Shown piece after piece: positions 1-64,000 of a DNA stretch of 64,000 nt (the first letter of the stretch is position 1; the number at the start of each line of letters is the position of its first letter). The stretch is taken from NCBI RefSeq assembly GCF_900187405.1, contig NZ_LT896716.1, positions 1,178,001 through 1,242,000 of the forward strand, read 5' to 3'. The position numbers and the translations under genes were made by a program. Origin of the DNA: Geobacter sp. DSM 9736. GTDB lineage: Bacteria > Desulfobacterota > Desulfuromonadia > Geobacterales > Geobacteraceae. The notes below the pieces were generated by a model, which was given only the letters and a program-made list of their open reading frames with translations, had not been told where the DNA came from and did no database searches.

Positions 1-1
1 G

Positions 2-163
2 GAGCCGGATAGAATGATCTATGTTTCCTGTTCACCGATTTCCCTCGCTCGTGACCTGAAACTCCTTCATGAACTGGGGTACGTAGCCACTTCGGTTCAG
101 CCGGTTGACATGTTTCCGCAAACCCCACATGTAGAAAACGTGACGCTTATAATAAAGAAGTAA
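2..163 (+). CDS. 23S rRNA (uracil-5-)methyltransferase, C-terminal end (partial)
   Basis: The reading frame is open from the left edge to a TAA stop and encodes about 53 residues. It holds the C-terminal signature of the TrmA/RlmD/RumA family of SAM-dependent RNA m5U methyltransferases: [13 protein letters not shown], whose Cys corresponds to the catalytic nucleophile, followed by the usual ending with [14 protein letters not shown]. The family methylates a uridine in 23S rRNA or tRNA through a covalent Cys adduct. The rest of the gene lies outside the window, so RlmD, RlmC-like and TrmA-like members cannot be told apart. A strong hairpin follows the stop. Confidence 0.88.
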
Positions 164-184
164 CCGCAGCTTCGAGGAAAAGAA

Positions 185-212
185 AAAGGCGCTCGGTTGA
201 GCGCCTTTGAAG
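185..212. terminator. Bidirectional intrinsic terminator
   Basis: A perfect 10-bp stem (aaaggcgctc / gagcgccttt) with loop ggtt lies between the convergent ends of the methyltransferase and the dehydrogenase. The A-run on one side and T-run on the other let it end transcripts from both strands. Confidence 0.85.
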
Positions 213-232
213 TGTTTGATTACATCCGGGTG

Positions 233-1099
233 CTACTTTCTCAGGACCTTTACCACGGCTGAGAAGTCTTCCTCCCCTCTTCCGTCCTTCACCGCCTGCT
301 CGTAAGACGCACAGACAACTTCAGCAGCAGGCAACTCAAGGTTAACCTTCTTTGCAGCCTCCATCACGAGAAGCAACTGCTCATGAACGTACTTCAACGC
401 CAGGTTCCGAGTGAAGTCCCCACGGGCTATGGTTCGCCCCTTAGAGTGGAAGAGAGGAGAAGCAACCCCGCCGGAGTCGAGCACCTCCAGAATCTTGTCT
501 ACGTTGAAGCCCAGTTTCTCGCCGAAGACCAGTCCTTCTGCCAGAGCCTGCATCAGCTCAGCCTGCACGAGGTTCACCAGGAACTTCATTCTGGTGGCAT
601 CTCCTATCTCGCCAATGTGTATGATGTTCAGGCCGAAATAGGAGAAGAGTTCGCGACAGCGGCCTACCAGAGACTGGTCCCCCCCGGTGAGAATAGTCAT
701 AAGTCCGTTGGCTGCATGTTCCTTGGTGCCCCAGACAGGAGCGTCGAGAAACATTACGCGTCTGCGGGCTGCCTCATCTGCCATCTCCATGGTGCTTTCG
801 AGGGAATGGGTTCCCATATCGACGAGTATCGTGCCTGGATCGATTCCGGCGAAGATTCCCTGCGGACCATAGAGGTCGGGGCGCAGACGCTCCTTTTCAG
901 GCCTGATGATGATGACGACGTCTTTCCCTTTGGCGGCAACCATCGGGTTCTCCGCTGCAACAGCGCCTTTGCCTACCAGCTCATTTACGGGTTCGGAGTC
1001 GCTGTCGTACACCATCAGCTTGTAGTTCCCCTTCAGCAGGTTTGCTGCCATATACCTGCCGACCGTTCCCAACCCGATGAATCCGACGTTCCTCAACAT
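233..1099 (-). CDS. NAD(P)-dependent beta-hydroxyacid dehydrogenase family protein
   Basis: The 288-aa protein has the usual length of the 3-hydroxyisobutyrate dehydrogenase / glyoxylate-succinic semialdehyde reductase family. The N-terminal Rossmann motif GFIGLGTVG (about residues 6-14) binds the dinucleotide. The catalytic Lys sits in ATRMKFLVN near residue 170. The substrate loop is unusual: most relatives read DAPVSGG, but here it is DAPVWGTKEH (about residue 118), so the substrate may differ. Family members reduce small aldehydes such as succinic semialdehyde or glyoxylate, or oxidise beta-hydroxyacids, in the cytoplasm. A good ribosome-binding site (aggaggccgg) precedes the ATG. The gene is monocistronic and ends at a shared terminator. 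The family is certain; the substrate is not. Confidence 0.88.
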   Translation of the reverse strand: MLRNVGFIGLGTVGRYMAANLLKGNYKLMVYDSDSEPVNELVGKGAVAAENPMVAAKGKDVVIIIRPEKERLRPDLYGPQGIFAGIDPGTILVDMGTHSLESTMEMADEAARRRVMFLDAPVWGTKEHAANGLMTILTGGDQSLVGRCRELFSYFGLNIIHIGEIGDATRMKFLVNLVQAELMQALAEGLVFGEKLGFNVDKILEVLDSGGVASPLFHSKGRTIARGDFTRNLALKYVHEQLLLVMEAAKKVNLELPAAEVVCASYEQAVKDGRGEEDFSAVVKVLRK

Positions 1100-1191
1100 A
1101 TCCGGCCTCCTGAAGTATCAAATAAAAGTGTTATGCGTAATAATACATCTCTCGGCAAAAGAAACAATAACATTATTTTAAAACGAAACGA

Positions 1192-1848
1192 TCAGCGGGA
1201 TTTTTTCACTCCTATACGGTCGCAGACGGAGAAGAGCGGACAAGTGGAACACTTGGGAGAGGTCGGCAAACAGAGGTTCTGACCGAAGGTAACAAGCCAA
1301 TCATTGATTACCGGCCAGTAGCGGACAGGCAGCTTAGCACGTAGTACAGCTTCAGTATGGTCAGGACTGGTTGTAGACAAATACCCCCACCGATTGCAGA
1401 TGCGATGAACATGGGTATCCACACAGATACCAGGTTTTCCGAATCCGAGGGTCACTACCAGGTTTGCAGTCTTACGCCCGACCCCTTTCAGCTTGAGGAG
1501 TTCGTCTATTTCATCCGGAACCCTCTCCTGGTACTCCTCGGCAAGAATCCGGCAGATCTCTTTTATCTGCGCAGCTTTGTTCCTATAGAAGCCCACGGGG
1601 TAAATTGCTTTCTCCAAGACCGCTAGCGGCAACTCTGCCATTGCAGAAGGGGTATCAGCGAGAGCGAAGAGGCGCTCGGATGCAGCCCCGGTCGTCTTGT
1701 CCCTGGTGCGGAGGGAAAGAATACAGGAGATAAGCACCTTGAATGGGCTTCCTTCACGCTGTGATACGATTGTTACAGCGGGGGATTGCCACTGACTGAC
1801 TGCTTCACCAAGCACCCCCATGGCATAATCGATATCGGTATCCTTCAC
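1192..1848 (-). CDS. nth: Endonuclease III (DNA glycosylase/AP lyase)
   Basis: This base-excision repair enzyme removes oxidised pyrimidines and nicks at AP sites. The helix-hairpin-helix LKGVGRKTANLVV carries the catalytic Lys, and the following VDTHVHRI carries the catalytic Asp. The C-terminus has the 4Fe-4S ligands in the pattern C-X6-C-X2-C-X5-C. I chose the GTG at 1848 (218 aa, family length about 210). It overlaps the stop of the upstream membrane-protein gene as GTGA, which suggests translational coupling. The longer frame reaching 1953 would add about 35 residues that do not look like Nth. Confidence 0.93.
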   Translation of the reverse strand: MKDTDIDYAMGVLGEAVSQWQSPAVTIVSQREGSPFKVLISCILSLRTRDKTTGAASERLFALADTPSAMAELPLAVLEKAIYPVGFYRNKAAQIKEICRILAEEYQERVPDEIDELLKLKGVGRKTANLVVTLGFGKPGICVDTHVHRICNRWGYLSTTSPDHTEAVLRAKLPVRYWPVINDWLVTFGQNLCLPTSPKCSTCPLFSVCDRIGVKKSR

Positions 1849-2075
1849 CGGAGTCCCCGGTTTCGGAAAATTCGCATGAAAAGAACACCAATGATCGACA
1901 GGCAGAGGCCGACGCAAAAAAAGAGGTAGCCGATGCTTCGTCCCTCTCCCCATCCAAGGAAATCACGTCCTTTCATAAAAGCAATCATTGCTAAACCGGC
2001 AAAGGTACCGATTCCGCCAAGGATATAAATGGTGAAGGCTGCAACAGCAAGACCTATTCCCTGTTTTTTAACCAT
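1845..2075 (-). CDS. Small two-TM membrane protein
   Basis: The 76-aa protein is hydrophobic, with two predicted membrane segments (about residues 8-32 and 46-68) separated by a short polar loop containing KGRDFLGWGEGRS. It ends with a basic tail, RIFRNRGLR. I recognise no named domain. The start at 2075 is supported by a gagg ribosome-binding site 5 nt upstream; a longer frame with an ATG at 2114 lacks one. The stop overlaps the GTG of nth, so the two genes are probably co-transcribed. The function is unknown. Confidence 0.65.
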   Translation of the reverse strand: MVKKQGIGLAVAAFTIYILGGIGTFAGLAMIAFMKGRDFLGWGEGRSIGYLFFCVGLCLSIIGVLFMRIFRNRGLR

Positions 2076-2177
2076 AGTTTCCTCTACGTTGAAGTTTTCT
2101 GGAATACTACTCATTCTATTGGCCACTGACAACCGAAACTTCCTTTGCTGACGGATGGGATAATGATATAAGAACCT

Positions 2178-3059
2178 ATGACTGACAAACAGAAGCGGTT
2201 GGTGGACCTGCATATCCACTCATGCCATTCGGATGGGCTTCACACCCCTGTGGAGCTCGTGCGCAGGGCGAAGACGCGAGGCCTGGCGGCCATCGCCATT
2301 GCCGATCACGATGCTGTCGAGGGAATAGACGAAGCCTTGGAGGCCGGGAGTCAATACGGCATCGAGGTTATCCCTGCAGTTGAACTCTCGGTGGAACTAG
2401 ACGAGTACCGGGATGTGCACGTGCTGGGATATTTAATAGACCACCACGATCAGCTGTTCCGGAAACAACTGGCGCTTTTCAGGTCGCGCCGCGAGGAGCG
2501 GGGCCGCCTAATCGTAAAACGGATAAACGAACAGCTGGCTGCAGAACACCATGAGCCGATTCGGTATGAAGAGGCAGTCGCAACGGCAGAGGGGGCGCTA
2601 GGGCGGCCTCACATCGCGCGACTGCTGCTGGCAAAAGGAATAGTGCGCACTATGCAGGATGCCTTCCTCCGCTACCTGGGGCCGTGCGACGTTCCGAAAG
2701 AATACTTTCCGTTCGATAAGGCACTGAAAGAAATCAGACGCATCGGGGGCGTATCTGTCCTTGCTCACCCGCCGAGCATATCCCAGGACCGGGAGATTCT
2801 AGGAACTGTAATACGGGGCCTGGTTGAGAGGGGGCTTGATGGAATTGAAGTATTCAACAACATGTGCTACAAAGAGGACTCGCTGTTCCTGGCGGGACTG
2901 GCAGCCGAAACCGGGCTCATTTCGACGGGTGGATCGGACTTTCATGGTGGCGATTCAGACACGGAGATTGGAAGTCTCCGTAATGGCCTCAAGGTGAGTT
3001 ACGAATGCGTTGAGAAACTGAAGGATCGTCAATCTCGCCGCATTCTATCTGCCACCTGA
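2178..3059 (+). CDS. PHP-domain phosphoesterase (RNase AM/TrpH-like)
   Basis: The 293-aa protein has all the metal-binding signatures of a PHP domain: DLHIHSCHSDG at the N-terminus, ADHDAVEG near residue 48, PAVELS near residue 75, the His in LAHPP, and GGSDFHG near residue 255. The layout matches the YciV/TrpH group, whose E. coli member is the 5'-3' exoribonuclease RNase AM (3',5'-nucleotide bisphosphatase activity). It is expected to be a cytoplasmic, divalent-metal-dependent enzyme. It is transcribed divergently from the small membrane protein gene and followed 49 nt later by a small gene. The substrate assignment rests on family resemblance only. Confidence 0.86.
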   Translation: MTDKQKRLVDLHIHSCHSDGLHTPVELVRRAKTRGLAAIAIADHDAVEGIDEALEAGSQYGIEVIPAVELSVELDEYRDVHVLGYLIDHHDQLFRKQLALFRSRREERGRLIVKRINEQLAAEHHEPIRYEEAVATAEGALGRPHIARLLLAKGIVRTMQDAFLRYLGPCDVPKEYFPFDKALKEIRRIGGVSVLAHPPSISQDREILGTVIRGLVERGLDGIEVFNNMCYKEDSLFLAGLAAETGLISTGGSDFHGGDSDTEIGSLRNGLKVSYECVEKLKDRQSRRILSAT

Positions 3060-3108
3060 ACAATCACGGCAGTCGAAATGCAATTACATCGCCTGAAAGA
3101 AGGACGCC

Positions 3109-3327
3109 ATGGCCGATGCAAAAGAAGTACTGGAACTGATGAGGAACGTAGCACGATCCAGGCTGGACATGCTGAACAATGGTGTTACGTTTTACGATGA
3201 GGGGAAAAAGGCATTTTATGCCGGGGAGTACCGCAAGAAACTTGACGAGATAGATCGCCTGATACGGCGCTTCAGCCTGAAGCTCGTCCACAGTAAAGAA
3301 AAAGAATCAGACCGCCCCGAGTCTTAG
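3109..3327 (+). CDS. Small conserved-looking protein of unknown function
   Basis: This 72-aa acidic/basic protein (MADAKEVLELMRNVARSRLD at its start) is predicted to be largely helical. A ribosome-binding site (gaaggac) lies 5 nt upstream of the ATG. It follows the PHP gene closely in the same direction and may share its transcript. It has no Cys, no signal peptide and no domain that I recognise. Confidence 0.6.
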   Translation: MADAKEVLELMRNVARSRLDMLNNGVTFYDEGKKAFYAGEYRKKLDEIDRLIRRFSLKLVHSKEKESDRPES

Positions 3328-3346
3328 CCGAGACTCTCCACAACCC

Positions 3347-4168
3347 CTATTTTTTGTAGGGTTTGTAGCTGATTACCTGCACGGTATCCTCAATCTCCAC
3401 GACCCCTTCTATCCCTGCGATGATAGTCATCGCTTTCTCTTTTTCCAGCTCCGAATGAACGTGACCGGCAAGGAAAACCTCGCCTCCTCTGGCGCTGATT
3501 CGGAAATGTGATGTTTCAATATTGTCCGCCTTCAGAAGCTCAGTCTCTATCCTTTTGGCAAGGATGACGTCATCCAGGAAAGAGTTGGCCTCCGCCTCAG
3601 CTTCTTTCAGCCGCGGATCTCTTGCCGCCGCTACGATGCTGTCTACAATGGCCCCAACTGAGAGACGGGAAGTGTTGAAAACAAGATCGTACCCCAGCGA
3701 ATCAGTCCAGTCTCGGTCGAAATAGAATTGAATGAATCCCCCCCGCTGATGATCACTTTTGCGAATCAGTTCACGCGCCAGATCGGGGTCCATCCATTCG
3801 CGTTCTGCGAAGTTCTCAACTCTCTCGTCAAATGGAGCGGTAAACCTTATACGTAACACGTTCCGCATTTCCTTCAGCAGGTCCTGTGCACCTCGGCCGT
3901 AGAGGATTGCATTCCCCTTTTTCACGCAGTCGAGCATGATGAGATCAATCGTTCCAAGACATGCGGCGTGCACTCTATCTTCGGCAGAAAGAAAAACCGG
4001 AGGCTTTTCATCGACCCGCTCAACCATTTCGGGTGTAAGACCGTACAGGGGAGCGAGTTCAGCGATTTTAGGACCGTCGATAAGAGTGTATTTGAGTTTC
4101 TTGGCTACTTCCCTTGTTATCTGATAAGCGCCGGTGCCCATTTCTCGGGAAACGGTTATGATCGCCAT
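3347..4168 (-). CDS. Cytidylate-kinase-like protein fused to a C-terminal BON domain
   Basis: The 273-aa protein begins with a cytidylate-kinase-like NMP kinase fold. MAIITVSREMGTGAYQIT stands where the P-loop is, then GRGAQDLL near residue 105 and a DRDW segment. From about residue 205 it continues into a BON-like module (DDVILAKRIETELL ... FLAGHVHSELEKEKA ... GVVEIEDTVQVI). Cytidylate-kinase-2-like proteins usually stop after the kinase fold; BON domains bind phospholipid or other ligands in osmotic-stress proteins. The start at 4168 has an ideal aggaggaaag site; a longer frame to 4219 does not. Note the P-loop reads REMGTGAY rather than GxxGxGKS/T, so phosphoryl transfer is not assured. 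Confidence 0.8.
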   Translation of the reverse strand: MAIITVSREMGTGAYQITREVAKKLKYTLIDGPKIAELAPLYGLTPEMVERVDEKPPVFLSAEDRVHAACLGTIDLIMLDCVKKGNAILYGRGAQDLLKEMRNVLRIRFTAPFDERVENFAEREWMDPDLARELIRKSDHQRGGFIQFYFDRDWTDSLGYDLVFNTSRLSVGAIVDSIVAAARDPRLKEAEAEANSFLDDVILAKRIETELLKADNIETSHFRISARGGEVFLAGHVHSELEKEKAMTIIAGIEGVVEIEDTVQVISYKPYKK

Positions 4169-4286
4169 CTTTCCTCCTGGTATTATTCCGCTGCACAGGG
4201 CAGTTCCCTCTGGGTACAATCTCGGAAGGTTTTTAGCATTTTACGAGCCGAGGGACAAGGGGTAATTTATCTTGAATTGACCTATC

Positions 4287-4970
4287 CTATTCAATCCTTA
4301 CTTTCTTGACCCCCTCAACCGACGACAGGTTTTCTGAAAGCGCTTCGAGATGTCCGCGAGTATTGTATTTCGCTTGATATTCGAGAAGAAGCTCCCCTGC
4401 CTCGACATTTCTCTCGACTGCTACGTTCACCAGCATCAGTTCGCTCTCAAGCAGCAGCTGTTCTATACGCTGTTTCTGTCCTGTTCTGTCGCTGCTCCAC
4501 ACTTTGATCGCAGTATAAGCATCCCGTCCGAGTCTCAGCTCCACTCTTTTCAGGAGGAGCAGGCTGAACAGGGAGAGAACCGTCACAAGGAAAGCCGTCA
4601 GAAACATTCCGATCCCGCATGACAGCCCGATTCCAGCAGCTACCCACAGACATGCAGCCGTAGTCAATCCTCTTATGGAAGTCCGCTCCCTGATGATGGC
4701 TCCAGCACCGAGAAACCCTATCCCTGTGACGATCTGGGCAGCAATCCTTCCCGGGTCCACTCCTATTGGCATCGCGCCGCTGAAGTTGCCGTATATCCTA
4801 TAGATGTACAGTGAAGCAAGGGCGTATAGGCATGATCCGAGGGAAACAAGCAGATGGGTCCTGAAGCCTGCTGACCGACCATGAACTTCTCTCTCCAAAC
4901 CGATGAGTCCACCCAGCAGAGCTGAAATGACGAGTCGTACTGCCATGTCTGAATTGAGATCGTGAACCAT
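4287..4970 (-). CDS. MgtC/SapB family membrane protein
   Basis: The 227-aa protein has the MgtC/SapB N-terminal signature: LVISALLGGLIGLEREVHGR, then SAGFRTHLLV, PGRIAAQIVTGIGFLGAG and REGTS-like RERTSIRGLTTAACLW. At least four membrane helices cover the first 140 residues. The C-terminal 80 residues form a soluble ACT-like domain. MgtC proteins modulate the F-type ATP synthase and membrane potential during Mg2+ starvation or virulence; whether that holds here is inference. The gene is downstream of the MglA-like gene on the same strand. Confidence 0.88.
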   Translation of the reverse strand: MVHDLNSDMAVRLVISALLGGLIGLEREVHGRSAGFRTHLLVSLGSCLYALASLYIYRIYGNFSGAMPIGVDPGRIAAQIVTGIGFLGAGAIIRERTSIRGLTTAACLWVAAGIGLSCGIGMFLTAFLVTVLSLFSLLLLKRVELRLGRDAYTAIKVWSSDRTGQKQRIEQLLLESELMLVNVAVERNVEAGELLLEYQAKYNTRGHLEALSENLSSVEGVKKVRIE

Positions 4971-4999
4971 GATTGTCCTATGATATGAATTTAAAGGGT

Positions 5000-5860
5000 T
5001 TAACCATCCAGAGATACAGAGACCGTCACAGTGAACCGCTGATACCGGTCACCACATGTTACTGTCAGTGGCAGGCGTACTACGCCATTCTCAAGCAACG
5101 GCTCACCCAACTCGACTACATGTCCCAACACAGTTTGTCCATGGGTTTCTAGGTGCGCAGTCTTAACCTCTTCAGGCGCGCCTATCGGCACACCAGCAGG
5201 TGAAGGACCCTGGCCGCTGCCGAAGATATCGGAAATCTTCTTTTCGAACATTCCTGTTGAGTCCGTCACGTTAAGTCCCTGCTGACGTAGATCGATTTGG
5301 ATCAACTTCAAAAGAGTACCCAACGTATCGACCACTCCTTCTCCGGACCTTGCGACAGCGGAAACCGTTCGAAAGGTATCGGCATTTAACATGCCGATCA
5401 TATCCCCAACCGGAGAAGCACCCGGCAAATCCCGTTTGTTGAGCTGAATGACCATAGGGATTTCACGTAACGACCGACCTACCTCCTCCAGCAACTCCTT
5501 AAGTTGCCGAATGCTGTCGCTATTGGCCTCCATGCGTGCCGGGTCCGAATCTGCAACGAAAACGATGCCGTCGACCCCTTTCAGCACCATCCTCCATGAA
5601 GTAGAGGAGCCATCATCGAGCAGCGTATACAGGTGATACCTCAAAGAGTAACTCGAAGGTGCGGAATCTGCTGAAGCCGAAAGGATATCGAAGAAAAGCA
5701 TGCGAGCGTCATGAAGTTCCATCAACTTCGGCTTCCCACGCTCCTTCTCCTGTAGCTGAGAGAATACCTGCTGAAGGTTTGTCTCCTTACCGGCCATGCC
5801 GGGCCCGAAATATACGATCTTCGCGTTTATCTCCTGCTTGATATGGTTAATCAGGGCCAC
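5000..5860 (-). CDS. MglA-like Ras-family protein with degenerate GTPase motifs
   Basis: The 286-aa protein aligns along its first ~190 residues with the polarity GTPase MglA (KIVYFGPGMAG, LKGVDGIVFVADS, QLNKRDLP) and has about 90 extra C-terminal residues. Two key motifs are altered. The P-loop reads GPGMAGKETN where MglA has a Thr after the Lys, and the switch-II/G3 segment (TVPGQ in MglA) is replaced by TLLDDG. The guanine-specifying NKRD is kept. It may therefore bind but not hydrolyse GTP. The start is GTG with gggag upstream. It sits 12 nt downstream of the repeat-protein gene, in a row SPOR protein - repeat protein - MglA-like, suggesting one cell-envelope or polarity complex. Confidence 0.82.
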   Translation of the reverse strand: MALINHIKQEINAKIVYFGPGMAGKETNLQQVFSQLQEKERGKPKLMELHDARMLFFDILSASADSAPSSYSLRYHLYTLLDDGSSTSWRMVLKGVDGIVFVADSDPARMEANSDSIRQLKELLEEVGRSLREIPMVIQLNKRDLPGASPVGDMIGMLNADTFRTVSAVARSGEGVVDTLGTLLKLIQIDLRQQGLNVTDSTGMFEKKISDIFGSGQGPSPAGVPIGAPEEVKTAHLETHGQTVLGHVVELGEPLLENGVVRLPLTVTCGDRYQRFTVTVSVSLDG

Positions 5861-5872
5861 GCAGCATCTCCC

Positions 5873-6766
5873 TTACCTTTTCTTCTGAATGGTGTTCAAC
5901 ATCTTTCGAGCCTGCGCCGCAATGACTGAAGATATATTCCTGCTCTTCGCGAGCATGCTGAGGTCCCTTTCGGACAATGTGGAGAGAAACCGTAATGCGA
6001 CCGGTAGAGGCGTCTTGCTGTTCTCCACAAGAGCCTTACGAATCCGGTAGTTCTTGATCCAGTCCTTGTTGCAGCAGATGAGCCGCACAGCTTCGTCATT
6101 GATCGTGCTAGACCGGGCGACAACTTCTATTTCCTGATCCGTGATTCTGGGATTCTTCAGAACCGCTCCAGAAACCAGCTTGTTTGTGTCCCTCAAGAGT
6201 ATGCTGCGCCATTCCTTGTCACCCGTCATGGCGTATTTTATTTTCTCTGTAATGCTCAACTCCTGAGCCAGGCTATGTTTGCTCCTGAACTCCTCGCCTT
6301 CATCATCCGGCACATCAAGAATTTCATCCTCAGATGCGGGATCAAGATCACCGTTGGGAGTATCTGGGTCATGATTCGGCGGAGCGGCTGCGGCAATGAA
6401 ATCCCGAGTCCCCTTATCAATAAGAGGATGAGCCATGATAAGCAAAATGATATCTTCCTTGGTACGGTGGATCCGAGCCAAAGCATCGAGAACCTTTGGG
6501 TGAGTTTCGGGTGAAAGAACCAGTTCCAGCAGCATTCCGTGCGACATGCCCTGGAGTGCAGCAAGTGCGGCCGACCGTATCCGTTCGTCGTGATCGCGGC
6601 TAAGAACTACGAGAACAACCGCCAGCTCCGCTGTAGGAAAAGAACCTTCCCCGCGTGCTGCCTTGAGCTTCTCTTCTGTTCCCGCCTCTCCATTTAGAAG
6701 GCGCGCAGCCGCAGGGGAGACCCTAAGCCTTACCTTGTGTACGGATACACCAGGCCGGTCCGTCAC
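5873..6766 (-). CDS. HEAT-like repeat protein next to the MglA-like gene
   Basis: The 297-aa soluble protein is made of helical segments resembling HEAT/variant-leucine repeats: IRSAALAALQ, HPKVLDALARI, then a second half with ALKNPRITDQEIEVVARSS and VRLICCNKDWIKNYRIRKAL. An acidic linker (DVPDDEGEEF) separates the halves at about residue 155. There is no signal peptide. It overlaps the SPOR gene by 4 nt (ATGA) and precedes the MglA-like gene by 12 nt, so all three are likely made together. It probably acts as a protein-binding scaffold; this is inference. Confidence 0.7.
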   Translation of the reverse strand: MTDRPGVSVHKVRLRVSPAAARLLNGEAGTEEKLKAARGEGSFPTAELAVVLVVLSRDHDERIRSAALAALQGMSHGMLLELVLSPETHPKVLDALARIHRTKEDIILLIMAHPLIDKGTRDFIAAAAPPNHDPDTPNGDLDPASEDEILDVPDDEGEEFRSKHSLAQELSITEKIKYAMTGDKEWRSILLRDTNKLVSGAVLKNPRITDQEIEVVARSSTINDEAVRLICCNKDWIKNYRIRKALVENSKTPLPVALRFLSTLSERDLSMLAKSRNISSVIAAQARKMLNTIQKKR

Positions 6767-7710
6767 TTTGATGCCACTACCCTTGCCTCGATCCCTGCCT
6801 TATTCAGGTCCCGGACCTGCCGCTCAGCAGCCTTCCTCGGTAGTCCCGAAGCAGTGATGCGGCTGACTGGAAGGTTGACCTTAACATCCCGAACGGTGAT
6901 TGAGAAACCCGCCGCCATCAGTCGATCCCTTTCTTTTACCGCCTGCCCCTGATTGTAAAAGGAACCTGCGTAGAGAGAGTACCCTCCGTTCTCATGCAAA
7001 ACAAACCCTGAGCCCGTGAATTTCCTCAACCCGTTCAAGTTGCTCTCGGCCTCCTGCCTGGTGGGATGCCGAGAGACATGGAGCCGATGCATTTTCTCCT
7101 CTTTCTTCGTCTGTATAACTGAGATCTTTCTGCTGCCCGCCTGCTTAAGGCTGAACGAAACCTTTTCTTTTTCTTTCGCAAGAACTACATCCACCACAAC
7201 CGAAACTGCATCTACTGCTTTCGTTTTAGGCTTATCAGCTTTCTTTTCCTTCTGAGACTTCGCAGCGCGCTCTTCGCTCTGGCTCTGCCGGGAAGCAGAC
7301 GCCTTCAGTTCAGGTTCTGCGCGCGGTGCCAAAGCACCTTTATCCGCCTTCTTTCCGTGCTCCGCCACAACAGGAGAAGGCGTTTCCGGCTTCTGAACAT
7401 TGGAGGGCTTGTCGGCGGTTCCAGCAGTCCCCCGCTCTGCGCCCCCTTCGGCTGCACTGACTTTTTGCTGTGCTGTAGTCATCTGCTGCTGCTCTACACG
7501 GGGCGGGATAGGTTGTTTTAGCACAGGAGCCTCCGTTGCAGGAGCGGTTACCCCTCCATCGTGAGGCTTGATCAAACCGGTAAAAAAATAAGCATACCCG
7601 GCCAGAAGAGCTACCATAAGCAGGAGCAGCAGAAGCGTCCGCTGCACACCGCCTTTTTCACCCAATGCAGGGTTCTTTCCGGCGCCCCTCGGCTCCTGTG
7701 GAACAACCAT
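6763..7710 (-). CDS. SPOR-domain membrane protein
   Basis: The 315-aa protein has a short cytoplasmic N-terminus and one membrane helix (about residues 24-47, rich in Leu). A long Pro/Ala/Lys/Glu-rich linker follows. The C-terminus holds SPOR-like sequence (MHRLHVSRHPTRQEAESNL, GGYSLYAGSFYNQGQAVKER). SPOR domains bind denuded peptidoglycan glycans, often at division sites or poles. The ribosome-binding site aaggaggta is strong. It is first in a three-gene run with the repeat protein (4-nt overlap) and the MglA-like protein, linking the envelope to a cytoplasmic Ras-like protein. Confidence 0.82.
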   Translation of the reverse strand: MVVPQEPRGAGKNPALGEKGGVQRTLLLLLLMVALLAGYAYFFTGLIKPHDGGVTAPATEAPVLKQPIPPRVEQQQMTTAQQKVSAAEGGAERGTAGTADKPSNVQKPETPSPVVAEHGKKADKGALAPRAEPELKASASRQSQSEERAAKSQKEKKADKPKTKAVDAVSVVVDVVLAKEKEKVSFSLKQAGSRKISVIQTKKEEKMHRLHVSRHPTRQEAESNLNGLRKFTGSGFVLHENGGYSLYAGSFYNQGQAVKERDRLMAAGFSITVRDVKVNLPVSRITASGLPRKAAERQVRDLNKAGIEARVVASK

Positions 7711-7733
7711 ACAAACTACCTCCTTGTTGTGCA

Positions 7734-7770
7734 GGTACAGCCGTAATGCCCTAATGGGTTCGGCTGTACC
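7734..7770. repeat. Inverted repeat between the EF-G variant and the SPOR gene
   Basis: A 10-bp arm ggtacagccg is matched by its reverse complement cggctgtacc, with a 17-base loop. It may be a terminator for the upstream EF-G-like gene, but no clear T-run follows. Confidence 0.55.
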
Positions 7771-7781
7771 CCCTGCGTTTC

Positions 7782-9881
7782 CTAATGGGAATGATTATTT
7801 TTCCCCTGTTCCGACGCCGATTCAGCGATGATTTTCTGGGCAAGGTGCGTCGGCACCTCTTCGTAATGAGAAAACTCCATTGTAAACATGCCGCGGTCAC
7901 TGGTCATTGATTTCAAGTCGTTGGCGTAGGTGAGGACCTCGGCCATCGGCACAACCGTCCTGATTATCTGAGAGTTTGCCTTCGGTTCTACCCCCACTAC
8001 CTTCCCGCGCCTTGAATTGATGTCCCCTATGACGTCCCCCATTACTTCCTCGGGAACCGTTATTTTCATATTCATGATTGGCTCAAGAAGCACGACCTTT
8101 GCAGTTTCCATTGCTTTCTTGAAAGCCAGGGAACCGGCGACTTTAAATGCCATCTCTGAAGAATCGACAGTGTGAAAGGAACCATCGAAAACCGCCGCCT
8201 TGAAGTCGACGAGAGGATACCCAGCGAGAAAACCGTCCTGTGCAGCCTCGAAGATACCCTTTTCTACAGCTGGAATGTACTGACGAGGAATGACTCCTCC
8301 AACAATCTTATCCTCGAACTGGAAGCCGTCCCCCCGACTCAGCGGAGAGAACTCAACCCAGCAGTCGCCATATTGCCCACGTCCACCACTCTGTTTCTTG
8401 TACTTTCCCTGTGCCTTGACACCTGCCTTGAAAGTCTCAAGATACGGTACCTTCTGGGTCTTCATCTCCACGTCTACGCCGAACTTGCGCTTCAGTTTCT
8501 CGATAGTCACCTCAAGGTGAACCTGACCCATACCCGACAGTATCAGCTCCCGAGTCTTTTCATCCCGACGGGCCTGGATCGTCTGGTCCTCCTCCATGAG
8601 GCGCTGGAGAGCCCCGTGGATCTTGTCCTCGTCATTCTTCGTCTTTGGCTGTATCGCATACGAGATTACGGGCTGCAGGGGCTTTATCGGCTCGAAGACA
8701 ATAGGTTTGTCCTTGGAACAGAGTGTGTCACCTGTCAGCGTCTCCTTGAGCTTCGCCACCGCAACAATGTCCCCTGCAACGGCTTGCTTGATCGGCTTCT
8801 GCTTCTTGCCTTCAAGCTGAAATATCTGTCCTATCCTTTCCTCGGCCTCTCGTACGGAGTTGTATACGGTTGAATCTGAATTCAGTGTTCCGGAGTATAT
8901 TCGAAAAATAGTGATCTTCCCGGCATAAGGGTCGGAAGTCGTTTTAAAAACCAGTGCAGAGAAAGGTTCCGACTCCTCAGGAGCGCGTTCCTCTATCTCT
9001 CTGGTCTTAGGATTCGTGCCGTGGACCTTTCCCCTGTCGAGCGGCGACGGAAGGCAGTGGCATATGTAGTCGAGGAGATGGCGGACGCCTATGTTCAGAA
9101 CAGCAGAGCCGCAGAAGACTGGGGTAAAGGTATAACGAAGTGTACCGATGCGCAGACCGTCAAGAATTTCTTCCTCTGTCAGTTCGCCTGTCTCCAGATA
9201 CTTCTCCGTCAATGCATCATAAGCCTCGGCGACCGTCTCAACCAGAATTTCACGCAGTCTTTGAGCCTCGGGTTGGTACTCAGCGGGAATCTCTGTTTCG
9301 GTGTAGGTACCCGAAAAATCCTTAGCATAGCGATACGCCTTCATTCGGACCAGATCGATGACACCCTCGAACGTTTCCGCAGCGCCCAGCGGCATCTGCA
9401 CCGCGACCCCCCGAGCTTTTAGCGACTTCTCCATGTCATCTATTGCCCGCAGAAAATTCGCGTATTCCCTGTCCATCTTGTTAACGAAGGCGATACGGGG
9501 GATTTCGAACTCATTAGCCCATTCCCAGACCTCCTCGGTCTGGACCTTCACCCCCGAAATAGCGGACAGAATAACTACGGCACCGCCGAGAGCCCTCAAG
9601 CAGGCTCGCGTATCGGCAATGAAGTTCCCGTACCCTGGGGTATCCACTATGTGAAGATCATAGCCGTTCCACTCGCAGTGATGGAGGGAAGAGGAAATAG
9701 TGATCTTACGCTTTATTTCCTCGGGGTCGAAGTCCATGTTGGAAGTACCGTCATCGACACGTCCCAACCGGTCGGTCATTCCAGCATCGAACAACAATGC
9801 CTCAGTCAAGGAAGTCTTACCGGCACCTCCATGAGCGACAATACCAAGGTTCCTCAGCTTTGCGGTGTCATACTTCGGCAT
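7782..9881 (-). CDS. Elongation factor G, variant (EF-G2-like) form
   Basis: The 699-aa translational GTPase has EF-G domain order and length. The G1 motif reads VAHGGAGKTSL, not the AHIDAGKTT of canonical FusA. G3 is DTPGYGN and G4 is NKMD. Domain IV and the C-terminus are intact (GGRGQYGDCWVEF, PIMNMKITVPEEV, GDINSRRGKV). It lies after nadC-birA-coaX rather than in a ribosomal-protein operon, as expected for a paralogue. EF-G2-type proteins may take part in ribosome recycling, stress translation or back-translocation; the exact role is not visible. Assignment to translation-factor EF-G is certain, the subfamily is probable. Confidence 0.92.
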   Translation of the reverse strand: MPKYDTAKLRNLGIVAHGGAGKTSLTEALLFDAGMTDRLGRVDDGTSNMDFDPEEIKRKITISSSLHHCEWNGYDLHIVDTPGYGNFIADTRACLRALGGAVVILSAISGVKVQTEEVWEWANEFEIPRIAFVNKMDREYANFLRAIDDMEKSLKARGVAVQMPLGAAETFEGVIDLVRMKAYRYAKDFSGTYTETEIPAEYQPEAQRLREILVETVAEAYDALTEKYLETGELTEEEILDGLRIGTLRYTFTPVFCGSAVLNIGVRHLLDYICHCLPSPLDRGKVHGTNPKTREIEERAPEESEPFSALVFKTTSDPYAGKITIFRIYSGTLNSDSTVYNSVREAEERIGQIFQLEGKKQKPIKQAVAGDIVAVAKLKETLTGDTLCSKDKPIVFEPIKPLQPVISYAIQPKTKNDEDKIHGALQRLMEEDQTIQARRDEKTRELILSGMGQVHLEVTIEKLKRKFGVDVEMKTQKVPYLETFKAGVKAQGKYKKQSGGRGQYGDCWVEFSPLSRGDGFQFEDKIVGGVIPRQYIPAVEKGIFEAAQDGFLAGYPLVDFKAAVFDGSFHTVDSSEMAFKVAGSLAFKKAMETAKVVLLEPIMNMKITVPEEVMGDVIGDINSRRGKVVGVEPKANSQIIRTVVPMAEVLTYANDLKSMTSDRGMFTMEFSHYEEVPTHLAQKIIAESASEQGKNNHSH

Positions 9882-9911
9882 ACACTCTTCCCCCCTTTGG
9901 ATGTATTGTGG

Positions 9912-10676
9912 CTATCTGTTCCGCTCGTACAAAATGCGCAATCCTTCCAAGGTTAGAAACTCGTCCACGCCCTCTATTGTTTTGGATTCGGGAGCAATCA
10001 ATCCGGCTAGCCCCCCTGTAGCGATCACTTTTGGATTATCCTTGCTTTCGTTCTTCATCCTGCCGACAATCTCGTCCACAAGGCCTATGTAGCCGTAGAA
10101 GATGCCGGCCTGCATGGAATTCACGGTATTCTTGGCTATGATGGCCGGAGGTTTGATGATTTCAACCCGCGGCAGCTTGCTTGCCTTCTGAAACAGCGCT
10201 TCCATGGAAATCATGACCCCCGGGACGATTGCCCCGCCGCAATATTCCCCCTTTCTGTTCACATAATCGAACGTTGTAGCCGTGCCGAAGTCGACGATCA
10301 CCAAAGAGGTCCGGTATTTTTCGAAGCCTGCAACGGCATTGACTATCCTGTCAGCGCCGACTTCTTTCGGATTATCGTAATGTATGGGCATCCCCGTTTT
10401 TATTCCGGGACCCACGACATAGGGTTTAAAAGAAAAATATTGCTGTGACAGTTTTTCTAGGACCCCCGTCAGGGTCGGAACGACGGAAGATATTATGATG
10501 TCTTTCACATCGCCGAAGCTGATGCCCGCAAGACGGAACAGGTCGTGGACAAGGATCCCGTACTCGTCGGGTGTTTTCGATTTGTCGGTCGATACGCGCC
10601 AATCCCTGACAAGATGATCGCCGTCGTAGATGCCGAGGACTATGTTACTGTTGCCGACGTCGATTACCAGAAGCAA
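9912..10676 (-). CDS. coaX: Type III pantothenate kinase
   Basis: The 254-aa enzyme catalyses the first step of coenzyme A synthesis, phosphorylating pantothenate with ATP. It shows the type III (ASKHA) signatures: N-terminal [18 protein letters not shown], the substrate segment [11 protein letters not shown]-like [18 protein letters not shown], the second phosphate motif [12 protein letters not shown], and GGAIVPGV. Type III kinases need a monovalent cation and are not feedback-inhibited by CoA. The gene lies 18 nt after birA, a very common pairing. Confidence 0.96.
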
Positions 10677-10694
10677 GAAGACCTCCCTGTTCCT

Positions 10695-11705
10695 TTATAT
10701 GAGAGTAACATCGCCAGCCAGTATTTTTTCCACGGACCCTTCCCCCACCTGCAGAAGAAGGGCGCCATACTCATCGATTCCGATGACTACCCCGGTCACT
10801 TCCCTCTCCTGAACGGTCACCCTGACAGAGCGCCCCATAACGGTACTGCGTGCCAGCCATTCATCCCTAATGGGTTTATAACCGTTTGCAAGAAAGCTGT
10901 CGTACAGGTCATCCAGAGATCGAAGGAGGACGCGCGTGAAGGACTGACGATCAACTGCTTTTTCCTGCTCAAGCAACAATGATGTGGCCGGATGCCGCAG
11001 CTCCATCGGAAATTGGTCGCAGGTCATATTTAAATTTACGCCGATTCCGAGGATGATGAAGTTCACCTGCTCCGTTTCCGCACTTAACTCATTCAGGAGA
11101 CCCGCAACCTTCCGCCCGTTGACAAGGACGTCATTCGGCCATTTTATCAAAGGACGGAGATCAGTCTCCTGCTCGATGGCTCGGGCAACCGCAACCGCAG
11201 ATGAAAAGGTCAGCTGTGCAGCCTGCATCGGTGCTATAGGTGGCCGTAGGATAACAGAACAGTAAAGATTGACGCCGTCGGGAGATTCCCAGCGCCGCCC
11301 AAGTCGACCTTTTCCTAACCGCTGGGCTTCGGCGAGAACAACAGTCCCCTCTGCTGCGCCTTCCTCCGCTAATTGGTAGGCCGTTTCATTAGTTGACTCG
11401 ATCTCACGGTACCAGACCAGCCGGGAGCCGATTCTTTTTGCATCAAGTCCGGCAGAAAGCTCCGGAGGTATCAGTGTATTCGGTGCCGAAATAAGCCGAT
11501 AGCCGCGGGAGGGAACCGCGGCTATCTCGTACCCCAGATCCCGGAGAGCTTTAATATGTTTCCATACGGCAGTTCGCGAAATATGCAGCGCATCGCTCAA
11601 CTCCTCGCCGGAAAGAATCCCGTCTCCCCGCCGACGGAACATGTCAAGAATCCGGTGGTCCGTTCCGGTGGCGGCGGAATCAACCAGTGAGGCATTGCAG
11701 TGCAT
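10695..11705 (-). CDS. birA: Bifunctional biotin-protein ligase / biotin repressor
   Basis: The 336-aa protein has an N-terminal winged helix-turn-helix (LSGEELSDALHISRTAVWKH, residues ~33-52) and a biotin-ligase core. The adenylate-binding loop reads GKGRLGRRW, followed by KWPNDVLVNGRKVAGLL and a C-terminal SH3-like domain. It activates biotin to biotinyl-AMP and transfers it to the carrier Lys of biotin carboxylases. The HTH means it could also repress biotin genes, none of which are in this window. It lies 3 nt after nadC and 18 nt before coaX, so it is in a cofactor-synthesis operon. Confidence 0.95.
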   Translation of the reverse strand: MHCNASLVDSAATGTDHRILDMFRRRGDGILSGEELSDALHISRTAVWKHIKALRDLGYEIAAVPSRGYRLISAPNTLIPPELSAGLDAKRIGSRLVWYREIESTNETAYQLAEEGAAEGTVVLAEAQRLGKGRLGRRWESPDGVNLYCSVILRPPIAPMQAAQLTFSSAVAVARAIEQETDLRPLIKWPNDVLVNGRKVAGLLNELSAETEQVNFIILGIGVNLNMTCDQFPMELRHPATSLLLEQEKAVDRQSFTRVLLRSLDDLYDSFLANGYKPIRDEWLARSTVMGRSVRVTVQEREVTGVVIGIDEYGALLLQVGEGSVEKILAGDVTLI

Positions 11706-11708
11706 ATG

Positions 11709-12536
11709 TTAACCCTTTAGCAACATTGATATGTCCATTGCGCGAGCGGAATGAGTTATCGCCCCTACCGATATGATATCAACCCCCGTCGCCGCTATCG
11801 TCGCAACGGTCTCAAGACTTACGCCGCCAGAAGCTTCCACAAGTGCCTTTCCACTGATGATTCCGACGGCTTCCCGCATCATATCAGTGGTCATGTTGTC
11901 CAGCATAATAATGTCGGCACCGGCTTCAACAGCCTCAGCGACTTGCGCCAGAGATTCGGTTTCAATCTCGATCTTCATGGTGTGAGGTATGTACGCTCTG
12001 GCACGCCTGATGGCTTCAGTTATACCGCCCGCCGCCGCAATATGGTTCTCTTTGATGAGTACGCCATCGTAGAGGCCGGTACGATGATTTATCCCACCAC
12101 CGACTCTGACCGAGTACTTCTCCAGCATTCTTAGTCCGGGAGTCGTTTTTCGGGTATCCACGATCCGGGCCTTTGTACCTTTGACAGCTTCCACATAACG
12201 GGAGGTTAGGGTTGCTATGCCGCACATTCTCTGAAGAAGGTTAAGCGCAACCCGTTCACCCTGAAGGAGAAGTCCTGCATCTCCATCAAGATCGGCCAGG
12301 ACATCCTGAGGTTTCACCCTTGCTCCGTCCGAAAAATGAGGGGTAAAGCGAATGGATGTACTAAGAAGATGAAAAACTCTTGCCGCCACATCGATGCCCG
12401 CGACGAGCATTTCCTCTTTTGCCTTAAGAACAGCTCCCCGTTCCCCACTCGCACCGACCACCGCCAGCGTCGTAATATCCCCGGTATGGATATCTTCCAG
12501 CAAAGCATTTTCTATTATTCTGTCTAGACCGATCAT
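11709..12536 (-). CDS. nadC: Nicotinate-nucleotide pyrophosphorylase (carboxylating)
   Basis: The 275-aa quinolinate phosphoribosyltransferase turns quinolinate and PRPP into nicotinate mononucleotide, CO2 and PPi in de novo NAD synthesis. Signatures include ERVALNLLQRMCGIAT, the Arg/Lys-rich VDTRKTTPGLR, the His-containing GGGINHRTGLYDGVLIKENH and the C-terminal phosphate-binding EASGGVSLE. The length is normal. It is the first gene of a tight minus-strand run nadC-birA-coaX-EF-G variant. Confidence 0.96.
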   Translation of the reverse strand: MIGLDRIIENALLEDIHTGDITTLAVVGASGERGAVLKAKEEMLVAGIDVAARVFHLLSTSIRFTPHFSDGARVKPQDVLADLDGDAGLLLQGERVALNLLQRMCGIATLTSRYVEAVKGTKARIVDTRKTTPGLRMLEKYSVRVGGGINHRTGLYDGVLIKENHIAAAGGITEAIRRARAYIPHTMKIEIETESLAQVAEAVEAGADIIMLDNMTTDMMREAVGIISGKALVEASGGVSLETVATIAATGVDIISVGAITHSARAMDISMLLKG

Positions 12537-12711
12537 GATCTCCCCTCGAATGCCCGTTTATATCACAGCTTACGTACTCCCGCAACCACAATGGGTTTTC
12601 ACGCAGTCATTGCCTCCGGCAGCCTGTTCATGCCCTTCCGGCTTATAGCCCATCCCACCACTCCGCAGGACCGGAATAAAGAATACCAACCTGAACAGAC
12701 CGCTACTTCTG

Positions 12712-12740
12712 TTGACTTATCCCCCCCCGTGCAATACAAT
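12712..12740 (+). promoter_or_regulatory. Sigma-70-type promoter of the GGDEF gene
   Basis: TTGACT and TACAAT are separated by exactly 17 bp, and the GGDEF start codon lies 34 bp downstream. Both hexamers are near consensus. The spacer contains a run of eight C. Confidence 0.7.
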
Positions 12741-12773
12741 GCCGCAACTAAATAACTCAACTAGAAAAATATC

Positions 12774-14087
12774 ATGTTACGTCTACAGTTTACCCTGGTT
12801 CAGAAGCTGATCGCCAGTTATGCCGCGATAGCGTTCTTTACCCTTGCAGCCCTGCTCTTCTCCATTACCGGCCTTTATTCCATTAACAAAACGGCACGGG
12901 ATATCGCCCATCACGACCTCGTCGTGATAAGCTCAGCCCAGAAACTGCGCGAGTCGCTTCTCGCACAGGAACGTGCTGCAGGCAGATATGGCATCCTGAA
13001 GAGCCCTGAGTTCATAGAGCTCTTCCGGCAGCGTCAAAGCGAGTTTCTCGAAACCGTCAGTGTCCTGGGCACGCGCAGCAAAGATCCTGAAGTGCTAAAA
13101 CTTGTGGCCTCTTACGAAAAATATCAGCATGTCATCGATGGCCTGTTCTCCGGCGCTGATGACCAGAGAGAAGTTCAGAAAGTTCTCACAGGTCAGCTCC
13201 TCAAGAGCATAGACAAGATATCTCTGAATGGACAACGGCAGCTCGATGTCAAACTTAAGAATGCAGAGAACAGGGAACGCTCTACTATACAAGCCACACT
13301 CTTTCTATCCTTTTCCGGATTTCTGCTGGCTGCTGGGGTAGCAGCCTACGCTGTGTACACCATATCAAGATCTATCAGGAAGCTTAAGCGTGCCACTCAT
13401 CGCATAGCCGAAGGCGATTTCGACTACGATCCCCAAATTCCCCCAGGAGATGAAGTAGGAGATCTTGCACGGGATTTCACCTCCATGGCGGCTCGTCTCA
13501 AGGTTCTCGAGCAGATGAGCCTGGACGCGAGCCCTTTAACCCGGCTCCCGGGGAATATAGCCATCGAACGCGTACTTAGCAAGCGTCTGGCAAGCAATGA
13601 GCTATTTGCAGTCTGCTACGTTGATCTTGATAACTTCAAGGCATACAATGATCGTTACGGCTACATAAAAGCCAGCGAAGTAATAAAAATGACGGCAGAA
13701 ATAGTTTATGAAGCTGTTGGAGCACTTAACGAGGAAGATTCATTTGTCGGTCATGTAGGTGGAGACGACTTCATCATTGTGGTCTCCTCGGATAATGCAG
13801 CCCCTGTTTGCGAGAATGTCATCAGCACCTTCGACCGGGAAATCCGCGGACACTATAGCGCGGAAGACCTCGCAAAAGGAGCAATAGAAGGAGCTGACCG
13901 ATATGGCGTCCATAGAATATTTCCTATAATGACGATATCCATTGCAGCAATAATTTGCCAGAAGGGCCTTTATGATTCCGCAGTCGATATTGCGAAAAAT
14001 GCAGCGGACATGAAAGAGTTTCTGAAGGCAAAGCCGGGCAGCAACTACTACATCAACAGGCGTACCCATCAAAGATGCGAACACTGA
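12774..14087 (+). CDS. Membrane HAMP-GGDEF nucleotide cyclase, candidate Hypr (cGAMP) type
   Basis: The 437-aa protein has a membrane helix at about residues 13-35, a ~135-residue helical sensor region, a second helix at about 170-195, a HAMP domain at about 196-247 and a GGDEF domain to the end. The signature motif is GGDDF (residues 329-333), with the related LPGN and VGHVGGDDF context. No RxxD inhibitory site precedes it. The key oddity is residue 301: diguanylate cyclases have N-D...G-D, where the second Asp reads the guanine base, but here the segment is NDRYGYIKASEV, with Ser at that position. Asp-to-Ser at this site is the hallmark reported for Geobacter hybrid-promiscuous GGDEFs that make 3',3'-cGAMP. 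It overlaps the next gene by 13 nt. Confidence 0.85.
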   Translation: MLRLQFTLVQKLIASYAAIAFFTLAALLFSITGLYSINKTARDIAHHDLVVISSAQKLRESLLAQERAAGRYGILKSPEFIELFRQRQSEFLETVSVLGTRSKDPEVLKLVASYEKYQHVIDGLFSGADDQREVQKVLTGQLLKSIDKISLNGQRQLDVKLKNAENRERSTIQATLFLSFSGFLLAAGVAAYAVYTISRSIRKLKRATHRIAEGDFDYDPQIPPGDEVGDLARDFTSMAARLKVLEQMSLDASPLTRLPGNIAIERVLSKRLASNELFAVCYVDLDNFKAYNDRYGYIKASEVIKMTAEIVYEAVGALNEEDSFVGHVGGDDFIIVVSSDNAAPVCENVISTFDREIRGHYSAEDLAKGAIEGADRYGVHRIFPIMTISIAAIICQKGLYDSAVDIAKNAADMKEFLKAKPGSNYYINRRTHQRCEH

Positions 14088-14557
14088 CAGCTGTCATTAT
14101 CATCTCAATGCTCTCCGGATGCGCCCAGATCCCGACATGGATGCACCTGAACTCTTCCCCCTATGAACAACGCAAAAGGCTTTCCCAGGCGGTAGAGCTA
14201 GTGAAGGAAGGAAATAATGCCTCCGCCTCCCGCCTTCTTGCATCAATCTGCCGCGAACCAGGCGTTCCCGGGATAACGGATGAAGCCCTTTTTCGCCTGG
14301 CTCTTCTTTCCCTTCGTGGAGGGGACAGAGAAAATGCATCTAACATGCTGGAAAGGCTGGGAAGGGAATATCCCCGCAGTATTTGGACCAGGACAGCGAA
14401 TCCTATTGTTGAGTTGCTTGCACAGCACGACGACCTCAGGAACCAGAACCGCACCCTAAAAAACACGAATCAGGCGCTTACACGGGAAAACAAGGAGCTC
14501 CTCCAGAGCATTGAGCGCCTGAAACATCTGGATCTGGAACTGGAACTGAAGAAATAA
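14075..14557 (+). CDS. Outer-membrane lipoprotein, TPR-like
   Basis: The 160-aa protein starts with a lipoprotein signal peptide whose lipobox is LSGC (Cys at about residue 16). The mature part has TPR-like helices (RLSQAVELVKEGNNASASRL, then FRLALLSLRGGDRENASNML) and ends in a coiled coil (NQALTRENKELLQSIERLK). It overlaps the 3' end of the GGDEF gene, so the two are probably co-translated and may act in one signalling or envelope complex. The exact function is unknown. Confidence 0.75.
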   Translation: MRTLTAVIIISMLSGCAQIPTWMHLNSSPYEQRKRLSQAVELVKEGNNASASRLLASICREPGVPGITDEALFRLALLSLRGGDRENASNMLERLGREYPRSIWTRTANPIVELLAQHDDLRNQNRTLKNTNQALTRENKELLQSIERLKHLDLELELKK

Positions 14558-15082
14558 CTATTGACGCCACCCCGGCGGCACCCCTCCCCTGTCGGCATCC
14601 TGCTCCAAGGCCTCTAGTTTTTTTTTCAGCTCCTTTATCCTCACCTCATCCTTCTCGATCTTCTCTTTGAGTGCATTATATGCTCCCCGGTCTGATGGCT
14701 TCTGGTAAAGTGTCCGCCTGCGGTTGATTTCAAGAAGGCGTTGTCGCTCCTCAGGCAACCGATCCTCTATTAGCGAGATCTCACTGCGCAACCCTTCGAA
14801 AGAACTTCGCCACCATGATTCATCACGCCCTCCTGGCTGAAAGCGTCCACCATCTGCAGGTGACGCAGAATCGACTGCAAAGGATGCATCATCATTTATT
14901 ATCATTATGTTCGGTTGCTCTGACACATTCCTTTTACGAACATTTTTGCGGTATTTCTGAGGGACCTTGTCAAGAGTGTCTGTAAATCCAACCGACCCCC
15001 TGTCGTCTGTCCATTCATATACCTCTGCCAGAGCCTGCGATGAGAGTATGCAGACTGCGACAACGATAGCGATGAGTTTCAT
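14558..15082 (-). CDS. Exported DUF4124-domain protein
   Basis: The 174-aa protein has a signal peptide (MKLIAIVVAVCILSSQALA) followed directly by the DUF4124 signature EVYEWTDDRGSVGFTDTLDKVP. A coiled-coil C-terminus follows (NALKEKIEKDEVRIKELKKK). DUF4124 proteins are periplasmic and of unknown function. The start at 15082 has gggagg 5 nt upstream; a longer frame to 15106 lacks support. It is convergent with the lipoprotein gene, the two stops adjoining, and divergent from the cytochrome gene. Confidence 0.8.
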   Translation of the reverse strand: MKLIAIVVAVCILSSQALAEVYEWTDDRGSVGFTDTLDKVPQKYRKNVRKRNVSEQPNIMIINDDASFAVDSASPADGGRFQPGGRDESWWRSSFEGLRSEISLIEDRLPEERQRLLEINRRRTLYQKPSDRGAYNALKEKIEKDEVRIKELKKKLEALEQDADRGGVPPGWRQ

Positions 15083-15143
15083 TCCAGCCTCCCCTTTCAC
15101 ATACAAACGCCCGCTGAGTGCGGCTTCATAGTTTTAATTTAAT

Positions 15144-15173
15144 TTGACGCCCTCTTCTCTGCTTGTGTATAGT
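15144..15173 (+). promoter_or_regulatory. Sigma-70-type promoter of the cytochrome gene
   Basis: TTGACG and TATAGT are 18 bp apart, 33 bp before the cytochrome ATG. It lies in the intergenic space between the divergent DUF4124 and cytochrome genes. Confidence 0.6.
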
Positions 15174-15205
15174 GTGACGGATTTATCTTACGCTCAGGAG
15201 TGCTT

Positions 15206-16228
15206 ATGAAGCCCAGATTCATGATCGTCGTTACCCTGCTGGCAGCAGCTTTAGCCTCGATCTCCCATGCCAAGGAAACTAAAAACATCGAGTATCGTTT
15301 TGCAAGCGCCGATCCGGTTGTTTTCAGCCACGACCTGCACCTCAAGAAATATAACAACAACTGCAGGATTTGCCACAACGCCCTGTTCGATCTACGCAAT
15401 CGTCGGCACTTCACCATGGCGGAAATGGAAAAAACCAAGTCATGCGGCGCCTGTCACACAGGTATCAAGGCCTTCAGTGTTTCCGATGACAGACACTGCA
15501 CTAAATGCCACAAGGGGAAACCCCGTGCAGTAACCTATCGTGTCAAGGGAGCCACAGAAGCTGTTTTCAGCCATCAAGCTCACATCACCGCCACTGGCGG
15601 CAAGTGCAAAAGCTGCCACAACGGCAAAATCCTTACCGGGAAAGACCGGGGGGTGACAATGGCTCAGATGGAAAAAGGACGCACGTGCGGTGCGTGCCAT
15701 AACGGCAAAACAGCTTTTACAGTTGCCGGCAACTGCGGTAACTGCCATAACGGAATGAAACCGAAAGAGATTGTTTTCAAGGCGAAAGGTATCACCAAGG
15801 CTACGTTCAGCCATGACTTGCATCTTGGAATGTACGCATGCAAAGATTGCCATACCGGTATCTTTCCATACAAAGCCGGCGCAAAGCATTTTTCCATGGC
15901 CGACATGGCCAAAGGAAAGTCATGTGGATCATGCCACAATGGTAACGATGCCTTTACATCTAACGGTGACTGCGACAAGTGTCACAAAAACTTCAAACCA
16001 CGCGACATCACCTACAAGACTGACATGGGAGAAGCTAAATTCAGCCATGATGTGCACCTCAGCATGTTCAAGTGCGTCGACTGTCACACAAAACGTTTCC
16101 CTTACCGGTCGGGAGTCAAGCATTTCACGATGGGAGACATGGAAAACGGTCAATCATGCGGTGGCTGTCATGACGGCAAGGATGCCTTCACAGTCAAGGA
16201 TAACTGTAACAAGTGCCATAAAATCTAA
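15206..16228 (+). CDS. Dodecahaem c-type cytochrome (four triheme c7-like repeats)
   Basis: The 340-aa exported protein carries twelve CXXCH haem-binding motifs: CRICH, CGACH, CTKCH, CKSCH, CGACH, CGNCH, CKDCH, CGSCH, CDKCH, CVDCH, CGGCH and CNKCH. They fall into four tandem repeats of ~75 residues, each with FSHxxHL, then CXXCH, an M-x-x-M-x-x-G line, CGxCH, AF and CxxCH. This is the triheme c7-type (nanowire) repeat of Geobacter periplasmic electron-transfer cytochromes such as the dodecahaem GSU1996 type. The signal peptide ends near SHA-KET. The start at 15206 has ggag 5 nt upstream (a GTG at 15200 is also in frame). It is expected to shuttle electrons through the periplasm towards the outer membrane. 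Confidence 0.94.
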   Translation: MKPRFMIVVTLLAAALASISHAKETKNIEYRFASADPVVFSHDLHLKKYNNNCRICHNALFDLRNRRHFTMAEMEKTKSCGACHTGIKAFSVSDDRHCTKCHKGKPRAVTYRVKGATEAVFSHQAHITATGGKCKSCHNGKILTGKDRGVTMAQMEKGRTCGACHNGKTAFTVAGNCGNCHNGMKPKEIVFKAKGITKATFSHDLHLGMYACKDCHTGIFPYKAGAKHFSMADMAKGKSCGSCHNGNDAFTSNGDCDKCHKNFKPRDITYKTDMGEAKFSHDVHLSMFKCVDCHTKRFPYRSGVKHFTMGDMENGQSCGGCHDGKDAFTVKDNCNKCHKI

Positions 16229-16249
16229 TTGGCCACAATACATCCTCCG

Positions 16250-16279
16250 ACGGCCCTGTCTCTCGACAGGGTCGTTTTT
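16250..16279 (+). terminator. Intrinsic terminator of the cytochrome gene
   Basis: An 11-bp stem (acggccctgtc / gacagggtcgt, one G-T pair) with a 4-base loop is followed by TTTTTA. Confidence 0.85.
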
Positions 16280-16349
16280 ATATGGTTGGTTTAGAAGCTG
16301 CTCTTAACCAGCATATAACACCTGCGGCGACTTGAACCAGTCATTCAGC

Positions 16350-16384
16350 AAAAAAAATCCCCGCTTCTTTGGCGGGGACTTGTT
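16350..16384 (-). terminator. Intrinsic terminator of flgM
   Basis: Read on the minus strand, the stem gtccccgcc / ggcgggga-type with loop aaagaa is followed by a run of eight T. It is convergent with the cytochrome terminator. Confidence 0.8.
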
Positions 16385-16422
16385 CACATCGGCGATCCAG
16401 CGACTATTTGGCAGTTACTTGC

Positions 16423-16731
16423 CTACCCGGTGTACCCATTCTTCAATGCGCTTATCATTTTAGCAGCCACGTCCTTGCTATCTACCTGATACCTCCCGGA
16501 CTCGACCGCCACTTTCAGCTCCTTGACCCGATCAGGGCGAGAATCCGGAATCTCCTTCAACGATTCACTTGCCTTGTTGACTCGCTCAACCGATGGAGAA
16601 AGGGTAACATTGTCTCCTCGTACAAGGGACGCTTCAGCAGGCTTTACGGCCTGATTTGCAGCCTGCTCCTCTACCTTCTCATTCCTGAAGGGATTGACGG
16701 CTACCTGCTGTGTGCTTTCTTCGATTTTCAT
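16423..16731 (-). CDS. flgM: Anti-sigma-28 factor FlgM
   Basis: The 102-aa protein has the small size, disordered N-terminal half and helical C-terminus of FlgM, including RVKELKVAVESGRYQVDSKD and an ending of the VAAKMISAL type. FlgM binds and inhibits the flagellar sigma factor FliA until it is exported through the completed hook. No other flagellar gene is present here, so it stands alone. A sigma-28-like promoter is present upstream, which would give feedback control. A ribosome-binding site (gcggagga) lies 7 nt before the ATG. Confidence 0.85.
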   Translation of the reverse strand: MKIEESTQQVAVNPFRNEKVEEQAANQAVKPAEASLVRGDNVTLSPSVERVNKASESLKEIPDSRPDRVKELKVAVESGRYQVDSKDVAAKMISALKNGYTG

Positions 16732-16767
16732 CGGTATATCCTCCGCGCAGTATTTCGTTAAGTTTTC

Positions 16768-16795
16768 ATATCGGCAAGGAAGACTAATAACTTTA
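16768..16795 (-). promoter_or_regulatory. Sigma-28-like promoter of flgM
   Basis: On the minus strand the elements TAAAGTTA and GCCGATAT are separated by 12 bp. The FliA consensus is TAAAGTTT-N11-GCCGATAA, so the match is strong with spacing one base longer. It lies 37 bp before the flgM start. Confidence 0.65.
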
Positions 16796-16818
16796 GAAAA
16801 AAAGCTTATATCTGTTTT

Positions 16819-17463
16819 TTATCTGAAACACGGCAACTGCAGCAAGGCGGGAAGATCATTGATGATGAAGTCAGCCTGTTTTAGTTCCTCAGGTTGACCA
16901 TAGCCGAAGCGGCAACCAACTGTTGCAACCCCGGCAGCTTTTCCGGCTACCATGTCATTGATGCTATCCCCTATCATTACCGCATTAGAAGGTGGTATTG
17001 AAAGGTCTTGCAGAACTTTGACAATAGGGTCAGGAGAAGGCTTTCTGGTTGGTAGGGAATCTCCTCCAAGGATAACGTAAAAATACTCGTCAATCTTTAA
17101 AAGAGAGAGTAGTTTTCGGCAGAGGTGCTCGACCTTGTTCGACACCAAAGCAATTGTTGCACCCTGATCCTTTAGTTCTCCGAGCGTCTCAAGTACACCC
17201 GGGTAAAGCCTGGACCGCTCCACAAGATGCTTTTCGTTGTAGGATAGGAAAAGATTCAGGCAGTGATCTACTTCAGAAGCATCTGCATCATGTAGCGCAT
17301 GCTCCACAAGGTACCTAGCCCCTTGTCCCACGAGCTTCCTGACGTCTCCCATTCCAAGTGCTTTACGCCCTGTCATCATCATGAAGTGATTTACGGCATC
17401 GGTTAGGTCGGGAAGCGAATCGACAAGGGTACCGTCCAGATCGAAGATAACCAGCTTTGTCAA
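16819..17463 (-). CDS. gph: HAD-superfamily phosphoglycolate phosphatase
   Basis: The 214-aa hydrolase has the HAD motif I FDLDGTLVDS with the nucleophile Asp at residue 8, motif II in ALVSNK, motif III Lys in TRKPSPDP, and motif IV MIGDSINDM. The helical cap between residues 15 and 85 is typical of the Gph/PGP group, which removes phosphate from 2-phosphoglycolate formed in DNA repair. Other HAD substrates are possible. It starts 3 nt after guaA on the same strand and is probably the last gene of a guaB-guaA-gph operon. Confidence 0.87.
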   Translation of the reverse strand: MTKLVIFDLDGTLVDSLPDLTDAVNHFMMMTGRKALGMGDVRKLVGQGARYLVEHALHDADASEVDHCLNLFLSYNEKHLVERSRLYPGVLETLGELKDQGATIALVSNKVEHLCRKLLSLLKIDEYFYVILGGDSLPTRKPSPDPIVKVLQDLSIPPSNAVMIGDSINDMVAGKAAGVATVGCRFGYGQPEELKQADFIINDLPALLQLPCFR

Positions 17464-17466
17464 GCT

Positions 17467-19017
17467 CTATTCCCACTCGATTGTAGCTGGAGGTTTCTGG
17501 CTGATATCATAAACTACCCGATTCACTCCTTTAACCTCATTGATAATCCGGGAAGATATACTTCCCAGGATATCATAGGGAAGCTTGACCCAGTCCGCAG
17601 TCATCCCGTCGAGAGAATTGACAGCCCTCAGTGCGACCGTGTAATCATAAGTGCGTGCATCCCCCATTACACCAACCGTACGAACAGGAAGAATTACCGC
17701 GAATGATTGCCATATCTCCCGGTACAGCCCTGCCTTCCGAATCTCTTCAAGAACGATCGCATCCGCTTCTCGAAGAATATCCAGTTTTTCCTTGGATATC
17801 TCGCCAATGCAGCGGATGGCGAGTCCCGGCCCCGGGAAAGGCTGCCTGTAAATAACCTCATCCGGCATCCCTAGTTCCTTCCCGAGCAGACGCACCTCAT
17901 CTTTAAAAAGCTCGCGCACCGGTTCAAGGAGCTTCAAGTTCATCTTTTCCGGCAGCCCCCCTACATTATGGTGACTTTTGATCACAGCCGAGGGACCTTT
18001 TGTGGATACGGATTCGATCACATCAGGGTAAAGCGTACCCTGCGCCAAATAATCCACATGACCAAGCTTTTTAGCTTCCTCTTCGAAGAGAAAAATGAAC
18101 TCATTACCGATAATTTTTCTTTTCTGCTCAGGATCTGTTATCCCCTCCAGCTTCTCAAGGAAGCGGTCAGAAGCATCTACATAGGCAAGATTAATGTGGA
18201 AGTGGCTTCTGAAAAGACTTACGACTTTGTCAGCCTCCCCCTTTCTGAGCAAACCATTGTTAACGAACACGCAATGCAGTTGATCCCCTATTGCCTTGTG
18301 AATCAACACGGCGACTACCGATGAATCGACCCCCCCCGACAAGGCACAAAGAACTTTGCCGTTGCCTACCTTGCGGCGGATATCCTGGATTTCCGTTTCA
18401 ATGAAGTTGGCCATGGTCCAGACGGGGCGGCAGTCACAGATGGCAGAGATGAAATTACCGAGAATCTCTTCACCGCGTGGAGTATGCACTACCTCAGGGT
18501 GAAACTGAACGCCAAAGAAGCGTCGCTGCTCATCCTTCATTGCGGCCACCGGGCAGTGGTCAGTGTGAGAGATAACCTGGAAGCCACTGGGCAAGCTTTC
18601 GATGCGGTCCCCGTGAGACATCCATACTTCAGCTTTTCCTTCAAAACCAACAAATAAATCCTTAGAATCGTCCACAGTCATGAGGGACCGGCCATACTCC
18701 CGCTTTTTCGACCGCTCGACTTTCCCTCCCAACTGGTGAGTCATGAGCTGCATGCCGTAGCAGATTCCCAGAACCGGAACATTAAGATCGAATATCCGGA
18801 CATCGGAATGGGGAGCATCCTCGTCATAGACACTGGAAGGACCACCGGAAAGGATAATTCCTTTCGGCTGGAATTCCTGTATCCGCGAAAATGGCAGGTT
18901 GTAGGGATGAATTTCACAATAGACGCTTTGTTCCCTCACGCGGCGAGCAATCAGCTGAGTCACCTGAGAGCCAAAATCTAATATGAGTATTTTTTCACTA
19001 TGAATATCAGCCGTCAT
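17467..19017 (-). CDS. guaA: GMP synthase (glutamine-hydrolysing)
   Basis: The 516-aa enzyme turns XMP, ATP and glutamine into GMP. The N-terminal class I amidotransferase has the nucleophile in GICYGMQLM and His-Glu in VQFHPEV. The ATP-pyrophosphatase domain has the P-loop LSGGVDSSV near residue 229. The C-terminal dimerisation domain ends with KPPATIEWE, the standard ending. It is 11 nt downstream of guaB, so the last two steps of GMP synthesis are co-expressed. Confidence 0.98.
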
Positions 19018-19028
19018 TATCGTTCCTG

Positions 19029-20513
<1,485 letters not shown>

Positions 20514-20544
20514 TTACAGTTTTTCGGAAAAGTATTAACCGGGC

Positions 20545-20573
20545 AAATTAGTACAGGGGGTGGTGCAAGTCAA
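20545..20573 (-). promoter_or_regulatory. Sigma-70-type promoter of guaBA
   Basis: On the minus strand TTGACT and TAATTT are separated by 17 bp, 43 bp upstream of the guaB start codon. Confidence 0.65.
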
Positions 20574-20642
20574 GTTAAAATGGGCTCAACAAATTGAGGA
20601 TGAGTACTGCACTAAACCCTTGGCAAGGATAGGGGCATAGCA

Positions 20643-21713
20643 TCAAACAGGAATGAAACTGTTCTCTTTGCTGATTCGGCGAACTGTTGCCACAAGCAAG
20701 TTCACCGACTGCTCCAGATCAGAGAGGGAGAGAACCTCCACGGGTGTATGCATGTAGCGAAGAGGTATCTTGACCAGCGCAGTAGCGACTCCACCCCGGG
20801 AAATCTGCATTACGTTTGCATCAGTCCCTGTTGCTTTCGGGATGCCGGTAAACTGTACGGGTATTTTTTCGCGCTCGGCGGTTTCCGCCAGAAGCTCAAA
20901 CAAAGCCGGATTGACATTTGCGCCCCGGGGAATGATCGGCCCCTTTCCTAAGGCCACCTCCCCGTTGTGTTTTTTCTCGACATCCGGCTGGTCCGTACAA
21001 AAATCCACCTCCACACAAATCCCTACATGAGGATTTACAGTATAACTACTCGTCGTGCCCCCCCTTAGTCCTACCTCCTCTTGGACAGAGGAGACTCCAA
21101 ACAGGTCTGACGAAAGTCCTCCTTCCTCGCTGATTCTGCGCAAAACCTCAGCTACAACGAAACTGCCGGCCTTGTCATCAAATCCACGAGCTGTAACACG
21201 ATCTCCCTCAAGCTCAAGAAGCTCGACGCTGAAGGTAACCGGATCCCCGACACGGACCAGCCCCTCGGCCTCCTTTTTTGAGCCTACTCCGATGTCTATA
21301 TACTGGCTATCTAGCTTAACTACAGTTTCACGGTCCTTCGCTTCCATAAGATGTATTGGTTTTTTACCGACAACACCAGGAATCGTGCCGTTTCTGCCAT
21401 GCACCAATACTCGCTGCCCCGGTACAATGTGCGGGTCGACACCACCGATGGCACCGAAATAAAGAAAACCACGGTCCTCTATGTATTTGATCTGGAATCC
21501 GATCTCATCTGAATGGCCAACCAGCATCACTCTGGGCAATTCTTCTGTCCCCGTCCCCCTGACAAGACCTATTACATTGCCTAGCACGTCAGTCTTTGCT
21601 TCTGCAAAAGGCTCTATATAGGAGCGGAAAACCCGCTGGGCCGGCTGCTCATAGCCAGAAGGGCTCGGAGCGGCTATCAACTGACGAAGGAAGTTCAATG
21701 ATTCTGCGCGCAT
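20643..21713 (-). CDS. M42-family metallo-aminopeptidase
   Basis: The 356-aa protein matches the M42 glutamyl/tetrahedral aminopeptidase family (often mis-annotated as endoglucanase). Metal and catalytic motifs are visible: VGHSDEIGFQIKYI, RGFDDKAGSFVV, SSVQEEVGLRGG with the catalytic Glu, and the C-terminal MHTPVEVLSLSDLE with a metal-binding His. These enzymes form large dodecameric tetrahedra that degrade peptides in the cytoplasm. It is the last of a miaB - BFN nuclease - peptidase run on the minus strand, 13 nt after the nuclease gene. Confidence 0.9.
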   Translation of the reverse strand: MRAESLNFLRQLIAAPSPSGYEQPAQRVFRSYIEPFAEAKTDVLGNVIGLVRGTGTEELPRVMLVGHSDEIGFQIKYIEDRGFLYFGAIGGVDPHIVPGQRVLVHGRNGTIPGVVGKKPIHLMEAKDRETVVKLDSQYIDIGVGSKKEAEGLVRVGDPVTFSVELLELEGDRVTARGFDDKAGSFVVAEVLRRISEEGGLSSDLFGVSSVQEEVGLRGGTTSSYTVNPHVGICVEVDFCTDQPDVEKKHNGEVALGKGPIIPRGANVNPALFELLAETAEREKIPVQFTGIPKATGTDANVMQISRGGVATALVKIPLRYMHTPVEVLSLSDLEQSVNLLVATVRRISKENSFIPV

Positions 21714-21726
21714 TATACCTCCGATG

Positions 21727-22224
21727 CTACATAGGATATTTACCCATATCTTTTGGATCCAGATTATCTAGAAATTCTACGAATCGACGAGCGTCGCTTT
21801 CCGCTCCCCCATTGCCCAGTGAGTCAAGAGATGCTTGCGTCAGTACAGTATAGTCAACAAGAATTGGCAGCCGGTACTTCAATGAACATAGTACGGCCTC
21901 GCTCCCCTTGATCTCGACCGTCACATCATCGGAACCCTCTCTCCTAGATGTGAGGGTCCCGTACAGTATTCCGTCGCAAATGCGTTCAATGGAAATACGG
22001 GTGACTGATACTCCGAGCTGTTTCAGCAACACTGCAACAAGATCCTCACGTCCACTATGTGAGATCATTTCCCGACCTATAAGCTCAACAGCAATGGAAA
22101 CGGCTTCGTTGGAACTGACCCAGATCGGTACCATGTTTTCTTCACGTAAATCCCGTAAAAGCACCGCGAGTTTCTTTGTCAAGGCATCTAGCGCGAATCC
22201 ATATACATTCATTTCAATAAACAT
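21727..22224 (-). CDS. Bifunctional nuclease (BFN/DUF151) family protein
   Basis: The 165-aa protein has the BFN signature: NVYGFALDALTKKLAVLLRD, then VPIWVSSNEAVSIAVEL, and ISIERICDGILYGTL. Family members have DNase and RNase activity in some organisms; others are untested. The start at 22224 has a gagg site 5 nt upstream. A longer frame reaching 22278 would overlap miaB and is less likely. It is read 34 nt after miaB. Confidence 0.85.
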   Translation of the reverse strand: MFIEMNVYGFALDALTKKLAVLLRDLREENMVPIWVSSNEAVSIAVELIGREMISHSGREDLVAVLLKQLGVSVTRISIERICDGILYGTLTSRREGSDDVTVEIKGSEAVLCSLKYRLPILVDYTVLTQASLDSLGNGGAESDARRFVEFLDNLDPKDMGKYPM

Positions 22225-22258
22225 TATAACCTCTTCTGGTGTAACATCAGGTGATGTT

Positions 22259-23584
22259 TCAGACAGAACAAATTTCACCTAAAAGGGAGTTCTGATAGGC
22301 CGCTGTAATCTGCACGTTTACAAGTTTACCTCTGTATGACTCATCCCCTGGAAAGTTGACAATACGGTTGCCTGATGTTCGACCGAACACCTGTCCTTCT
22401 TTTTTGCTTCGTCCTTCCACAAGGACTTCCTGAACCGACCCCACATGTCGGGAGTTGCTTTCAAGCGTGTGCAGACGCTGCAGTTCCTGGAGCCGGCTCA
22501 GCCGCTCCTGCTTCTCCTTGCGTTTAACGTCATCAGGTAGTCCGGCAGCCTCGGTACCTGGCCGAGCTGAATATATAAACGAGAAAAGGTCTGCATACCT
22601 GACCTCTTCCATAAGCGACAGCGTTTCCAGAAAATCTTCTTCCTTTTCTCCAGGAAATCCAACGATCATATCGCCTGTGATCTGAATATCCGGCCTGGCC
22701 CGCCTAAGACCATCAATCATTGCAAGATATTGGCGGCGATTGTAGCCACGGTTCATTTTCGTGAGGATCAAGTCACTTCCAGCTTGGGCAGGAAGGTGGA
22801 TATGGCTGCATAATTTAGGTAGGTTCGCAAAGCAGTTCATCAGCTCAAGAGAAATATCCTTTGGGTGTGAGGTCGTGAATCGAATTCGCTCTATGCCTTC
22901 TATGCTGGAGATTTCGTGTAGAAGATTCGGAAAATCGTGCTCATCAGCCTCCTTCAAACCGTACGAATTGACATTCTGCCCAAGCAGAGTCACCTCTTTA
23001 ACACCCTGGGCCGTCATCAGCCTAATCTCGCGTACTATTTCGGAGGAGCTACGACTTATTTCTCTACCCCTTACATAAGGGACTATGCAATAGGAACAGA
23101 AGTTGTCACATCCCTGCATGATGGTTACAAATCTTGAGGGTCCGCCTGACGTGTCACTAAACGGGAACAGGGCGGAACGTGTTTCCCGGTCAAGAAAGTG
23201 AACCTCCGCACTTCTCTTGCCCTGTTCGGCGGCATTTACCATATCAGGAAGCAGATGTAGGTTGTGAGTCCCGAACACAAGGTCGAGGTGAGGTACTTTT
23301 TCAAGGAGCTTTTCTCCTTCCTGCTGCGCCACACAGCCCCCCACGCCGAGGATCAGGCTTCTGTTCTTCTTTTTCAGACCTTTATATGTTGCGAGATGGT
23401 TGTAGACCTTTTCCTCCGCTTTAGCCCTGACGCTACAGGTGTTTAGGATGATGAGATCCGCCCGCGACGAATCCTCCACCGGTTGATATCCGATGCCCTT
23501 GAGCAGAGCGATGATCTTATCCGAATCGCTGACGTTCATCTGACAGCCGAATGTTTCTACAAAAACCGACTTTACTCTTTCCAA
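22259..23584 (-). CDS. miaB: tRNA-2-methylthio-N6-isopentenyladenosine synthase
   Basis: The 441-aa radical-SAM methylthiotransferase thiomethylates i6A37 of tRNAs. The N-terminal UPF0004 domain carries three cluster Cys in TFGCQMNVSDS, LNTCSVRAKAEEK and GVGGCVAQQEG. The radical-SAM motif is GCDNFCSYCIVPYVRGRE. The C-terminal TRAM domain is present (VLVEGRSKKEGQVFGRT). All conserved features of MiaB, rather than RimO or MtaB, are seen. It leads the BFN nuclease and M42 peptidase genes. Confidence 0.97.
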   Translation of the reverse strand: MERVKSVFVETFGCQMNVSDSDKIIALLKGIGYQPVEDSSRADLIILNTCSVRAKAEEKVYNHLATYKGLKKKNRSLILGVGGCVAQQEGEKLLEKVPHLDLVFGTHNLHLLPDMVNAAEQGKRSAEVHFLDRETRSALFPFSDTSGGPSRFVTIMQGCDNFCSYCIVPYVRGREISRSSSEIVREIRLMTAQGVKEVTLLGQNVNSYGLKEADEHDFPNLLHEISSIEGIERIRFTTSHPKDISLELMNCFANLPKLCSHIHLPAQAGSDLILTKMNRGYNRRQYLAMIDGLRRARPDIQITGDMIVGFPGEKEEDFLETLSLMEEVRYADLFSFIYSARPGTEAAGLPDDVKRKEKQERLSRLQELQRLHTLESNSRHVGSVQEVLVEGRSKKEGQVFGRTSGNRIVNFPGDESYRGKLVNVQITAAYQNSLLGEICSV

Positions 23585-23714
23585 GTTCCGCTTCTCCGTT
23601 CCGTTATAATCCTGTAATTCTTGAATATCCTTAGTTCAGTTGACATCTTCGCTCATGAGCACTAAGCTCACAACACTTATATCGTACGACAAAGAGAAAA
23701 AGGGAGCAACCTCG

Positions 23715-24296
23715 ATGGATCCACTCCAGCTCTTGCATAAATATTTTCCGGATCAGAAGGCAAGGACCATAGTTATCACACACAGTCGTCTTGTAGCCGA
23801 CAAAGCAGTATCAATCGCAAACCGCTTAGGAACGCCTGATATCAGATTTATAGAGGAAGCTGCCATGCTCCACGATATAGGGGTGTCACGCGTGCATGCA
23901 CCAAGAATTGGCTGTTTCGGACCCAATAACTATATCTGTCACGGAATATTAGGGCGAAGCATCCTGGAGGATGAAGGATTTCCACAACACGCACTGGCCT
24001 GCGAGCGACACATAGGCGTTGGTCTCACAGTAGAAGACATCCTGCACCAGCAATTACCTCTCCCCCACAGGGACATGACGCCCGTAACGCTTGCTGAAGA
24101 AATAATCAGCTTTGCTGATCTATTTTATTCCAAAAAGCCGAATGAAATATCGAAGGAAAAGTCGGTTATAGAAGTGCGAAAAAATCTGGCCCGCTTTGGC
24201 CAGGCAAAGGTCGTAATTTTCGATGCCCTACTAGACAAATTTTCCGCCGGATCAAACACCATAAAACTTGAGCTGGGCAGTTGCCATTTCAGCTGA
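23715..24296 (+). CDS. HD-domain hydrolase
   Basis: The 193-aa protein has an HD phosphohydrolase domain: HSRLVADKA, then the metal-binding pair in EEAAMLHDIGVSRVH, followed by HGILGRSIL and ERHIGVGLT with further His ligands. The fold suggests a metal-dependent phosphatase on a nucleotide-like substrate; the substrate is unknown. The start at 23715 (MDPLQLL) has ggag 8 nt upstream. An ATG at 23640 would add 25 residues of low-complexity sequence. It is convergent with hisG, with a shared terminator between. Confidence 0.82.
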   Translation: MDPLQLLHKYFPDQKARTIVITHSRLVADKAVSIANRLGTPDIRFIEEAAMLHDIGVSRVHAPRIGCFGPNNYICHGILGRSILEDEGFPQHALACERHIGVGLTVEDILHQQLPLPHRDMTPVTLAEEIISFADLFYSKKPNEISKEKSVIEVRKNLARFGQAKVVIFDALLDKFSAGSNTIKLELGSCHFS

Positions 24297-24300
24297 CAAC

Positions 24301-24330
24301 AAAAAGGGGCAGTCAAGACCGCCCCTCATT
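24301..24330. terminator. Bidirectional terminator between the HD gene and hisG
   Basis: Stem aggggc-a-gtc / gac-c-gcccct with short loop. An A-run lies to the left and AT-rich sequence to the right. It serves both convergent genes. Confidence 0.8.
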
Positions 24331-24349
24331 ATTTTATAATCGGTTTGAG

Positions 24350-25225
24350 TCAAATTATTTTATTAAGCGGGTATTCAATAATACCCTCAGCACCCTGCTT
24401 CAACAGTTCCGGAACGATGCCCCTCACTTCCTTCTCGGGGAGGATGCTTTCGATCGAGACCCAGTCCGAGTTGTACAGGTTCGCAACAGTGGGATTTTTA
24501 AGACTTGGCAAAATCTTGATGATCTCTTCAACCTTGCTGCCAGGAGCATTCATCTTGAGACCTACCATCCCCTCGGCCTTAAGGGCGGATTTCAGAAGAG
24601 TAGCAATCTGCTCGATTTTCCCTCTCTTCCACGGATCTGCCATTGCAGCCCTGTTAGCCACCATTACCGGCACCGACTCCATCATCTCGCACACGATCCG
24701 CAACCCGTTTGCTTTTATTGTCGAGCCAGTCTCCGTAACTTCCACGATGGCATCACAAAGCCCATCAACCACTTTTGCTTCAGTTGCCCCCCATGAAAAT
24801 TCGACTGTTACCGGAATGCCTCTATCAGCAAAGTAGCGTTTCGTGAAACCCACAAGCTCCGTCGAGATGGTGGCTCCATGAAGGTCCTCCGGCTTCTGGA
24901 CAGGGGAATCCTTCGTTACCACGAGCACCCAACGTGCCGGACGCCTAGACACTTTTGAGTATACCATCTCGCATATTGTCACAACATCCGACTCGTTCTC
25001 GGCCACCCAATCTCGGCCAGCAATGCCGACATCTATAGTGCCACGCTCAACATATTTCCCCATCTCCTGGGGACGTATTAGCTTACAATGAATGTCCTCA
25101 TCGTCTATGGTCGGAAAATAACTGCGGGACGAAATTCCGATGTTCCATCCAGCCTTTTTAAACAGTTCGACAGTTGCCGCTTCAAGGCTACCCTTGGGAA
25201 TGCCAAAATTCAAAAGAGTCTTCAT
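24350..25225 (-). CDS. hisG: ATP phosphoribosyltransferase (long form)
   Basis: The 291-aa enzyme starts histidine synthesis, joining ATP and PRPP. The catalytic core begins [20 protein letters not shown], and the PRPP-binding motif is in [16 protein letters not shown]. At this length it includes the C-terminal ACT-like regulatory domain, so it is the histidine-inhibited long form (hexameric, no HisZ needed). The start at 25225 has aggagaac upstream; the longer frame to 25312 overlaps hisI. It lies 20 nt after hisI. Confidence 0.96.
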
Positions 25226-25245
25226 TTGTTCTCCTGGACAATCTA

Positions 25246-25620
25246 TTACTTGTATACTTGCGCCGGATCGAAAAGAGGATTCGAGTGCTCCACCCATTTT
25301 CCATCCTCCCATTTGACATAAAAGCAGCTACGATTCCCCGTGTGGCATGCTGCCGGACCATTTTGTCGAACCTTGATTACAACTGTGTCAGCATCGCAAT
25401 CCGTAAGCACCTCCTGAACGTCTTGCGTGTTTCCAGACTCCTCCCCCTTCATCCAGTACTTATTTCGACTGCGGCTGAAGAACCACGTCTTGCCGGTTTC
25501 AAGGGTAAGGTTGAGAGTTTTCTCATCCATAAAAGCAACCATGAGAACCTCGTTCGTCTCGCAATCCTGGATTACGGCCGGGATAAGCCCCCCCATTTTT
25601 TCAAAATCAAGCTTGATCAT
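25246..25620 (-). CDS. hisI: Phosphoribosyl-AMP cyclohydrolase
   Basis: The 124-aa enzyme opens the purine ring of PR-AMP, the third step of histidine synthesis. Its signatures are [36 protein letters not shown] and the Zn-binding Cys in DCDADTVV and [14 protein letters not shown]. There is no fused HisE domain, so PR-ATP pyrophosphatase must be encoded elsewhere. It leads hisG, but no other his genes are present here. Confidence 0.95.
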
Positions 25621-25906
25621 ATAATCATCACTCCTGTGCCGACATTTTTACAGAAGGTTTTTGAATACACTACTGCTTACCAGGTGTCAATAGTGTTGGC
25701 CACTGATGATAAGACTTGAACAGGCTGCTCAATGCTAGGACATAGCTGGAAGTGGAAGTATCGAATCTCGCCTCGGAGATCCTCCAGCTATAACGAAAAG
25801 AACAGGCATTCTCTAGCAACATGGGTAGAGCAAATTGCAGGATCCTGACACCAAAGATTAAGGCACTAAACATGCACCGGTCCGTGTAACAATCGGGAAG
25901 GTCACT

Positions 25907-28576
25907 ATGAGGTGGAGAAGTTTCATTATACACGGTTTTATAGCAGGATGTAGTTTGGTCCTGACCCCTATTAATGTTTGTGCGATACTGCCCCCCCGCA
26001 TAGCGACACTTCCACCTATAACAGAGGGTTTACGTACTCCTATTCGCCTCGTCCAGACCAACTCTGAAACAGTGTACGTCACTGATCCCCGTAGTGGCGG
26101 AATCATCCATATTGACTTAAACGGCAAAGTCATCAAACACATTCCTACGGATCGAATACCCATCGGCATTGCAGTAACTTCGCAAGGAGAATTGCTCGTC
26201 ACTCAAGAAGACCATGTTGTCATTTTGGACGGCTCAGGAGCCAAGATAGGAGTACTTGGTGCGGCAACGGGACAATTCAAATTGGCTAATGGGATTACAC
26301 TGGATGATGTTGGCAACATTTATGTTTCCGACAGCCTAGCCAACTGCGTCCAGGTGTTTGATCGAAACGGACGCTACATTTTCAGGTTCGGAGAAAGAGG
26401 TTCCGAACCAGGACAACTCTCTTCACCCACAGGAATAACATTCGAAAGAAATTCCAGGCAGATTGCTGTTGCGGATACATTAAATGGAAGAATACAATTT
26501 TTTGATCTGGCAGGACTGCACAAAAAAACAATCGGTTCCTACGGGACAGGACCACTTAGGTTCACCTCACCACAAGCAGTCACATTTGAGTACGAGACCC
26601 ATACCGGATCCCTTACGCGAATGTATGCTGTAGATAGCTTCCAGAGCACAGTACAGGTTATCAATCCATCCGGGTCCGGCACCTTTATCGGCTATGTCGG
26701 CAGCTATGGGACCTCCCCAGGAAAGCTTGTCAATCCCTCCGATGTTGCTTTTTCTCAGGCTTCACGGAAACTCATGGTCGTTAATAGTCTAGCTAGCGGA
26801 ATATCTCAATTCAGGATAGGGATCGACAGTACTGTACGCGAGATACCGCTACATCTAACGATCGACCAAGTACCTACCATTATAACAACACCCTCTCTCA
26901 CAATTTCCGGGACTGTGACAACTGGTGCCAGACTTTCAGCGTCCGTAACTACTGGTTTGATCCGTTCAATCAAATACCCCACTCCGTCAACTTGGGGTAT
27001 GGAGGTAGAACTCCTCAGTACCGGAATAAATAAAATAGAAGTTAGGGCGACCAGCGACAATGGAGAACATATTCATGAGTCAATCTCCGTATGCCTCACC
27101 ACTGCTTTGCCAACAATTACAATAGACCCAATTCCATCTCTTAGTAACAGTCCATACCTGCAACTCACAGGCACTAAAGCTGCCAACGATACTGTCTTGA
27201 TCTCTACTGACAGCAGTGCGGTAGTGGGCTTAGTAAGCTATCCTAGCGCCACAACCTGGCAAGCAGCTGTCTCTGGTCTTTCTCAAGGAGATAACACATT
27301 GACTGCCGTTGCTACCAACGGTTCAGCAATAAGTGCAACAACCACCAAAGTCACTATCGACACGACACCTCCATCTCTCACCGTCTCAACCCTCCCGAAT
27401 GAAAGTTCCGCTGCTGAACCTTTAATGAATATAACTGGTATCGCTACTGATGAACACCTAGACAAAATATTAGTTAATGCAAATGAGGCTGCGATATATA
27501 ATTCTATATTTAGCAGCGCATTGATACTTAAAGGCGGAACAAACAATTTAGAAATATCCGCATACGACAAAGCAGGCAACATAACAACTATTAAGCGGGG
27601 GATTCGTTTCATTATACCTACTCCCCCCGTTATCGTCACCTCACCAGCTGATAACTCATGGGTGGAAACAGGCGTCATAACCCTCGTGGGAAAGACTGAA
27701 CCCGGATATGACATAATGGTGAATGACATTGCTGCTACGCTTGACGGCTCACGTTGGGAAGCCACCGTTCCCTTAGGTTCAGGAATGAATACACTTCAGA
27801 TTACTGCCTCGCAACCTGTTGGGGCAAGTTACAGTCTGAAACGAACTATTTTCAGCGGCCCAGGCCCCGCATTCTCTCTTACAGTTCCTCCTGAAGATAC
27901 AGCTACAAAAGAAGAGACTGTCTCCTTATCAGGGTCAGTAGAATCAGGCACCAGTCTGAGCTACACCATCAACGGAACCAGCTACCCGCTAACCCAACTT
28001 AGTGGCGTATTCAGCCTCACATCCGCCCTACGGCAAGAAGGAGTCTACCCCATAGTAGTGACAGCGATCGATTCCGCCGGTAATCCTTCCACAATAATCC
28101 GGACGTTAATAAGAGACGTAACCCCCCCTGCCATAAGCTTGAAGCTGAATACTGATGTATTGACTTCGAAAGTGATCACGGGAGAGGCAGAAACTGGAGC
28201 AGTAATCTCCGCCCGTAATGAGAACACGGTAATTGCGTCGACAGTGGCGATCGAAGGAAATTGGGCTTTGGACCTAAATGGATACAATTTCACGAGAGAT
28301 TCACTGGCCATCATCGCTCGTGATGCCGCGGGAAATGAACGTGTACGTTCCTTATACTCCACCGGTGCAATAGTGAGCGGTGGCGGAGAGCCTGATCTGC
28401 GGGATGCAGTAAAGCTTTTTAGAATCGCTTTCGGATATGACCAACCATCGCCGCAAGAACTTGAGACAGGCGACATAGCTCCCCTGAAGAATGGGAAGCC
28501 TAGCCCTGACGGCATAATCGATGCCAATGATGTAATACTGGTGTTATGCAGGTTGATAGGCTTGATACAGTGGTAA
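25907..28576 (+). CDS. Exported NHL-repeat / Ig-like protein with dockerin-like C-terminus
   Basis: The 889-aa protein has a signal peptide (about residues 1-27). Residues ~50-300 contain NHL beta-propeller repeats (GQFKLANGITLDDVGNIYVS, GQLSSPTGITFERN). Residues ~320-800 form five or more Ig-like units, several with internal similarity (SLSGSVESGT, LTAVATNGSAIS, LEISAYDKAGN). The last 60 residues resemble a type I dockerin pair (GDIAPLKNGKPSPDGIIDAN, DVILVLCRL). This composite is known from Geobacter exported proteins of unknown role; surface binding or cell-matrix function is plausible. The gene is visibly AT-richer than neighbours and begins with a weak ribosome-binding site. Confidence 0.82.
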   Translation: MRWRSFIIHGFIAGCSLVLTPINVCAILPPRIATLPPITEGLRTPIRLVQTNSETVYVTDPRSGGIIHIDLNGKVIKHIPTDRIPIGIAVTSQGELLVTQEDHVVILDGSGAKIGVLGAATGQFKLANGITLDDVGNIYVSDSLANCVQVFDRNGRYIFRFGERGSEPGQLSSPTGITFERNSRQIAVADTLNGRIQFFDLAGLHKKTIGSYGTGPLRFTSPQAVTFEYETHTGSLTRMYAVDSFQSTVQVINPSGSGTFIGYVGSYGTSPGKLVNPSDVAFSQASRKLMVVNSLASGISQFRIGIDSTVREIPLHLTIDQVPTIITTPSLTISGTVTTGARLSASVTTGLIRSIKYPTPSTWGMEVELLSTGINKIEVRATSDNGEHIHESISVCLTTALPTITIDPIPSLSNSPYLQLTGTKAANDTVLISTDSSAVVGLVSYPSATTWQAAVSGLSQGDNTLTAVATNGSAISATTTKVTIDTTPPSLTVSTLPNESSAAEPLMNITGIATDEHLDKILVNANEAAIYNSIFSSALILKGGTNNLEISAYDKAGNITTIKRGIRFIIPTPPVIVTSPADNSWVETGVITLVGKTEPGYDIMVNDIAATLDGSRWEATVPLGSGMNTLQITASQPVGASYSLKRTIFSGPGPAFSLTVPPEDTATKEETVSLSGSVESGTSLSYTINGTSYPLTQLSGVFSLTSALRQEGVYPIVVTAIDSAGNPSTIIRTLIRDVTPPAISLKLNTDVLTSKVITGEAETGAVISARNENTVIASTVAIEGNWALDLNGYNFTRDSLAIIARDAAGNERVRSLYSTGAIVSGGGEPDLRDAVKLFRIAFGYDQPSPQELETGDIAPLKNGKPSPDGIIDANDVILVLCRLIGLIQW

Positions 28577-28596
28577 TGGCCAAGAGATATATAAAA

Positions 28597-28624
28597 AGAC
28601 AAGCGCGGTTAACCGCGCCTGTCC
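28597..28624. terminator. Palindrome between convergent genes
   Basis: The stem gcgcggtt / aaccgcgc is a perfect 16-base palindrome, extended by gaca / tgtc outside. It lies between the ends of the convergent exported-protein and membrane-protein genes. A long T-run is absent. Confidence 0.6.
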
Positions 28625-28645
28625 GTCTGACTCATAGAAACGATG

Positions 28646-29491
28646 CTAATGCGCTGGCGTCATCCGACGTCGTATCGTGGCACGTGAACCTATTGCTCCT
28701 CCTGCCACTCCCAAGGCCAGAGACAAAAGAACGCCGAAAAATAGTCCCCATGAGGCTCGGGCCAAGCTCGAAACAGCAGCCGAAGCAGCCCCTTTTGCCT
28801 GCTGCGGCAACTGCTGTGCGGAGCCGAACATCGACAGACCCTGGTCAACCATACCAGTCGCTCTCTCCCGTGAAAACCCCATCTGATTAACCATCACATT
28901 GATTGCTCCTTCCCTGTCACCGGCCTGCAGGTTCTTTTGCACCGCCTGCAATGATTCTGGGGTTATATTGCCTCCTTCACCTCCTCCTTTAAGGAGTTTT
29001 TCAAGCCCCGCCTGAGCCGAAGGTGAACCCGCTGCACCACCAGCAGTTACAGCTGCACCTCCCGCAGCTGCTTTAAATCCTTGCCCAAGGGCTCCAAAGG
29101 CTCCTCCGACGAGAGAACCTATCGACGTGGTGATGAGATAAGCAAACACAAGGGTACTGACCCCCCAAGCTATAAGACCGTGAAAAATACCGTCTGCGAG
29201 CCTTGAGAGCCCAGACATCCGTGCGGCAACATACCCTCCTACAAAAGCAGACAATACCATACTAATGCCCGTCCAGATCACTGCAGCAAGCGGTACCGTT
29301 CCAACCGGTTCTGCAGCTTCTGGATTGATTGCCGTAAGGCCAGCAGCGACTCCTAGTAATCCTAGCAGGAGGTATGTGGCCATTCCGCTCGCAAGACCCC
29401 CAAATATTGCTCCCCAACTGATCCAAGGGAAATACTTTCTCTTACCGCCTGAAATTCCTGATGCTCTTGTTCCCAAAGTTTGAGTTTCCAT
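28646..29491 (-). CDS. Multi-pass membrane protein, Gly/Ala-rich
   Basis: The 281-aa protein has about five hydrophobic segments: SWGAIFGGLASGMATYLLLG near residue 26, two between residues 65 and 95, one near residue 120, and a C-terminal one LFFGVLLSLALGVAGGAIG. A long Gly/Ala-rich soluble loop (about residues 130-235) lies between. It resembles other YrzE/PhnA-type proteins of unknown function. A ribosome-binding site (aaggaggatg) precedes the ATG. A strong terminator-like hairpin upstream separates it from the Gly/Ser-rich gene. Confidence 0.7.
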   Translation of the reverse strand: METQTLGTRASGISGGKRKYFPWISWGAIFGGLASGMATYLLLGLLGVAAGLTAINPEAAEPVGTVPLAAVIWTGISMVLSAFVGGYVAARMSGLSRLADGIFHGLIAWGVSTLVFAYLITTSIGSLVGGAFGALGQGFKAAAGGAAVTAGGAAGSPSAQAGLEKLLKGGGEGGNITPESLQAVQKNLQAGDREGAINVMVNQMGFSRERATGMVDQGLSMFGSAQQLPQQAKGAASAAVSSLARASWGLFFGVLLSLALGVAGGAIGSRATIRRRMTPAH

Positions 29492-29558
29492 TTAGCATCC
29501 TCCTTTCGGCAACTGCCTGCCATCGGCAGACGCTGCTGGTGACGCTCTTCGGGATGAT

Positions 29559-29594
29559 AAAAAAAAAGATTTCCCGTAACATGAACAGGAAATC
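29559..29594 (-). terminator. Intrinsic terminator between the Gly/Ser-rich gene and the membrane gene
   Basis: On the minus strand the stem gatttcc / ggaaatc with a 13-base loop is followed by nine T. It lies in the 190-base gap between the two minus-strand genes and probably stops or attenuates read-through into the membrane-protein gene. Confidence 0.75.
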
Positions 29595-29643
29595 CTCCCT
29601 TGCAACTTACCAATGCCTGAATGGCAAAAGCGAGATGTAATAG

Positions 29644-29675
29644 CATGGGTGTTCCCGGCTGGCCGGGGACACCCA
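29644..29675 (-). repeat. Long hairpin after the Gly/Ser-rich gene
   Basis: Stem gggtgt-cccgg / ccggg-acaccc around a 6-base GC loop, extended by atgggtg / cacccat. It follows the stop of the Gly/Ser-rich gene and may stabilise its 3' end or terminate it without a T-run. Confidence 0.55.
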
Positions 29676-29685
29676 TTTCAATTTA

Positions 29686-30033
29686 TCAGTAGCTTGAGCT
29701 GCTGCCTGAAGAACTGCCACCCATAGAACCGCCTGAAGAACTGCCACCCATGGAACCACCCGTTCCTCCACCCTTGGAGCTGCTTGTATAGCTACCCATA
29801 GTACCACTGCTGCCACCAGCTCCGGAACCACTGCTACTATCGGAGCTGCTCCCGTAGGAGGATCCACCTGTCCCTCCCCCCATGCTGCTGCCAGACCCCG
29901 TGTCTGAACTGCTGCTTCCATACGATCCACCTGTGCCGGACCCGCTGGAACTACTCGTGCCAGCACCCAACGCCATTCCTGAAAGAGCAGTCAACGCAGC
30001 TGCAGTCAAAACGAGACGCTTAACACTATTCAT
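29686..30033 (-). CDS. Exported Gly/Ser-rich low-complexity protein
   Basis: The 115-aa protein has a signal peptide (MNSVKRLVLTAAALTALSG, ending near LGAG) and a mature part made almost only of Gly, Ser and some Thr/Tyr/Met, with repeats of GGSMGGSSSG and GSYGSSS type. It has no folded domain and is probably a flexible surface or matrix polypeptide. The start at 30033 is preceded by gaggagg. Repetitive codons (agc/tcc, gga/ggt) make the gene prone to slippage. Function unknown. Confidence 0.7.
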   Translation of the reverse strand: MNSVKRLVLTAAALTALSGMALGAGTSSSSGSGTGGSYGSSSSDTGSGSSMGGGTGGSSYGSSSDSSSGSGAGGSSGTMGSYTSSSKGGGTGGSMGGSSSGGSMGGSSSGSSSSY

Positions 30034-30416
30034 CGTATTCCTCCTCAATTAGCTGTGTTTGAGCCTTTGTCGACTCATGTTTTGAGAAGTATACCATTCG
30101 CATTAGATCTTTCAAACCTGAAGTAATTTATAGGCATATTGGAGCAGGCGATACTACTATCATTAAAACCATACATTTTTGAATGCAATCCTGAGGAGCT
30201 CTCCATGCTATGAACACAAGCATCCTTCTTAATCCTCTTTTTCAACTTCATCCTCCATGTTCTTCATCACCCAACGGCTCCTTTCTTACCAGGCTAGCAA
30301 AGCTTTTGTCATTAGCCCCTTTAATTGCACAACCCTTCATCTACTGGTACTATGTCCCCCAAGTATTTGGCTGCACGAGGCTTTCCGGCTATCTAGAAGG
30401 GAGACATTCCTTACCG
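30034..30416. other. 383-base gap before the P-type ATPase
   Basis: The gap lies between the divergent Gly/Ser-rich and ATPase genes and presumably holds their promoters. It is AT-rich near 30080-30180. An open frame from 30210 runs into the ATPase in phase, but its first 69 codons do not resemble the family. I see no RNA element. Confidence 0.4.
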
Positions 30417-33122
30417 ATGAAGAAAACAATCTGGCACCAGCTTTCCGCTGCAGCGGCACTTGACGAGTTACATTCCGAACAAACCGGCGGCCTCAGCCGA
30501 ACCGAGGCACAGCAACGCCTGGGGATATATGGAACGAACGAACTTGTCGAACAAGGAAGAAGGAGTCCTCTAAAGATACTGTGGGAGCAAATTTCTGCTA
30601 CGATGGTAGTGGTCCTACTGGTCGCGGCAGGCATAGCAGGCCTTCTGGGAGACATCAAAAATTCTGTCGCAATTCTTGTGATAGTAGTTCTCTTTGCGGC
30701 ATTCGGATTCATCCAGGATTTTCGTGCCGAGAAGGCAATTGCCGCCCTCAGGCAGATGGCTGTTCCGACTGTGCGTGTGCTGAGGGACGGCGTACTGCTG
30801 GAGCTTTCTTCACGGGAACTCGTTCCCGGTGATATTGTCCAGATCGAAGCTGGCAACCTGATTCCTGCAGACATGCGGCTTCTTGATACATCAAACCTTC
30901 AGATTCAGGAGTCTGCGCTTACTGGAGAATCGGAACCGGTATCGAAAGTTATTGATCCCCTCCACGAAGAAAATCCTCCTCTCGGAGATCGACGCAACAT
31001 GGCATATATGGGAACTGTGGTAACCCGTGGACGCGCCACCGCCCTCGTCACCTCCACAGGGATGCAGACCGAGCTCGGTAAGATTGCCGGGCTCATGCAG
31101 CAGAAACCACCTGAACAAACCCCACTCCAGCACCGCCTCGATCGTCTCGGTAAAAATTTAGCGGTAATAGGCATTGCCATAGCAGTGCTTATTTCCGCTC
31201 TCGGCCTCGCCCGGGGGGACACTGTTCATCACATGCTTCTTACCGCCGTTTCCATTGCGGTAGCGATCATCCCCGAGGGCCTTCCCGCTGTTGTGACTAT
31301 CACCCTCGCCTTGGGAGCACAGCGGATGCTCCGGCGTAACGCCCTGATCCGCAAGCTGCCCGCAGTAGAGACCCTTGGCTCCGTTACCGTGATCTGCACC
31401 GACAAAACCGGAACCCTCACACAAAACAGGATGACCGTGACAGTGCTTGAAGCGGGTGGCGAACGCCTGGAAATCTCTGACGAGATAGATAATGGATTAA
31501 CTTCGGAGGCGATCACGGCTTCTCCAGGCTCTTCCTTGGCGCTACTTCTCCTTGGAGGGGCCCTCTGTAACGACGCACGCATCGGAGAATCAAACGGGGA
31601 CGAGAGGATCATAGGCGACCCGACGGAAGGGGCTCTCATAGTTGCTGCAGCGCGAGGCGGAATTTCTACCGACCTGCTCTCGGAGTTTCCCCGGCTAGCC
31701 GAAGTACCCTTCGACTCTGAGCGTAAAAGGATGACCACCGTCCACAAAGCATCCGATGGCTCCAAATGGATGGAGGCTCTTGGTTCTTCCACCCCATGGA
31801 TCGCCTTTACAAAGGGAAGTGTTGACGGGCTGCTGCACATATCCGACACATTTCTTTGGGAGGGAACTGTAACTTCTCTGGGCGAAGAGCAACGGAAGCG
31901 TATAGTTTCCTTAAACGAGCAGCTCGCCGAGCGGGGGATGCGCGTTCTCGGGGTAGCCTGCCTCGTCCTGGACAGCATGCCTGACACCGTGGATTCAGTT
32001 CTTGAATCAGGACTCACCTTTATCGGCCTTTTCGGAATGATCGATCCTCCACGGGATGAAGTAAAGGACGCCGTGGCACTGACCCGGAGCGCCGGAATGC
32101 GCACGATCATGATAACGGGAGACCACCCTCTTACGGCTGCAGAGATAGCACGCCAGCTTGGCCTGCCGAACCACGACAAAGTCGTTACCGGCATCGACCT
32201 TGAGAAAATATTGCCTGAAGACCTCGGACAAGCAGCCTCTGAAGCCGGAGTTTTCGCCCGTGTATCACCGGAACACAAACTGCGCATCGTGGAAGCGCTT
32301 CAGCGAGGAGGGCAGATAGTCTCCATGACTGGTGACGGGGTGAACGACGCGCCGGCACTGCGCCAGGCAAACATCGGGGTGGCGATGGGGATCACCGGTA
32401 CCGACGTCGCAAAAGAGGCCTCTGACCTGGTGCTCCTCGATGATAACTTTGCCACCATTGTGGCCGCCGTTCAGGAAGGACGAACCATATACGATAACAT
32501 CCGGAAGTTCGTGCGCTTTTCAGTGGCGGGAAACATCGGAAAGGTCCTCGTTATGCTCCTCGCTCCGCTTGCAGACAAGCCAATTCCTCTTCTCCCCCTT
32601 CAGCTCCTCTGGCTTAACCTGCTGACTGATGGACTACTAGGTTTAGGAATGGGAGTTGAACCACCCGAAAAAAACATCATGCGCCGCCAACCACATCCTC
32701 CCGGCGAGGGCGTGTTCACCAAGGGTGCATGGATAAGAACCGCATGGATCGGCGGATTGATAGGCGGTCTTTCCCTTACGGCAGGGGCCTGGTACTATAT
32801 GCACGGAGATCCCCGCTGGCAAAGCCTCCTCTTCACATCGCTGGCTTTTGCACAGGTAGGTCAGGCACTTGCAGTGCGCTCTGGTCGTGACTCCCTCTTC
32901 ACTGCGGGTCTCCTCTCAAACAAGCTTATGCTCGTTATGGCCGTGGTCGTGATTATCCTCCAAATGCTAGTAATATACCTCCCCCCGCTTCAGGCGTTCT
33001 TCGTTACCCGCCACCTCGGCTTCCGAGAGATTCTTATCGCAACCGGCATCGGCGTCATCGTGTTTTTCGCTATCGAAGGGGAAAAGATAGTTCGGCGCAA
33101 AGCGGCAAAGGACGAAGCATGA
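30417..33122 (+). CDS. P-type Ca2+/cation-transporting ATPase (type IIA)
   Basis: The 901-aa protein has all P-ATPase signatures. They are TGES near residue 170, the phosphorylation site CTDKTGTLTQN near residue 330, KGSVDGLL, and the hinge MTGDGVNDAPALRQA near residue 635. The ion-site helices read IPEGLPAVVTI (M4) and LLWLNLLTDGLLG (M6), matching the Glu and the Asn-Thr-Asp of SERCA-type calcium pumps. About ten membrane helices are expected. I chose the start MKKTIWHQLS at 30417, which begins the family's usual N-terminus; the longer in-phase frame starts at 30210. A gggag motif lies ~13 nt upstream. Substrate Ca2+ (or Mn2+) is inferred. It overlaps the next gene by 4 nt. Confidence 0.92.
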   Translation: MKKTIWHQLSAAAALDELHSEQTGGLSRTEAQQRLGIYGTNELVEQGRRSPLKILWEQISATMVVVLLVAAGIAGLLGDIKNSVAILVIVVLFAAFGFIQDFRAEKAIAALRQMAVPTVRVLRDGVLLELSSRELVPGDIVQIEAGNLIPADMRLLDTSNLQIQESALTGESEPVSKVIDPLHEENPPLGDRRNMAYMGTVVTRGRATALVTSTGMQTELGKIAGLMQQKPPEQTPLQHRLDRLGKNLAVIGIAIAVLISALGLARGDTVHHMLLTAVSIAVAIIPEGLPAVVTITLALGAQRMLRRNALIRKLPAVETLGSVTVICTDKTGTLTQNRMTVTVLEAGGERLEISDEIDNGLTSEAITASPGSSLALLLLGGALCNDARIGESNGDERIIGDPTEGALIVAAARGGISTDLLSEFPRLAEVPFDSERKRMTTVHKASDGSKWMEALGSSTPWIAFTKGSVDGLLHISDTFLWEGTVTSLGEEQRKRIVSLNEQLAERGMRVLGVACLVLDSMPDTVDSVLESGLTFIGLFGMIDPPRDEVKDAVALTRSAGMRTIMITGDHPLTAAEIARQLGLPNHDKVVTGIDLEKILPEDLGQAASEAGVFARVSPEHKLRIVEALQRGGQIVSMTGDGVNDAPALRQANIGVAMGITGTDVAKEASDLVLLDDNFATIVAAVQEGRTIYDNIRKFVRFSVAGNIGKVLVMLLAPLADKPIPLLPLQLLWLNLLTDGLLGLGMGVEPPEKNIMRRQPHPPGEGVFTKGAWIRTAWIGGLIGGLSLTAGAWYYMHGDPRWQSLLFTSLAFAQVGQALAVRSGRDSLFTAGLLSNKLMLVMAVVVIILQMLVIYLPPLQAFFVTRHLGFREILIATGIGVIVFFAIEGEKIVRRKAAKDEA

Positions 33123-33622
33123 AGATTGAAGTGGTAGTGAACGACCTTATGCAGACGGATTATGTATACCTCCGTACGGAACCCCCTGGTAAGAATTTTC
33201 ATCCGGAGTTCAAGCCCGAACTGTCACCAGGTGAGCTCCTGATGATGGGTGTCTTCGGTGGCAAATACATGACAGACTGCGCTACGGAGTTTCCCGAAGA
33301 CTGGTATGCTAATGCAAGGCTATGCCATGAACGACACGTGCCGGAACTGAATTTCTTCGGCGTCAACGCCTCAAAACCCCTCTCCTACTGGCGGGCCAAG
33401 GGGTGGATCTACCATGAAGATCCGCGGGGATGGTTCCAGTGGTACTGCAGGTACTACATGGGGAGACGCTGTTCGGACGACTTGCGGCAGATCGCCCGGT
33501 GGAAGGCCATCTGTCGTCATGTTGCACAAGTTAGGAGAAACTGTCCAGAAGGAATCCTCGCGTGTCGCAGAAAGCAGCGCCAAGCATTGCTCCACTGGGC
33601 GTACGACAGCCGAAAGATCTGA
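33119..33622 (+). CDS. Conserved protein coupled to the P-type ATPase
   Basis: The 167-aa soluble protein overlaps the ATPase stop as ATGA, so it is likely translationally coupled. It has a conserved look (ELSPGELLMMGVFGGKYMTD, FPEDWYANA, WIYHEDPRGWFQWYCRYYMG, then RRCSDDLRQIARWKAI) and is rich in Trp, Tyr and Arg. Proteins with this MGVFGGKYM motif occur in diverse bacteria without known function. No signal peptide. Confidence 0.72.
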   Translation: MKIEVVVNDLMQTDYVYLRTEPPGKNFHPEFKPELSPGELLMMGVFGGKYMTDCATEFPEDWYANARLCHERHVPELNFFGVNASKPLSYWRAKGWIYHEDPRGWFQWYCRYYMGRRCSDDLRQIARWKAICRHVAQVRRNCPEGILACRRKQRQALLHWAYDSRKI

Positions 33623-33802
33623 CCCCATAACCAAACAATAAGGTAACGGCAATTTGCGTCTCCTGACACCAATGCATTTTGTTGGAACGAAAGTCCTTCT
33701 ACCGAGCGGCCCCTTTTTTTGTTTTGTGCCAACTTATCTTCGTATCATCTGTCGGGTGTAAAGCGGTGGAGGGAAATTCAAAATGAGGGAGATTCAAGAA
33801 AG

Positions 33803-33829
33803 AAAACAGAGGGCGTCTGCAGGCGCCCC
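33803..33829 (-). terminator. Terminator of the DUF1858 gene
   Basis: On the minus strand the GC-rich stem gggcg / cgccc (extended as ggcgcc / ggcgtc) is followed by a T-rich stretch (tctgttttctttctt). Confidence 0.6.
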
Positions 33830-33852
33830 CGAGAGTGGAAACATATGCTGCT

Positions 33853-34053
33853 TTAAGCGAAGAGCGCGTTGATGTCGCGGACGATGTCGTCCACGTTGAG
33901 GCCGTGGGCTGTGCATCCCTGCTCCAGCGTCTCGTTCTGTGCACCCATGCACCCGATGCACCCAAGGTTGTACTTTGCGAGAACCTTCACCACATCAGGG
34001 TGCATGCGCATTACCTGGGCGAACGTCATATCTTTGTTGACCTGCTGACTCAT
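33853..34053 (-). CDS. DUF1858 redox-disulfide domain protein
   Basis: The 66-aa protein is a single DUF1858 domain. It starts MSQQVNKDMTFAQVM, has HPDVVKVLAKYNLGCIGCMG with a CxxC pair, and a third Cys in QGCTAHGLN. The domain is found with hybrid-cluster proteins and is thought to act as a small thiol-redox partner. It lies 28 nt after greA on the same strand and has its own terminator. Confidence 0.88.
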   Translation of the reverse strand: MSQQVNKDMTFAQVMRMHPDVVKVLAKYNLGCIGCMGAQNETLEQGCTAHGLNVDDIVRDINALFA

Positions 34054-34081
34054 GGTGGAACTCCTTTCCCGGCTTTACGGT

Positions 34082-34558
34082 CTATTCGTATTTTATGTCG
34101 ATGATCTCGTATTCCTTGAGACCAGAGGGGACTTTGACCTTGACGGTGTCATCAAGCTTGTGGCCGATGAGCGCCTTTCCTACAGGTGAGGTACACGAGA
34201 TCTTCGACAGCTTGATGTCGGCCTCGTCTTCACCGACGATTTTGTAGGTGATCTCCTCCTCGGTGGCGGTGTCGTATAGGGTGACGGTGGAGCCGAAGAC
34301 AACCTTGTCCGGCTTGAGGTTGGTGAGGTCTACCACATAGGCGCGGGCAAGCTTGTCCTGGAGCTCGAGGATACGCCCCTCGATGAAGCTCTGGCGGTGC
34401 TTCGCCGCGTCGTACTCCGCGTTCTCCGAGAGGTCTCCATGGGAACGCGCTTCGGCGATATCCTGAATGACCTTCGGCCGCTCCTCGCGGATCAGGCGTT
34501 TCAACTCTTCTTGCAGTGCTTCGTAGCTCTCTTTAGTCAAAGGTACGGAATGGGACAT
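34082..34558 (-). CDS. greA: Transcription elongation factor GreA
   Basis: The 158-aa protein enters the RNA polymerase secondary channel and stimulates cleavage of backtracked transcripts. The N-terminal coiled coil carries the acidic tip in ARSHGDLSENAEYDAAKHRQ, and the C-terminal domain has ISCTSPVGKALIGHK. Length and start are normal. It is the gene after the tandem carB pair on the minus strand, separated from them by a dispersed repeat. Confidence 0.97.
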   Translation of the reverse strand: MSHSVPLTKESYEALQEELKRLIREERPKVIQDIAEARSHGDLSENAEYDAAKHRQSFIEGRILELQDKLARAYVVDLTNLKPDKVVFGSTVTLYDTATEEEITYKIVGEDEADIKLSKISCTSPVGKALIGHKLDDTVKVKVPSGLKEYEIIDIKYE

Positions 34559-34574
34559 CCTTCAATCCTTGAAC

Positions 34575-34693
34575 GGTTGTTGAAAAACAGCCATCTTGCC
34601 GCCGTCCTCGAAAGCCCCCGTGTGCGGCGTAGCGCTGCTACGCCTCCGTGGGGCTTCCTGCGGGTGCGACAACCTGGCTGTTTTTGAACAACC
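34575..34693 (+). repeat. Dispersed palindromic repeat, copy A
   Basis: A 119-bp element with long terminal inverted arms (ggttgttgaaaaacagcca / tggctgtttttgaacaacc) and an inner hairpin gcgtag-cgctg-ctacgc. It lies between greA and the first carB. Five related copies occur in the window. Confidence 0.85.
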
Positions 34694-34739
34694 TGAGTGT
34701 CGTATGCTACCAAGAGTGTTCGTAAGCTATCAAACTGAG

Positions 34740-34761
34740 AGAGCGCCGTTGACGGCGCTCT
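34740..34761. terminator. Hairpin after carB (downstream copy)
   Basis: A 9-bp stem agagcgccg / cggcgctct with loop ttga follows the end of the first carB. The T-run is weak. Confidence 0.6.
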
Positions 34762-34780
34762 GATTCATCTTCTGCTTCCT

Positions 34781-38029
<3,249 letters not shown>

Positions 38030-38074
38030 TTTAATGCTCCTTTTTGTGCTGCCTGACAGTTTCTTAAAAACGGA

Positions 38075-38211
38075 GGTTGTTCAAAAATAGCCAGATCGTA
38101 GCACCCGCAGGAAGCCCCGCGTAGGCGTAGTACCCTCTGGGGCATAAACAGCGTTACGCCGCTCAAGGAGGCTTTCGAGGATGGCGGCGAGATGGCTGTT
38201 TTTCAACAACC
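38075..38211 (-). repeat. Dispersed palindromic repeat, copy B
   Basis: A 137-bp, slightly expanded copy in reverse orientation (ggttgttcaaaaatagcca ... tggctgtttttcaacaacc) between the two carB genes. It ends 2 bases from the stop of the upstream carB. Confidence 0.82.
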
Positions 38212-38213
38212 GC

Positions 38214-41200
38214 TTACTTGATGGCAGCATGGTACTCCTGCAGGCTGCGCACCGAGTCCTGCCCCCGCTTGCGGGCGGCAATCCCCTCTGCGGCGGCAAT
38301 GGCCGCAGAGGTGGTCGTGATATAGGGGACCTTGTGCTTGATGGCTGCCTTCCGTATGTACGAATCGTCGTGAAGGCTCGTCCTCCCCGACGGCGTGTTC
38401 ACCACGAGATGCACGAGCCCGTTCTTGATGGCGTCGGCCACATTTGGTCGCCCTTCGTGCATCTTGAGGAGGACTTCCGCCTTAACGCCGTTACGGTTGA
38501 GGTACTCAGCAGTACCCTCAGTCGCCTTGATGCCGAATCCGAGGGAAGCAAAGCGGCGGGCAGCTTCCAGTGCTCCAGTCCGATCGTTTTCGGCAACAGT
38601 GATAAGCACAGAACCTTCCAGCGGGAGCTTCGCATTCGCCCCCTCCTGGGATTTGTAGAAGGCAAGGCCGTAGGAAGAGGCCATACCGAGGACTTCACCC
38701 GTGGAACGCATCTCCGGGCCGAGCACCGGGTCCACCTCGGGAAACATGTTGAAGGGGAACACCGCCTCCTTGACGCCGAAGTGGGGAACCGGACGGCGCA
38801 CGAGGCCCATGTCCTTCAGCTTCCCCCCCAGCATCACCTGGACCGCCAGGCGCGGCATCGGAATGTTGCAGACCTTGGAGACAAGCGGAACGGTACGGCT
38901 CGCCCGCGGATTCGCTTCCAGAATATAGACACGGTCGTCGGAGATGGCGTACTGGATATTCATCAGTCCCACCACCCCCATCTCGACGGCAATGCGACGG
39001 GTATACTCTTCAATGGTGTCGATGTGCTTCTGCGGGATGCTGACGGGAGGAATTACGCAGGCCGAATCCCCGGAATGCACCCCCGCCATTTCGATATGCT
39101 CCATAACCGCCGGGACGAAGGCATCGGTGCCGTCACTGATGGCATCGGCCTCTGCCTCTATCGCATTCTGGAGGAACCGGTCGATGAGTATGGGGCGCTC
39201 AGGTGTGACGTCCACCGCCTTAGCCAGGTATTCCCGCAGCATTTCCTCGTCATGGACCACTTCCATAGCCCGGCCGCCGAGGACGTAGGAGGGGCGAACG
39301 ATGAGCGGATAGCCGATTCGGGCGGCTATAGTCAATGCATCTTTCAGGTTATCCGCCATTCCCGATTCGGGCTGGGGGATGCCCAGTTTGTGCATCATTG
39401 CATTGAACTGCTCCCGGTCTTCGGCCATGTCGATGGTATCGGGAGAAGTGCCGATGATCCGCACACCGGCATCCTGCAATTGACGGGCGATATTCAGGGG
39501 GGTCTGTCCTCCGAACTGCACGAGCACCCCTTCCGGCTGCTCCTTCGCATAGATCGACAGCACATCCTCCACGGTGAGCGGCTCGAAGTAGAGCTTGTCG
39601 GAGGTATCGTAGTCGGTCGAAACCGTCTCGGGATTGCAGTTGACCATGATGGTCTCGTACCCCGCGTCTTTCAGGGCAAAGGCGGTATGGACGCAGCAGT
39701 AGTCGAACTCGATTCCCTGGCCGATGCGGTTGGGGCCGCCGCCAAGGACCATGATTTTCTTCCGTCCGGAGACGGAGACCTTATCGGGTGCATTGTAGGT
39801 TGAAAAATAGTAGGCGGCGTTCTCGACCCCGCTCACCGGCACAGGCTCCCATGCTTCCGAGAGCCCAATGGCAATCCGCCGTTCGCGGACCGTCTTTTCC
39901 GTAAGCCCGAGAATCTGCGCCAGGTACCGGTCCGCAAAGCCGTCCTTTTTCGCCTGAAGGAGCAGTTCGTCGGGGGGGAGGTCTCCCTTGTGGGCGAGCA
40001 TACGCTCTTCCAGCTCCACGAGCTCCTTCATCTGCTGCAGGAACCAGACCTTGATGTGGGTCCGCTGATGGAGCAGCTCGAGGGACGCTCCCTTGCGGAG
40101 CGCCTCATAGAGTATAAACTGCCTCTCGCTGGAAGGTTCCGCCAGCATCTCCATCAGCTCGGGAAGACTCCGCCGATTGAAGTCCCTCGCGAAACCGAGG
40201 CCGTAGCGGCCGTTCTCCAGGGAGCGTATCGCCTTCTGGAGCGCCTCCTTGTAATTCTTGCCGATGCTCATCACTTCGCCGACCGCCCGCATCTGCGTGC
40301 CGAGCTTGTCCTGGACGCCCCTGAACTTTTCGAAAGCCCATCGGGCGAACTTTACTACGACATAGTCTCCGCTGGGGGTGTACTTCTCAAGGGAGCCGTC
40401 CCGCCAGTAGGGGATCTCGTCGAGGGTCATGCCGGCTGCAAGAAGGGAGGACACGAGAGCGATGGGAAACCCCGTCGCCTTGGAGGCGAGAGCCGAAGAA
40501 CGGGAGGTGCGGGGATTGATCTCGATGACAACGACACGGCCGCTCCTGGGGTCGTGGGCGAACTGCACGTTTGTGCCGCCGATAACCTCTATGGCGTCAA
40601 CGATCCGATAGGCATAATCTTGCAGCCGGGCCTGAAGCTCCTGAGTGATAGTCAGCATCGGTGCAGTGCAGTATGAATCGCCGGTGTGCACCCCCATGGC
40701 ATCGACGTTCTCTATGAAGCATACGGTGATTTTCTGGCTCTTGGCGTCGCGGACGACTTCCAGCTCCAGTTCCTCCCAGCCGAGGACAGACTCTTCGACC
40801 AGCACCTGACTGACCGGACTGGCCGACAGGCCGCGGCTCACGATGGTCTCGAACTCATCCATATTATACGCAAAGCCACCGCCTGTTCCCCCCATAGTGT
40901 AGGCAGGACGTATAACAACCGGGAATCCGATCTTCTCCAGTACTGCCTTAGCATCTTCCATAGTGTGGGCGATGTCGCTGCGGGCCGTCTCGATGCCGAG
41001 AGCTGTCATGGTATTCTTGAAGGTCTCTCGGTCTTCGCCCCTCTTGATGGCGTCAAGATTGACGCCTATGACCTTGACTCCGTACTTCTCCAGGACACCG
41101 GCTTCAGCCAGGGCGCTGGAAAGATTCAGCCCTGTCTGCCCGCCCAGATTAGGCAGCAGCGCGTCGGGGCGCTCCTTGGCGATGATCTCGGTGAGGGTCG

Positions 41201-41414
41201 GCACGTTGAGCGGCTCGATGTATGTGGCATCCGCCATGCCGGGGTCTGTCATGATCGTGGCCGGATTGGAGTTCACAAGTACGATACGGTAACCGAGCGC
41301 CCGCAGCGCCTTGCATGCCTGTGTTCCGGAGTAGTCGAATTCGCAGGCCTGACCGATGATGATGGGTCCCGAGCCTATGATGAGGACTTTGTTGATGTCA
41401 GTACGTTTCGGCAT
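38214..41414 (-). CDS. carB: Carbamoyl-phosphate synthase large subunit (copy 2, divergent paralogue)
   Basis: The 1066-aa protein is a full-length second CarB, starting MPKRTDINKVLIIGSGPIII. All catalytic signatures are intact in both ATP-grasp halves ([42 protein letters not shown]), and the C-terminal MGS-like domain is present (VNTPSGRTSLHDD). By eye it differs clearly from copy 1 over most of its length, notably in the oligomerisation domain (residues ~400-550) and the allosteric domain. It is transcribed before copy 1 and lies between repeats B and C, in inverted orientation to each other. Either copy may pair with the single carA nearby. Confidence 0.94.
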   Translation of the reverse strand: MPKRTDINKVLIIGSGPIIIGQACEFDYSGTQACKALRALGYRIVLVNSNPATIMTDPGMADATYIEPLNVPTLTEIIAKERPDALLPNLGGQTGLNLSSALAEAGVLEKYGVKVIGVNLDAIKRGEDRETFKNTMTALGIETARSDIAHTMEDAKAVLEKIGFPVVIRPAYTMGGTGGGFAYNMDEFETIVSRGLSASPVSQVLVEESVLGWEELELEVVRDAKSQKITVCFIENVDAMGVHTGDSYCTAPMLTITQELQARLQDYAYRIVDAIEVIGGTNVQFAHDPRSGRVVVIEINPRTSRSSALASKATGFPIALVSSLLAAGMTLDEIPYWRDGSLEKYTPSGDYVVVKFARWAFEKFRGVQDKLGTQMRAVGEVMSIGKNYKEALQKAIRSLENGRYGLGFARDFNRRSLPELMEMLAEPSSERQFILYEALRKGASLELLHQRTHIKVWFLQQMKELVELEERMLAHKGDLPPDELLLQAKKDGFADRYLAQILGLTEKTVRERRIAIGLSEAWEPVPVSGVENAAYYFSTYNAPDKVSVSGRKKIMVLGGGPNRIGQGIEFDYCCVHTAFALKDAGYETIMVNCNPETVSTDYDTSDKLYFEPLTVEDVLSIYAKEQPEGVLVQFGGQTPLNIARQLQDAGVRIIGTSPDTIDMAEDREQFNAMMHKLGIPQPESGMADNLKDALTIAARIGYPLIVRPSYVLGGRAMEVVHDEEMLREYLAKAVDVTPERPILIDRFLQNAIEAEADAISDGTDAFVPAVMEHIEMAGVHSGDSACVIPPVSIPQKHIDTIEEYTRRIAVEMGVVGLMNIQYAISDDRVYILEANPRASRTVPLVSKVCNIPMPRLAVQVMLGGKLKDMGLVRRPVPHFGVKEAVFPFNMFPEVDPVLGPEMRSTGEVLGMASSYGLAFYKSQEGANAKLPLEGSVLITVAENDRTGALEAARRFASLGFGIKATEGTAEYLNRNGVKAEVLLKMHEGRPNVADAIKNGLVHLVVNTPSGRTSLHDDSYIRKAAIKHKVPYITTTSAAIAAAEGIAARKRGQDSVRSLQEYHAAIK

Positions 41415-41429
41415 TGTTGCTCCTGAAAT

Positions 41430-41544
41430 GGTTGTTGAAAAACAGTCATCTAGCCGCCGTCCTCGAAAGATCCCGTGTGCGGCGTAGCGCTGCTACGCCT
41501 TGGGGCTTTCTGCGGGTGCGACGACTGTCTGCTTTTGAACAACC
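41430..41544 (+). repeat. Dispersed palindromic repeat, copy C
   Basis: A 115-bp forward copy (ggttgttgaaaaacagtca ... gcttttgaacaacc) just upstream of the second carB. The inner hairpin gcgtag / ctacgc is kept. Confidence 0.83.
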
Positions 41545-41583
41545 TTTGGTTTCAAACCGTTATCTGGTTAACATCTTTAAAAA

Positions 41584-41913
41584 TCAGCCCCGGAAGATGA
41601 AGAAGACTGCTCCGGCGAGGCAGCAGCCGGCCCAGAGGTAGTTGAGGCGGATCGGCTCACCCATGTAGAGGATTGCGAAGGGGACGAAGACCGAGAGAGC
41701 GATCACTTCCTGCAGTATCTTCAGCTGACCGAGATCGAAGGTGCCGTACCCGGCCCGGTTTGCCGGGACCTGAATGAGGTACTCGAAAAAGGCGATCCCC
41801 CAGCTGACGGCCACGGCAATGTACCAGGGCGCGGCTCGCAGGTTCTTCAGATGGGCGTACCACGCGAAGGTCATGAAGATGTTCGAGAGTGCAAGCAGTA
41901 CGACCGTTCTCAT
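41584..41913 (-). CDS. Small DMT-superfamily membrane protein (DUF486-like)
   Basis: The 109-aa protein has four predicted membrane helices and the DUF486 signature: LALSNIFMTFAWYAHLKNL, WGIAFFEYLIQVPANR and LKILQEVIALSVFVPF. The start MRTVVLL at 41913 overlaps the stop of the radical-SAM gene (ATGA), so the genes are coupled. It sits inside the car gene run although no link to pyrimidines is known. Confidence 0.87.
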   Translation of the reverse strand: MRTVVLLALSNIFMTFAWYAHLKNLRAAPWYIAVAVSWGIAFFEYLIQVPANRAGYGTFDLGQLKILQEVIALSVFVPFAILYMGEPIRLNYLWAGCCLAGAVFFIFRG

Positions 41914-42836
41914 ACCGGCTTCCGATCCTCGTCGAGCTCCTGAACCCATCCGTTCTCGAGCCCTGCCGCCTCTAGGGCCTCTACAGCTATCTCATACTCC
42001 TCCGCGGTGACGGCGCGGTCCATCCCCGGAATACCGGCCGCCTCCCCTGCCGGGAAGTACTGGCTCATCAGCGCAATATGTGTCTCCCGGCCGAGGTGCT
42101 CCGCGATCCAGGGGAGGGTTTCACTGCTCCCCGCCCTCCCCTCCGGGAGGACCAGGTGCCGGATGATGAGACCCCGGACGGCGATGCCGTCGTCATCCAC
42201 CAAAAGATGCCCCGCCTGGCGAAGCATTTCTGATACGGCGGCCCGGTTATGCTCCCGGTAGCCGGGGGCGCCGGAGAGTTCCTTCGCTACCCGGTCGACG
42301 GCGTACTTCATGTCGGGGAGGTAGATGTCGACCACTCCTTCGAGGAGGCGAAGCGCATCCACCGTCTCGTACCCGCTCGAGTTCCAGACGAGGGGGAGAC
42401 GGAACCCCTTCGGGATCGCGAGCCAGAGGGCCGCAAGAATCTGCGGCAGGAAGTGGGTCGGCGTCACGAGGTTCACGTTGTGGGCGCCGCGCCGCTGGAG
42501 GTTGAGCATCCTGTCGGCAAGCCCGGTGGTGGTGAGGTCTTCCCCGTTCCCGAGGTGGCTGATGGGGAAGTTCTGGCAGAAGGGGCAGCCGAGCGTGCAC
42601 CTCGAGAAGAAGATCGTCCCCGAGCCCCTGCTCCCCGAAATCGGCGGCTCCTCTCCGCGGTGGAGGTTCGCCGAGGCGATCCGCGGCCGAACGCCGCTAC
42701 GGCAGCGTCCCTCCTCCCCCCGGATGCGGTCCACCCCGCAGCGGTGGGGGCAGAGGTCGCAGCTGCGAAGCCGGGCATACGCCTGCCGCACGCGTTCTAA
42801 AAGCTCACCTGATTGAAAAAGATCAATGTACTTCAT
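41910..42836 (-). CDS. Radical-SAM protein (PflX/COG1313-like)
   Basis: The 308-aa protein has the radical-SAM cluster CTLGCPFCQNFPISH (CxxxCxxC, about residue 84) and an earlier pair of Cys in RSCDLCPHRCGVDR. Relatives are annotated as pyruvate formate-lyase activating-like or PflX-like; the substrate is not known. Its early sequence (HRGEEPPISGSRGSGTIFFS) matches that group. It lies between carA and the second carB with a 4-nt overlap to the DMT-like gene. Confidence 0.88.
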   Translation of the reverse strand: MKYIDLFQSGELLERVRQAYARLRSCDLCPHRCGVDRIRGEEGRCRSGVRPRIASANLHRGEEPPISGSRGSGTIFFSRCTLGCPFCQNFPISHLGNGEDLTTTGLADRMLNLQRRGAHNVNLVTPTHFLPQILAALWLAIPKGFRLPLVWNSSGYETVDALRLLEGVVDIYLPDMKYAVDRVAKELSGAPGYREHNRAAVSEMLRQAGHLLVDDDGIAVRGLIIRHLVLPEGRAGSSETLPWIAEHLGRETHIALMSQYFPAGEAAGIPGMDRAVTAEEYEIAVEALEAAGLENGWVQELDEDRKPV

Positions 42837-42914
42837 AATCGTGAGAGGTAAGACGTGAGACGTAAAGACGTGAGACGTAAAAGCTTTGACTTCTAACGTC
42901 TAACATCTTACGTC
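42837..42914. repeat. Short direct/inverted repeat between carA and the radical-SAM gene
   Basis: The motif gacgtgagacgtaa occurs twice directly and its reverse complement ttacgtctcacg once, giving a hairpin-capable spacer. It is distinct from the larger dispersed families. Confidence 0.55.
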
Positions 42915-44042
42915 TCACGCCGTTTTAAACTTCTCCATCATCTCCGTGAAACGCGAGAACAGATAGTGCGAATCGTGCGGCCCCGGCGAGGCCTCGGGGT
43001 GGTGCTGGACCGAGAATATCGGGAGGTTGCAGTGCATCATCCCCTCCACCGTCTGGTCGTTGAGGTTCTCATGGGCGAGGCTGCATGTATCGACAAGGGA
43101 CTCGATGTCGACGGAGAAGCCGTGGTTCTGAGCAGTTATCTCCACCCGCTTCGTCTTCATGTCCATCACGGGGAGGTTCGACCCGTGGTTGCCGAACTTG
43201 AGCTTGATGGTCTTCCCGCCGAGCGCGAGCCCCAGGAGCTGGTGCCCGAGGCAGATGCCGAAGATCGGTTTCTTCCCGATGAACTTGCGGATGTTCTCCT
43301 GCACCTCCGTCATCGGCTCCGGGTCGCCGGGACCGTTGGAGAGGAAGATCCCGTCAGGATTCATGGCGAGGGCCTCGTCGGCGGGGAAGGTCGCCGGAAC
43401 AACCGTCACGTCGCACCCCGCGGAGACGAGGCAGCGCAGGATGTTGTACTTGATCCCGAAATCGTAGGCCACCACCTTGTACTTCAGCTCCGAGGGCGCC
43501 GCCTGCCCGTAACCATCCCCGAGCTCCCAGAGCTTCTCAGTCCAGTGGTACGGCTTCGCGCAGCTGACGCCGCTCGCCAGGTCGAGCCCCGCCATGCTCG
43601 GAAGGGCCTGCGCCTTTTTCACGAGACTCGCATGGTCGAAATCGACGGTCGAAATGATCCCGTTCTGGGCACCCTTGTCCCGCAGGTGCCGGGTGAGCGC
43701 CCTCGTGTCGATCCCCTGGATCCCCACCACCCCGTTCTCCTTGAGGTAGGCGTCGAGGCTCATGGTGGCCCGCCAGTTGGAGTAACAGTCGAGGTATTCC
43801 CTGACGATGAAACCGGAGAGATAGAGCTGTGCGCTCTCGATATCCTCGTGGTTGATGCCGGTATTGCCTATCTGGGTGTAGGTCATGGTGACCATCTGCC
43901 CCTTGTAGGAGGGATCGGTGAGGACCTCCTGATAGCCGGTCATGGCCGTGTTGAAGACGACCTCCCCGCTCGCTTCGCCGGAGGCGCCGAACGAGGTTCC
44001 TTCAAAGACGCGCCCGTCGGCAAGCGCCAGTACCGCTTTCAT
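42915..44042 (-). CDS. carA: Carbamoyl-phosphate synthase small subunit
   Basis: The 375-aa glutaminase subunit hydrolyses glutamine and feeds ammonia to CarB. The N-terminal domain begins MKAVLALADGRVFEGTSFGA, followed by FNTAMTGYQEVLTDPSY. The class I amidotransferase has the nucleophile Cys in FGICLGHQLLGLALGG and His-Glu in QHHPEASPGPHDS. The start at 44042 has aaggag upstream; a longer frame to 44069 lacks one. It lies between pyrC and the radical-SAM gene. Confidence 0.97.
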   Translation of the reverse strand: MKAVLALADGRVFEGTSFGASGEASGEVVFNTAMTGYQEVLTDPSYKGQMVTMTYTQIGNTGINHEDIESAQLYLSGFIVREYLDCYSNWRATMSLDAYLKENGVVGIQGIDTRALTRHLRDKGAQNGIISTVDFDHASLVKKAQALPSMAGLDLASGVSCAKPYHWTEKLWELGDGYGQAAPSELKYKVVAYDFGIKYNILRCLVSAGCDVTVVPATFPADEALAMNPDGIFLSNGPGDPEPMTEVQENIRKFIGKKPIFGICLGHQLLGLALGGKTIKLKFGNHGSNLPVMDMKTKRVEITAQNHGFSVDIESLVDTCSLAHENLNDQTVEGMMHCNLPIFSVQHHPEASPGPHDSHYLFSRFTEMMEKFKTA

Positions 44043-44064
44043 ACAAACTCCTTCTTGACGATCA

Positions 44065-44176
44065 GCCACAGAGACTCAGAGACACTGAGATGAGAGCAAA
44101 CTTCACAGGTTAAAAGCACTCTCTGAAGTCCTGGAACCAGAAATCGAAGTTCTCTGTGTCTCTGCGCCTCTGTGGC
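44065..44176. repeat. Second repeat family, copy 1 (carA-pyrC spacer)
   Basis: A 112-bp element with inverted arms (gccacagagactcagagaca / tgtctctgcgcctctgtggc). The same arms recur in the pyrC-pyrB spacer. Confidence 0.75.
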
Positions 44177-44185
44177 AAATTGGAT

Positions 44186-45460
44186 TTACCGTTTATACAC
44201 GACCTTGCCGGCGACGATGGTGCACACCGCGGCGCCCTTCATCTTCTCGCCGAGCCAGGGTGAATTCTTCGACTTGCTGGACAGCCCCTCCGCCGTCACT
44301 GTCCACTCGAGCTTCGGGTCGATAAGGGTGATGTCGGCGGGTGCGCCCTTCCTGAGGGTCCCGCGGTCGATCCTAAGAATTTTTGCCGGGTTGGATGCCA
44401 TTTTCTCAACCATTGCAGCAAGAGTCAACACCCCTTCCTCCACGAGGCGGAGGGAGAGCGGGAGCGAGGTTTCAAGGCCTATGATCCCGTTCATGGCGAG
44501 GTTGAATTCGATATCCTTCTCATCCAGATGATGCGGGGCGTGGTCGGTGGCGATGGCATCGATGGTCCCGTCGGCAAGCCCCGCCTTGATAGCGGCCATG
44601 TCCTCCGCCGACCGAAGCGGCGGGTTCATCTTTGCATTCGTGTTGTAGCCGCGCACCGCATCCTCGGTGAGGGTGAAGTAGTGGGGCGCCGTCTCGCAGG
44701 TAACCTTCACCCCCCGCGCCTTGGCGTTCCGGATGATGCGCAACGCCCCCTTAGTGGAGACGTGGGCGATGTGGACCGGGGAGCCGGTGAACTCGGCGAG
44801 GTAGACGTCACGGGCGGTGGCGGAGTCCTCGGCGGCCCAGGGAATCCCCTTGAGGCCGATCTCGGTGGCGGTGAACCCCTCGTTCATCACACCCTCCCCC
44901 ACGAGCGCCAGGTCCTCGGCATGGGAGATCACCATCATCCCCATTCCGCGGGCGTACTCGAGAGCACGGCGCATCACCTCCGAGTTGACGACGGGCCGGC
45001 CGTCGTCGGAAACCGCGACGCATCCGGCTTCCTTGAGCTCCCCCATCTCGGCGAGGGTCTCGCCCTTGCTCCCCTGGGTAATGGCGCCGATGGGGAATAC
45101 GTTCACCACCCCTTCCGCCTTCGCCTTGGCGAGGATGTAGGTGGTAATCGCCTTGTTGTCATTGACCGGCTTCGTGTTGGGCATGCAGGCGACGGAGGTG
45201 AACCCGCCGGCGGCCGCTGCGCGGGTGCCGGTGACGATGTCCTCCTTGTACTCAAGCCCCGGGTCGCGCAGGTGGACGTGCATGTCGATGAGCCCCGGCG
45301 TCACGATTTTGCCGGCGGCATCGATCGTCTCGACCTTCCCCGCCGGAGAGAGCCCTTTGCCGATCTCCTTGATCGTCCCGTTCTCCACGAGAACATCGAG
45401 CGTATCGTCAATCCCCTGCGACGGGTCGATCACCCGTCCTCCCTTGATCAGCATATTCAT
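44186..45460 (-). CDS. pyrC: Dihydroorotase
   Basis: The 424-aa amidohydrolase cyclises carbamoyl-aspartate to dihydroorotate, the third step of pyrimidine synthesis. It shows the metal-binding [23 protein letters not shown], the His in [10 protein letters not shown] and the catalytic Asp in IATDHAPHH. It is the active class I-type PyrC rather than the inactive pseudo-subunit that can pair with PyrB. It lies between pyrB and carA, with repeats in both spacers. Confidence 0.97.
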
Positions 45461-45492
45461 GATTCACCTCGTAATCGTAGATTCACTGTTTT

Positions 45493-45615
45493 CGCCACAG
45501 AGACTCAGAGGCACGGAGATACTTCTTATAAGGCTCCAGATTTTGGTTCCCAGCTAGTCGGCGCGCTTATCGAAATCTCTTTAGGTTTCCTCAGTGTCTC
45601 CGTGGCTCTGTGGCG
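45493..45615. repeat. Second repeat family, copy 2 (pyrC-pyrB spacer)
   Basis: A 123-bp element with arms cgccacagagactcagaggc / gtgtctccgtggctctgtgg. It shares the arm sequence and inverted layout of copy 1. Confidence 0.75.
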
Positions 45616-45631
45616 GAAGTATTTCGGGGGT

Positions 45632-46567
45632 TTATTCACTTGTTAACTCCCCGCCGCTTACATGGTACAGCATCGCCATCCGGACGGCGACGCCGTTTTC
45701 CACCTGCTTGAGGATCCACGACTGGTCCCCGTCGGCAGCGTAGGAGGAGAGCTCGACACCCCTGTTGATGGGGCCCGGGTGCATCACCATCGCCCCCGGC
45801 TTGGCGAGCTTCAGGTTCTCCGGATTGAGGCCATAGTAGCGGGCGTATTCCCGCATCGTGGGAAGCATCGTCTTCCCCTGGCGTTCCAGCTGGATGCGGA
45901 GCATCATCACCACGTCGGCATCGGCGATGGCATCGCGCATGTCGTTGCAGACGGTGACGTTGCCGAGCCTCTCCACACCCGCCGGGATCATCGTCGGCGG
46001 GCCCGAGACGAAGATCTGCGATCCCATTTTCGTGAGCCCTGAGATGTTGGATCGGGCGACGCGGCTGTGACTGATGTCCCCGACGATGGCGACCTTCAGC
46101 CCCTCCAGCGTCCCGAAGCGGTCACGCATGGTCAGCATGTCGAGAAGCCCCTGGGAGGGGTGCTCGTGGGCTCCGTCTCCGGCGTTGATGATGGAGCTCT
46201 TGAGGCGGCTTCCGAGGAAGTAGTGGGCGCCCGAGACGTTGTGGCGCATGACGATGATGTCGGGTGCCATCGCTTCAAGGTTCTTCGCGGTATCGAGGAG
46301 GGTCTCCCCCTTGGTGGACGAGCTGGTCGAGGTGCTGATGTTTACCGTGTCGGCGGACAGCCGCTTCCCTGCGATCTCGAACGATGTGCGGGTGCGGGTG
46401 GATGCCTCGTAAAAGAGGTTGATGATGGTTTTGCCGCGAAGGGTCGGAACCTTCTTGATGTCACGGCTGTTGATCTCCCGCATGTTCTCCGCTGTGTCGA
46501 GGAGAAGCAGGATTTCCTCCTTGGTCAGATCCTTCAGCGCAATAATGTCCTTATGTTTGAAAACCAT
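45632..46567 (-). CDS. pyrB: Aspartate carbamoyltransferase catalytic subunit
   Basis: The 311-aa enzyme joins carbamoyl phosphate and aspartate. The carbamoyl-phosphate motif is [11 protein letters not shown], and [12 protein letters not shown] and [11 protein letters not shown] are present. There is no adjacent pyrI regulatory subunit, so control is likely transcriptional through the PyrR-type leader. The start at 46567 has ggaggggg upstream; the longer frame to 46615 overlaps the pyrR end. It is 31 nt after pyrR. Confidence 0.97.
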
Positions 46568-46598
46568 GTTACTCCCCCTCCAACGGTTAGAGTACGCG

Positions 46599-47186
<588 letters not shown>

Positions 47187-47190
47187 CTAC

Positions 47191-47282
47191 AAAAAAAGCC
47201 TTCCCGCGCGCAGGCGGAAAGGCTCTTGATATACATCGAGAGTATGCCGTTTCTCACCTTTGCTAACCTCACGGGGTTAAAT
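47191..47282 (-). promoter_or_regulatory. PyrR-type attenuator leader of the pyr operon
   Basis: On the minus strand a PyrR-box-like hairpin taaccccgtgaggtta (47264-47279) matches the Bacillus anti-antiterminator consensus loop (A-R-U-C-C-N-G-N-G-A-G-G-Y-U, with U replaced by C). About 40 nt downstream is an 11-bp terminator hairpin, agcctttccgc / gcgggaaggct, followed by seven T (47191-47222). pyrR starts ~53 nt further. UMP-bound PyrR would favour the terminator. Confidence 0.75.
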
Positions 47283-47310
47283 TAAAAGGTAAAAGTCTGT
47301 TCGAAAAGTC

Positions 47311-47331
47311 GGGTGACATTATCACCCATTC
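47311..47331 (-). terminator. Weak terminator after lepB
   Basis: On the minus strand the stem gggtga / tcaccc with a 5-base loop is followed by gactttt. It may end lepA-lepB transcripts before the pyr leader. Confidence 0.45.
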
Positions 47332-47353
47332 CGTTTCCCGTCAAGGAAGAAAA

Positions 47354-48022
47354 TCAGTCGATCAGTTTGCCGATGCTCCCGAAACGTACGCGGAAATTCT
47401 CCTTGTCCCAGGACCAGTACTTGATGAAGGCTAAACCCTTGATCTTGTCAGCGGTAACGAATTTCCAAAAGCGGCTGTCGTAGGAACGATCACGGTTATC
47501 ACCCATGACAAAGTAGGCATCAGGGGGCACGGTAACGGGGCCGAAGTTGTCCCGAGGATTCATCTCTTTAGGGATGACCTCCTTCTCCTTGTGAACCTCA
47601 TGGGGATTCACGTATAGCTTACCGTTCACGAAAACCTGTTTGTTGCGCCCCTCCACCACATCGCCGGGAGTACCGACTACCCGCTTGATGAAATCCTTGC
47701 TCGGGTCCTCAGGATACTCGAAAACGATAACATCTCCCCGGCGCGGGTCCCGGATCTTGAGGACCTTTTTGTTGGTGAAGGGTATCTCTGTGCCGTAGAT
47801 GAACTTACTGACCAGGATGTGATCCCCTATTGCCAGAGTATCTTCCATTGAGCCGGAAGGGATCTTGAACGCCTGCACCACGAATGTTCTGATTACGAGA
47901 GCGAGGAGGACTGCGATAATAATCGATTCGGCATATTCACGGACGATATGCTTCTTCTTCGGCGCGCTTTCTGCCTCACGAACCGCCTGCCCCTGCTTCT
48001 CCTCGTTGTTGTATTCTGTCAT
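47354..48022 (-). CDS. lepB: Signal peptidase I
   Basis: The 222-aa membrane protease removes signal peptides from exported proteins. A membrane helix (about residues 28-48) is followed by the catalytic Ser in FKIPSGSMEDTL, the box containing the Lys in RGDVIVFEYPEDPSKDFIKR, and GDNRDRSYDSR. The start at 48022 has aaggga upstream; the longer frame to 48097 overlaps lepA. It is 46 nt after lepA, a classic gene pair. Confidence 0.95.
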   Translation of the reverse strand: MTEYNNEEKQGQAVREAESAPKKKHIVREYAESIIIAVLLALVIRTFVVQAFKIPSGSMEDTLAIGDHILVSKFIYGTEIPFTNKKVLKIRDPRRGDVIVFEYPEDPSKDFIKRVVGTPGDVVEGRNKQVFVNGKLYVNPHEVHKEKEVIPKEMNPRDNFGPVTVPPDAYFVMGDNRDRSYDSRFWKFVTADKIKGLAFIKYWSWDKENFRVRFGSIGKLID

Positions 48023-48068
48023 CGAAACAAGTCCCTTTCGGATGGTATGAGTAGGGGAGATGTCGGGT

Positions 48069-49871
48069 TTACTTGTCCTCGACCCGCAGGATGGCAAGGA
48101 ACGCTTCCTGAGGAAGTTCCACGTTCCCCACGTTCTTCATCCGCTTCTTCCCTTCCTTCTGCTTCTCGAGCAGTTTACGCTTCCTGGTGATATCACCGCC
48201 GTAGCACTTTGCGAGCACGTCCTTTCGCATCGCCTTCACCGTCTCCCGCGCTATCACCTTGTTACCGATGGCAGCCTGGATCGCCACCTCAAACATCTGC
48301 CGAGGGATTAGCTCCTTCATCTTCGAGACCAGGTCTCGTCCGCGGAAGTAGGCCTTTTCTTTGTGGATGATGAGCGAGAGAGCGTCCACAGCTTCTCCGT
48401 TGATGAGGATGTTCATCCGCACCAGGTCGCTCTGCCGGTAGTCGAGCTGCTCGTAGTCGAGGGATGCGTAGCCCTTGGTGATCGACTTCAGGCGGTCGTA
48501 GAAGTCCAGGACCACCTCGTTCAAGGGGAGTTCGTAAACGATCATCACCCGGGTGGGGGTGAGGTACTTGATCTCCCGCTGAATCCCCCGCTTCTCCTCG
48601 CATAGCGCGAGAATCCCCCCGACGTATTCATTGGGGGCGTGGATGGAGGCGAGGATGAAAGGCTCCTCGAGGTAATCGATCTCCTGCACCGGCGGGAGCA
48701 GGTTGGCGCTCTCGATGGTGATTACCTGCCCCCCCACTTTATGAACGCGGTAGACGACGGTGGGAGCGGTGGTGATCAGCTCCAGGTTGAACTCACGCTC
48801 TAGCCGCTCCTGGATGATCTCCATATGGAGAAGGCCAAGGAAGCCGCAACGAAAGCCGAACCCGAGGGCGAGCGAAGTCTCCGGCTCGTAGGAGAAGGAG
48901 GAGTCATTCAACTTCAGCTTGGCAAGGGCGTCCCGAAGCTGCTCGTATTGGACCGTGTCGATGGGGTAAAGACCGGAGAACACCATCGGCTTCACTTCCT
49001 TGAAGCCGTCGAGAGGCGCCCCGCACTGCCGGTGGAAATGGGTGACGGTATCACCTACCTTGGCGTCCTTCACCTCCTTGATGCCGGCGATGATGAAGCC
49101 GACCTCTCCCGCAGAAAGCTCTGGCACCTCCCGCATCACCGGGGCAAAGACCCCCACCTTGAGCGCCTCGTAGCTGCTGCCGGTGGACATGAGAAGGATT
49201 TTGTCCCCCTTCTTGAGCACCCCGTCGATGAGACGGATGAGAATGATCACCCCCTGGTACTGGTCGTACCAGGAATCGAAAAGGAGCGCCTTGAGGGGCT
49301 TCTCCCGTTCTCCCGAAGGCGATGGAATTTTCCGCACGATCTCCTCAAGGATCTCCCGGGTGCCGATGCCCTCCTTGGCGCTCGCGTGGACGGCATCGTG
49401 GGCGTCGAGACCGATGATCTCCTCGATCTCCTGCTGGACCCGCTCCGGGTCGGCAGCGGGAAGGTCGATCTTGTTGAGAACCGGGAAAACCTCGAGGTTG
49501 TTGTCGATGGCGAGGTAAACGTTGGCGAGGGTCTGGGCCTCTACCCCCTGTGAGGCGTCTACCACGAGGAGCGCACCCTCGCAGGCGGCAAGGGAGCGGG
49601 AGACCTCATAGGTGAAGTCAACGTGGCCGGGGGTGTCGATCAGGTTGAGGATGTACTCTTTCCCGTCGTCAGCCCGGTAGGTCAGCCGCACCGTCTGCGC
49701 CTTGATGGTGATGCCTCGTTCCCGCTCCAGGTCCATCTTGTCGAGGAACTGGTCCTGCTTCTCCCGGTCGGAGAGCGCCCCGGTGTACTCTAGAAGCCGA
49801 TCGGCGAGGGTGGACTTGCCATGGTCAATGTGCGCGATTATGGAAAAATTGCGAATGCGTTCTAGGCTCAT
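48069..49871 (-). CDS. lepA: Elongation factor 4 (LepA)
   Basis: The 600-aa ribosomal GTPase has G1 [14 protein letters not shown]3 DTPGHVDF and G4 NKIDLP, and the LepA-specific C-terminal domain ending in [11 protein letters not shown]. It promotes back-translocation or ribosome assembly. It precedes lepB and is divergent from yhbY. Confidence 0.98.
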
Positions 49872-49992
49872 ATACTCACTTTGTCGTAAGGTGCAACGTT
49901 GGAAGATATAACAAGTACGTAGGCGTGTAAAGGAAAATGAGGCTGCCGCCCGGCTTGTGACGGGCGCCCGCGGGTAATGCGACCTGCCCTTG

Positions 49993-50021
49993 TTGCCATA
50001 TAGGCAAGAGCGTGGTATAGG
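49993..50021 (+). promoter_or_regulatory. Possible sigma-70-type promoter of yhbY
   Basis: TTGCCA and TATAGG lie 17 bp apart, 30 bp before the yhbY start codon. Confidence 0.45.
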
Positions 50022-50051
50022 TCACCTACCATGGGAAAGGAAGGACGATAA

Positions 50052-50342
50052 ATGTTAAGCGGTAAGCAGAAACGGTTCCTGAGAGGGCTCGGCCATTCCC
50101 TCAAGCCTGTTATTCTTGTCGGAAAGGGAGAGGTAGATGAGGGGCTCATTGCTGAGACAGGTGAGGCACTCGCTTTTCATGAGCTGATAAAGGTCAAGGT
50201 GCTCGAAAGCTGCCTGATGGAGAAAACAGAGGTGGCTCAGGCCATTGCCGTAGCGTGCGGAGCTGAGGTTGCCCAGATCCTCGGCCGCACCATCCTGCTC
50301 TACAAACAGAGCAAGGAACGGAAGATTGAACTTCCACGGTAA
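50052..50342 (+). CDS. yhbY: CRM-domain RNA-binding protein YhbY
   Basis: The 96-aa protein is a single CRS1/YhbY domain with the signature LSGKQKRFLRGLGHSLKPVI, the GxxG-like LVGKGEVDEGL and KVLESC. It binds pre-50S ribosomes. An aaggac ribosome-binding site is present, and a perfect terminator follows. Confidence 0.95.
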   Translation: MLSGKQKRFLRGLGHSLKPVILVGKGEVDEGLIAETGEALAFHELIKVKVLESCLMEKTEVAQAIAVACGAEVAQILGRTILLYKQSKERKIELPR

Positions 50343-50345
50343 AGA

Positions 50346-50371
50346 AAGGCGGAGCTCCCGCTCCGCCTTTT
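50346..50371. terminator. Intrinsic terminator after yhbY
   Basis: An 11-bp stem aaaggcggagc / gctccgccttt with loop tccc and TTTT. It also ends the convergent exported-protein transcript. Confidence 0.88.
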
Positions 50372-50375
50372 CTGG

Positions 50376-51005
50376 TCAGTCGTCGTCACGACCATGTTTG
50401 TGACGCTTACGTTCTTGCTTCTCCGCTTGCTTGATTTCCTTCCAGTTCTGGTGGTCGCCCCTGCGCCGGTCCTTCCAGTGGTCGTCATGATCGCCTCTGC
50501 GGCGGTCCTTGGAATGATCATGGTCATGCCTGCGATGTTCCCTCCACTCGGGACGGAAGTGACGGCCACGATAACGGTCCCTGTCGACTTCGTAGATGCG
50601 GACCTCCTGGTCGCGATAAGCTCGTATCCGGTCGAACTTGTGCCGGCGAAGCCCCGGGGGTAGGTGCTTGTATTTGACCCGCATCCACGGTCCGTCATAG
50701 TAGGATGCCCGGTACCAGCCGTTGTCTCTGTAGAGATAATAGGCCCCCGATACATAGAAAAGGTCGTAAGGTACGCCCACCGCAACGTAGAAACCAAGGC
50801 TGGGCGGAATGATGAACTCCGGAGGCTCCTCGATCACCACCACCGGCGGGGGTGCGGAAACAACAACGGGGGGCTGAGAGATCACCACAGGAGGGGGTGC
50901 GGAGGGTCGGTTTCCAACACTGACGTTAACGTCGAAACCGACATCCGATGCGTGGAGGGGGGCTGCGCAGAGCAGCAGGAGGGGGATAAGCGCTGCTTTC
51001 TTCAT
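50376..51005 (-). CDS. Exported basic/His-rich protein under riboswitch control
   Basis: The 209-aa protein has a signal peptide (MKKAALIPLLLLCAAPLHAS). A Pro/Val-rich linker follows, then a short core (VGVPYDLFYVSGAYYLYRDN, GWYRASYYDGPW) and a long Lys/Arg/His/Asp tail (residues ~125-209, e.g. KDRRRGDHDDHWKDRRRGD). It resembles small secreted proteins of Geobacter with a YXXXW-type core but no known role. Its mRNA begins with a cGAMP-type riboswitch, so it is presumably made only when cGAMP is present. The ribosome-binding site aggag lies 6 nt before the ATG. Confidence 0.78.
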   Translation of the reverse strand: MKKAALIPLLLLCAAPLHASDVGFDVNVSVGNRPSAPPPVVISQPPVVVSAPPPVVVIEEPPEFIIPPSLGFYVAVGVPYDLFYVSGAYYLYRDNGWYRASYYDGPWMRVKYKHLPPGLRRHKFDRIRAYRDQEVRIYEVDRDRYRGRHFRPEWREHRRHDHDHSKDRRRGDHDDHWKDRRRGDHQNWKEIKQAEKQERKRHKHGRDDD

Positions 51006-51050
51006 CTGGTCTCCTTTCTGTCATTCCCCGACTGCGTTTGCCGGAAAATG

Positions 51051-51095
51051 AAAAGCCGGGGCTAAAATATCGGTGGATATTTCGGCAACCCGGCT
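51051..51095 (-). terminator. Riboswitch-controlled terminator
   Basis: On the minus strand agccggg pairs with ccccggct and gaaatatc with gatatttt, followed by TTTTC. The 5' arm overlaps the 3' end of the aptamer (51076-51095), so the terminator and the bound aptamer are mutually exclusive. Confidence 0.8.
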
Positions 51096-51160
51096 GTCTC
51101 CTTGAGACCCTGTAGGCTTTCCGCCCCTCCCTCACAGGAGGTTTAGTATTATCGTGTATC
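51076..51160 (-). ncRNA. GEMM-Ib riboswitch aptamer (3',3'-cGAMP class)
   Basis: Read on the minus strand the sequence follows the GEMM-I aptamer order: P1 (gata / tatc), the conserved aaacc, P2 cctcct closed by the GNRA-type loop gtga, then ggaaagcc, P3 (gtctc / gagac) and agccgggttgccg. At the position equivalent to G20 of Vc2 it has A, the determinant of the cGAMP (Ib) subclass. It closely resembles the Geobacter metallireducens riboswitch used in structural work. Ligand binding should free the gene from the terminator. Confidence 0.92.
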
Positions 51161-51249
51161 ACCTTGCGGCTTTTGTTTATGTCGGATTGTAGATACTCCG
51201 AGTCGAGTCGCGAAGTCAAGGGTAAATTGCCGAACGGAAAGGGAGCGTA

Positions 51250-51444
51250 ATGAAAGAGGTGTATGTCGACCGGGAACAGTGCATCAGCTGCGGGCTCTGT
51301 GTTTCCCTCGTGCCGGAGGTCTTCCGGTTCGAAGAGGATAAGTCCATTGCCCACGACCCGCACGGGGCACCCGAGAACCGGATCCAGGAATGCGTCGACG
51401 GCTGCCCTGTCTCGGCCATCCATTGGCGGGAGGAGCAGGAATAA
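51250..51444 (+). CDS. Single-cluster 4Fe-4S ferredoxin
   Basis: The 64-aa protein has ECISCGLC-type ligands (EQCISCGLCVSL) and the distal ECVDGCPVSAIHW. It resembles mono-cluster ferredoxins of the Pyrococcus/Thermotoga type. A ribosome-binding site (aaggg-agcg) precedes the ATG. It is divergent from the riboswitch gene. Its electron partner is unknown. Confidence 0.9.
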   Translation: MKEVYVDREQCISCGLCVSLVPEVFRFEEDKSIAHDPHGAPENRIQECVDGCPVSAIHWREEQE

Positions 51445-51480
51445 GGTGCTCCGTTAGAACATCCGCCAGAAATCCAGGTC

Positions 51481-51595
51481 GCTCGAAAACAGCCAGGTCG
51501 TCGCACCCGCAGAAAGCCCCGCGGAGGCGTAGCAATGCTACGCTGCACAAGCCGGCTTTCGAGGACGGCGGCGAAATGGCTTTTTTTCAGCAACA
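51481..51595 (-). repeat. Dispersed palindromic repeat, copy D
   Basis: A 115-bp reverse copy (aaaacagccaggtcgtcgc ... tggctttttttcagcaac) between the convergent ferredoxin and dgt genes. One terminal arm is shortened. Confidence 0.75.
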
Positions 51596-51600
51596 TACTT

Positions 51601-52767
51601 CTAGACCGGCTCGTACGGTTCGTAGAGGCGTTTGTACTCATCAAGCGCGAACCGGTCCGTCATCCCCGCGATATAGTCACAGATAACACGTTCCCGCCCT
51701 ACGTCCTCCATTTTCCTGAGATACTTCCTTGGCAGAAGTGTCGGGTGCTTTACATAGGTTTCGAATAGCTGTACTAGGTACCGCTCAGCTTTGACCCGCA
51801 TACGCTCCACCTTGAAGTGGCGGTAGAGGTTCTCCAGAAGAAACCGCTTAAGCTCCCTGTTTTTGGCGGCCATGGAGGAACTGAAGCTGACTACCTGGCG
51901 GTTTACGCGGCGAAGGTCCTCAAGAGAAGATATTTGGTTATCCTTCAGGTTCTGAAGCGTTACCTGTGTCAGGTCCTTGATAAACATACCTATCATCGCG
52001 CTTATCGTCTGATGCTTCATCCGCTCTGGATCCAGCCCGGGATAATTTGCAGCAACCATACCTGCAGCCTCATGCCACAGCTGGACCTGCTCCAGTTGGG
52101 CCATGGATATATAGCCGGACTTGAGCCCGTCGTCGATGTCATGGTTGTTGTATGCTATTTCATCGGCGTAGTTGATCAATTGGGCCTCGACAGTTGGCAC
52201 CACGCCCGGGAGGAATTCACCTATGCTTTCGACAGGCCTGTCATAAGGAGAGGAATGCTTGATGATGCCTTCCCGCACCTCCCAGGAAAGATTCAGTCCG
52301 TTGAAACCCGGGTAGCGCTCCTCCAGTTCGTCTACAACCCGCAGCGACTGCAGGTTGTGTTCGAACCCACCATAACCCTCCATCAGCCGGTTCAGAACCT
52401 CTTCACCAGTGTGACCGAAGGGAGTGTGTCCAAGATCGTGTGCAAGAGCAAGCGCCTCAGTGAGCTCTTCATTGATCTTCAATCTCCGGGCAATGGCTTT
52501 GCCTATCTGAGCTACCTCTAGAGAATGAGTAAGCCGGGTGCGGTAATAGTCCCCCTCATGGTTGACAAAGACCTGGGTTTTATATTCTAGCCTGCGGAAT
52601 GCGGCACAATGGATGATCCGGTCACGGTCACGCTCAAATGCTGGACGCTGGTCCCGAAACATCTCCCGGTGTTTTCTTCCGCGGGAAAACACGCTCCGGG
52701 CTGCATAACCTGCCAGGTCGGGACGCTCCATGGCGGCCTCTTCAAAAATTTCATTTTCCTCGGTCAT
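51601..52767 (-). CDS. dgt: dGTP triphosphohydrolase-like protein
   Basis: The 388-aa HD enzyme removes triphosphate from dGTP (or other dNTPs). HD-domain signatures include RLTHSLEVAQIGKAIARRL and LALAHDLGHTPFGHTGEEVL, then the NYADEIAYNNHD motif. It has the length of the shorter, class-II-like dGTPase group. Its end lies next to a dispersed repeat. Confidence 0.94.
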   Translation of the reverse strand: MTEENEIFEEAAMERPDLAGYAARSVFSRGRKHREMFRDQRPAFERDRDRIIHCAAFRRLEYKTQVFVNHEGDYYRTRLTHSLEVAQIGKAIARRLKINEELTEALALAHDLGHTPFGHTGEEVLNRLMEGYGGFEHNLQSLRVVDELEERYPGFNGLNLSWEVREGIIKHSSPYDRPVESIGEFLPGVVPTVEAQLINYADEIAYNNHDIDDGLKSGYISMAQLEQVQLWHEAAGMVAANYPGLDPERMKHQTISAMIGMFIKDLTQVTLQNLKDNQISSLEDLRRVNRQVVSFSSSMAAKNRELKRFLLENLYRHFKVERMRVKAERYLVQLFETYVKHPTLLPRKYLRKMEDVGRERVICDYIAGMTDRFALDEYKRLYEPYEPV

Positions 52768-52914
52768 GGGGCGTATTTAAACCCGCTCTCCGTGGGGTGT
52801 CAACCCCAAACTTCCCCTTGACTAGCTTGAATTGACATGGTAGCTTTTACTACTTTTGAAAATTTTCATAAATCCGGGAGCAGTGCCTAAAGCCTGACAG
52901 GCATACATCCTTAC

Positions 52915-54012
52915 ATGATGAACGACAGCCTACTTGCACGAGTTCCGGATATAGTGAAAAGCCGACTCGGCTCTTCAAGCCCTCTATGCCTTCTTAACGG
53001 CAATGACATTTTCGGCGCCATCGGTCAGATCAACATGATCGTGATGGCATGCAATCCCCGGATAAGGCACGTTATACCCGGCATCATGCAGGCTGCTGAG
53101 GAACTTGACGCCATCCTCGCCTTTGAACTCACGAAATCGGAAGGTGGCATCGACGGAGGATATACGGGCATGACGCCCGAAACCTTCTTCAGCACCATTG
53201 TCGAGTATGCGGGTTCTACGAATTTCACCAAACCATTCCTCGTTCACGCCGACCACATCACCATCAAGAACACTACGGATACCGAACTGGAATCCGCACG
53301 CCTGCTAATCGATGCGCAGATCAAAGCCGGCTTCACCTCCTTTGCCCTGGACGCATCCTTCAATCCGCTTCACGAGAACATTGACATAATCGCAGACCTG
53401 GCTGCTCCCATCATTGCAGCAGGGTATTCCCTCGAAGTTGAACTTGGTGAAGTGAAGCCGGTCGGCAGCAATTCCGAGCTGACTTCTGTTGAAGAAACAG
53501 AAGCCTTTCTCGAAGGCCTCGCCGCACGGGGCATTAAACCACGTCTTCTTGCAATCGACAACGGATCCAAAACCGGGAACTATATAGAAGGTCAAATAGT
53601 AAACATAGACCTGGAACGGACCAAGCAGATCCACACGGTAGCAGAATCCTACGGCGTGTCGGGTCTGGTTCAGCATGGAATTACCGGTACTCCCATCCGT
53701 ATCGTGGGGAAGCTGGCCGAATATGGAATCAGAAAGGGGAATATCGGAACCCTGTGGCAGAATGTTGCCCATGCCGGACTTCCCCTCGATCTTATGGACG
53801 CTATGCGGCAATGGGCGCGCGATCACAAGCAGGACATAAAATACGCAACGAGGCTGTTCAAGGATCAAATAGATGCCATCCCCGAGGAGAATGCGCGGCT
53901 GATTCACGAGATGGCGTATCGGGAAGCGAAGGAGTTTCTCACCGCATTCGGCGCCAAGGGAAGTGCCTCGCGGCTCGCGATTGCTTTAAAGGATTCGTCT
54001 TGCGGATTGTAG
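52915..54012 (+). CDS. Class II fructose/tagatose-bisphosphate aldolase-like protein
   Basis: The 365-aa protein belongs to the class II aldolase family. It has the Zn-ligand segment PFLVHADHITIKN near residue 100, another in SLEVELGEVKPVG, and GLVQHGITGTPI with a metal-binding His. A catalytic Asp/Glu is in LDASFNPL. The family cleaves fructose-1,6- or tagatose-1,6-bisphosphate, but this divergent form may act on a different ketose. The first ATG of the adjoining pair is used. It overlaps the rsmD start. Confidence 0.88.
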   Translation: MMNDSLLARVPDIVKSRLGSSSPLCLLNGNDIFGAIGQINMIVMACNPRIRHVIPGIMQAAEELDAILAFELTKSEGGIDGGYTGMTPETFFSTIVEYAGSTNFTKPFLVHADHITIKNTTDTELESARLLIDAQIKAGFTSFALDASFNPLHENIDIIADLAAPIIAAGYSLEVELGEVKPVGSNSELTSVEETEAFLEGLAARGIKPRLLAIDNGSKTGNYIEGQIVNIDLERTKQIHTVAESYGVSGLVQHGITGTPIRIVGKLAEYGIRKGNIGTLWQNVAHAGLPLDLMDAMRQWARDHKQDIKYATRLFKDQIDAIPEENARLIHEMAYREAKEFLTAFGAKGSASRLAIALKDSSCGL

Positions 54013-54593
54013 CGGGATCCGCCAAAGGAAGAAAACTGCTCGTCCCGAAGGGACAGCGGGTGAGGCCTACGGCTGACAGGGTGAAAGAAGCTGTATTCAG
54101 CATCTTGAAAACCCTCCTGGGCGATCTCGACGGCTGCCGGGTCCTCGACATCTTCGCCGGAACCGGCAACCTGGGAATAGAAGCATTGAGCCGTGGTGCA
54201 GCAAGTGCGGTCTTTATCGACAATCACCGAGAATCCGCATTGACGATCGAGAAGAACATCAGATTAGCCGGGTTCAGCGAAAAATGTCGGATAATTCAGA
54301 GCGACGCACTCCGAGCTCTTCAGGCGATTGAAAAGGAGAGAATCCGCTTCCGACTCGTCTTTCTGGACCCTCCTTACCGAATTGGATTTGCGGAGAAGGT
54401 ACTCAACCACCTGGGCACTTCGACTGTAATCGAACCCGGGGCTGTTATCGTAACTGAGCATTCGCTACAGGAGAACCTCCAGGACCGTTTCGGAAACCTG
54501 CAGAAGTTCGATGCACGCACATATGGCGACACAGCACTCTCCTTCTTCAGCCCTGAGGAAAGAGAAGAATTCCCCGTTGCCGACGAGACCTGA
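54000..54593 (+). CDS. rsmD: 16S rRNA (guanine(966)-N2)-methyltransferase
   Basis: The 197-aa enzyme methylates G966 of 16S rRNA. The N-terminal LRIVAGSAKGRKLLVP, the SAM motif VLDIFAGTGNLGIEAL and the catalytic VFLDPPYRIG are all seen. The start is a TTG at 54000 with aaagga upstream, inside the end of the aldolase gene; the longer frame upstream has no RsmD-like sequence. It precedes coaD, a common order. Confidence 0.94.
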   Translation: MRIVAGSAKGRKLLVPKGQRVRPTADRVKEAVFSILKTLLGDLDGCRVLDIFAGTGNLGIEALSRGAASAVFIDNHRESALTIEKNIRLAGFSEKCRIIQSDALRALQAIEKERIRFRLVFLDPPYRIGFAEKVLNHLGTSTVIEPGAVIVTEHSLQENLQDRFGNLQKFDARTYGDTALSFFSPEEREEFPVADET

Positions 54594-54617
54594 CCTTATC
54601 TACCACGAGGGGCACCA

Positions 54618-55109
54618 ATGCCGAGAAAGATAGCTGTCTATCCCGGGTCATTCGATCCGATCACGTACGGGCATCTCGACATCATCAACCGGGGGTTGAG
54701 GATATTCGACAAAGTCATTATTGCCGTCGCTCGTAACTCGGCGAAAAACTCACTCTTCACCATCGAAGAACGCGTCGACCTGATCAACGATGTCCTCGCC
54801 GACAACGACAGGGCAATTGTTGACACCTTTGACGGCCTTCTGGTAGACTACGTCCTCGCTCATCAGGCCACTGTGATCATCCGGGGGCTCCGGGCCGTAT
54901 CCGACTTCGAGTACGAGTTCCAGATCGCTCAAATGAACCGCAGCATTTCTCAGCATGTGGAGACGCTGTTCATGATGACCTCCGTCCCCTACAGCTACCT
55001 TTCATCATCCATCGTAAAGGAAGTAAGTTCGCTTGACGGGCCGGTCGAAGCCCTTGTGCCGCCCGTTGTTAAAAAAGCGCTGGATGACAAATTCCGTTCC
55101 CTTAAATAA
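54618..55109 (+). CDS. coaD: Phosphopantetheine adenylyltransferase
   Basis: The 163-aa nucleotidyltransferase makes dephospho-CoA. It has the T/HxGH-type ATP motif SFDPITYGHLDII, the ISSTxIR-like SYLSSSIVKEVSS and RGLRAVSDFEYEFQIAQMNR. It follows rsmD. The window also contains coaX, so two steps of CoA synthesis are here, though about 44 kb apart. Confidence 0.98.
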   Translation: MPRKIAVYPGSFDPITYGHLDIINRGLRIFDKVIIAVARNSAKNSLFTIEERVDLINDVLADNDRAIVDTFDGLLVDYVLAHQATVIIRGLRAVSDFEYEFQIAQMNRSISQHVETLFMMTSVPYSYLSSSIVKEVSSLDGPVEALVPPVVKKALDDKFRSLK

Positions 55110-55176
55110 TCCAGAATAGGTTAATAACGAGAAGGACTACCCCCGGGGTCGCCCCCCACACAACAAGGAGGTAACA

Positions 55177-56370
55177 ATGAAACTTGCAGATCGTGTTAAC
55201 AAGATCCAGCCTTCCCCGACGCTGGCAATAGATGCCAAGGCAAAAGCCCTCAAGGCTCAGGGTGTCGACGTGGTTGGATTCGGAGCCGGTGAACCGGATT
55301 TCGACACTCCCGTAAATATAAAGGAAGCCGGTAAAAAGGCCATCGATGCAGGATTCACAAAATATACTCCGGTCGGCGGAACCGATGAACTTAAAGATGC
55401 AATCATCGCAAAGATGAAGAAGGACCACGGGCTGGAGTATACCAGGGATGAAATTTCCGTCGCCTGCGGCGCAAAGCACACACTCTACAACATCTCTCAG
55501 GCACTCATTCAGGAAGGGGATGAAGTAATCATACCCGCCCCTTACTGGGTATCGTACCCGGACCAAGTGGTACTTGCCGGCGGAACCCCCGTCTTCATCG
55601 AAACCGGAGAGGAAACAGCATTCAAAATCACGCCGGCCCAGCTCGAAAAAGCTATCACGCCCCGCACTAAAGCCCTTATCCTCAACTCCCCCTGCAACCC
55701 CACGGGCACCAGCTACACCCAGGAGGAGCTGAAGGCCATCGGCCAGGTCTGCCTGAAGTACGATTTTCTTATCATTTCTGATGATATTTATGAGCGGCTC
55801 ATCTACGACGGAATCACCTTCAGCAATATCGCACAGGTTGTGCCGGAGCTTAAGCCCCGCACCGTCGTAGTCAACGGCGTCTCAAAGACCTACTCCATGA
55901 CCGGGTGGCGTATTGGCTACGCCTGCGGACCCAAGGAGCTCATGGCCGCTATGACGAAAATGCAGTCCCAGTCGACCTCCAACCCCACCTCCATCGCCCA
56001 GAAAGCGTCGGTTGAAGCCATCGCCGGTTCCCAGGATGCAGTTGCCGAAATGGTGAAAGAGTTCGAAAAACGACGTACATACATAGTCGAGCGGCTCAAC
56101 GCCATGCCGGGGGTCACCTGCTTCAAATCAACAGGCGCATTCTATGTTTTTCCGAACTTCTCAGGTGTCTACGGGAAAAGTTTCAACGGAAAGAAAATCA
56201 GCAATTCTTCCGATTTTGCAGCCTATCTTCTGGAAGAAGCCAAAGTGGCCCTGGTACCTGGAGTAGCGTTCGGAGCCGATAGGTACGCCCGCCTATCTTA
56301 TGCAATCAGCATGGAGAATATCAAAAAAGGTATGGACCGGATCGAAGAAGCCATCAAAAATTTATCCTGA
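55177..56370 (+). CDS. aspC: Class I aspartate aminotransferase
   Basis: The 397-aa PLP enzyme has the class I signatures VGFGAGEPDFDTP, NSPCNPTG, SDDIYERL and the PLP-Lys in NGVSKTYSMTGWRIGYACG (about residue 234). Members of this group transfer the amino group of aspartate or prephenate. An ideal aaggaggtaa site precedes the ATG, and a strong terminator follows. Confidence 0.94.
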   Translation: MKLADRVNKIQPSPTLAIDAKAKALKAQGVDVVGFGAGEPDFDTPVNIKEAGKKAIDAGFTKYTPVGGTDELKDAIIAKMKKDHGLEYTRDEISVACGAKHTLYNISQALIQEGDEVIIPAPYWVSYPDQVVLAGGTPVFIETGEETAFKITPAQLEKAITPRTKALILNSPCNPTGTSYTQEELKAIGQVCLKYDFLIISDDIYERLIYDGITFSNIAQVVPELKPRTVVVNGVSKTYSMTGWRIGYACGPKELMAAMTKMQSQSTSNPTSIAQKASVEAIAGSQDAVAEMVKEFEKRRTYIVERLNAMPGVTCFKSTGAFYVFPNFSGVYGKSFNGKKISNSSDFAAYLLEEAKVALVPGVAFGADRYARLSYAISMENIKKGMDRIEEAIKNLS

Positions 56371-56401
56371 TATGCTGAAGTTTTTCATAACTTAGACGAT
56401 G

Positions 56402-56439
56402 AAATGCGGGTGAATCATTTTTTCACCCGCATTTTTTTT
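56402..56439 (+). terminator. Intrinsic terminator of aspC
   Basis: A stem of about 12 bp (aaatgcgggtgaa / ttcacccgcatttt) is followed by eight T. Confidence 0.88.
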
Positions 56440-56486
56440 GCCGCCCCCGCCTATCCGGCGCAACAGACTCTCGATGAGGCCCAAGC

Positions 56487-57458
56487 TTGAGCAGCTATAT
56501 CCCTCAGTACCAGAAATATTTCTCTGTAAACCAGCGGGTAATCGTACGGATACCGTTGGAAGAAGGCGGCACCTTCAAGGAATGGGCCGAAGTGAAAACT
56601 CTTCGGGAAGACCTCGTCGATGTACAGCTATCTCGAGACATCTTGCCCTCAGGTGCAGAACTCTCTTCAGGAACTACCCTGGAACTTCGAATGGGCACCA
56701 GAGGGAACGGTTACCGCTGCCGTGCGATGGTAGTGGCGACCGGAAACCAGAAGCGGCTTCGCCTGCGTCTCCTGGGGGACGTCCTTCTTGATGAACTGAG
56801 AGAGTACTTCCGCATAGATGTTTACCTCCCGCTGCAGTTGACGGTCCCAGTCAGGCAGGACGCGGAAAGAGTACTCGAAGAATGGCAGATGAGAAGAACC
56901 GTACGTCTTCGAAAAAAGCAGAAGGAGTCGCAGGCATATAATGGCTGGATTCCTGACACTAAGGAGGAAGTCCCAGCCAGAGCTGCAAACATAAGCGGTG
57001 GAGGGCTTAGAGTAACTATTCCGGAGAAACTGCATGATGGAGACCTGGTGCTTTTCGAGCTCACCCTCCCCCTTCATCCACGCATCGTGATCGATGTGGT
57101 CGGCCAAGTCATCACAAGCCAGGAGATCTACGCCGGCACCACTTCTCTTCACTCCACAGCATTCCGCTTTTTCCACATCGATGAGCGGGATAGGGACCAG
57201 ATAGTAAAGTACATAACAGCAGAACAACTCGCCCTCTTACGGCATTACCGCAAAGGGCTCGAAATCTCCCCTGATGACCCGGCAATGCTGCGATTTGCAC
57301 GGAAACAGGTTATTGCTCTAGCGGTGGCGTCTGGTGTGTGTCTTTTTCTTATATGGTTTCTTTCGTGGGCCTCAGCGTACCGCGCCACACATCCGAGAAG
57401 CGAACTTGAGCGTATTTTTCATAAGGGGCTCATGGAATATATCGAAAAGATCCGCTGA
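56487..57458 (+). CDS. PilZ-domain protein with a C-terminal membrane helix
   Basis: The 323-aa protein has an N-terminal flagellar-brake-like domain (residues ~8-95) and a PilZ domain. The c-di-GMP signatures are REYFR (RxxxR, about residue 106) and NISGGGLR (about residue 169). A membrane helix lies near residues 278-297. It should therefore sense c-di-GMP at the membrane, perhaps acting on motility or export. The start is TTG at 56487 with gagg 7 nt upstream. A strong terminator separates it from aspC. Confidence 0.87.
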   Translation: MSSYIPQYQKYFSVNQRVIVRIPLEEGGTFKEWAEVKTLREDLVDVQLSRDILPSGAELSSGTTLELRMGTRGNGYRCRAMVVATGNQKRLRLRLLGDVLLDELREYFRIDVYLPLQLTVPVRQDAERVLEEWQMRRTVRLRKKQKESQAYNGWIPDTKEEVPARAANISGGGLRVTIPEKLHDGDLVLFELTLPLHPRIVIDVVGQVITSQEIYAGTTSLHSTAFRFFHIDERDRDQIVKYITAEQLALLRHYRKGLEISPDDPAMLRFARKQVIALAVASGVCLFLIWFLSWASAYRATHPRSELERIFHKGLMEYIEKIR

Positions 57459-57633
57459 GTATCTTCCCCAACTCTAATACATACCAAAACTACTCTCCGG
57501 GCTACCCAATCTTTAGCTGAGCCCAATAAAGCTTTTTATCCCCCATAGAGCCATATTCCATTTTCACCCCTCGTTTAGCTACAGTAGCTCTTCTATAGAC
57601 GCACACATAAAGAATTACAGACACTCACTTTTA

Positions 57634-57649
57634 TGGCACATTTGTAGCA
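57634..57649 (+). promoter_or_regulatory. Sigma-54 promoter of the glutamate synthase operon
   Basis: TGGCAC-N5-TAGCA has GG and GC dinucleotides spaced exactly 10 bp, one mismatch from the -24/-12 consensus. It lies about 67 bp upstream of the likely GTG start of the first gene and fits nitrogen control. Confidence 0.7.
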
Positions 57650-57715
57650 TAGCCAAACACAATCGCATCGTCTGAACCCGGATCTGTTTACAATCCGGCC
57701 ATGGAGGTTTCACAG

Positions 57716-59245
57716 GTGCTCTACAAAACCGTCAACGAGTCGTTCAACGAATTCCTGATTGACCGCAGCGATGCCAAGTGCATCCGCTGCAAGGTGTGCG
57801 TCCGGCAATGCTCCTATGATGTGCACGAATACGTGGATCAGGACGACTCGCTCATCGAAGACAATTCGAGCTGCATCGGCTGCCGGCGCTGCTCGGCTCT
57901 CTGCCCGACCGGCGCAATTACTATCCGCGCCAACGAGGAAACCTTCAAGCGGAACGAGTCATGGTCCAACGCCCATATCCGCAACCTCTACGCCCAGGCA
58001 GACACCGGCGGGATTCTGCTCGCTGCAATGGGGAATCCGGCGAAGTACCCGATCTACTGGGACCACATGCTCCTCGACGCATCCCAGGTGACGAACCCTT
58101 CTATCGACCCGCTCCGCGAGCCTATGGAGCTGCGCACCTACCTCGGGAAAAAGCCGCACGCAGTGGAGGTAGTCCGGGATGAAAAGACCGGGAAGCCACG
58201 GCTCGCCACGAAGCTTTCCCCCCAGATCAAGCTCGAGTACCCGTTCATCTTTTCCGCCATGAGCTACGGCGCCCTCAACCTCAATGCACACAAAGCGATG
58301 GCAGCCGCTGCCGAAGAACTCGGCACGATTTACAACACCGGTGAAGGTGGGCTCCACAAAAACCTCTACAGGTATGGGAAGAACGTCATCGTTCAAGTAG
58401 CCTCAGGGCGCTTCGGCGTGAGCGAGCAGTACCTGAACGCCGGCGTCGGAATAGAGATCAAGGTCGGACAGGGGGCGAAACCGGGAATCGGCGGGCATCT
58501 CCCCGGCGAGAAGGTGAACAGCGAGATCTCAGAGACGAGGATGATCCCTATCGGGTCGGACGCCATTTCCCCCGCCCCTCACCACGATATCTACTCTATC
58601 GAGGACCTGCGCCAGCTCATCTTCGCCCTCAAGGAAGCGACGAACTACGAAAAGCCAGTTTCGGTGAAGATTGCCGCGGTCCACCACGTGGCCGCCATCG
58701 CCTCGGGCGTGGCAAGAGCCGGAGCCGACATCATCACCATCGATGGATTCCGAGGGGGGACAGGCGCGGCGCCACAGGTCATCCGAGATAACGTCGGGAT
58801 CCCGATGGAGCTCGCCCTGGCCGCAGTCGATTCCCGCTTGCGGGACGAGGGGATCAGGAACCAGGTCTCCATCGTCGTCGGCGGCGGGGTGCGCAACTCC
58901 AGCGACGCCATCAAGGCCATTGCGCTGGGCGCAGACGCCATCAACCTCGGCACCTCCACCCTCCTCGCGCTCGGGTGCACCCTCTGCCAGCGCTGCTACA
59001 CCGGCAAATGCCCATGGGGAATCACCACCAACAACCCGTACCTCGCAAAGCGCCTCAACCCGGAGATCGGCGCGGAGAAGCTTGTGAACCTGATCCACGC
59101 ATGGGGACACGAGATGAAGGAGATCCTCGGCGGGATGGGGTTGAACGCCCTTGAGTCGCTGCGCGGCAACCGCTACAAGCTGCGGGCTGTGGGGCTGTCT
59201 GAGAAGGATATGAATATACTTGGTGTCATGCCGGCCGGAGAGTAA
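57716..59245 (+). CDS. Glutamate synthase, FMN-binding (GltB2-like) subunit
   Basis: The 509-aa protein starts with two ferredoxin-type 4Fe-4S motifs (CIRCKVCVRQCSYD and CIGCRRCSALCPTG). The FMN-binding synthase core follows (GEGGLHKNLYRYGKN, IVVGGGVRNSSDAIKAI, with the cluster CTLCQRCYTGKCPWG near residue 420). The family transfers ammonia to 2-oxoglutarate. In the archaeal-type arrangement, the amidotransferase and GXGXG domains are separate genes, as here. I chose GTG at 57716 because ggagg lies 8 nt upstream; an ATG at 57701 is also in frame. The operon probably responds to nitrogen through the sigma-54 promoter. Confidence 0.93.
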   Translation: MLYKTVNESFNEFLIDRSDAKCIRCKVCVRQCSYDVHEYVDQDDSLIEDNSSCIGCRRCSALCPTGAITIRANEETFKRNESWSNAHIRNLYAQADTGGILLAAMGNPAKYPIYWDHMLLDASQVTNPSIDPLREPMELRTYLGKKPHAVEVVRDEKTGKPRLATKLSPQIKLEYPFIFSAMSYGALNLNAHKAMAAAAEELGTIYNTGEGGLHKNLYRYGKNVIVQVASGRFGVSEQYLNAGVGIEIKVGQGAKPGIGGHLPGEKVNSEISETRMIPIGSDAISPAPHHDIYSIEDLRQLIFALKEATNYEKPVSVKIAAVHHVAAIASGVARAGADIITIDGFRGGTGAAPQVIRDNVGIPMELALAAVDSRLRDEGIRNQVSIVVGGGVRNSSDAIKAIALGADAINLGTSTLLALGCTLCQRCYTGKCPWGITTNNPYLAKRLNPEIGAEKLVNLIHAWGHEMKEILGGMGLNALESLRGNRYKLRAVGLSEKDMNILGVMPAGE

Positions 59246-59276
59246 ATCCGGGGCAATCTCATCTACAGGCTGTGGA

Positions 59277-59376
59277 TTTTAGGCCAGATTCTCGCACCCG
59301 CAGGAGCGACCGCGGAGGCGTAGCCCGGCTACGCTGCACAAAGGAGCAACGAGGACGGCAGCGAGATGGCCTGAAA
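59277..59376 (-). repeat. Dispersed palindromic repeat, copy E (diverged)
   Basis: An about 100-bp reverse copy between the FMN-subunit and ferredoxin-like genes (ttaggccagattctcgcac ... cagcgagatggcctgaaa). The terminal arms are reduced but the inner gaggcgtag / ctacgct core is kept. Confidence 0.7.
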
Positions 59377-59403
59377 GCCGCAGCCCCTACAACAGGAACA
59401 GCT

Positions 59404-59853
59404 ATGAAGCGAATCTACACACTTGAAGATGCCTGTATCGGGTGCCACCTCTGCGAGGTCGCCTGCATCACCGAACACTCTACCTCCAAGAACCCCATCA
59501 AGGCGTTCCTCCACGAGCCGCAGCGTCCTATCTCACGCTGCACCGTCGAGGAATTGGACGGGGGAGTGGTATCCTTCTCCACTACCTGCAGGCACTGCGA
59601 CGAGCCGGAATGCCTGAGAGCCTGCATCTCCGGGGCGATCCAGAAGAACGAGAACGGCGTGGTCAGGATCGATGCCGAGCAGTGCGTGGGTTGCTGGTCC
59701 TGCGTTATGGCATGCCCCTACGGCGCGGTCCAGCGCAACGTGAACCGGAAGAAGGCCAACAAGTGCGACCTCTGCCCTGATCGCTCAACTCCGGCCTGCG
59801 TGGAGGCCTGCCCTAACCGGGCACTGGTGTACAAGGAGGGAAGCCAGAAATGA
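59404..59853 (+). CDS. Multi-cluster 4Fe-4S ferredoxin-like protein
   Basis: The 149-aa protein has Cys groups for at least three clusters: EDACIGCHLCEVACITEH, the pair CRHCDEPECLRAC, CVGCWSCVMACPYG and CDLCPDRSTPACVEACP. It resembles the electron-transfer subunits of molybdopterin and glutamate-synthase-like enzymes (DMSO-reductase B-type). It feeds electrons between the FAD subunit and the synthase. Ribosome-binding site acaggaac. It overlaps the next gene by 4 nt. Confidence 0.9.
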   Translation: MKRIYTLEDACIGCHLCEVACITEHSTSKNPIKAFLHEPQRPISRCTVEELDGGVVSFSTTCRHCDEPECLRACISGAIQKNENGVVRIDAEQCVGCWSCVMACPYGAVQRNVNRKKANKCDLCPDRSTPACVEACPNRALVYKEGSQK

Positions 59854-61127
59854 ACTACGTCATCATCGGCAATTCCGTTGCAGCCGTCGGAGCTGTGAGA
59901 GGCATTCGCACCGTCGACCAGGAAGGGACAATCACCGTCATATCCCGCGAGAAGCATACCGCCTACGGCCGGCCGCTCATCTCCTACCTCCTCGGTGGGC
60001 TGATCACCGAGAAGCGGATGGCTTACCTCCCCGAGAACTTTTACGAGAAGAACCGGGTGAACCTCCTCCTAGGTTCCGAAGTGGTAGGCGTCGACACCGC
60101 CAAGAAGACATTGAAGCTGGCCGGCGGGGACAAGCTCCCCTTCGACAGGCTTCTCATCGCCACCGGCGGTGATCCGTTTGTCCCCCCCATCGAGGGTCTT
60201 GCCGGTAAAGAGAAAATCTTCACCTTCACCACCTGGGACGATGCTGCAAAGCTCAAAGGGGTTGCCGACGACATAGAACGGGTCGTGGTGATCGGCGGGG
60301 GCCTCATCGGCCTCAAGGCGGCTGAGGGTCTCCACCTCCTCGGGAAGAAGATCACCATCGTCGAACTCGCCGACCGGATCCTCTCTGCCGCCTTCGATCG
60401 GGCAGCGGGACGGGTGGTGGCCAAGAAAATGAAGGCCAACGGGATCGACGTAATTACCGAGGACACCGTGGTGCGCATCGAAGGCGACGGGGCAAAAATC
60501 GCCGGCGTCACACTCAAGTCCGGCGACTTCCTCCCCTGCGACACAGTCATTGTCGCCATCGGCGTCCGTCCAGCCTCCTCCTTCCTCAAGGGGAGCGGAG
60601 TGGAAGTGAACCGTGGTGTCGTCGTCGACGACCGGATGCAGACGACTGCCGAGGGTATCTATGCCGCGGGTGACGTGGCCGAAGCACGCGACTTTTTTTC
60701 CGGAGACAAGAACCCGATGCCGATCTGGCCCGACGCCTACATCCAGGGGGATGTGGCGGGGGTTGCCATGGCAGGCGGGGAAAAGCGCTACGGCGGCGGA
60801 CTCGCCATGAACTCCATCGAGCTCTTCAAGGTCCCCACCATCTCGATGGGAATCACCAACCCGGGAGACCCGAAGCGCTACGAAATCCTCACCTACCAGG
60901 ATCTGGAAAACTACCAGTACCGGAAGGTGATCCTCGAGGGGAACAGGATTGTCGGTGCAGTCCTGGTCCGGACCGTCGACAGAGCAGGAATCTTCTCCGG
61001 GCTGATCCGCGAAAAGGTCGACATCACCCCCTTCCGGGAAAGACTCCTCGCTCCCGACTTCGGGTTCGCGCACCTGACGAAGGAAATTCGCACCATCCTC
61101 TTCGGCCCCTGCGGCAAAGCCGCCTAA
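59850..61127 (+). CDS. FAD/NAD(P)H-dependent oxidoreductase of the glutamate synthase
   Basis: The 425-aa flavoprotein has the FAD motif VIIGNSVAAVGA and the NAD-binding VVIGGGLIGLKAAEG (about residue 150), and the second FAD motif GIYAAGDVAEARD (about residue 270). It is of the NADH-rubredoxin/nitrite-reductase type rather than GltD. It likely oxidises NAD(P)H and passes electrons to the ferredoxin partner. It overlaps the ferredoxin gene by 4 nt. Confidence 0.92.
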   Translation: MNYVIIGNSVAAVGAVRGIRTVDQEGTITVISREKHTAYGRPLISYLLGGLITEKRMAYLPENFYEKNRVNLLLGSEVVGVDTAKKTLKLAGGDKLPFDRLLIATGGDPFVPPIEGLAGKEKIFTFTTWDDAAKLKGVADDIERVVVIGGGLIGLKAAEGLHLLGKKITIVELADRILSAAFDRAAGRVVAKKMKANGIDVITEDTVVRIEGDGAKIAGVTLKSGDFLPCDTVIVAIGVRPASSFLKGSGVEVNRGVVVDDRMQTTAEGIYAAGDVAEARDFFSGDKNPMPIWPDAYIQGDVAGVAMAGGEKRYGGGLAMNSIELFKVPTISMGITNPGDPKRYEILTYQDLENYQYRKVILEGNRIVGAVLVRTVDRAGIFSGLIREKVDITPFRERLLAPDFGFAHLTKEIRTILFGPCGKAA

Positions 61128-61167
61128 GCCAAGGATCAAGGTTGAGAACAACCGGAGGCAATAGCTA

Positions 61168-62283
61168 ATGAATCGTAAACCTACACATAACTTTCAAAAA
61201 GACATCTCCAACTGCGGTCTTACCGGCTTCATCTCCACCTCAGGAAAGTCTGTGGAAGGGAGCGTCATCATAAAATCTATCTCCCTCATGCACGACCGCG
61301 GTAACGGCCTTGGCGGCGGCTTTGCAGCCTACGGCATCTACCCCGAGTACAGGGAGCTCTTCGCCTTCCACCTCATGTACGAAAACGACATGGCGCTGCA
61401 GCTCACCGAGGAGTACCTGGAGACGCAGTTCAAGATCGAGCACGAAGAGGACATCCCCACGCGGAGGGTTTCTGCCATAGCCAACCCGCCGGTCTTCAAG
61501 CGCTACTTCGCGCAGCCGCTGGAAACGGCCGAGTACCGGGAAGCCATTGATTTCCAGAACATGACTGACGAGGACGTCATAGTCAGACACGTGATGCGGA
61601 TCAACAACGAGATCGAAGGAGCCTTCGTCGTTTCCTCCGGGAAGAACATGGGTGCTTTCAAGGGGGTGGGATACCCGGAGGAAATCGCCGACTTCTTTCG
61701 CCTGGAGGAGTACAGCGGATACATCTGGACCGCCCACAACCGTTTCCCGACCAACACCCCCGGATGGTGGGGGGGCGCGCACCCCTTCACCCTCCTCGAC
61801 TGGTCCATCGTCCATAACGGCGAGATCTCTTCCTACGGGATCAACAAGCGGTACCTCGAAATGTACGGCTACCTCTGCACGATGCTCACCGATACCGAGG
61901 TGGTCGCCTACATGCTCGACCTCCTCATCCGCAAGCACGGACTCACACCAGAGCTGGCAAGCCTCGCCCTCGCCTCCCCCTTCTGGGAGCTGATCGACGC
62001 TCTTCCCGAGGACGAGCGGCAGCTCTTGACGGCACTGCGCCAGACGTACGGGAGCGGGCTCCTCAACGGCCCCTTTGCGATCCTCTTCGCCAGCAACGAA
62101 GGGCTGATCGGACTGAACGACCGTGTCAAGCTCCGGCCCCTCATCTGCGCCACAAAGGACGACTTCGTCTATATGGCCTCTGAGGAGGCGGCAATCAGGG
62201 AAATCTGCCCGCAGCCGGACCGGGTCTGGGCGCCGCGGGGAGGCGAACCGGTAATAGCAAAACTTCAGCCGGGGGTGGTGTAA
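61168..62283 (+). CDS. Glutamate synthase amidotransferase (GltB1-like) subunit
   Basis: The 371-aa class II glutamine amidotransferase has its nucleophile Cys at residue 16 (NCGLTGFIS), so a 15-residue propeptide is probably removed, as in GltB. The signatures AHNRFPTNTPGWWGGAHPFT and VHNGEISSYG are present. It liberates ammonia from glutamine for the synthase subunit. A ggaggc ribosome-binding site precedes the ATG. Confidence 0.94.
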   Translation: MNRKPTHNFQKDISNCGLTGFISTSGKSVEGSVIIKSISLMHDRGNGLGGGFAAYGIYPEYRELFAFHLMYENDMALQLTEEYLETQFKIEHEEDIPTRRVSAIANPPVFKRYFAQPLETAEYREAIDFQNMTDEDVIVRHVMRINNEIEGAFVVSSGKNMGAFKGVGYPEEIADFFRLEEYSGYIWTAHNRFPTNTPGWWGGAHPFTLLDWSIVHNGEISSYGINKRYLEMYGYLCTMLTDTEVVAYMLDLLIRKHGLTPELASLALASPFWELIDALPEDERQLLTALRQTYGSGLLNGPFAILFASNEGLIGLNDRVKLRPLICATKDDFVYMASEEAAIREICPQPDRVWAPRGGEPVIAKLQPGVV

Positions 62284-62355
62284 GGCAGGAAGAGGTAAAG
62301 GTAGAGGTAGAGGTAGAGAAAAACCAAGCTACGCTTTGCTGTGCAAGGAGCATTT
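62284..62355. repeat. Hexanucleotide tandem repeat upstream of the GXGXG gene
   Basis: The spacer contains aggtag repeated about three times (ggtagaggtagaggtagag) in a purine-rich strand. Copy number could vary. Confidence 0.5.
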
Positions 62356-63102
62356 ATGAGAATCGACGCGCAAGGAATGTACTACAAGGACCTCAACGGC
62401 AAGATCCGTGAAGCGGTTTCCGCTGGAGCCGCCGAGATCGACCTCCTCAACGTCAACGGCCAGTACTTCATCGGCGACGGGATCAACAAGCCTGTCACCC
62501 TCACCATTCACGGTGTCCCCGGTAACGACCTCGCTGCTTTCATGAACGGAGCGAAGATCGTCGTCAGGGAGAATGCCCAGGACAACATCGGAAACACGAT
62601 GAACGCCGGAAAGGTGATCGTCCACGGCCACGCTGGCGACGTGCTCGGCTACGGCATGCGGGGCGGCAGGGTCCACATTCTGAAGGACGTTGGATACCGC
62701 GTCGGCATCCACATGAAGTCGTACGACGAGAACAAGCCGGTCCTCGTGGCCGGCGGGAAGGCAGGGGACTTCTTCGGCGAATACATGGCAGGCGGTGTCC
62801 TCATCCTTCTCGGGATGTACTCCGACGAGCCTGAGAAGCCGAAGCACGGATACTGCTTCGGCACCGGAATGCACGGCGGCGTGATCTACGTCCGCGGCGG
62901 GGTCGACGAAGGGAAACTCTCCAGGGAGGTCGGGGTCTTCGACCTGACGCCCGAGGACAAGCAGGAACTGGAAGGATACCTCAGGGATTACTGCAGCGAC
63001 TTCGGTTTGGACGTGAAGCAGGTTCTCAAGGAGAAATTCGTGAAGATCGCGCCGAAGAGCAGGCGGCCCTACGGCAACATGTACTGCCCGATGCCGCGGT
63101 AG
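62356..63102 (+). CDS. Glutamate synthase GXGXG-domain (GltB3-like) subunit
   Basis: The 248-aa protein is a beta-helix of GXGXG type (GNTMNAGKVIVHG, GDVLGYGMRGGRVHI, GTGMHGGVIYVRGG). This is the domain that links the amidotransferase and synthase centres in GltB, here a separate gene. The start at 62356 has aaggag 6 nt upstream; a GTG at 62341 is in frame. It is the last gene of the split glutamate synthase operon. Confidence 0.93.
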   Translation: MRIDAQGMYYKDLNGKIREAVSAGAAEIDLLNVNGQYFIGDGINKPVTLTIHGVPGNDLAAFMNGAKIVVRENAQDNIGNTMNAGKVIVHGHAGDVLGYGMRGGRVHILKDVGYRVGIHMKSYDENKPVLVAGGKAGDFFGEYMAGGVLILLGMYSDEPEKPKHGYCFGTGMHGGVIYVRGGVDEGKLSREVGVFDLTPEDKQELEGYLRDYCSDFGLDVKQVLKEKFVKIAPKSRRPYGNMYCPMPR

Positions 63103-63105
63103 ACG

Positions 63106-63224
63106 ATTGTTGAAAAACAGTCATCTCGCCGCCGTCCTCGAAAGCCTCCGTGTGCGGCGTAGCGCTGCTACGCCTCCGTGGAGGCTTTCTGCGGGTTCGA
63201 CGATCTGACTATTTTTGAACAACC
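63106..63224 (+). repeat. Dispersed palindromic repeat, copy F
   Basis: A 119-bp forward copy (attgttgaaaaacagtca ... tgactatttttgaacaacc) after the glutamate synthase operon. Inner hairpin kept. Confidence 0.85.
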
Positions 63225-63255
63225 TGACTTTTCAATAGCCTCGTACAATTTCTAT

Positions 63256-63278
63256 AGCGGGGCCTTCACGGCCCCGCT
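63256..63278. terminator. Bidirectional terminator after the glutamate synthase operon
   Basis: Stem agcggggcc / ggccccgct with loop ttcac lies between the convergent operon and the DUF72 gene. Confidence 0.75.
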
Positions 63279-63284
63279 CATAAC

Positions 63285-63998
63285 CTACCCCTCCATCATC
63301 CCCCTAAGCTCTACCGCGTTCCGCGGCGCATACCCCCCAATATCGTTATTGAAATAGATGTAGACGTCCCTCCCCTTTTCCAGATACCCCCGAATCCGTC
63401 CTGCGTCGACCTCCAGTTCCTTGGCGGAGTAGTTTCCGGTGTAGTGCATGTCGTGACCGTGTCGCCTGATGTAGACGAAATCTGCAGTTTGGGGTGGATC
63501 GACAAGGAAGGGTGGGTTGTCGGCGGCGCAGATGTTCACGCCGTAGCGGCGGCAGATGTCGGTTACGCTGGGAATAAGCCAGCTCGGGTGGCGGAATTCA
63601 AAGGTGTGGCGCACGGGATAGGGAGCGATGAGCTCGAGGAACGACGCGAAACGGTCGAGGTCGAGCTGGAAGCCCGGGGAAAGCTGCCAGAGTACCACCT
63701 TCAGCTTGTCACCGAGATTGCGGGCGGCATCGAAGTAGCGGTGTACCGCTTCCTCGGCGTCGGCCAGACGCTTGATGTGAGTGATGAACCTGCTCCCCTT
63801 TATGGCGAAGGCAAACCCTGACGGGGTATCATTTCTCCATTTCGAGAACGTTTCGGGGGAAGGGAGACGGTAGAAGGTTACATTCAGCTCCACCGTGGAG
63901 AAGACGGTGCAGTAGTGCTCGAACCACCTTCTCTGGGGGAGCTTTTCAGGGTAGAAATTCCCCCGCCAGTGCTTGTAATTAAAGCCGCTGCACCCGAT
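63285..63998 (-). CDS. DUF72 family protein (5' end beyond the window)
   Basis: The open frame runs past the right edge, so only ~237 C-terminal residues are present. The sequence begins with the DUF72 signature IGCSGFNYKHWRGNFYP and STVELNVTFYRLP, then HTFEFRHPSWL and VYIRRHGHDMHYTGNY. DUF72 folds are TIM-barrel-like and structurally related to sugar isomerases; their substrates are not known. A GTG near 63893 could look like a start, but upstream sequence clearly belongs to the family. Confidence 0.9.
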   Translation of the reverse strand: MGCSGFNYKHWRGNFYPEKLPQRRWFEHYCTVFSTVELNVTFYRLPSPETFSKWRNDTPSGFAFAIKGSRFITHIKRLADAEEAVHRYFDAARNLGDKLKVVLWQLSPGFQLDLDRFASFLELIAPYPVRHTFEFRHPSWLIPSVTDICRRYGVNICAADNPPFLVDPPQTADFVYIRRHGHDMHYTGNYSAKELEVDAGRIRGYLEKGRDVYIYFNNDIGGYAPRNAVELRGMMEG

Positions 63999-64000
63999 TT

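Follow-up and report, generated by a model that had tools for sequence, protein, structure and literature searches.

A putative 3',3'-cGAMP riboswitch with an ON layout upstream of an exported WXXGXW protein gene in Geobacter sp. DSM 9736

Introduction

Which signal is read by the leader RNA that precedes a gene for an exported protein in Geobacter sp. DSM 9736, in which direction does it switch, and what would such a protein do under its control? The locus lies on the minus strand of a 64,000-nt stretch of contig NZ_LT896716.1 (hereinafter the window; all positions are those of the window unless a contig is named). A first-pass annotation, made from the sequence letters, had read the leader as a GEMM-Ib (3',3'-cGAMP) riboswitch with a built-in terminator. 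Here we compare that reading with its alternatives, using covariance-model searches, RNA folding and homologous loci across the Geobacteraceae.

Results

A full-length GEMM-I aptamer that carries the A-type specificity base

An Rfam cmscan of the whole window finds RF01051 (c-di-GMP-I/GEMM-I) at 51157-51081 on the minus strand, scoring 47.3 bits where the gathering score is 35 (E 4e-6), the alignment spanning the full model, positions 1-87; in a single-family RF01051 search of the genome, the same site is recovered at E 5.9e-8. The parts follow one another as the P1 strand GGUGAUA, J1/2, P2 (CCUCCU-GUGA-GGGAGG), GGCGGAAAGCC, P3 and AGCCGGGUUGCCG, the 3'-most stretch after P3 being AGCCGGGUUGCCGAAAUAUCCACC. 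Both the class and the order of parts given by the first-pass annotation are thereby confirmed, through the covariance-model check that it had itself proposed. P1 is closed by pairing of GAUA (51160-51157) with UAUC (51079-51076) and of GGU (51163-51161) with ACC (51074-51072).

The covariance-model alignment places A 51147 at Rfam position 11, which we take, by our own count along the Vc2 sequence, to be the equivalent of Vc2 G20; the A that had been claimed for this position is indeed there. The pocket residues are also present: A 51120 would lie between the two bases of the ligand and C 51085 would pair with its G half. The loop GUGA is of the GNRA type. The elements of the aptamer, all on the minus strand, are as follows.

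51157-51163, minus: 5' strand of P1 (GGUGAUA), from the sequence and a constrained fold
51081-51157, minus: GEMM-I aptamer, RF01051
51147, minus: specificity base A (Rfam position 11; Vc2 G20; pilM-type A14), from the covariance-model alignment
51126-51141, minus: P2 with GUGA tetraloop, from the covariance-model alignment and covariation
51085, minus: ligand-pairing C (pilM C75), inside the 5' half of the terminator hairpin, from the covariance-model alignment, with its role from PMC6274999 and PMC9262584

These two sources describe the roles of the ligand-pocket residues, including the pairing of pilM C75 with the ligand, and a third, with in-line probing, links G at the ligand-contacting base to c-di-GMP and A to c-AMP-GMP (PMC9481103). 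The A-type riboswitches upstream of pgcA and at Gm0970 are reported to be about 1200-fold (PMC6456294) and about 1600-fold (PMC8835794) selective for cGAMP, respectively. The omcST riboswitch is reported to respond to both cGAMP and c-di-GMP (PMC6456294), so that an A alone is no proof of selectivity. The predicted cGAMP preference of the window riboswitch rests on the published base rule. Compared with the GEMM-Ia (c-di-GMP-I) riboswitch Vc2, the window RNA has the same RF01051 architecture but A instead of G at the specificity position.

The aptamer 3' end doubles as the 5' arm of a terminator

Around the aptamer, the locus contains the following elements.

51190-51219, minus: candidate promoter (TTGACT 51219-51214, TATCTA 51195-51190, spacing 18), read by eye; weak
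51054-51095, minus: intrinsic terminator hairpin that shares the 3' end of the aptamer (-21.3 kcal/mol, z -5.43)
51011-51016, minus: Shine-Dalgarno sequence AAGGAG
50376-51005, minus: regulated gene, encoding a 209-residue exported protein with one WXXGXW stretch (PF12779), a predicted beta core and a basic, His-rich helical tail

The candidate promoter, which lies upstream of the aptamer, is graded weak because a consensus scan of 50300-51600 gave no promoter on the minus strand; the Shine-Dalgarno sequence is followed by the ATG of the regulated gene at 51005. The terminator hairpin pairs AGCCGGG with CCCGGCU and the AAAUAUC part with GAUAUUU, and its energy compares with a mean of -8.6 kcal/mol for shuffled sequences, 0 of 200 shuffles being as good. 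The hairpin is absent among the four terminator-like sites of a simple consensus scan, and the tract on its 3' side is short (UUUU-CA-UUUU). The earlier claim of a terminator that shares the aptamer 3' end and runs into T's is therefore upheld, with the T tract a short one.

The stretch AGCCGGGUUGCCGAAAUAUCCACC has two pairing states, belonging to P3 and P1 in the aptamer and to the 5' arm in the terminator. Because the aptamer 3' end is the terminator 5' arm, the two structures are mutually exclusive, which is an ON layout. When the full leader is folded without ligand, the minimum free energy is -43.8 kcal/mol with the terminator versus -29.3 kcal/mol with the aptamer pairs enforced; the ligand-free full-length RNA thus favours the terminator by about 14 kcal/mol, and the choice must fall during transcription. 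An ON mechanism is published for the pilM riboswitch (PMC9262584), and the GEMM-Ib (c-AMP-GMP) riboswitches of Geobacter (pgcA, GSU1761, Gm0970 and pilM) share with the window RNA both the aptamer with A at the Vc2-G20 position and the ON layout with a terminator made from aptamer strands. The switch itself is ordinary for the Geobacteraceae and belongs to a known kind of system. The opposite sign, in which ligand would promote termination as in Cd1 of C. difficile, is scarcely credible: GEMM-I members of both signs exist (PMC9262584), but here the terminator is built from aptamer strands that include the ligand-pairing C region, so that a bound aptamer and the terminator cannot coexist.

The riboswitch recurs upstream of homologous genes

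Homologues of the exported protein occur in at least 46 of the 48 Geobacteraceae genomes searched, the source genome included. Of the matches listed, we examined 90 homologues, drawn from 45 genomes: the 81 at E <= 1e-30 plus the nine that rank next. The upstream sequence is usable for 88 of them, L124 and L028 being the exceptions. Rfam scans place a GEMM-I RNA upstream and on the same strand of 33 of the 90 (33 of the 88), in 28 genomes, at a distance of 64-240 nt in 32 cases and of 729 nt in one (L031), which is counted among the 33. Three cases are left out of this count: L035, where the GEMM-I lies downstream of the gene; L030, the second gene behind the riboswitch already counted for L070 on the same contig; and a GEMM-I on contig C70 of G035, which stands some 230 nt ahead of a match that is weak and partial. 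By simple arithmetic, with 12 RNAs in 3.96 Mb, chance alone would put a GEMM-I into roughly 0.04% of upstream stretches of 250 nt. Among the matches listed, the riboswitch precedes the exported-protein gene in 11 of the 14 Geobacteraceae genera searched (10 without the 729-nt case), and the specificity base is A in all 33, the window's included, compared with 108 of the 145 GEMM-I RNAs of the eight-genome survey described below. The L070/L030 locus (G037 C170) carries two tandem homologues behind a single A-type GEMM-I.

The association is not universal. Rfam scans find no GEMM-I for 55 of the 88 homologues with usable upstream sequence, indicating that the protein family is not cGAMP-dependent everywhere, and in genus g6 the riboswitch stands before the gene in only 5 of 19 genomes. 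On a protein tree with weakly supported forks, into which proteins with an internal stop were entered with X at that position, the riboswitch label requires 9 changes versus 27 in shuffles, gains and losses taken together. The dgt-[ferredoxin]-riboswitch-gene-yhbY neighbourhood is partly kept: among 33 loci that have sequence to either side, 13 carry both dgt and yhbY, in six genera, two of the 13 (L014 and L021) being apparently one contig.

The ON layout is kept along with the aptamer. In all 33 homologue leaders, the 3' strand of the aptamer is complementary to a segment that lies further downstream, ahead of a T run: 10-13 pairs form between the two, with z values of -2.3 to -5.6 relative to shuffles of the downstream part (segments ending at the first run of four T's). 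Together with the constrained folds, this bears out the ON layout proposed at first. The 3' arm of the terminator varies by clade: the window has CCCCGGC, three of the four members of genus g5 have CGGCAAUGCGGC and the five of genus g6 have CGGCAACCC; that the complement is kept by differing 3' arms supports a function. The source genome contains at least 13 RF01051 matches, at least 12 of them above gathering, with A at the specificity position in nine (L003-L010 and L012), G in two (L001 and L011) and C in one (L002); the genome searches scored the first 150 candidates per genome, and these counts are lower bounds. In the same terminator test, the non-A-type RNAs of the source genome (L001, L002, L011 and the sub-threshold L013) give z values of -1.6 to 0.5 and, unlike the window riboswitch, show no overlapping terminator.

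Covariation was examined in 32 homologue leaders (29 distinct), L031 being excluded for its length. Pairing is present in 98.2% of the cells, compared with 94.7% in shuffles and 34.5-54.5% when the structure is slid, and 28 cells are changed on both sides versus 7.9 in shuffles, with 0 of 500 as high; the two-sided changes are located at four of the six P2 pairs and at one P3 pair. For the whole structure, none of the 500 shuffles reaches the observed values of cells paired, two-sided cells or covariation score. Two further measures are not exceptional: 5 pairs show a two-sided change vs 3.8 in shuffles (100 of 500 as high), and further pair types number 11 vs 9.9 (136 of 500 as high). The ligand pocket is unchanged across the 29 distinct leaders of the gene family, and the other A-type members, in the genome as well as in the family, have aptamers near-identical to that of the window.

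These data bear on whether the window RNA could be a decayed, non-switching copy that leaves nothing more than a leaky terminator in the leader. The short U tract would fit such decay, as would the presence of at least nine A-type copies in the genome, of which one could be spare. Set against this are the P2 covariation and the unchanged pocket, the full-length match to the covariance model and the complementary 3' arm in every one of the 33 leaders, and we regard decay as very improbable.

Putative sources of cGAMP and the choice of ligand

The source genome has 20 GGDEF matches, 18 of which carry the canonical Asp (two read by eye). In L061, a REC-GAF-GGDEF protein, Ser takes the place of this Asp at the Hypr position, and the best PDB match is 6D9M (GacA Hypr GGDEF) at 228.7 bits, the next scoring 108; the eLife paper gives 6D9M as its own deposit of a Geobacter GGDEF fusion (PMC6456294). 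Judged by these sequence features, L061 is a GacA relative and the putative cGAMP synthase of the genome. The window encodes a further candidate.

12774-14087, plus: candidate second cGAMP cyclase, a HAMP-GGDDF protein whose Hypr position holds Ser (in NDRYGYIKAS, read by eye)

GSU1937, the second cGAMP cyclase of G. sulfurreducens, has the same HAMP, GGDDF and Ser features (PMC8835794), by which alone the likeness is judged. The candidate cyclase and the riboswitch thus both lie in one 64-kb window.

The RF01051 family is named for c-di-GMP, and with 18 canonical GGDEF matches c-di-GMP is surely present in the cell. A GEMM-I ON switch whose working cellular ligand is c-di-GMP, or both dinucleotides as reported for omcST (PMC6456294), therefore has to be weighed. 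Against it speak the A at 51147, the near-identity of the aptamer to the other A-type members and the high cGAMP selectivity published for Gm0970 (PMC8835794) and pgcA (PMC6456294), and we consider it unlikely.

On the sequence evidence, the window RNA is very probably a transcriptional ON switch of the GEMM-Ib (3',3'-cGAMP) class, and this mechanism assignment is about as strong as sequence allows. In the mechanism that we propose, cGAMP would be supplied by the GacA relative and perhaps also by the HAMP-GGDDF protein. Upon binding of cGAMP to the nascent aptamer, P1 and P3 would hold the AGCCGGGUUGCCGAAAUAUC strand, the terminator could not form and the exported WXXGXW protein would be made. 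When cGAMP is absent, the terminator would form and the transcript would stop some 50 nt short of the start codon, leaving the gene off.

The downstream gene encodes a basic, His-rich exported protein

The protein carries a predicted Sec signal peptide (MKKAALIPLLLLCAAPLHA, read from the sequence) and no Cys after residue 20. It is basic (pI 9.6) and contains 13 His, nine of them within the last 59 residues, in agreement with its first description as an exported basic, His-rich target other than a cytochrome. A conserved core of about residues 57-152 includes the single WXXGXW stretch, and the basic C-terminal tail is predicted as one long helix. The PF12779 score is 18.5 bits against a curated cut-off of 18, with one repeat stretch where the family criterion is two copies, a borderline match to the PF12779 WXXGXW repeat proteins. 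The protein has in addition an N-terminal portion rich in proline and a C-terminal one that is basic and helical.

An AlphaFold2 model built from four sequences (mean pLDDT 66, with blocks 61-150 at 82-89) consists of a beta core and a long C-terminal helix. Foldseek with this model gave no match at E <= 0.001, sequence-profile searches gave no PDB chain at E <= 1, and no NCBIfam family was found at E <= 0.1. In VIA-align 2, the core drew polo-box-like rows at Z 2.5-4.8 and the tail drew single helices at Z up to 5.3; we judged these uninformative. The literature retrieved on WXXGXW, YXWGXW or PF12779 proteins includes none with Geobacter in the title. The protein may have a structural role at the surface or in the periplasm, and we infer that it most likely belongs to the envelope or the extracellular matrix, as part of a cGAMP-controlled mineral-contact programme in Geobacter.

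Recurrent target groups behind GEMM-I RNAs

To the Geobacter GEMM-Ib riboswitches compared above belong known targets that are cytochrome or pilus genes, and the window riboswitch differs from these in preceding an exported WXXGXW protein gene. For G. sulfurreducens, the published GEMM-Ib targets include lipoprotein transpeptidases, cytochromes and pil genes as well as "multiple hypothetical genes", with every one of them declining in a gacA deletion (eLife 2019, PMC6456294), and GEMM-I genes named elsewhere are gsu1556, gsu1948, gsu1018, gsu1945 and omcS (PMC10599522).

We surveyed at least 145 GEMM-I RNAs above gathering (108 with A, 36 with G and 1 with C at the specificity position) in eight genomes of seven genera, hand-picked from 15 scanned; four sub-gathering matches are excluded (one in G000, two in G029 and one in G033). 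Since the downstream gene was picked mechanically, as the longest ORF starting within 650 nt, the cluster counts are approximate. A LysM-YkuD L,D-transpeptidase (by Pfam of one member) is found downstream of GEMM-I in all eight genomes. Seven of the eight have dockerin/FnIII-like proteins in this position (fn3 being under its cut-off in the member scanned), seven a DUF4382 protein and seven the exported-protein family, the last behind 10 RNAs that all have A. A cytochrome-containing cluster and a predicted outer-membrane-barrel-like protein, the latter read by eye from the sequence, each occur in five of eight. The commonest downstream groups are thus not cytochromes.

The suggestion of the first-pass annotation that this target would widen the known cGAMP regulon proves overstated, because hypothetical genes and transpeptidases are already published targets (PMC6456294) and the commonest groups surveyed are not cytochromes; an orthologue of the exported protein may itself be among the published "hypothetical" targets. 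What is added here is that the target is recurrent across the Geobacteraceae and A-type in all 33 cases with a GEMM-I upstream, so that the gene may well belong to a core of surface genes under cGAMP control. Through the RNA switch, cGAMP signalling is linked to a widely conserved, uncharacterised exported protein, which offers a concrete deletion candidate for the role of cGAMP in growth on metal oxides beyond cytochromes.

Tentatively, and with rather more doubt than confidence, these results might be read together as placing the exported WXXGXW protein in a small core set of conserved envelope proteins that cGAMP induces, surface remodelling being the primary object of control by cGAMP. Such a core would consist of the WXXGXW protein, the L,D-transpeptidase, the dockerin/FnIII-like proteins and the DUF4382 lipoprotein, switched on together in the Geobacteraceae. 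If so, cGAMP would mainly steer remodelling of the cell surface for mineral contact, cytochromes would form the more variable part of the regulon, and the exported protein would serve as a basic scaffold or anchor, so far uncharacterised, that the cell needs for contact with Fe(III) oxide.

Other RNA elements and repeats

An A-type GEMM-I (L007 1501-1577) is followed 83 nt later by a G-type one (L001 1501-1589) at G000 C1:1681420-1681668, upstream of a dockerin/FnIII-like gene, A being the cGAMP type and G the c-di-GMP type. The A-then-G order, with gaps of 83-141 nt, appears in four of the eight surveyed genomes (G000, G008, G013 and G040) before different gene groups, and accounts for 4 of 22 adjacent GEMM-I pairs picked by eye, none of which is G-then-A. 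Such a tandem is possibly a two-messenger gate; the combination is not among the tandem riboswitches described in the available text of PMC9481103.

The sole C-type RNA among the 145 surveyed is L002 (1587-1501, minus; G000 C1:2815505-2815591). An exact pattern derived from this RNA matched in 0 of 46 other genomes searched, and no overlapping terminator is seen. The gene behind it would encode an omcS-like multihaem cytochrome.

An interspersed repeat, about 120 bp long and containing a GCGTAGCATTGCTACGC palindrome, lies at 51470-51600, 34576-34695 and 63107-63226 of the window, where it has no Rfam match above gathering. It has at least 43 matches in the source genome (40 of 116 candidates scored) and occurs in 15 of 29 family genomes, the source genome included. 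Finally, a PyrR-binding-site leader (RF00515; 47189-47293, minus) scores 55.4 bits against a gathering score of 54, and the gene behind it, at 46599-47171, is pyrR by reading of its sequence.
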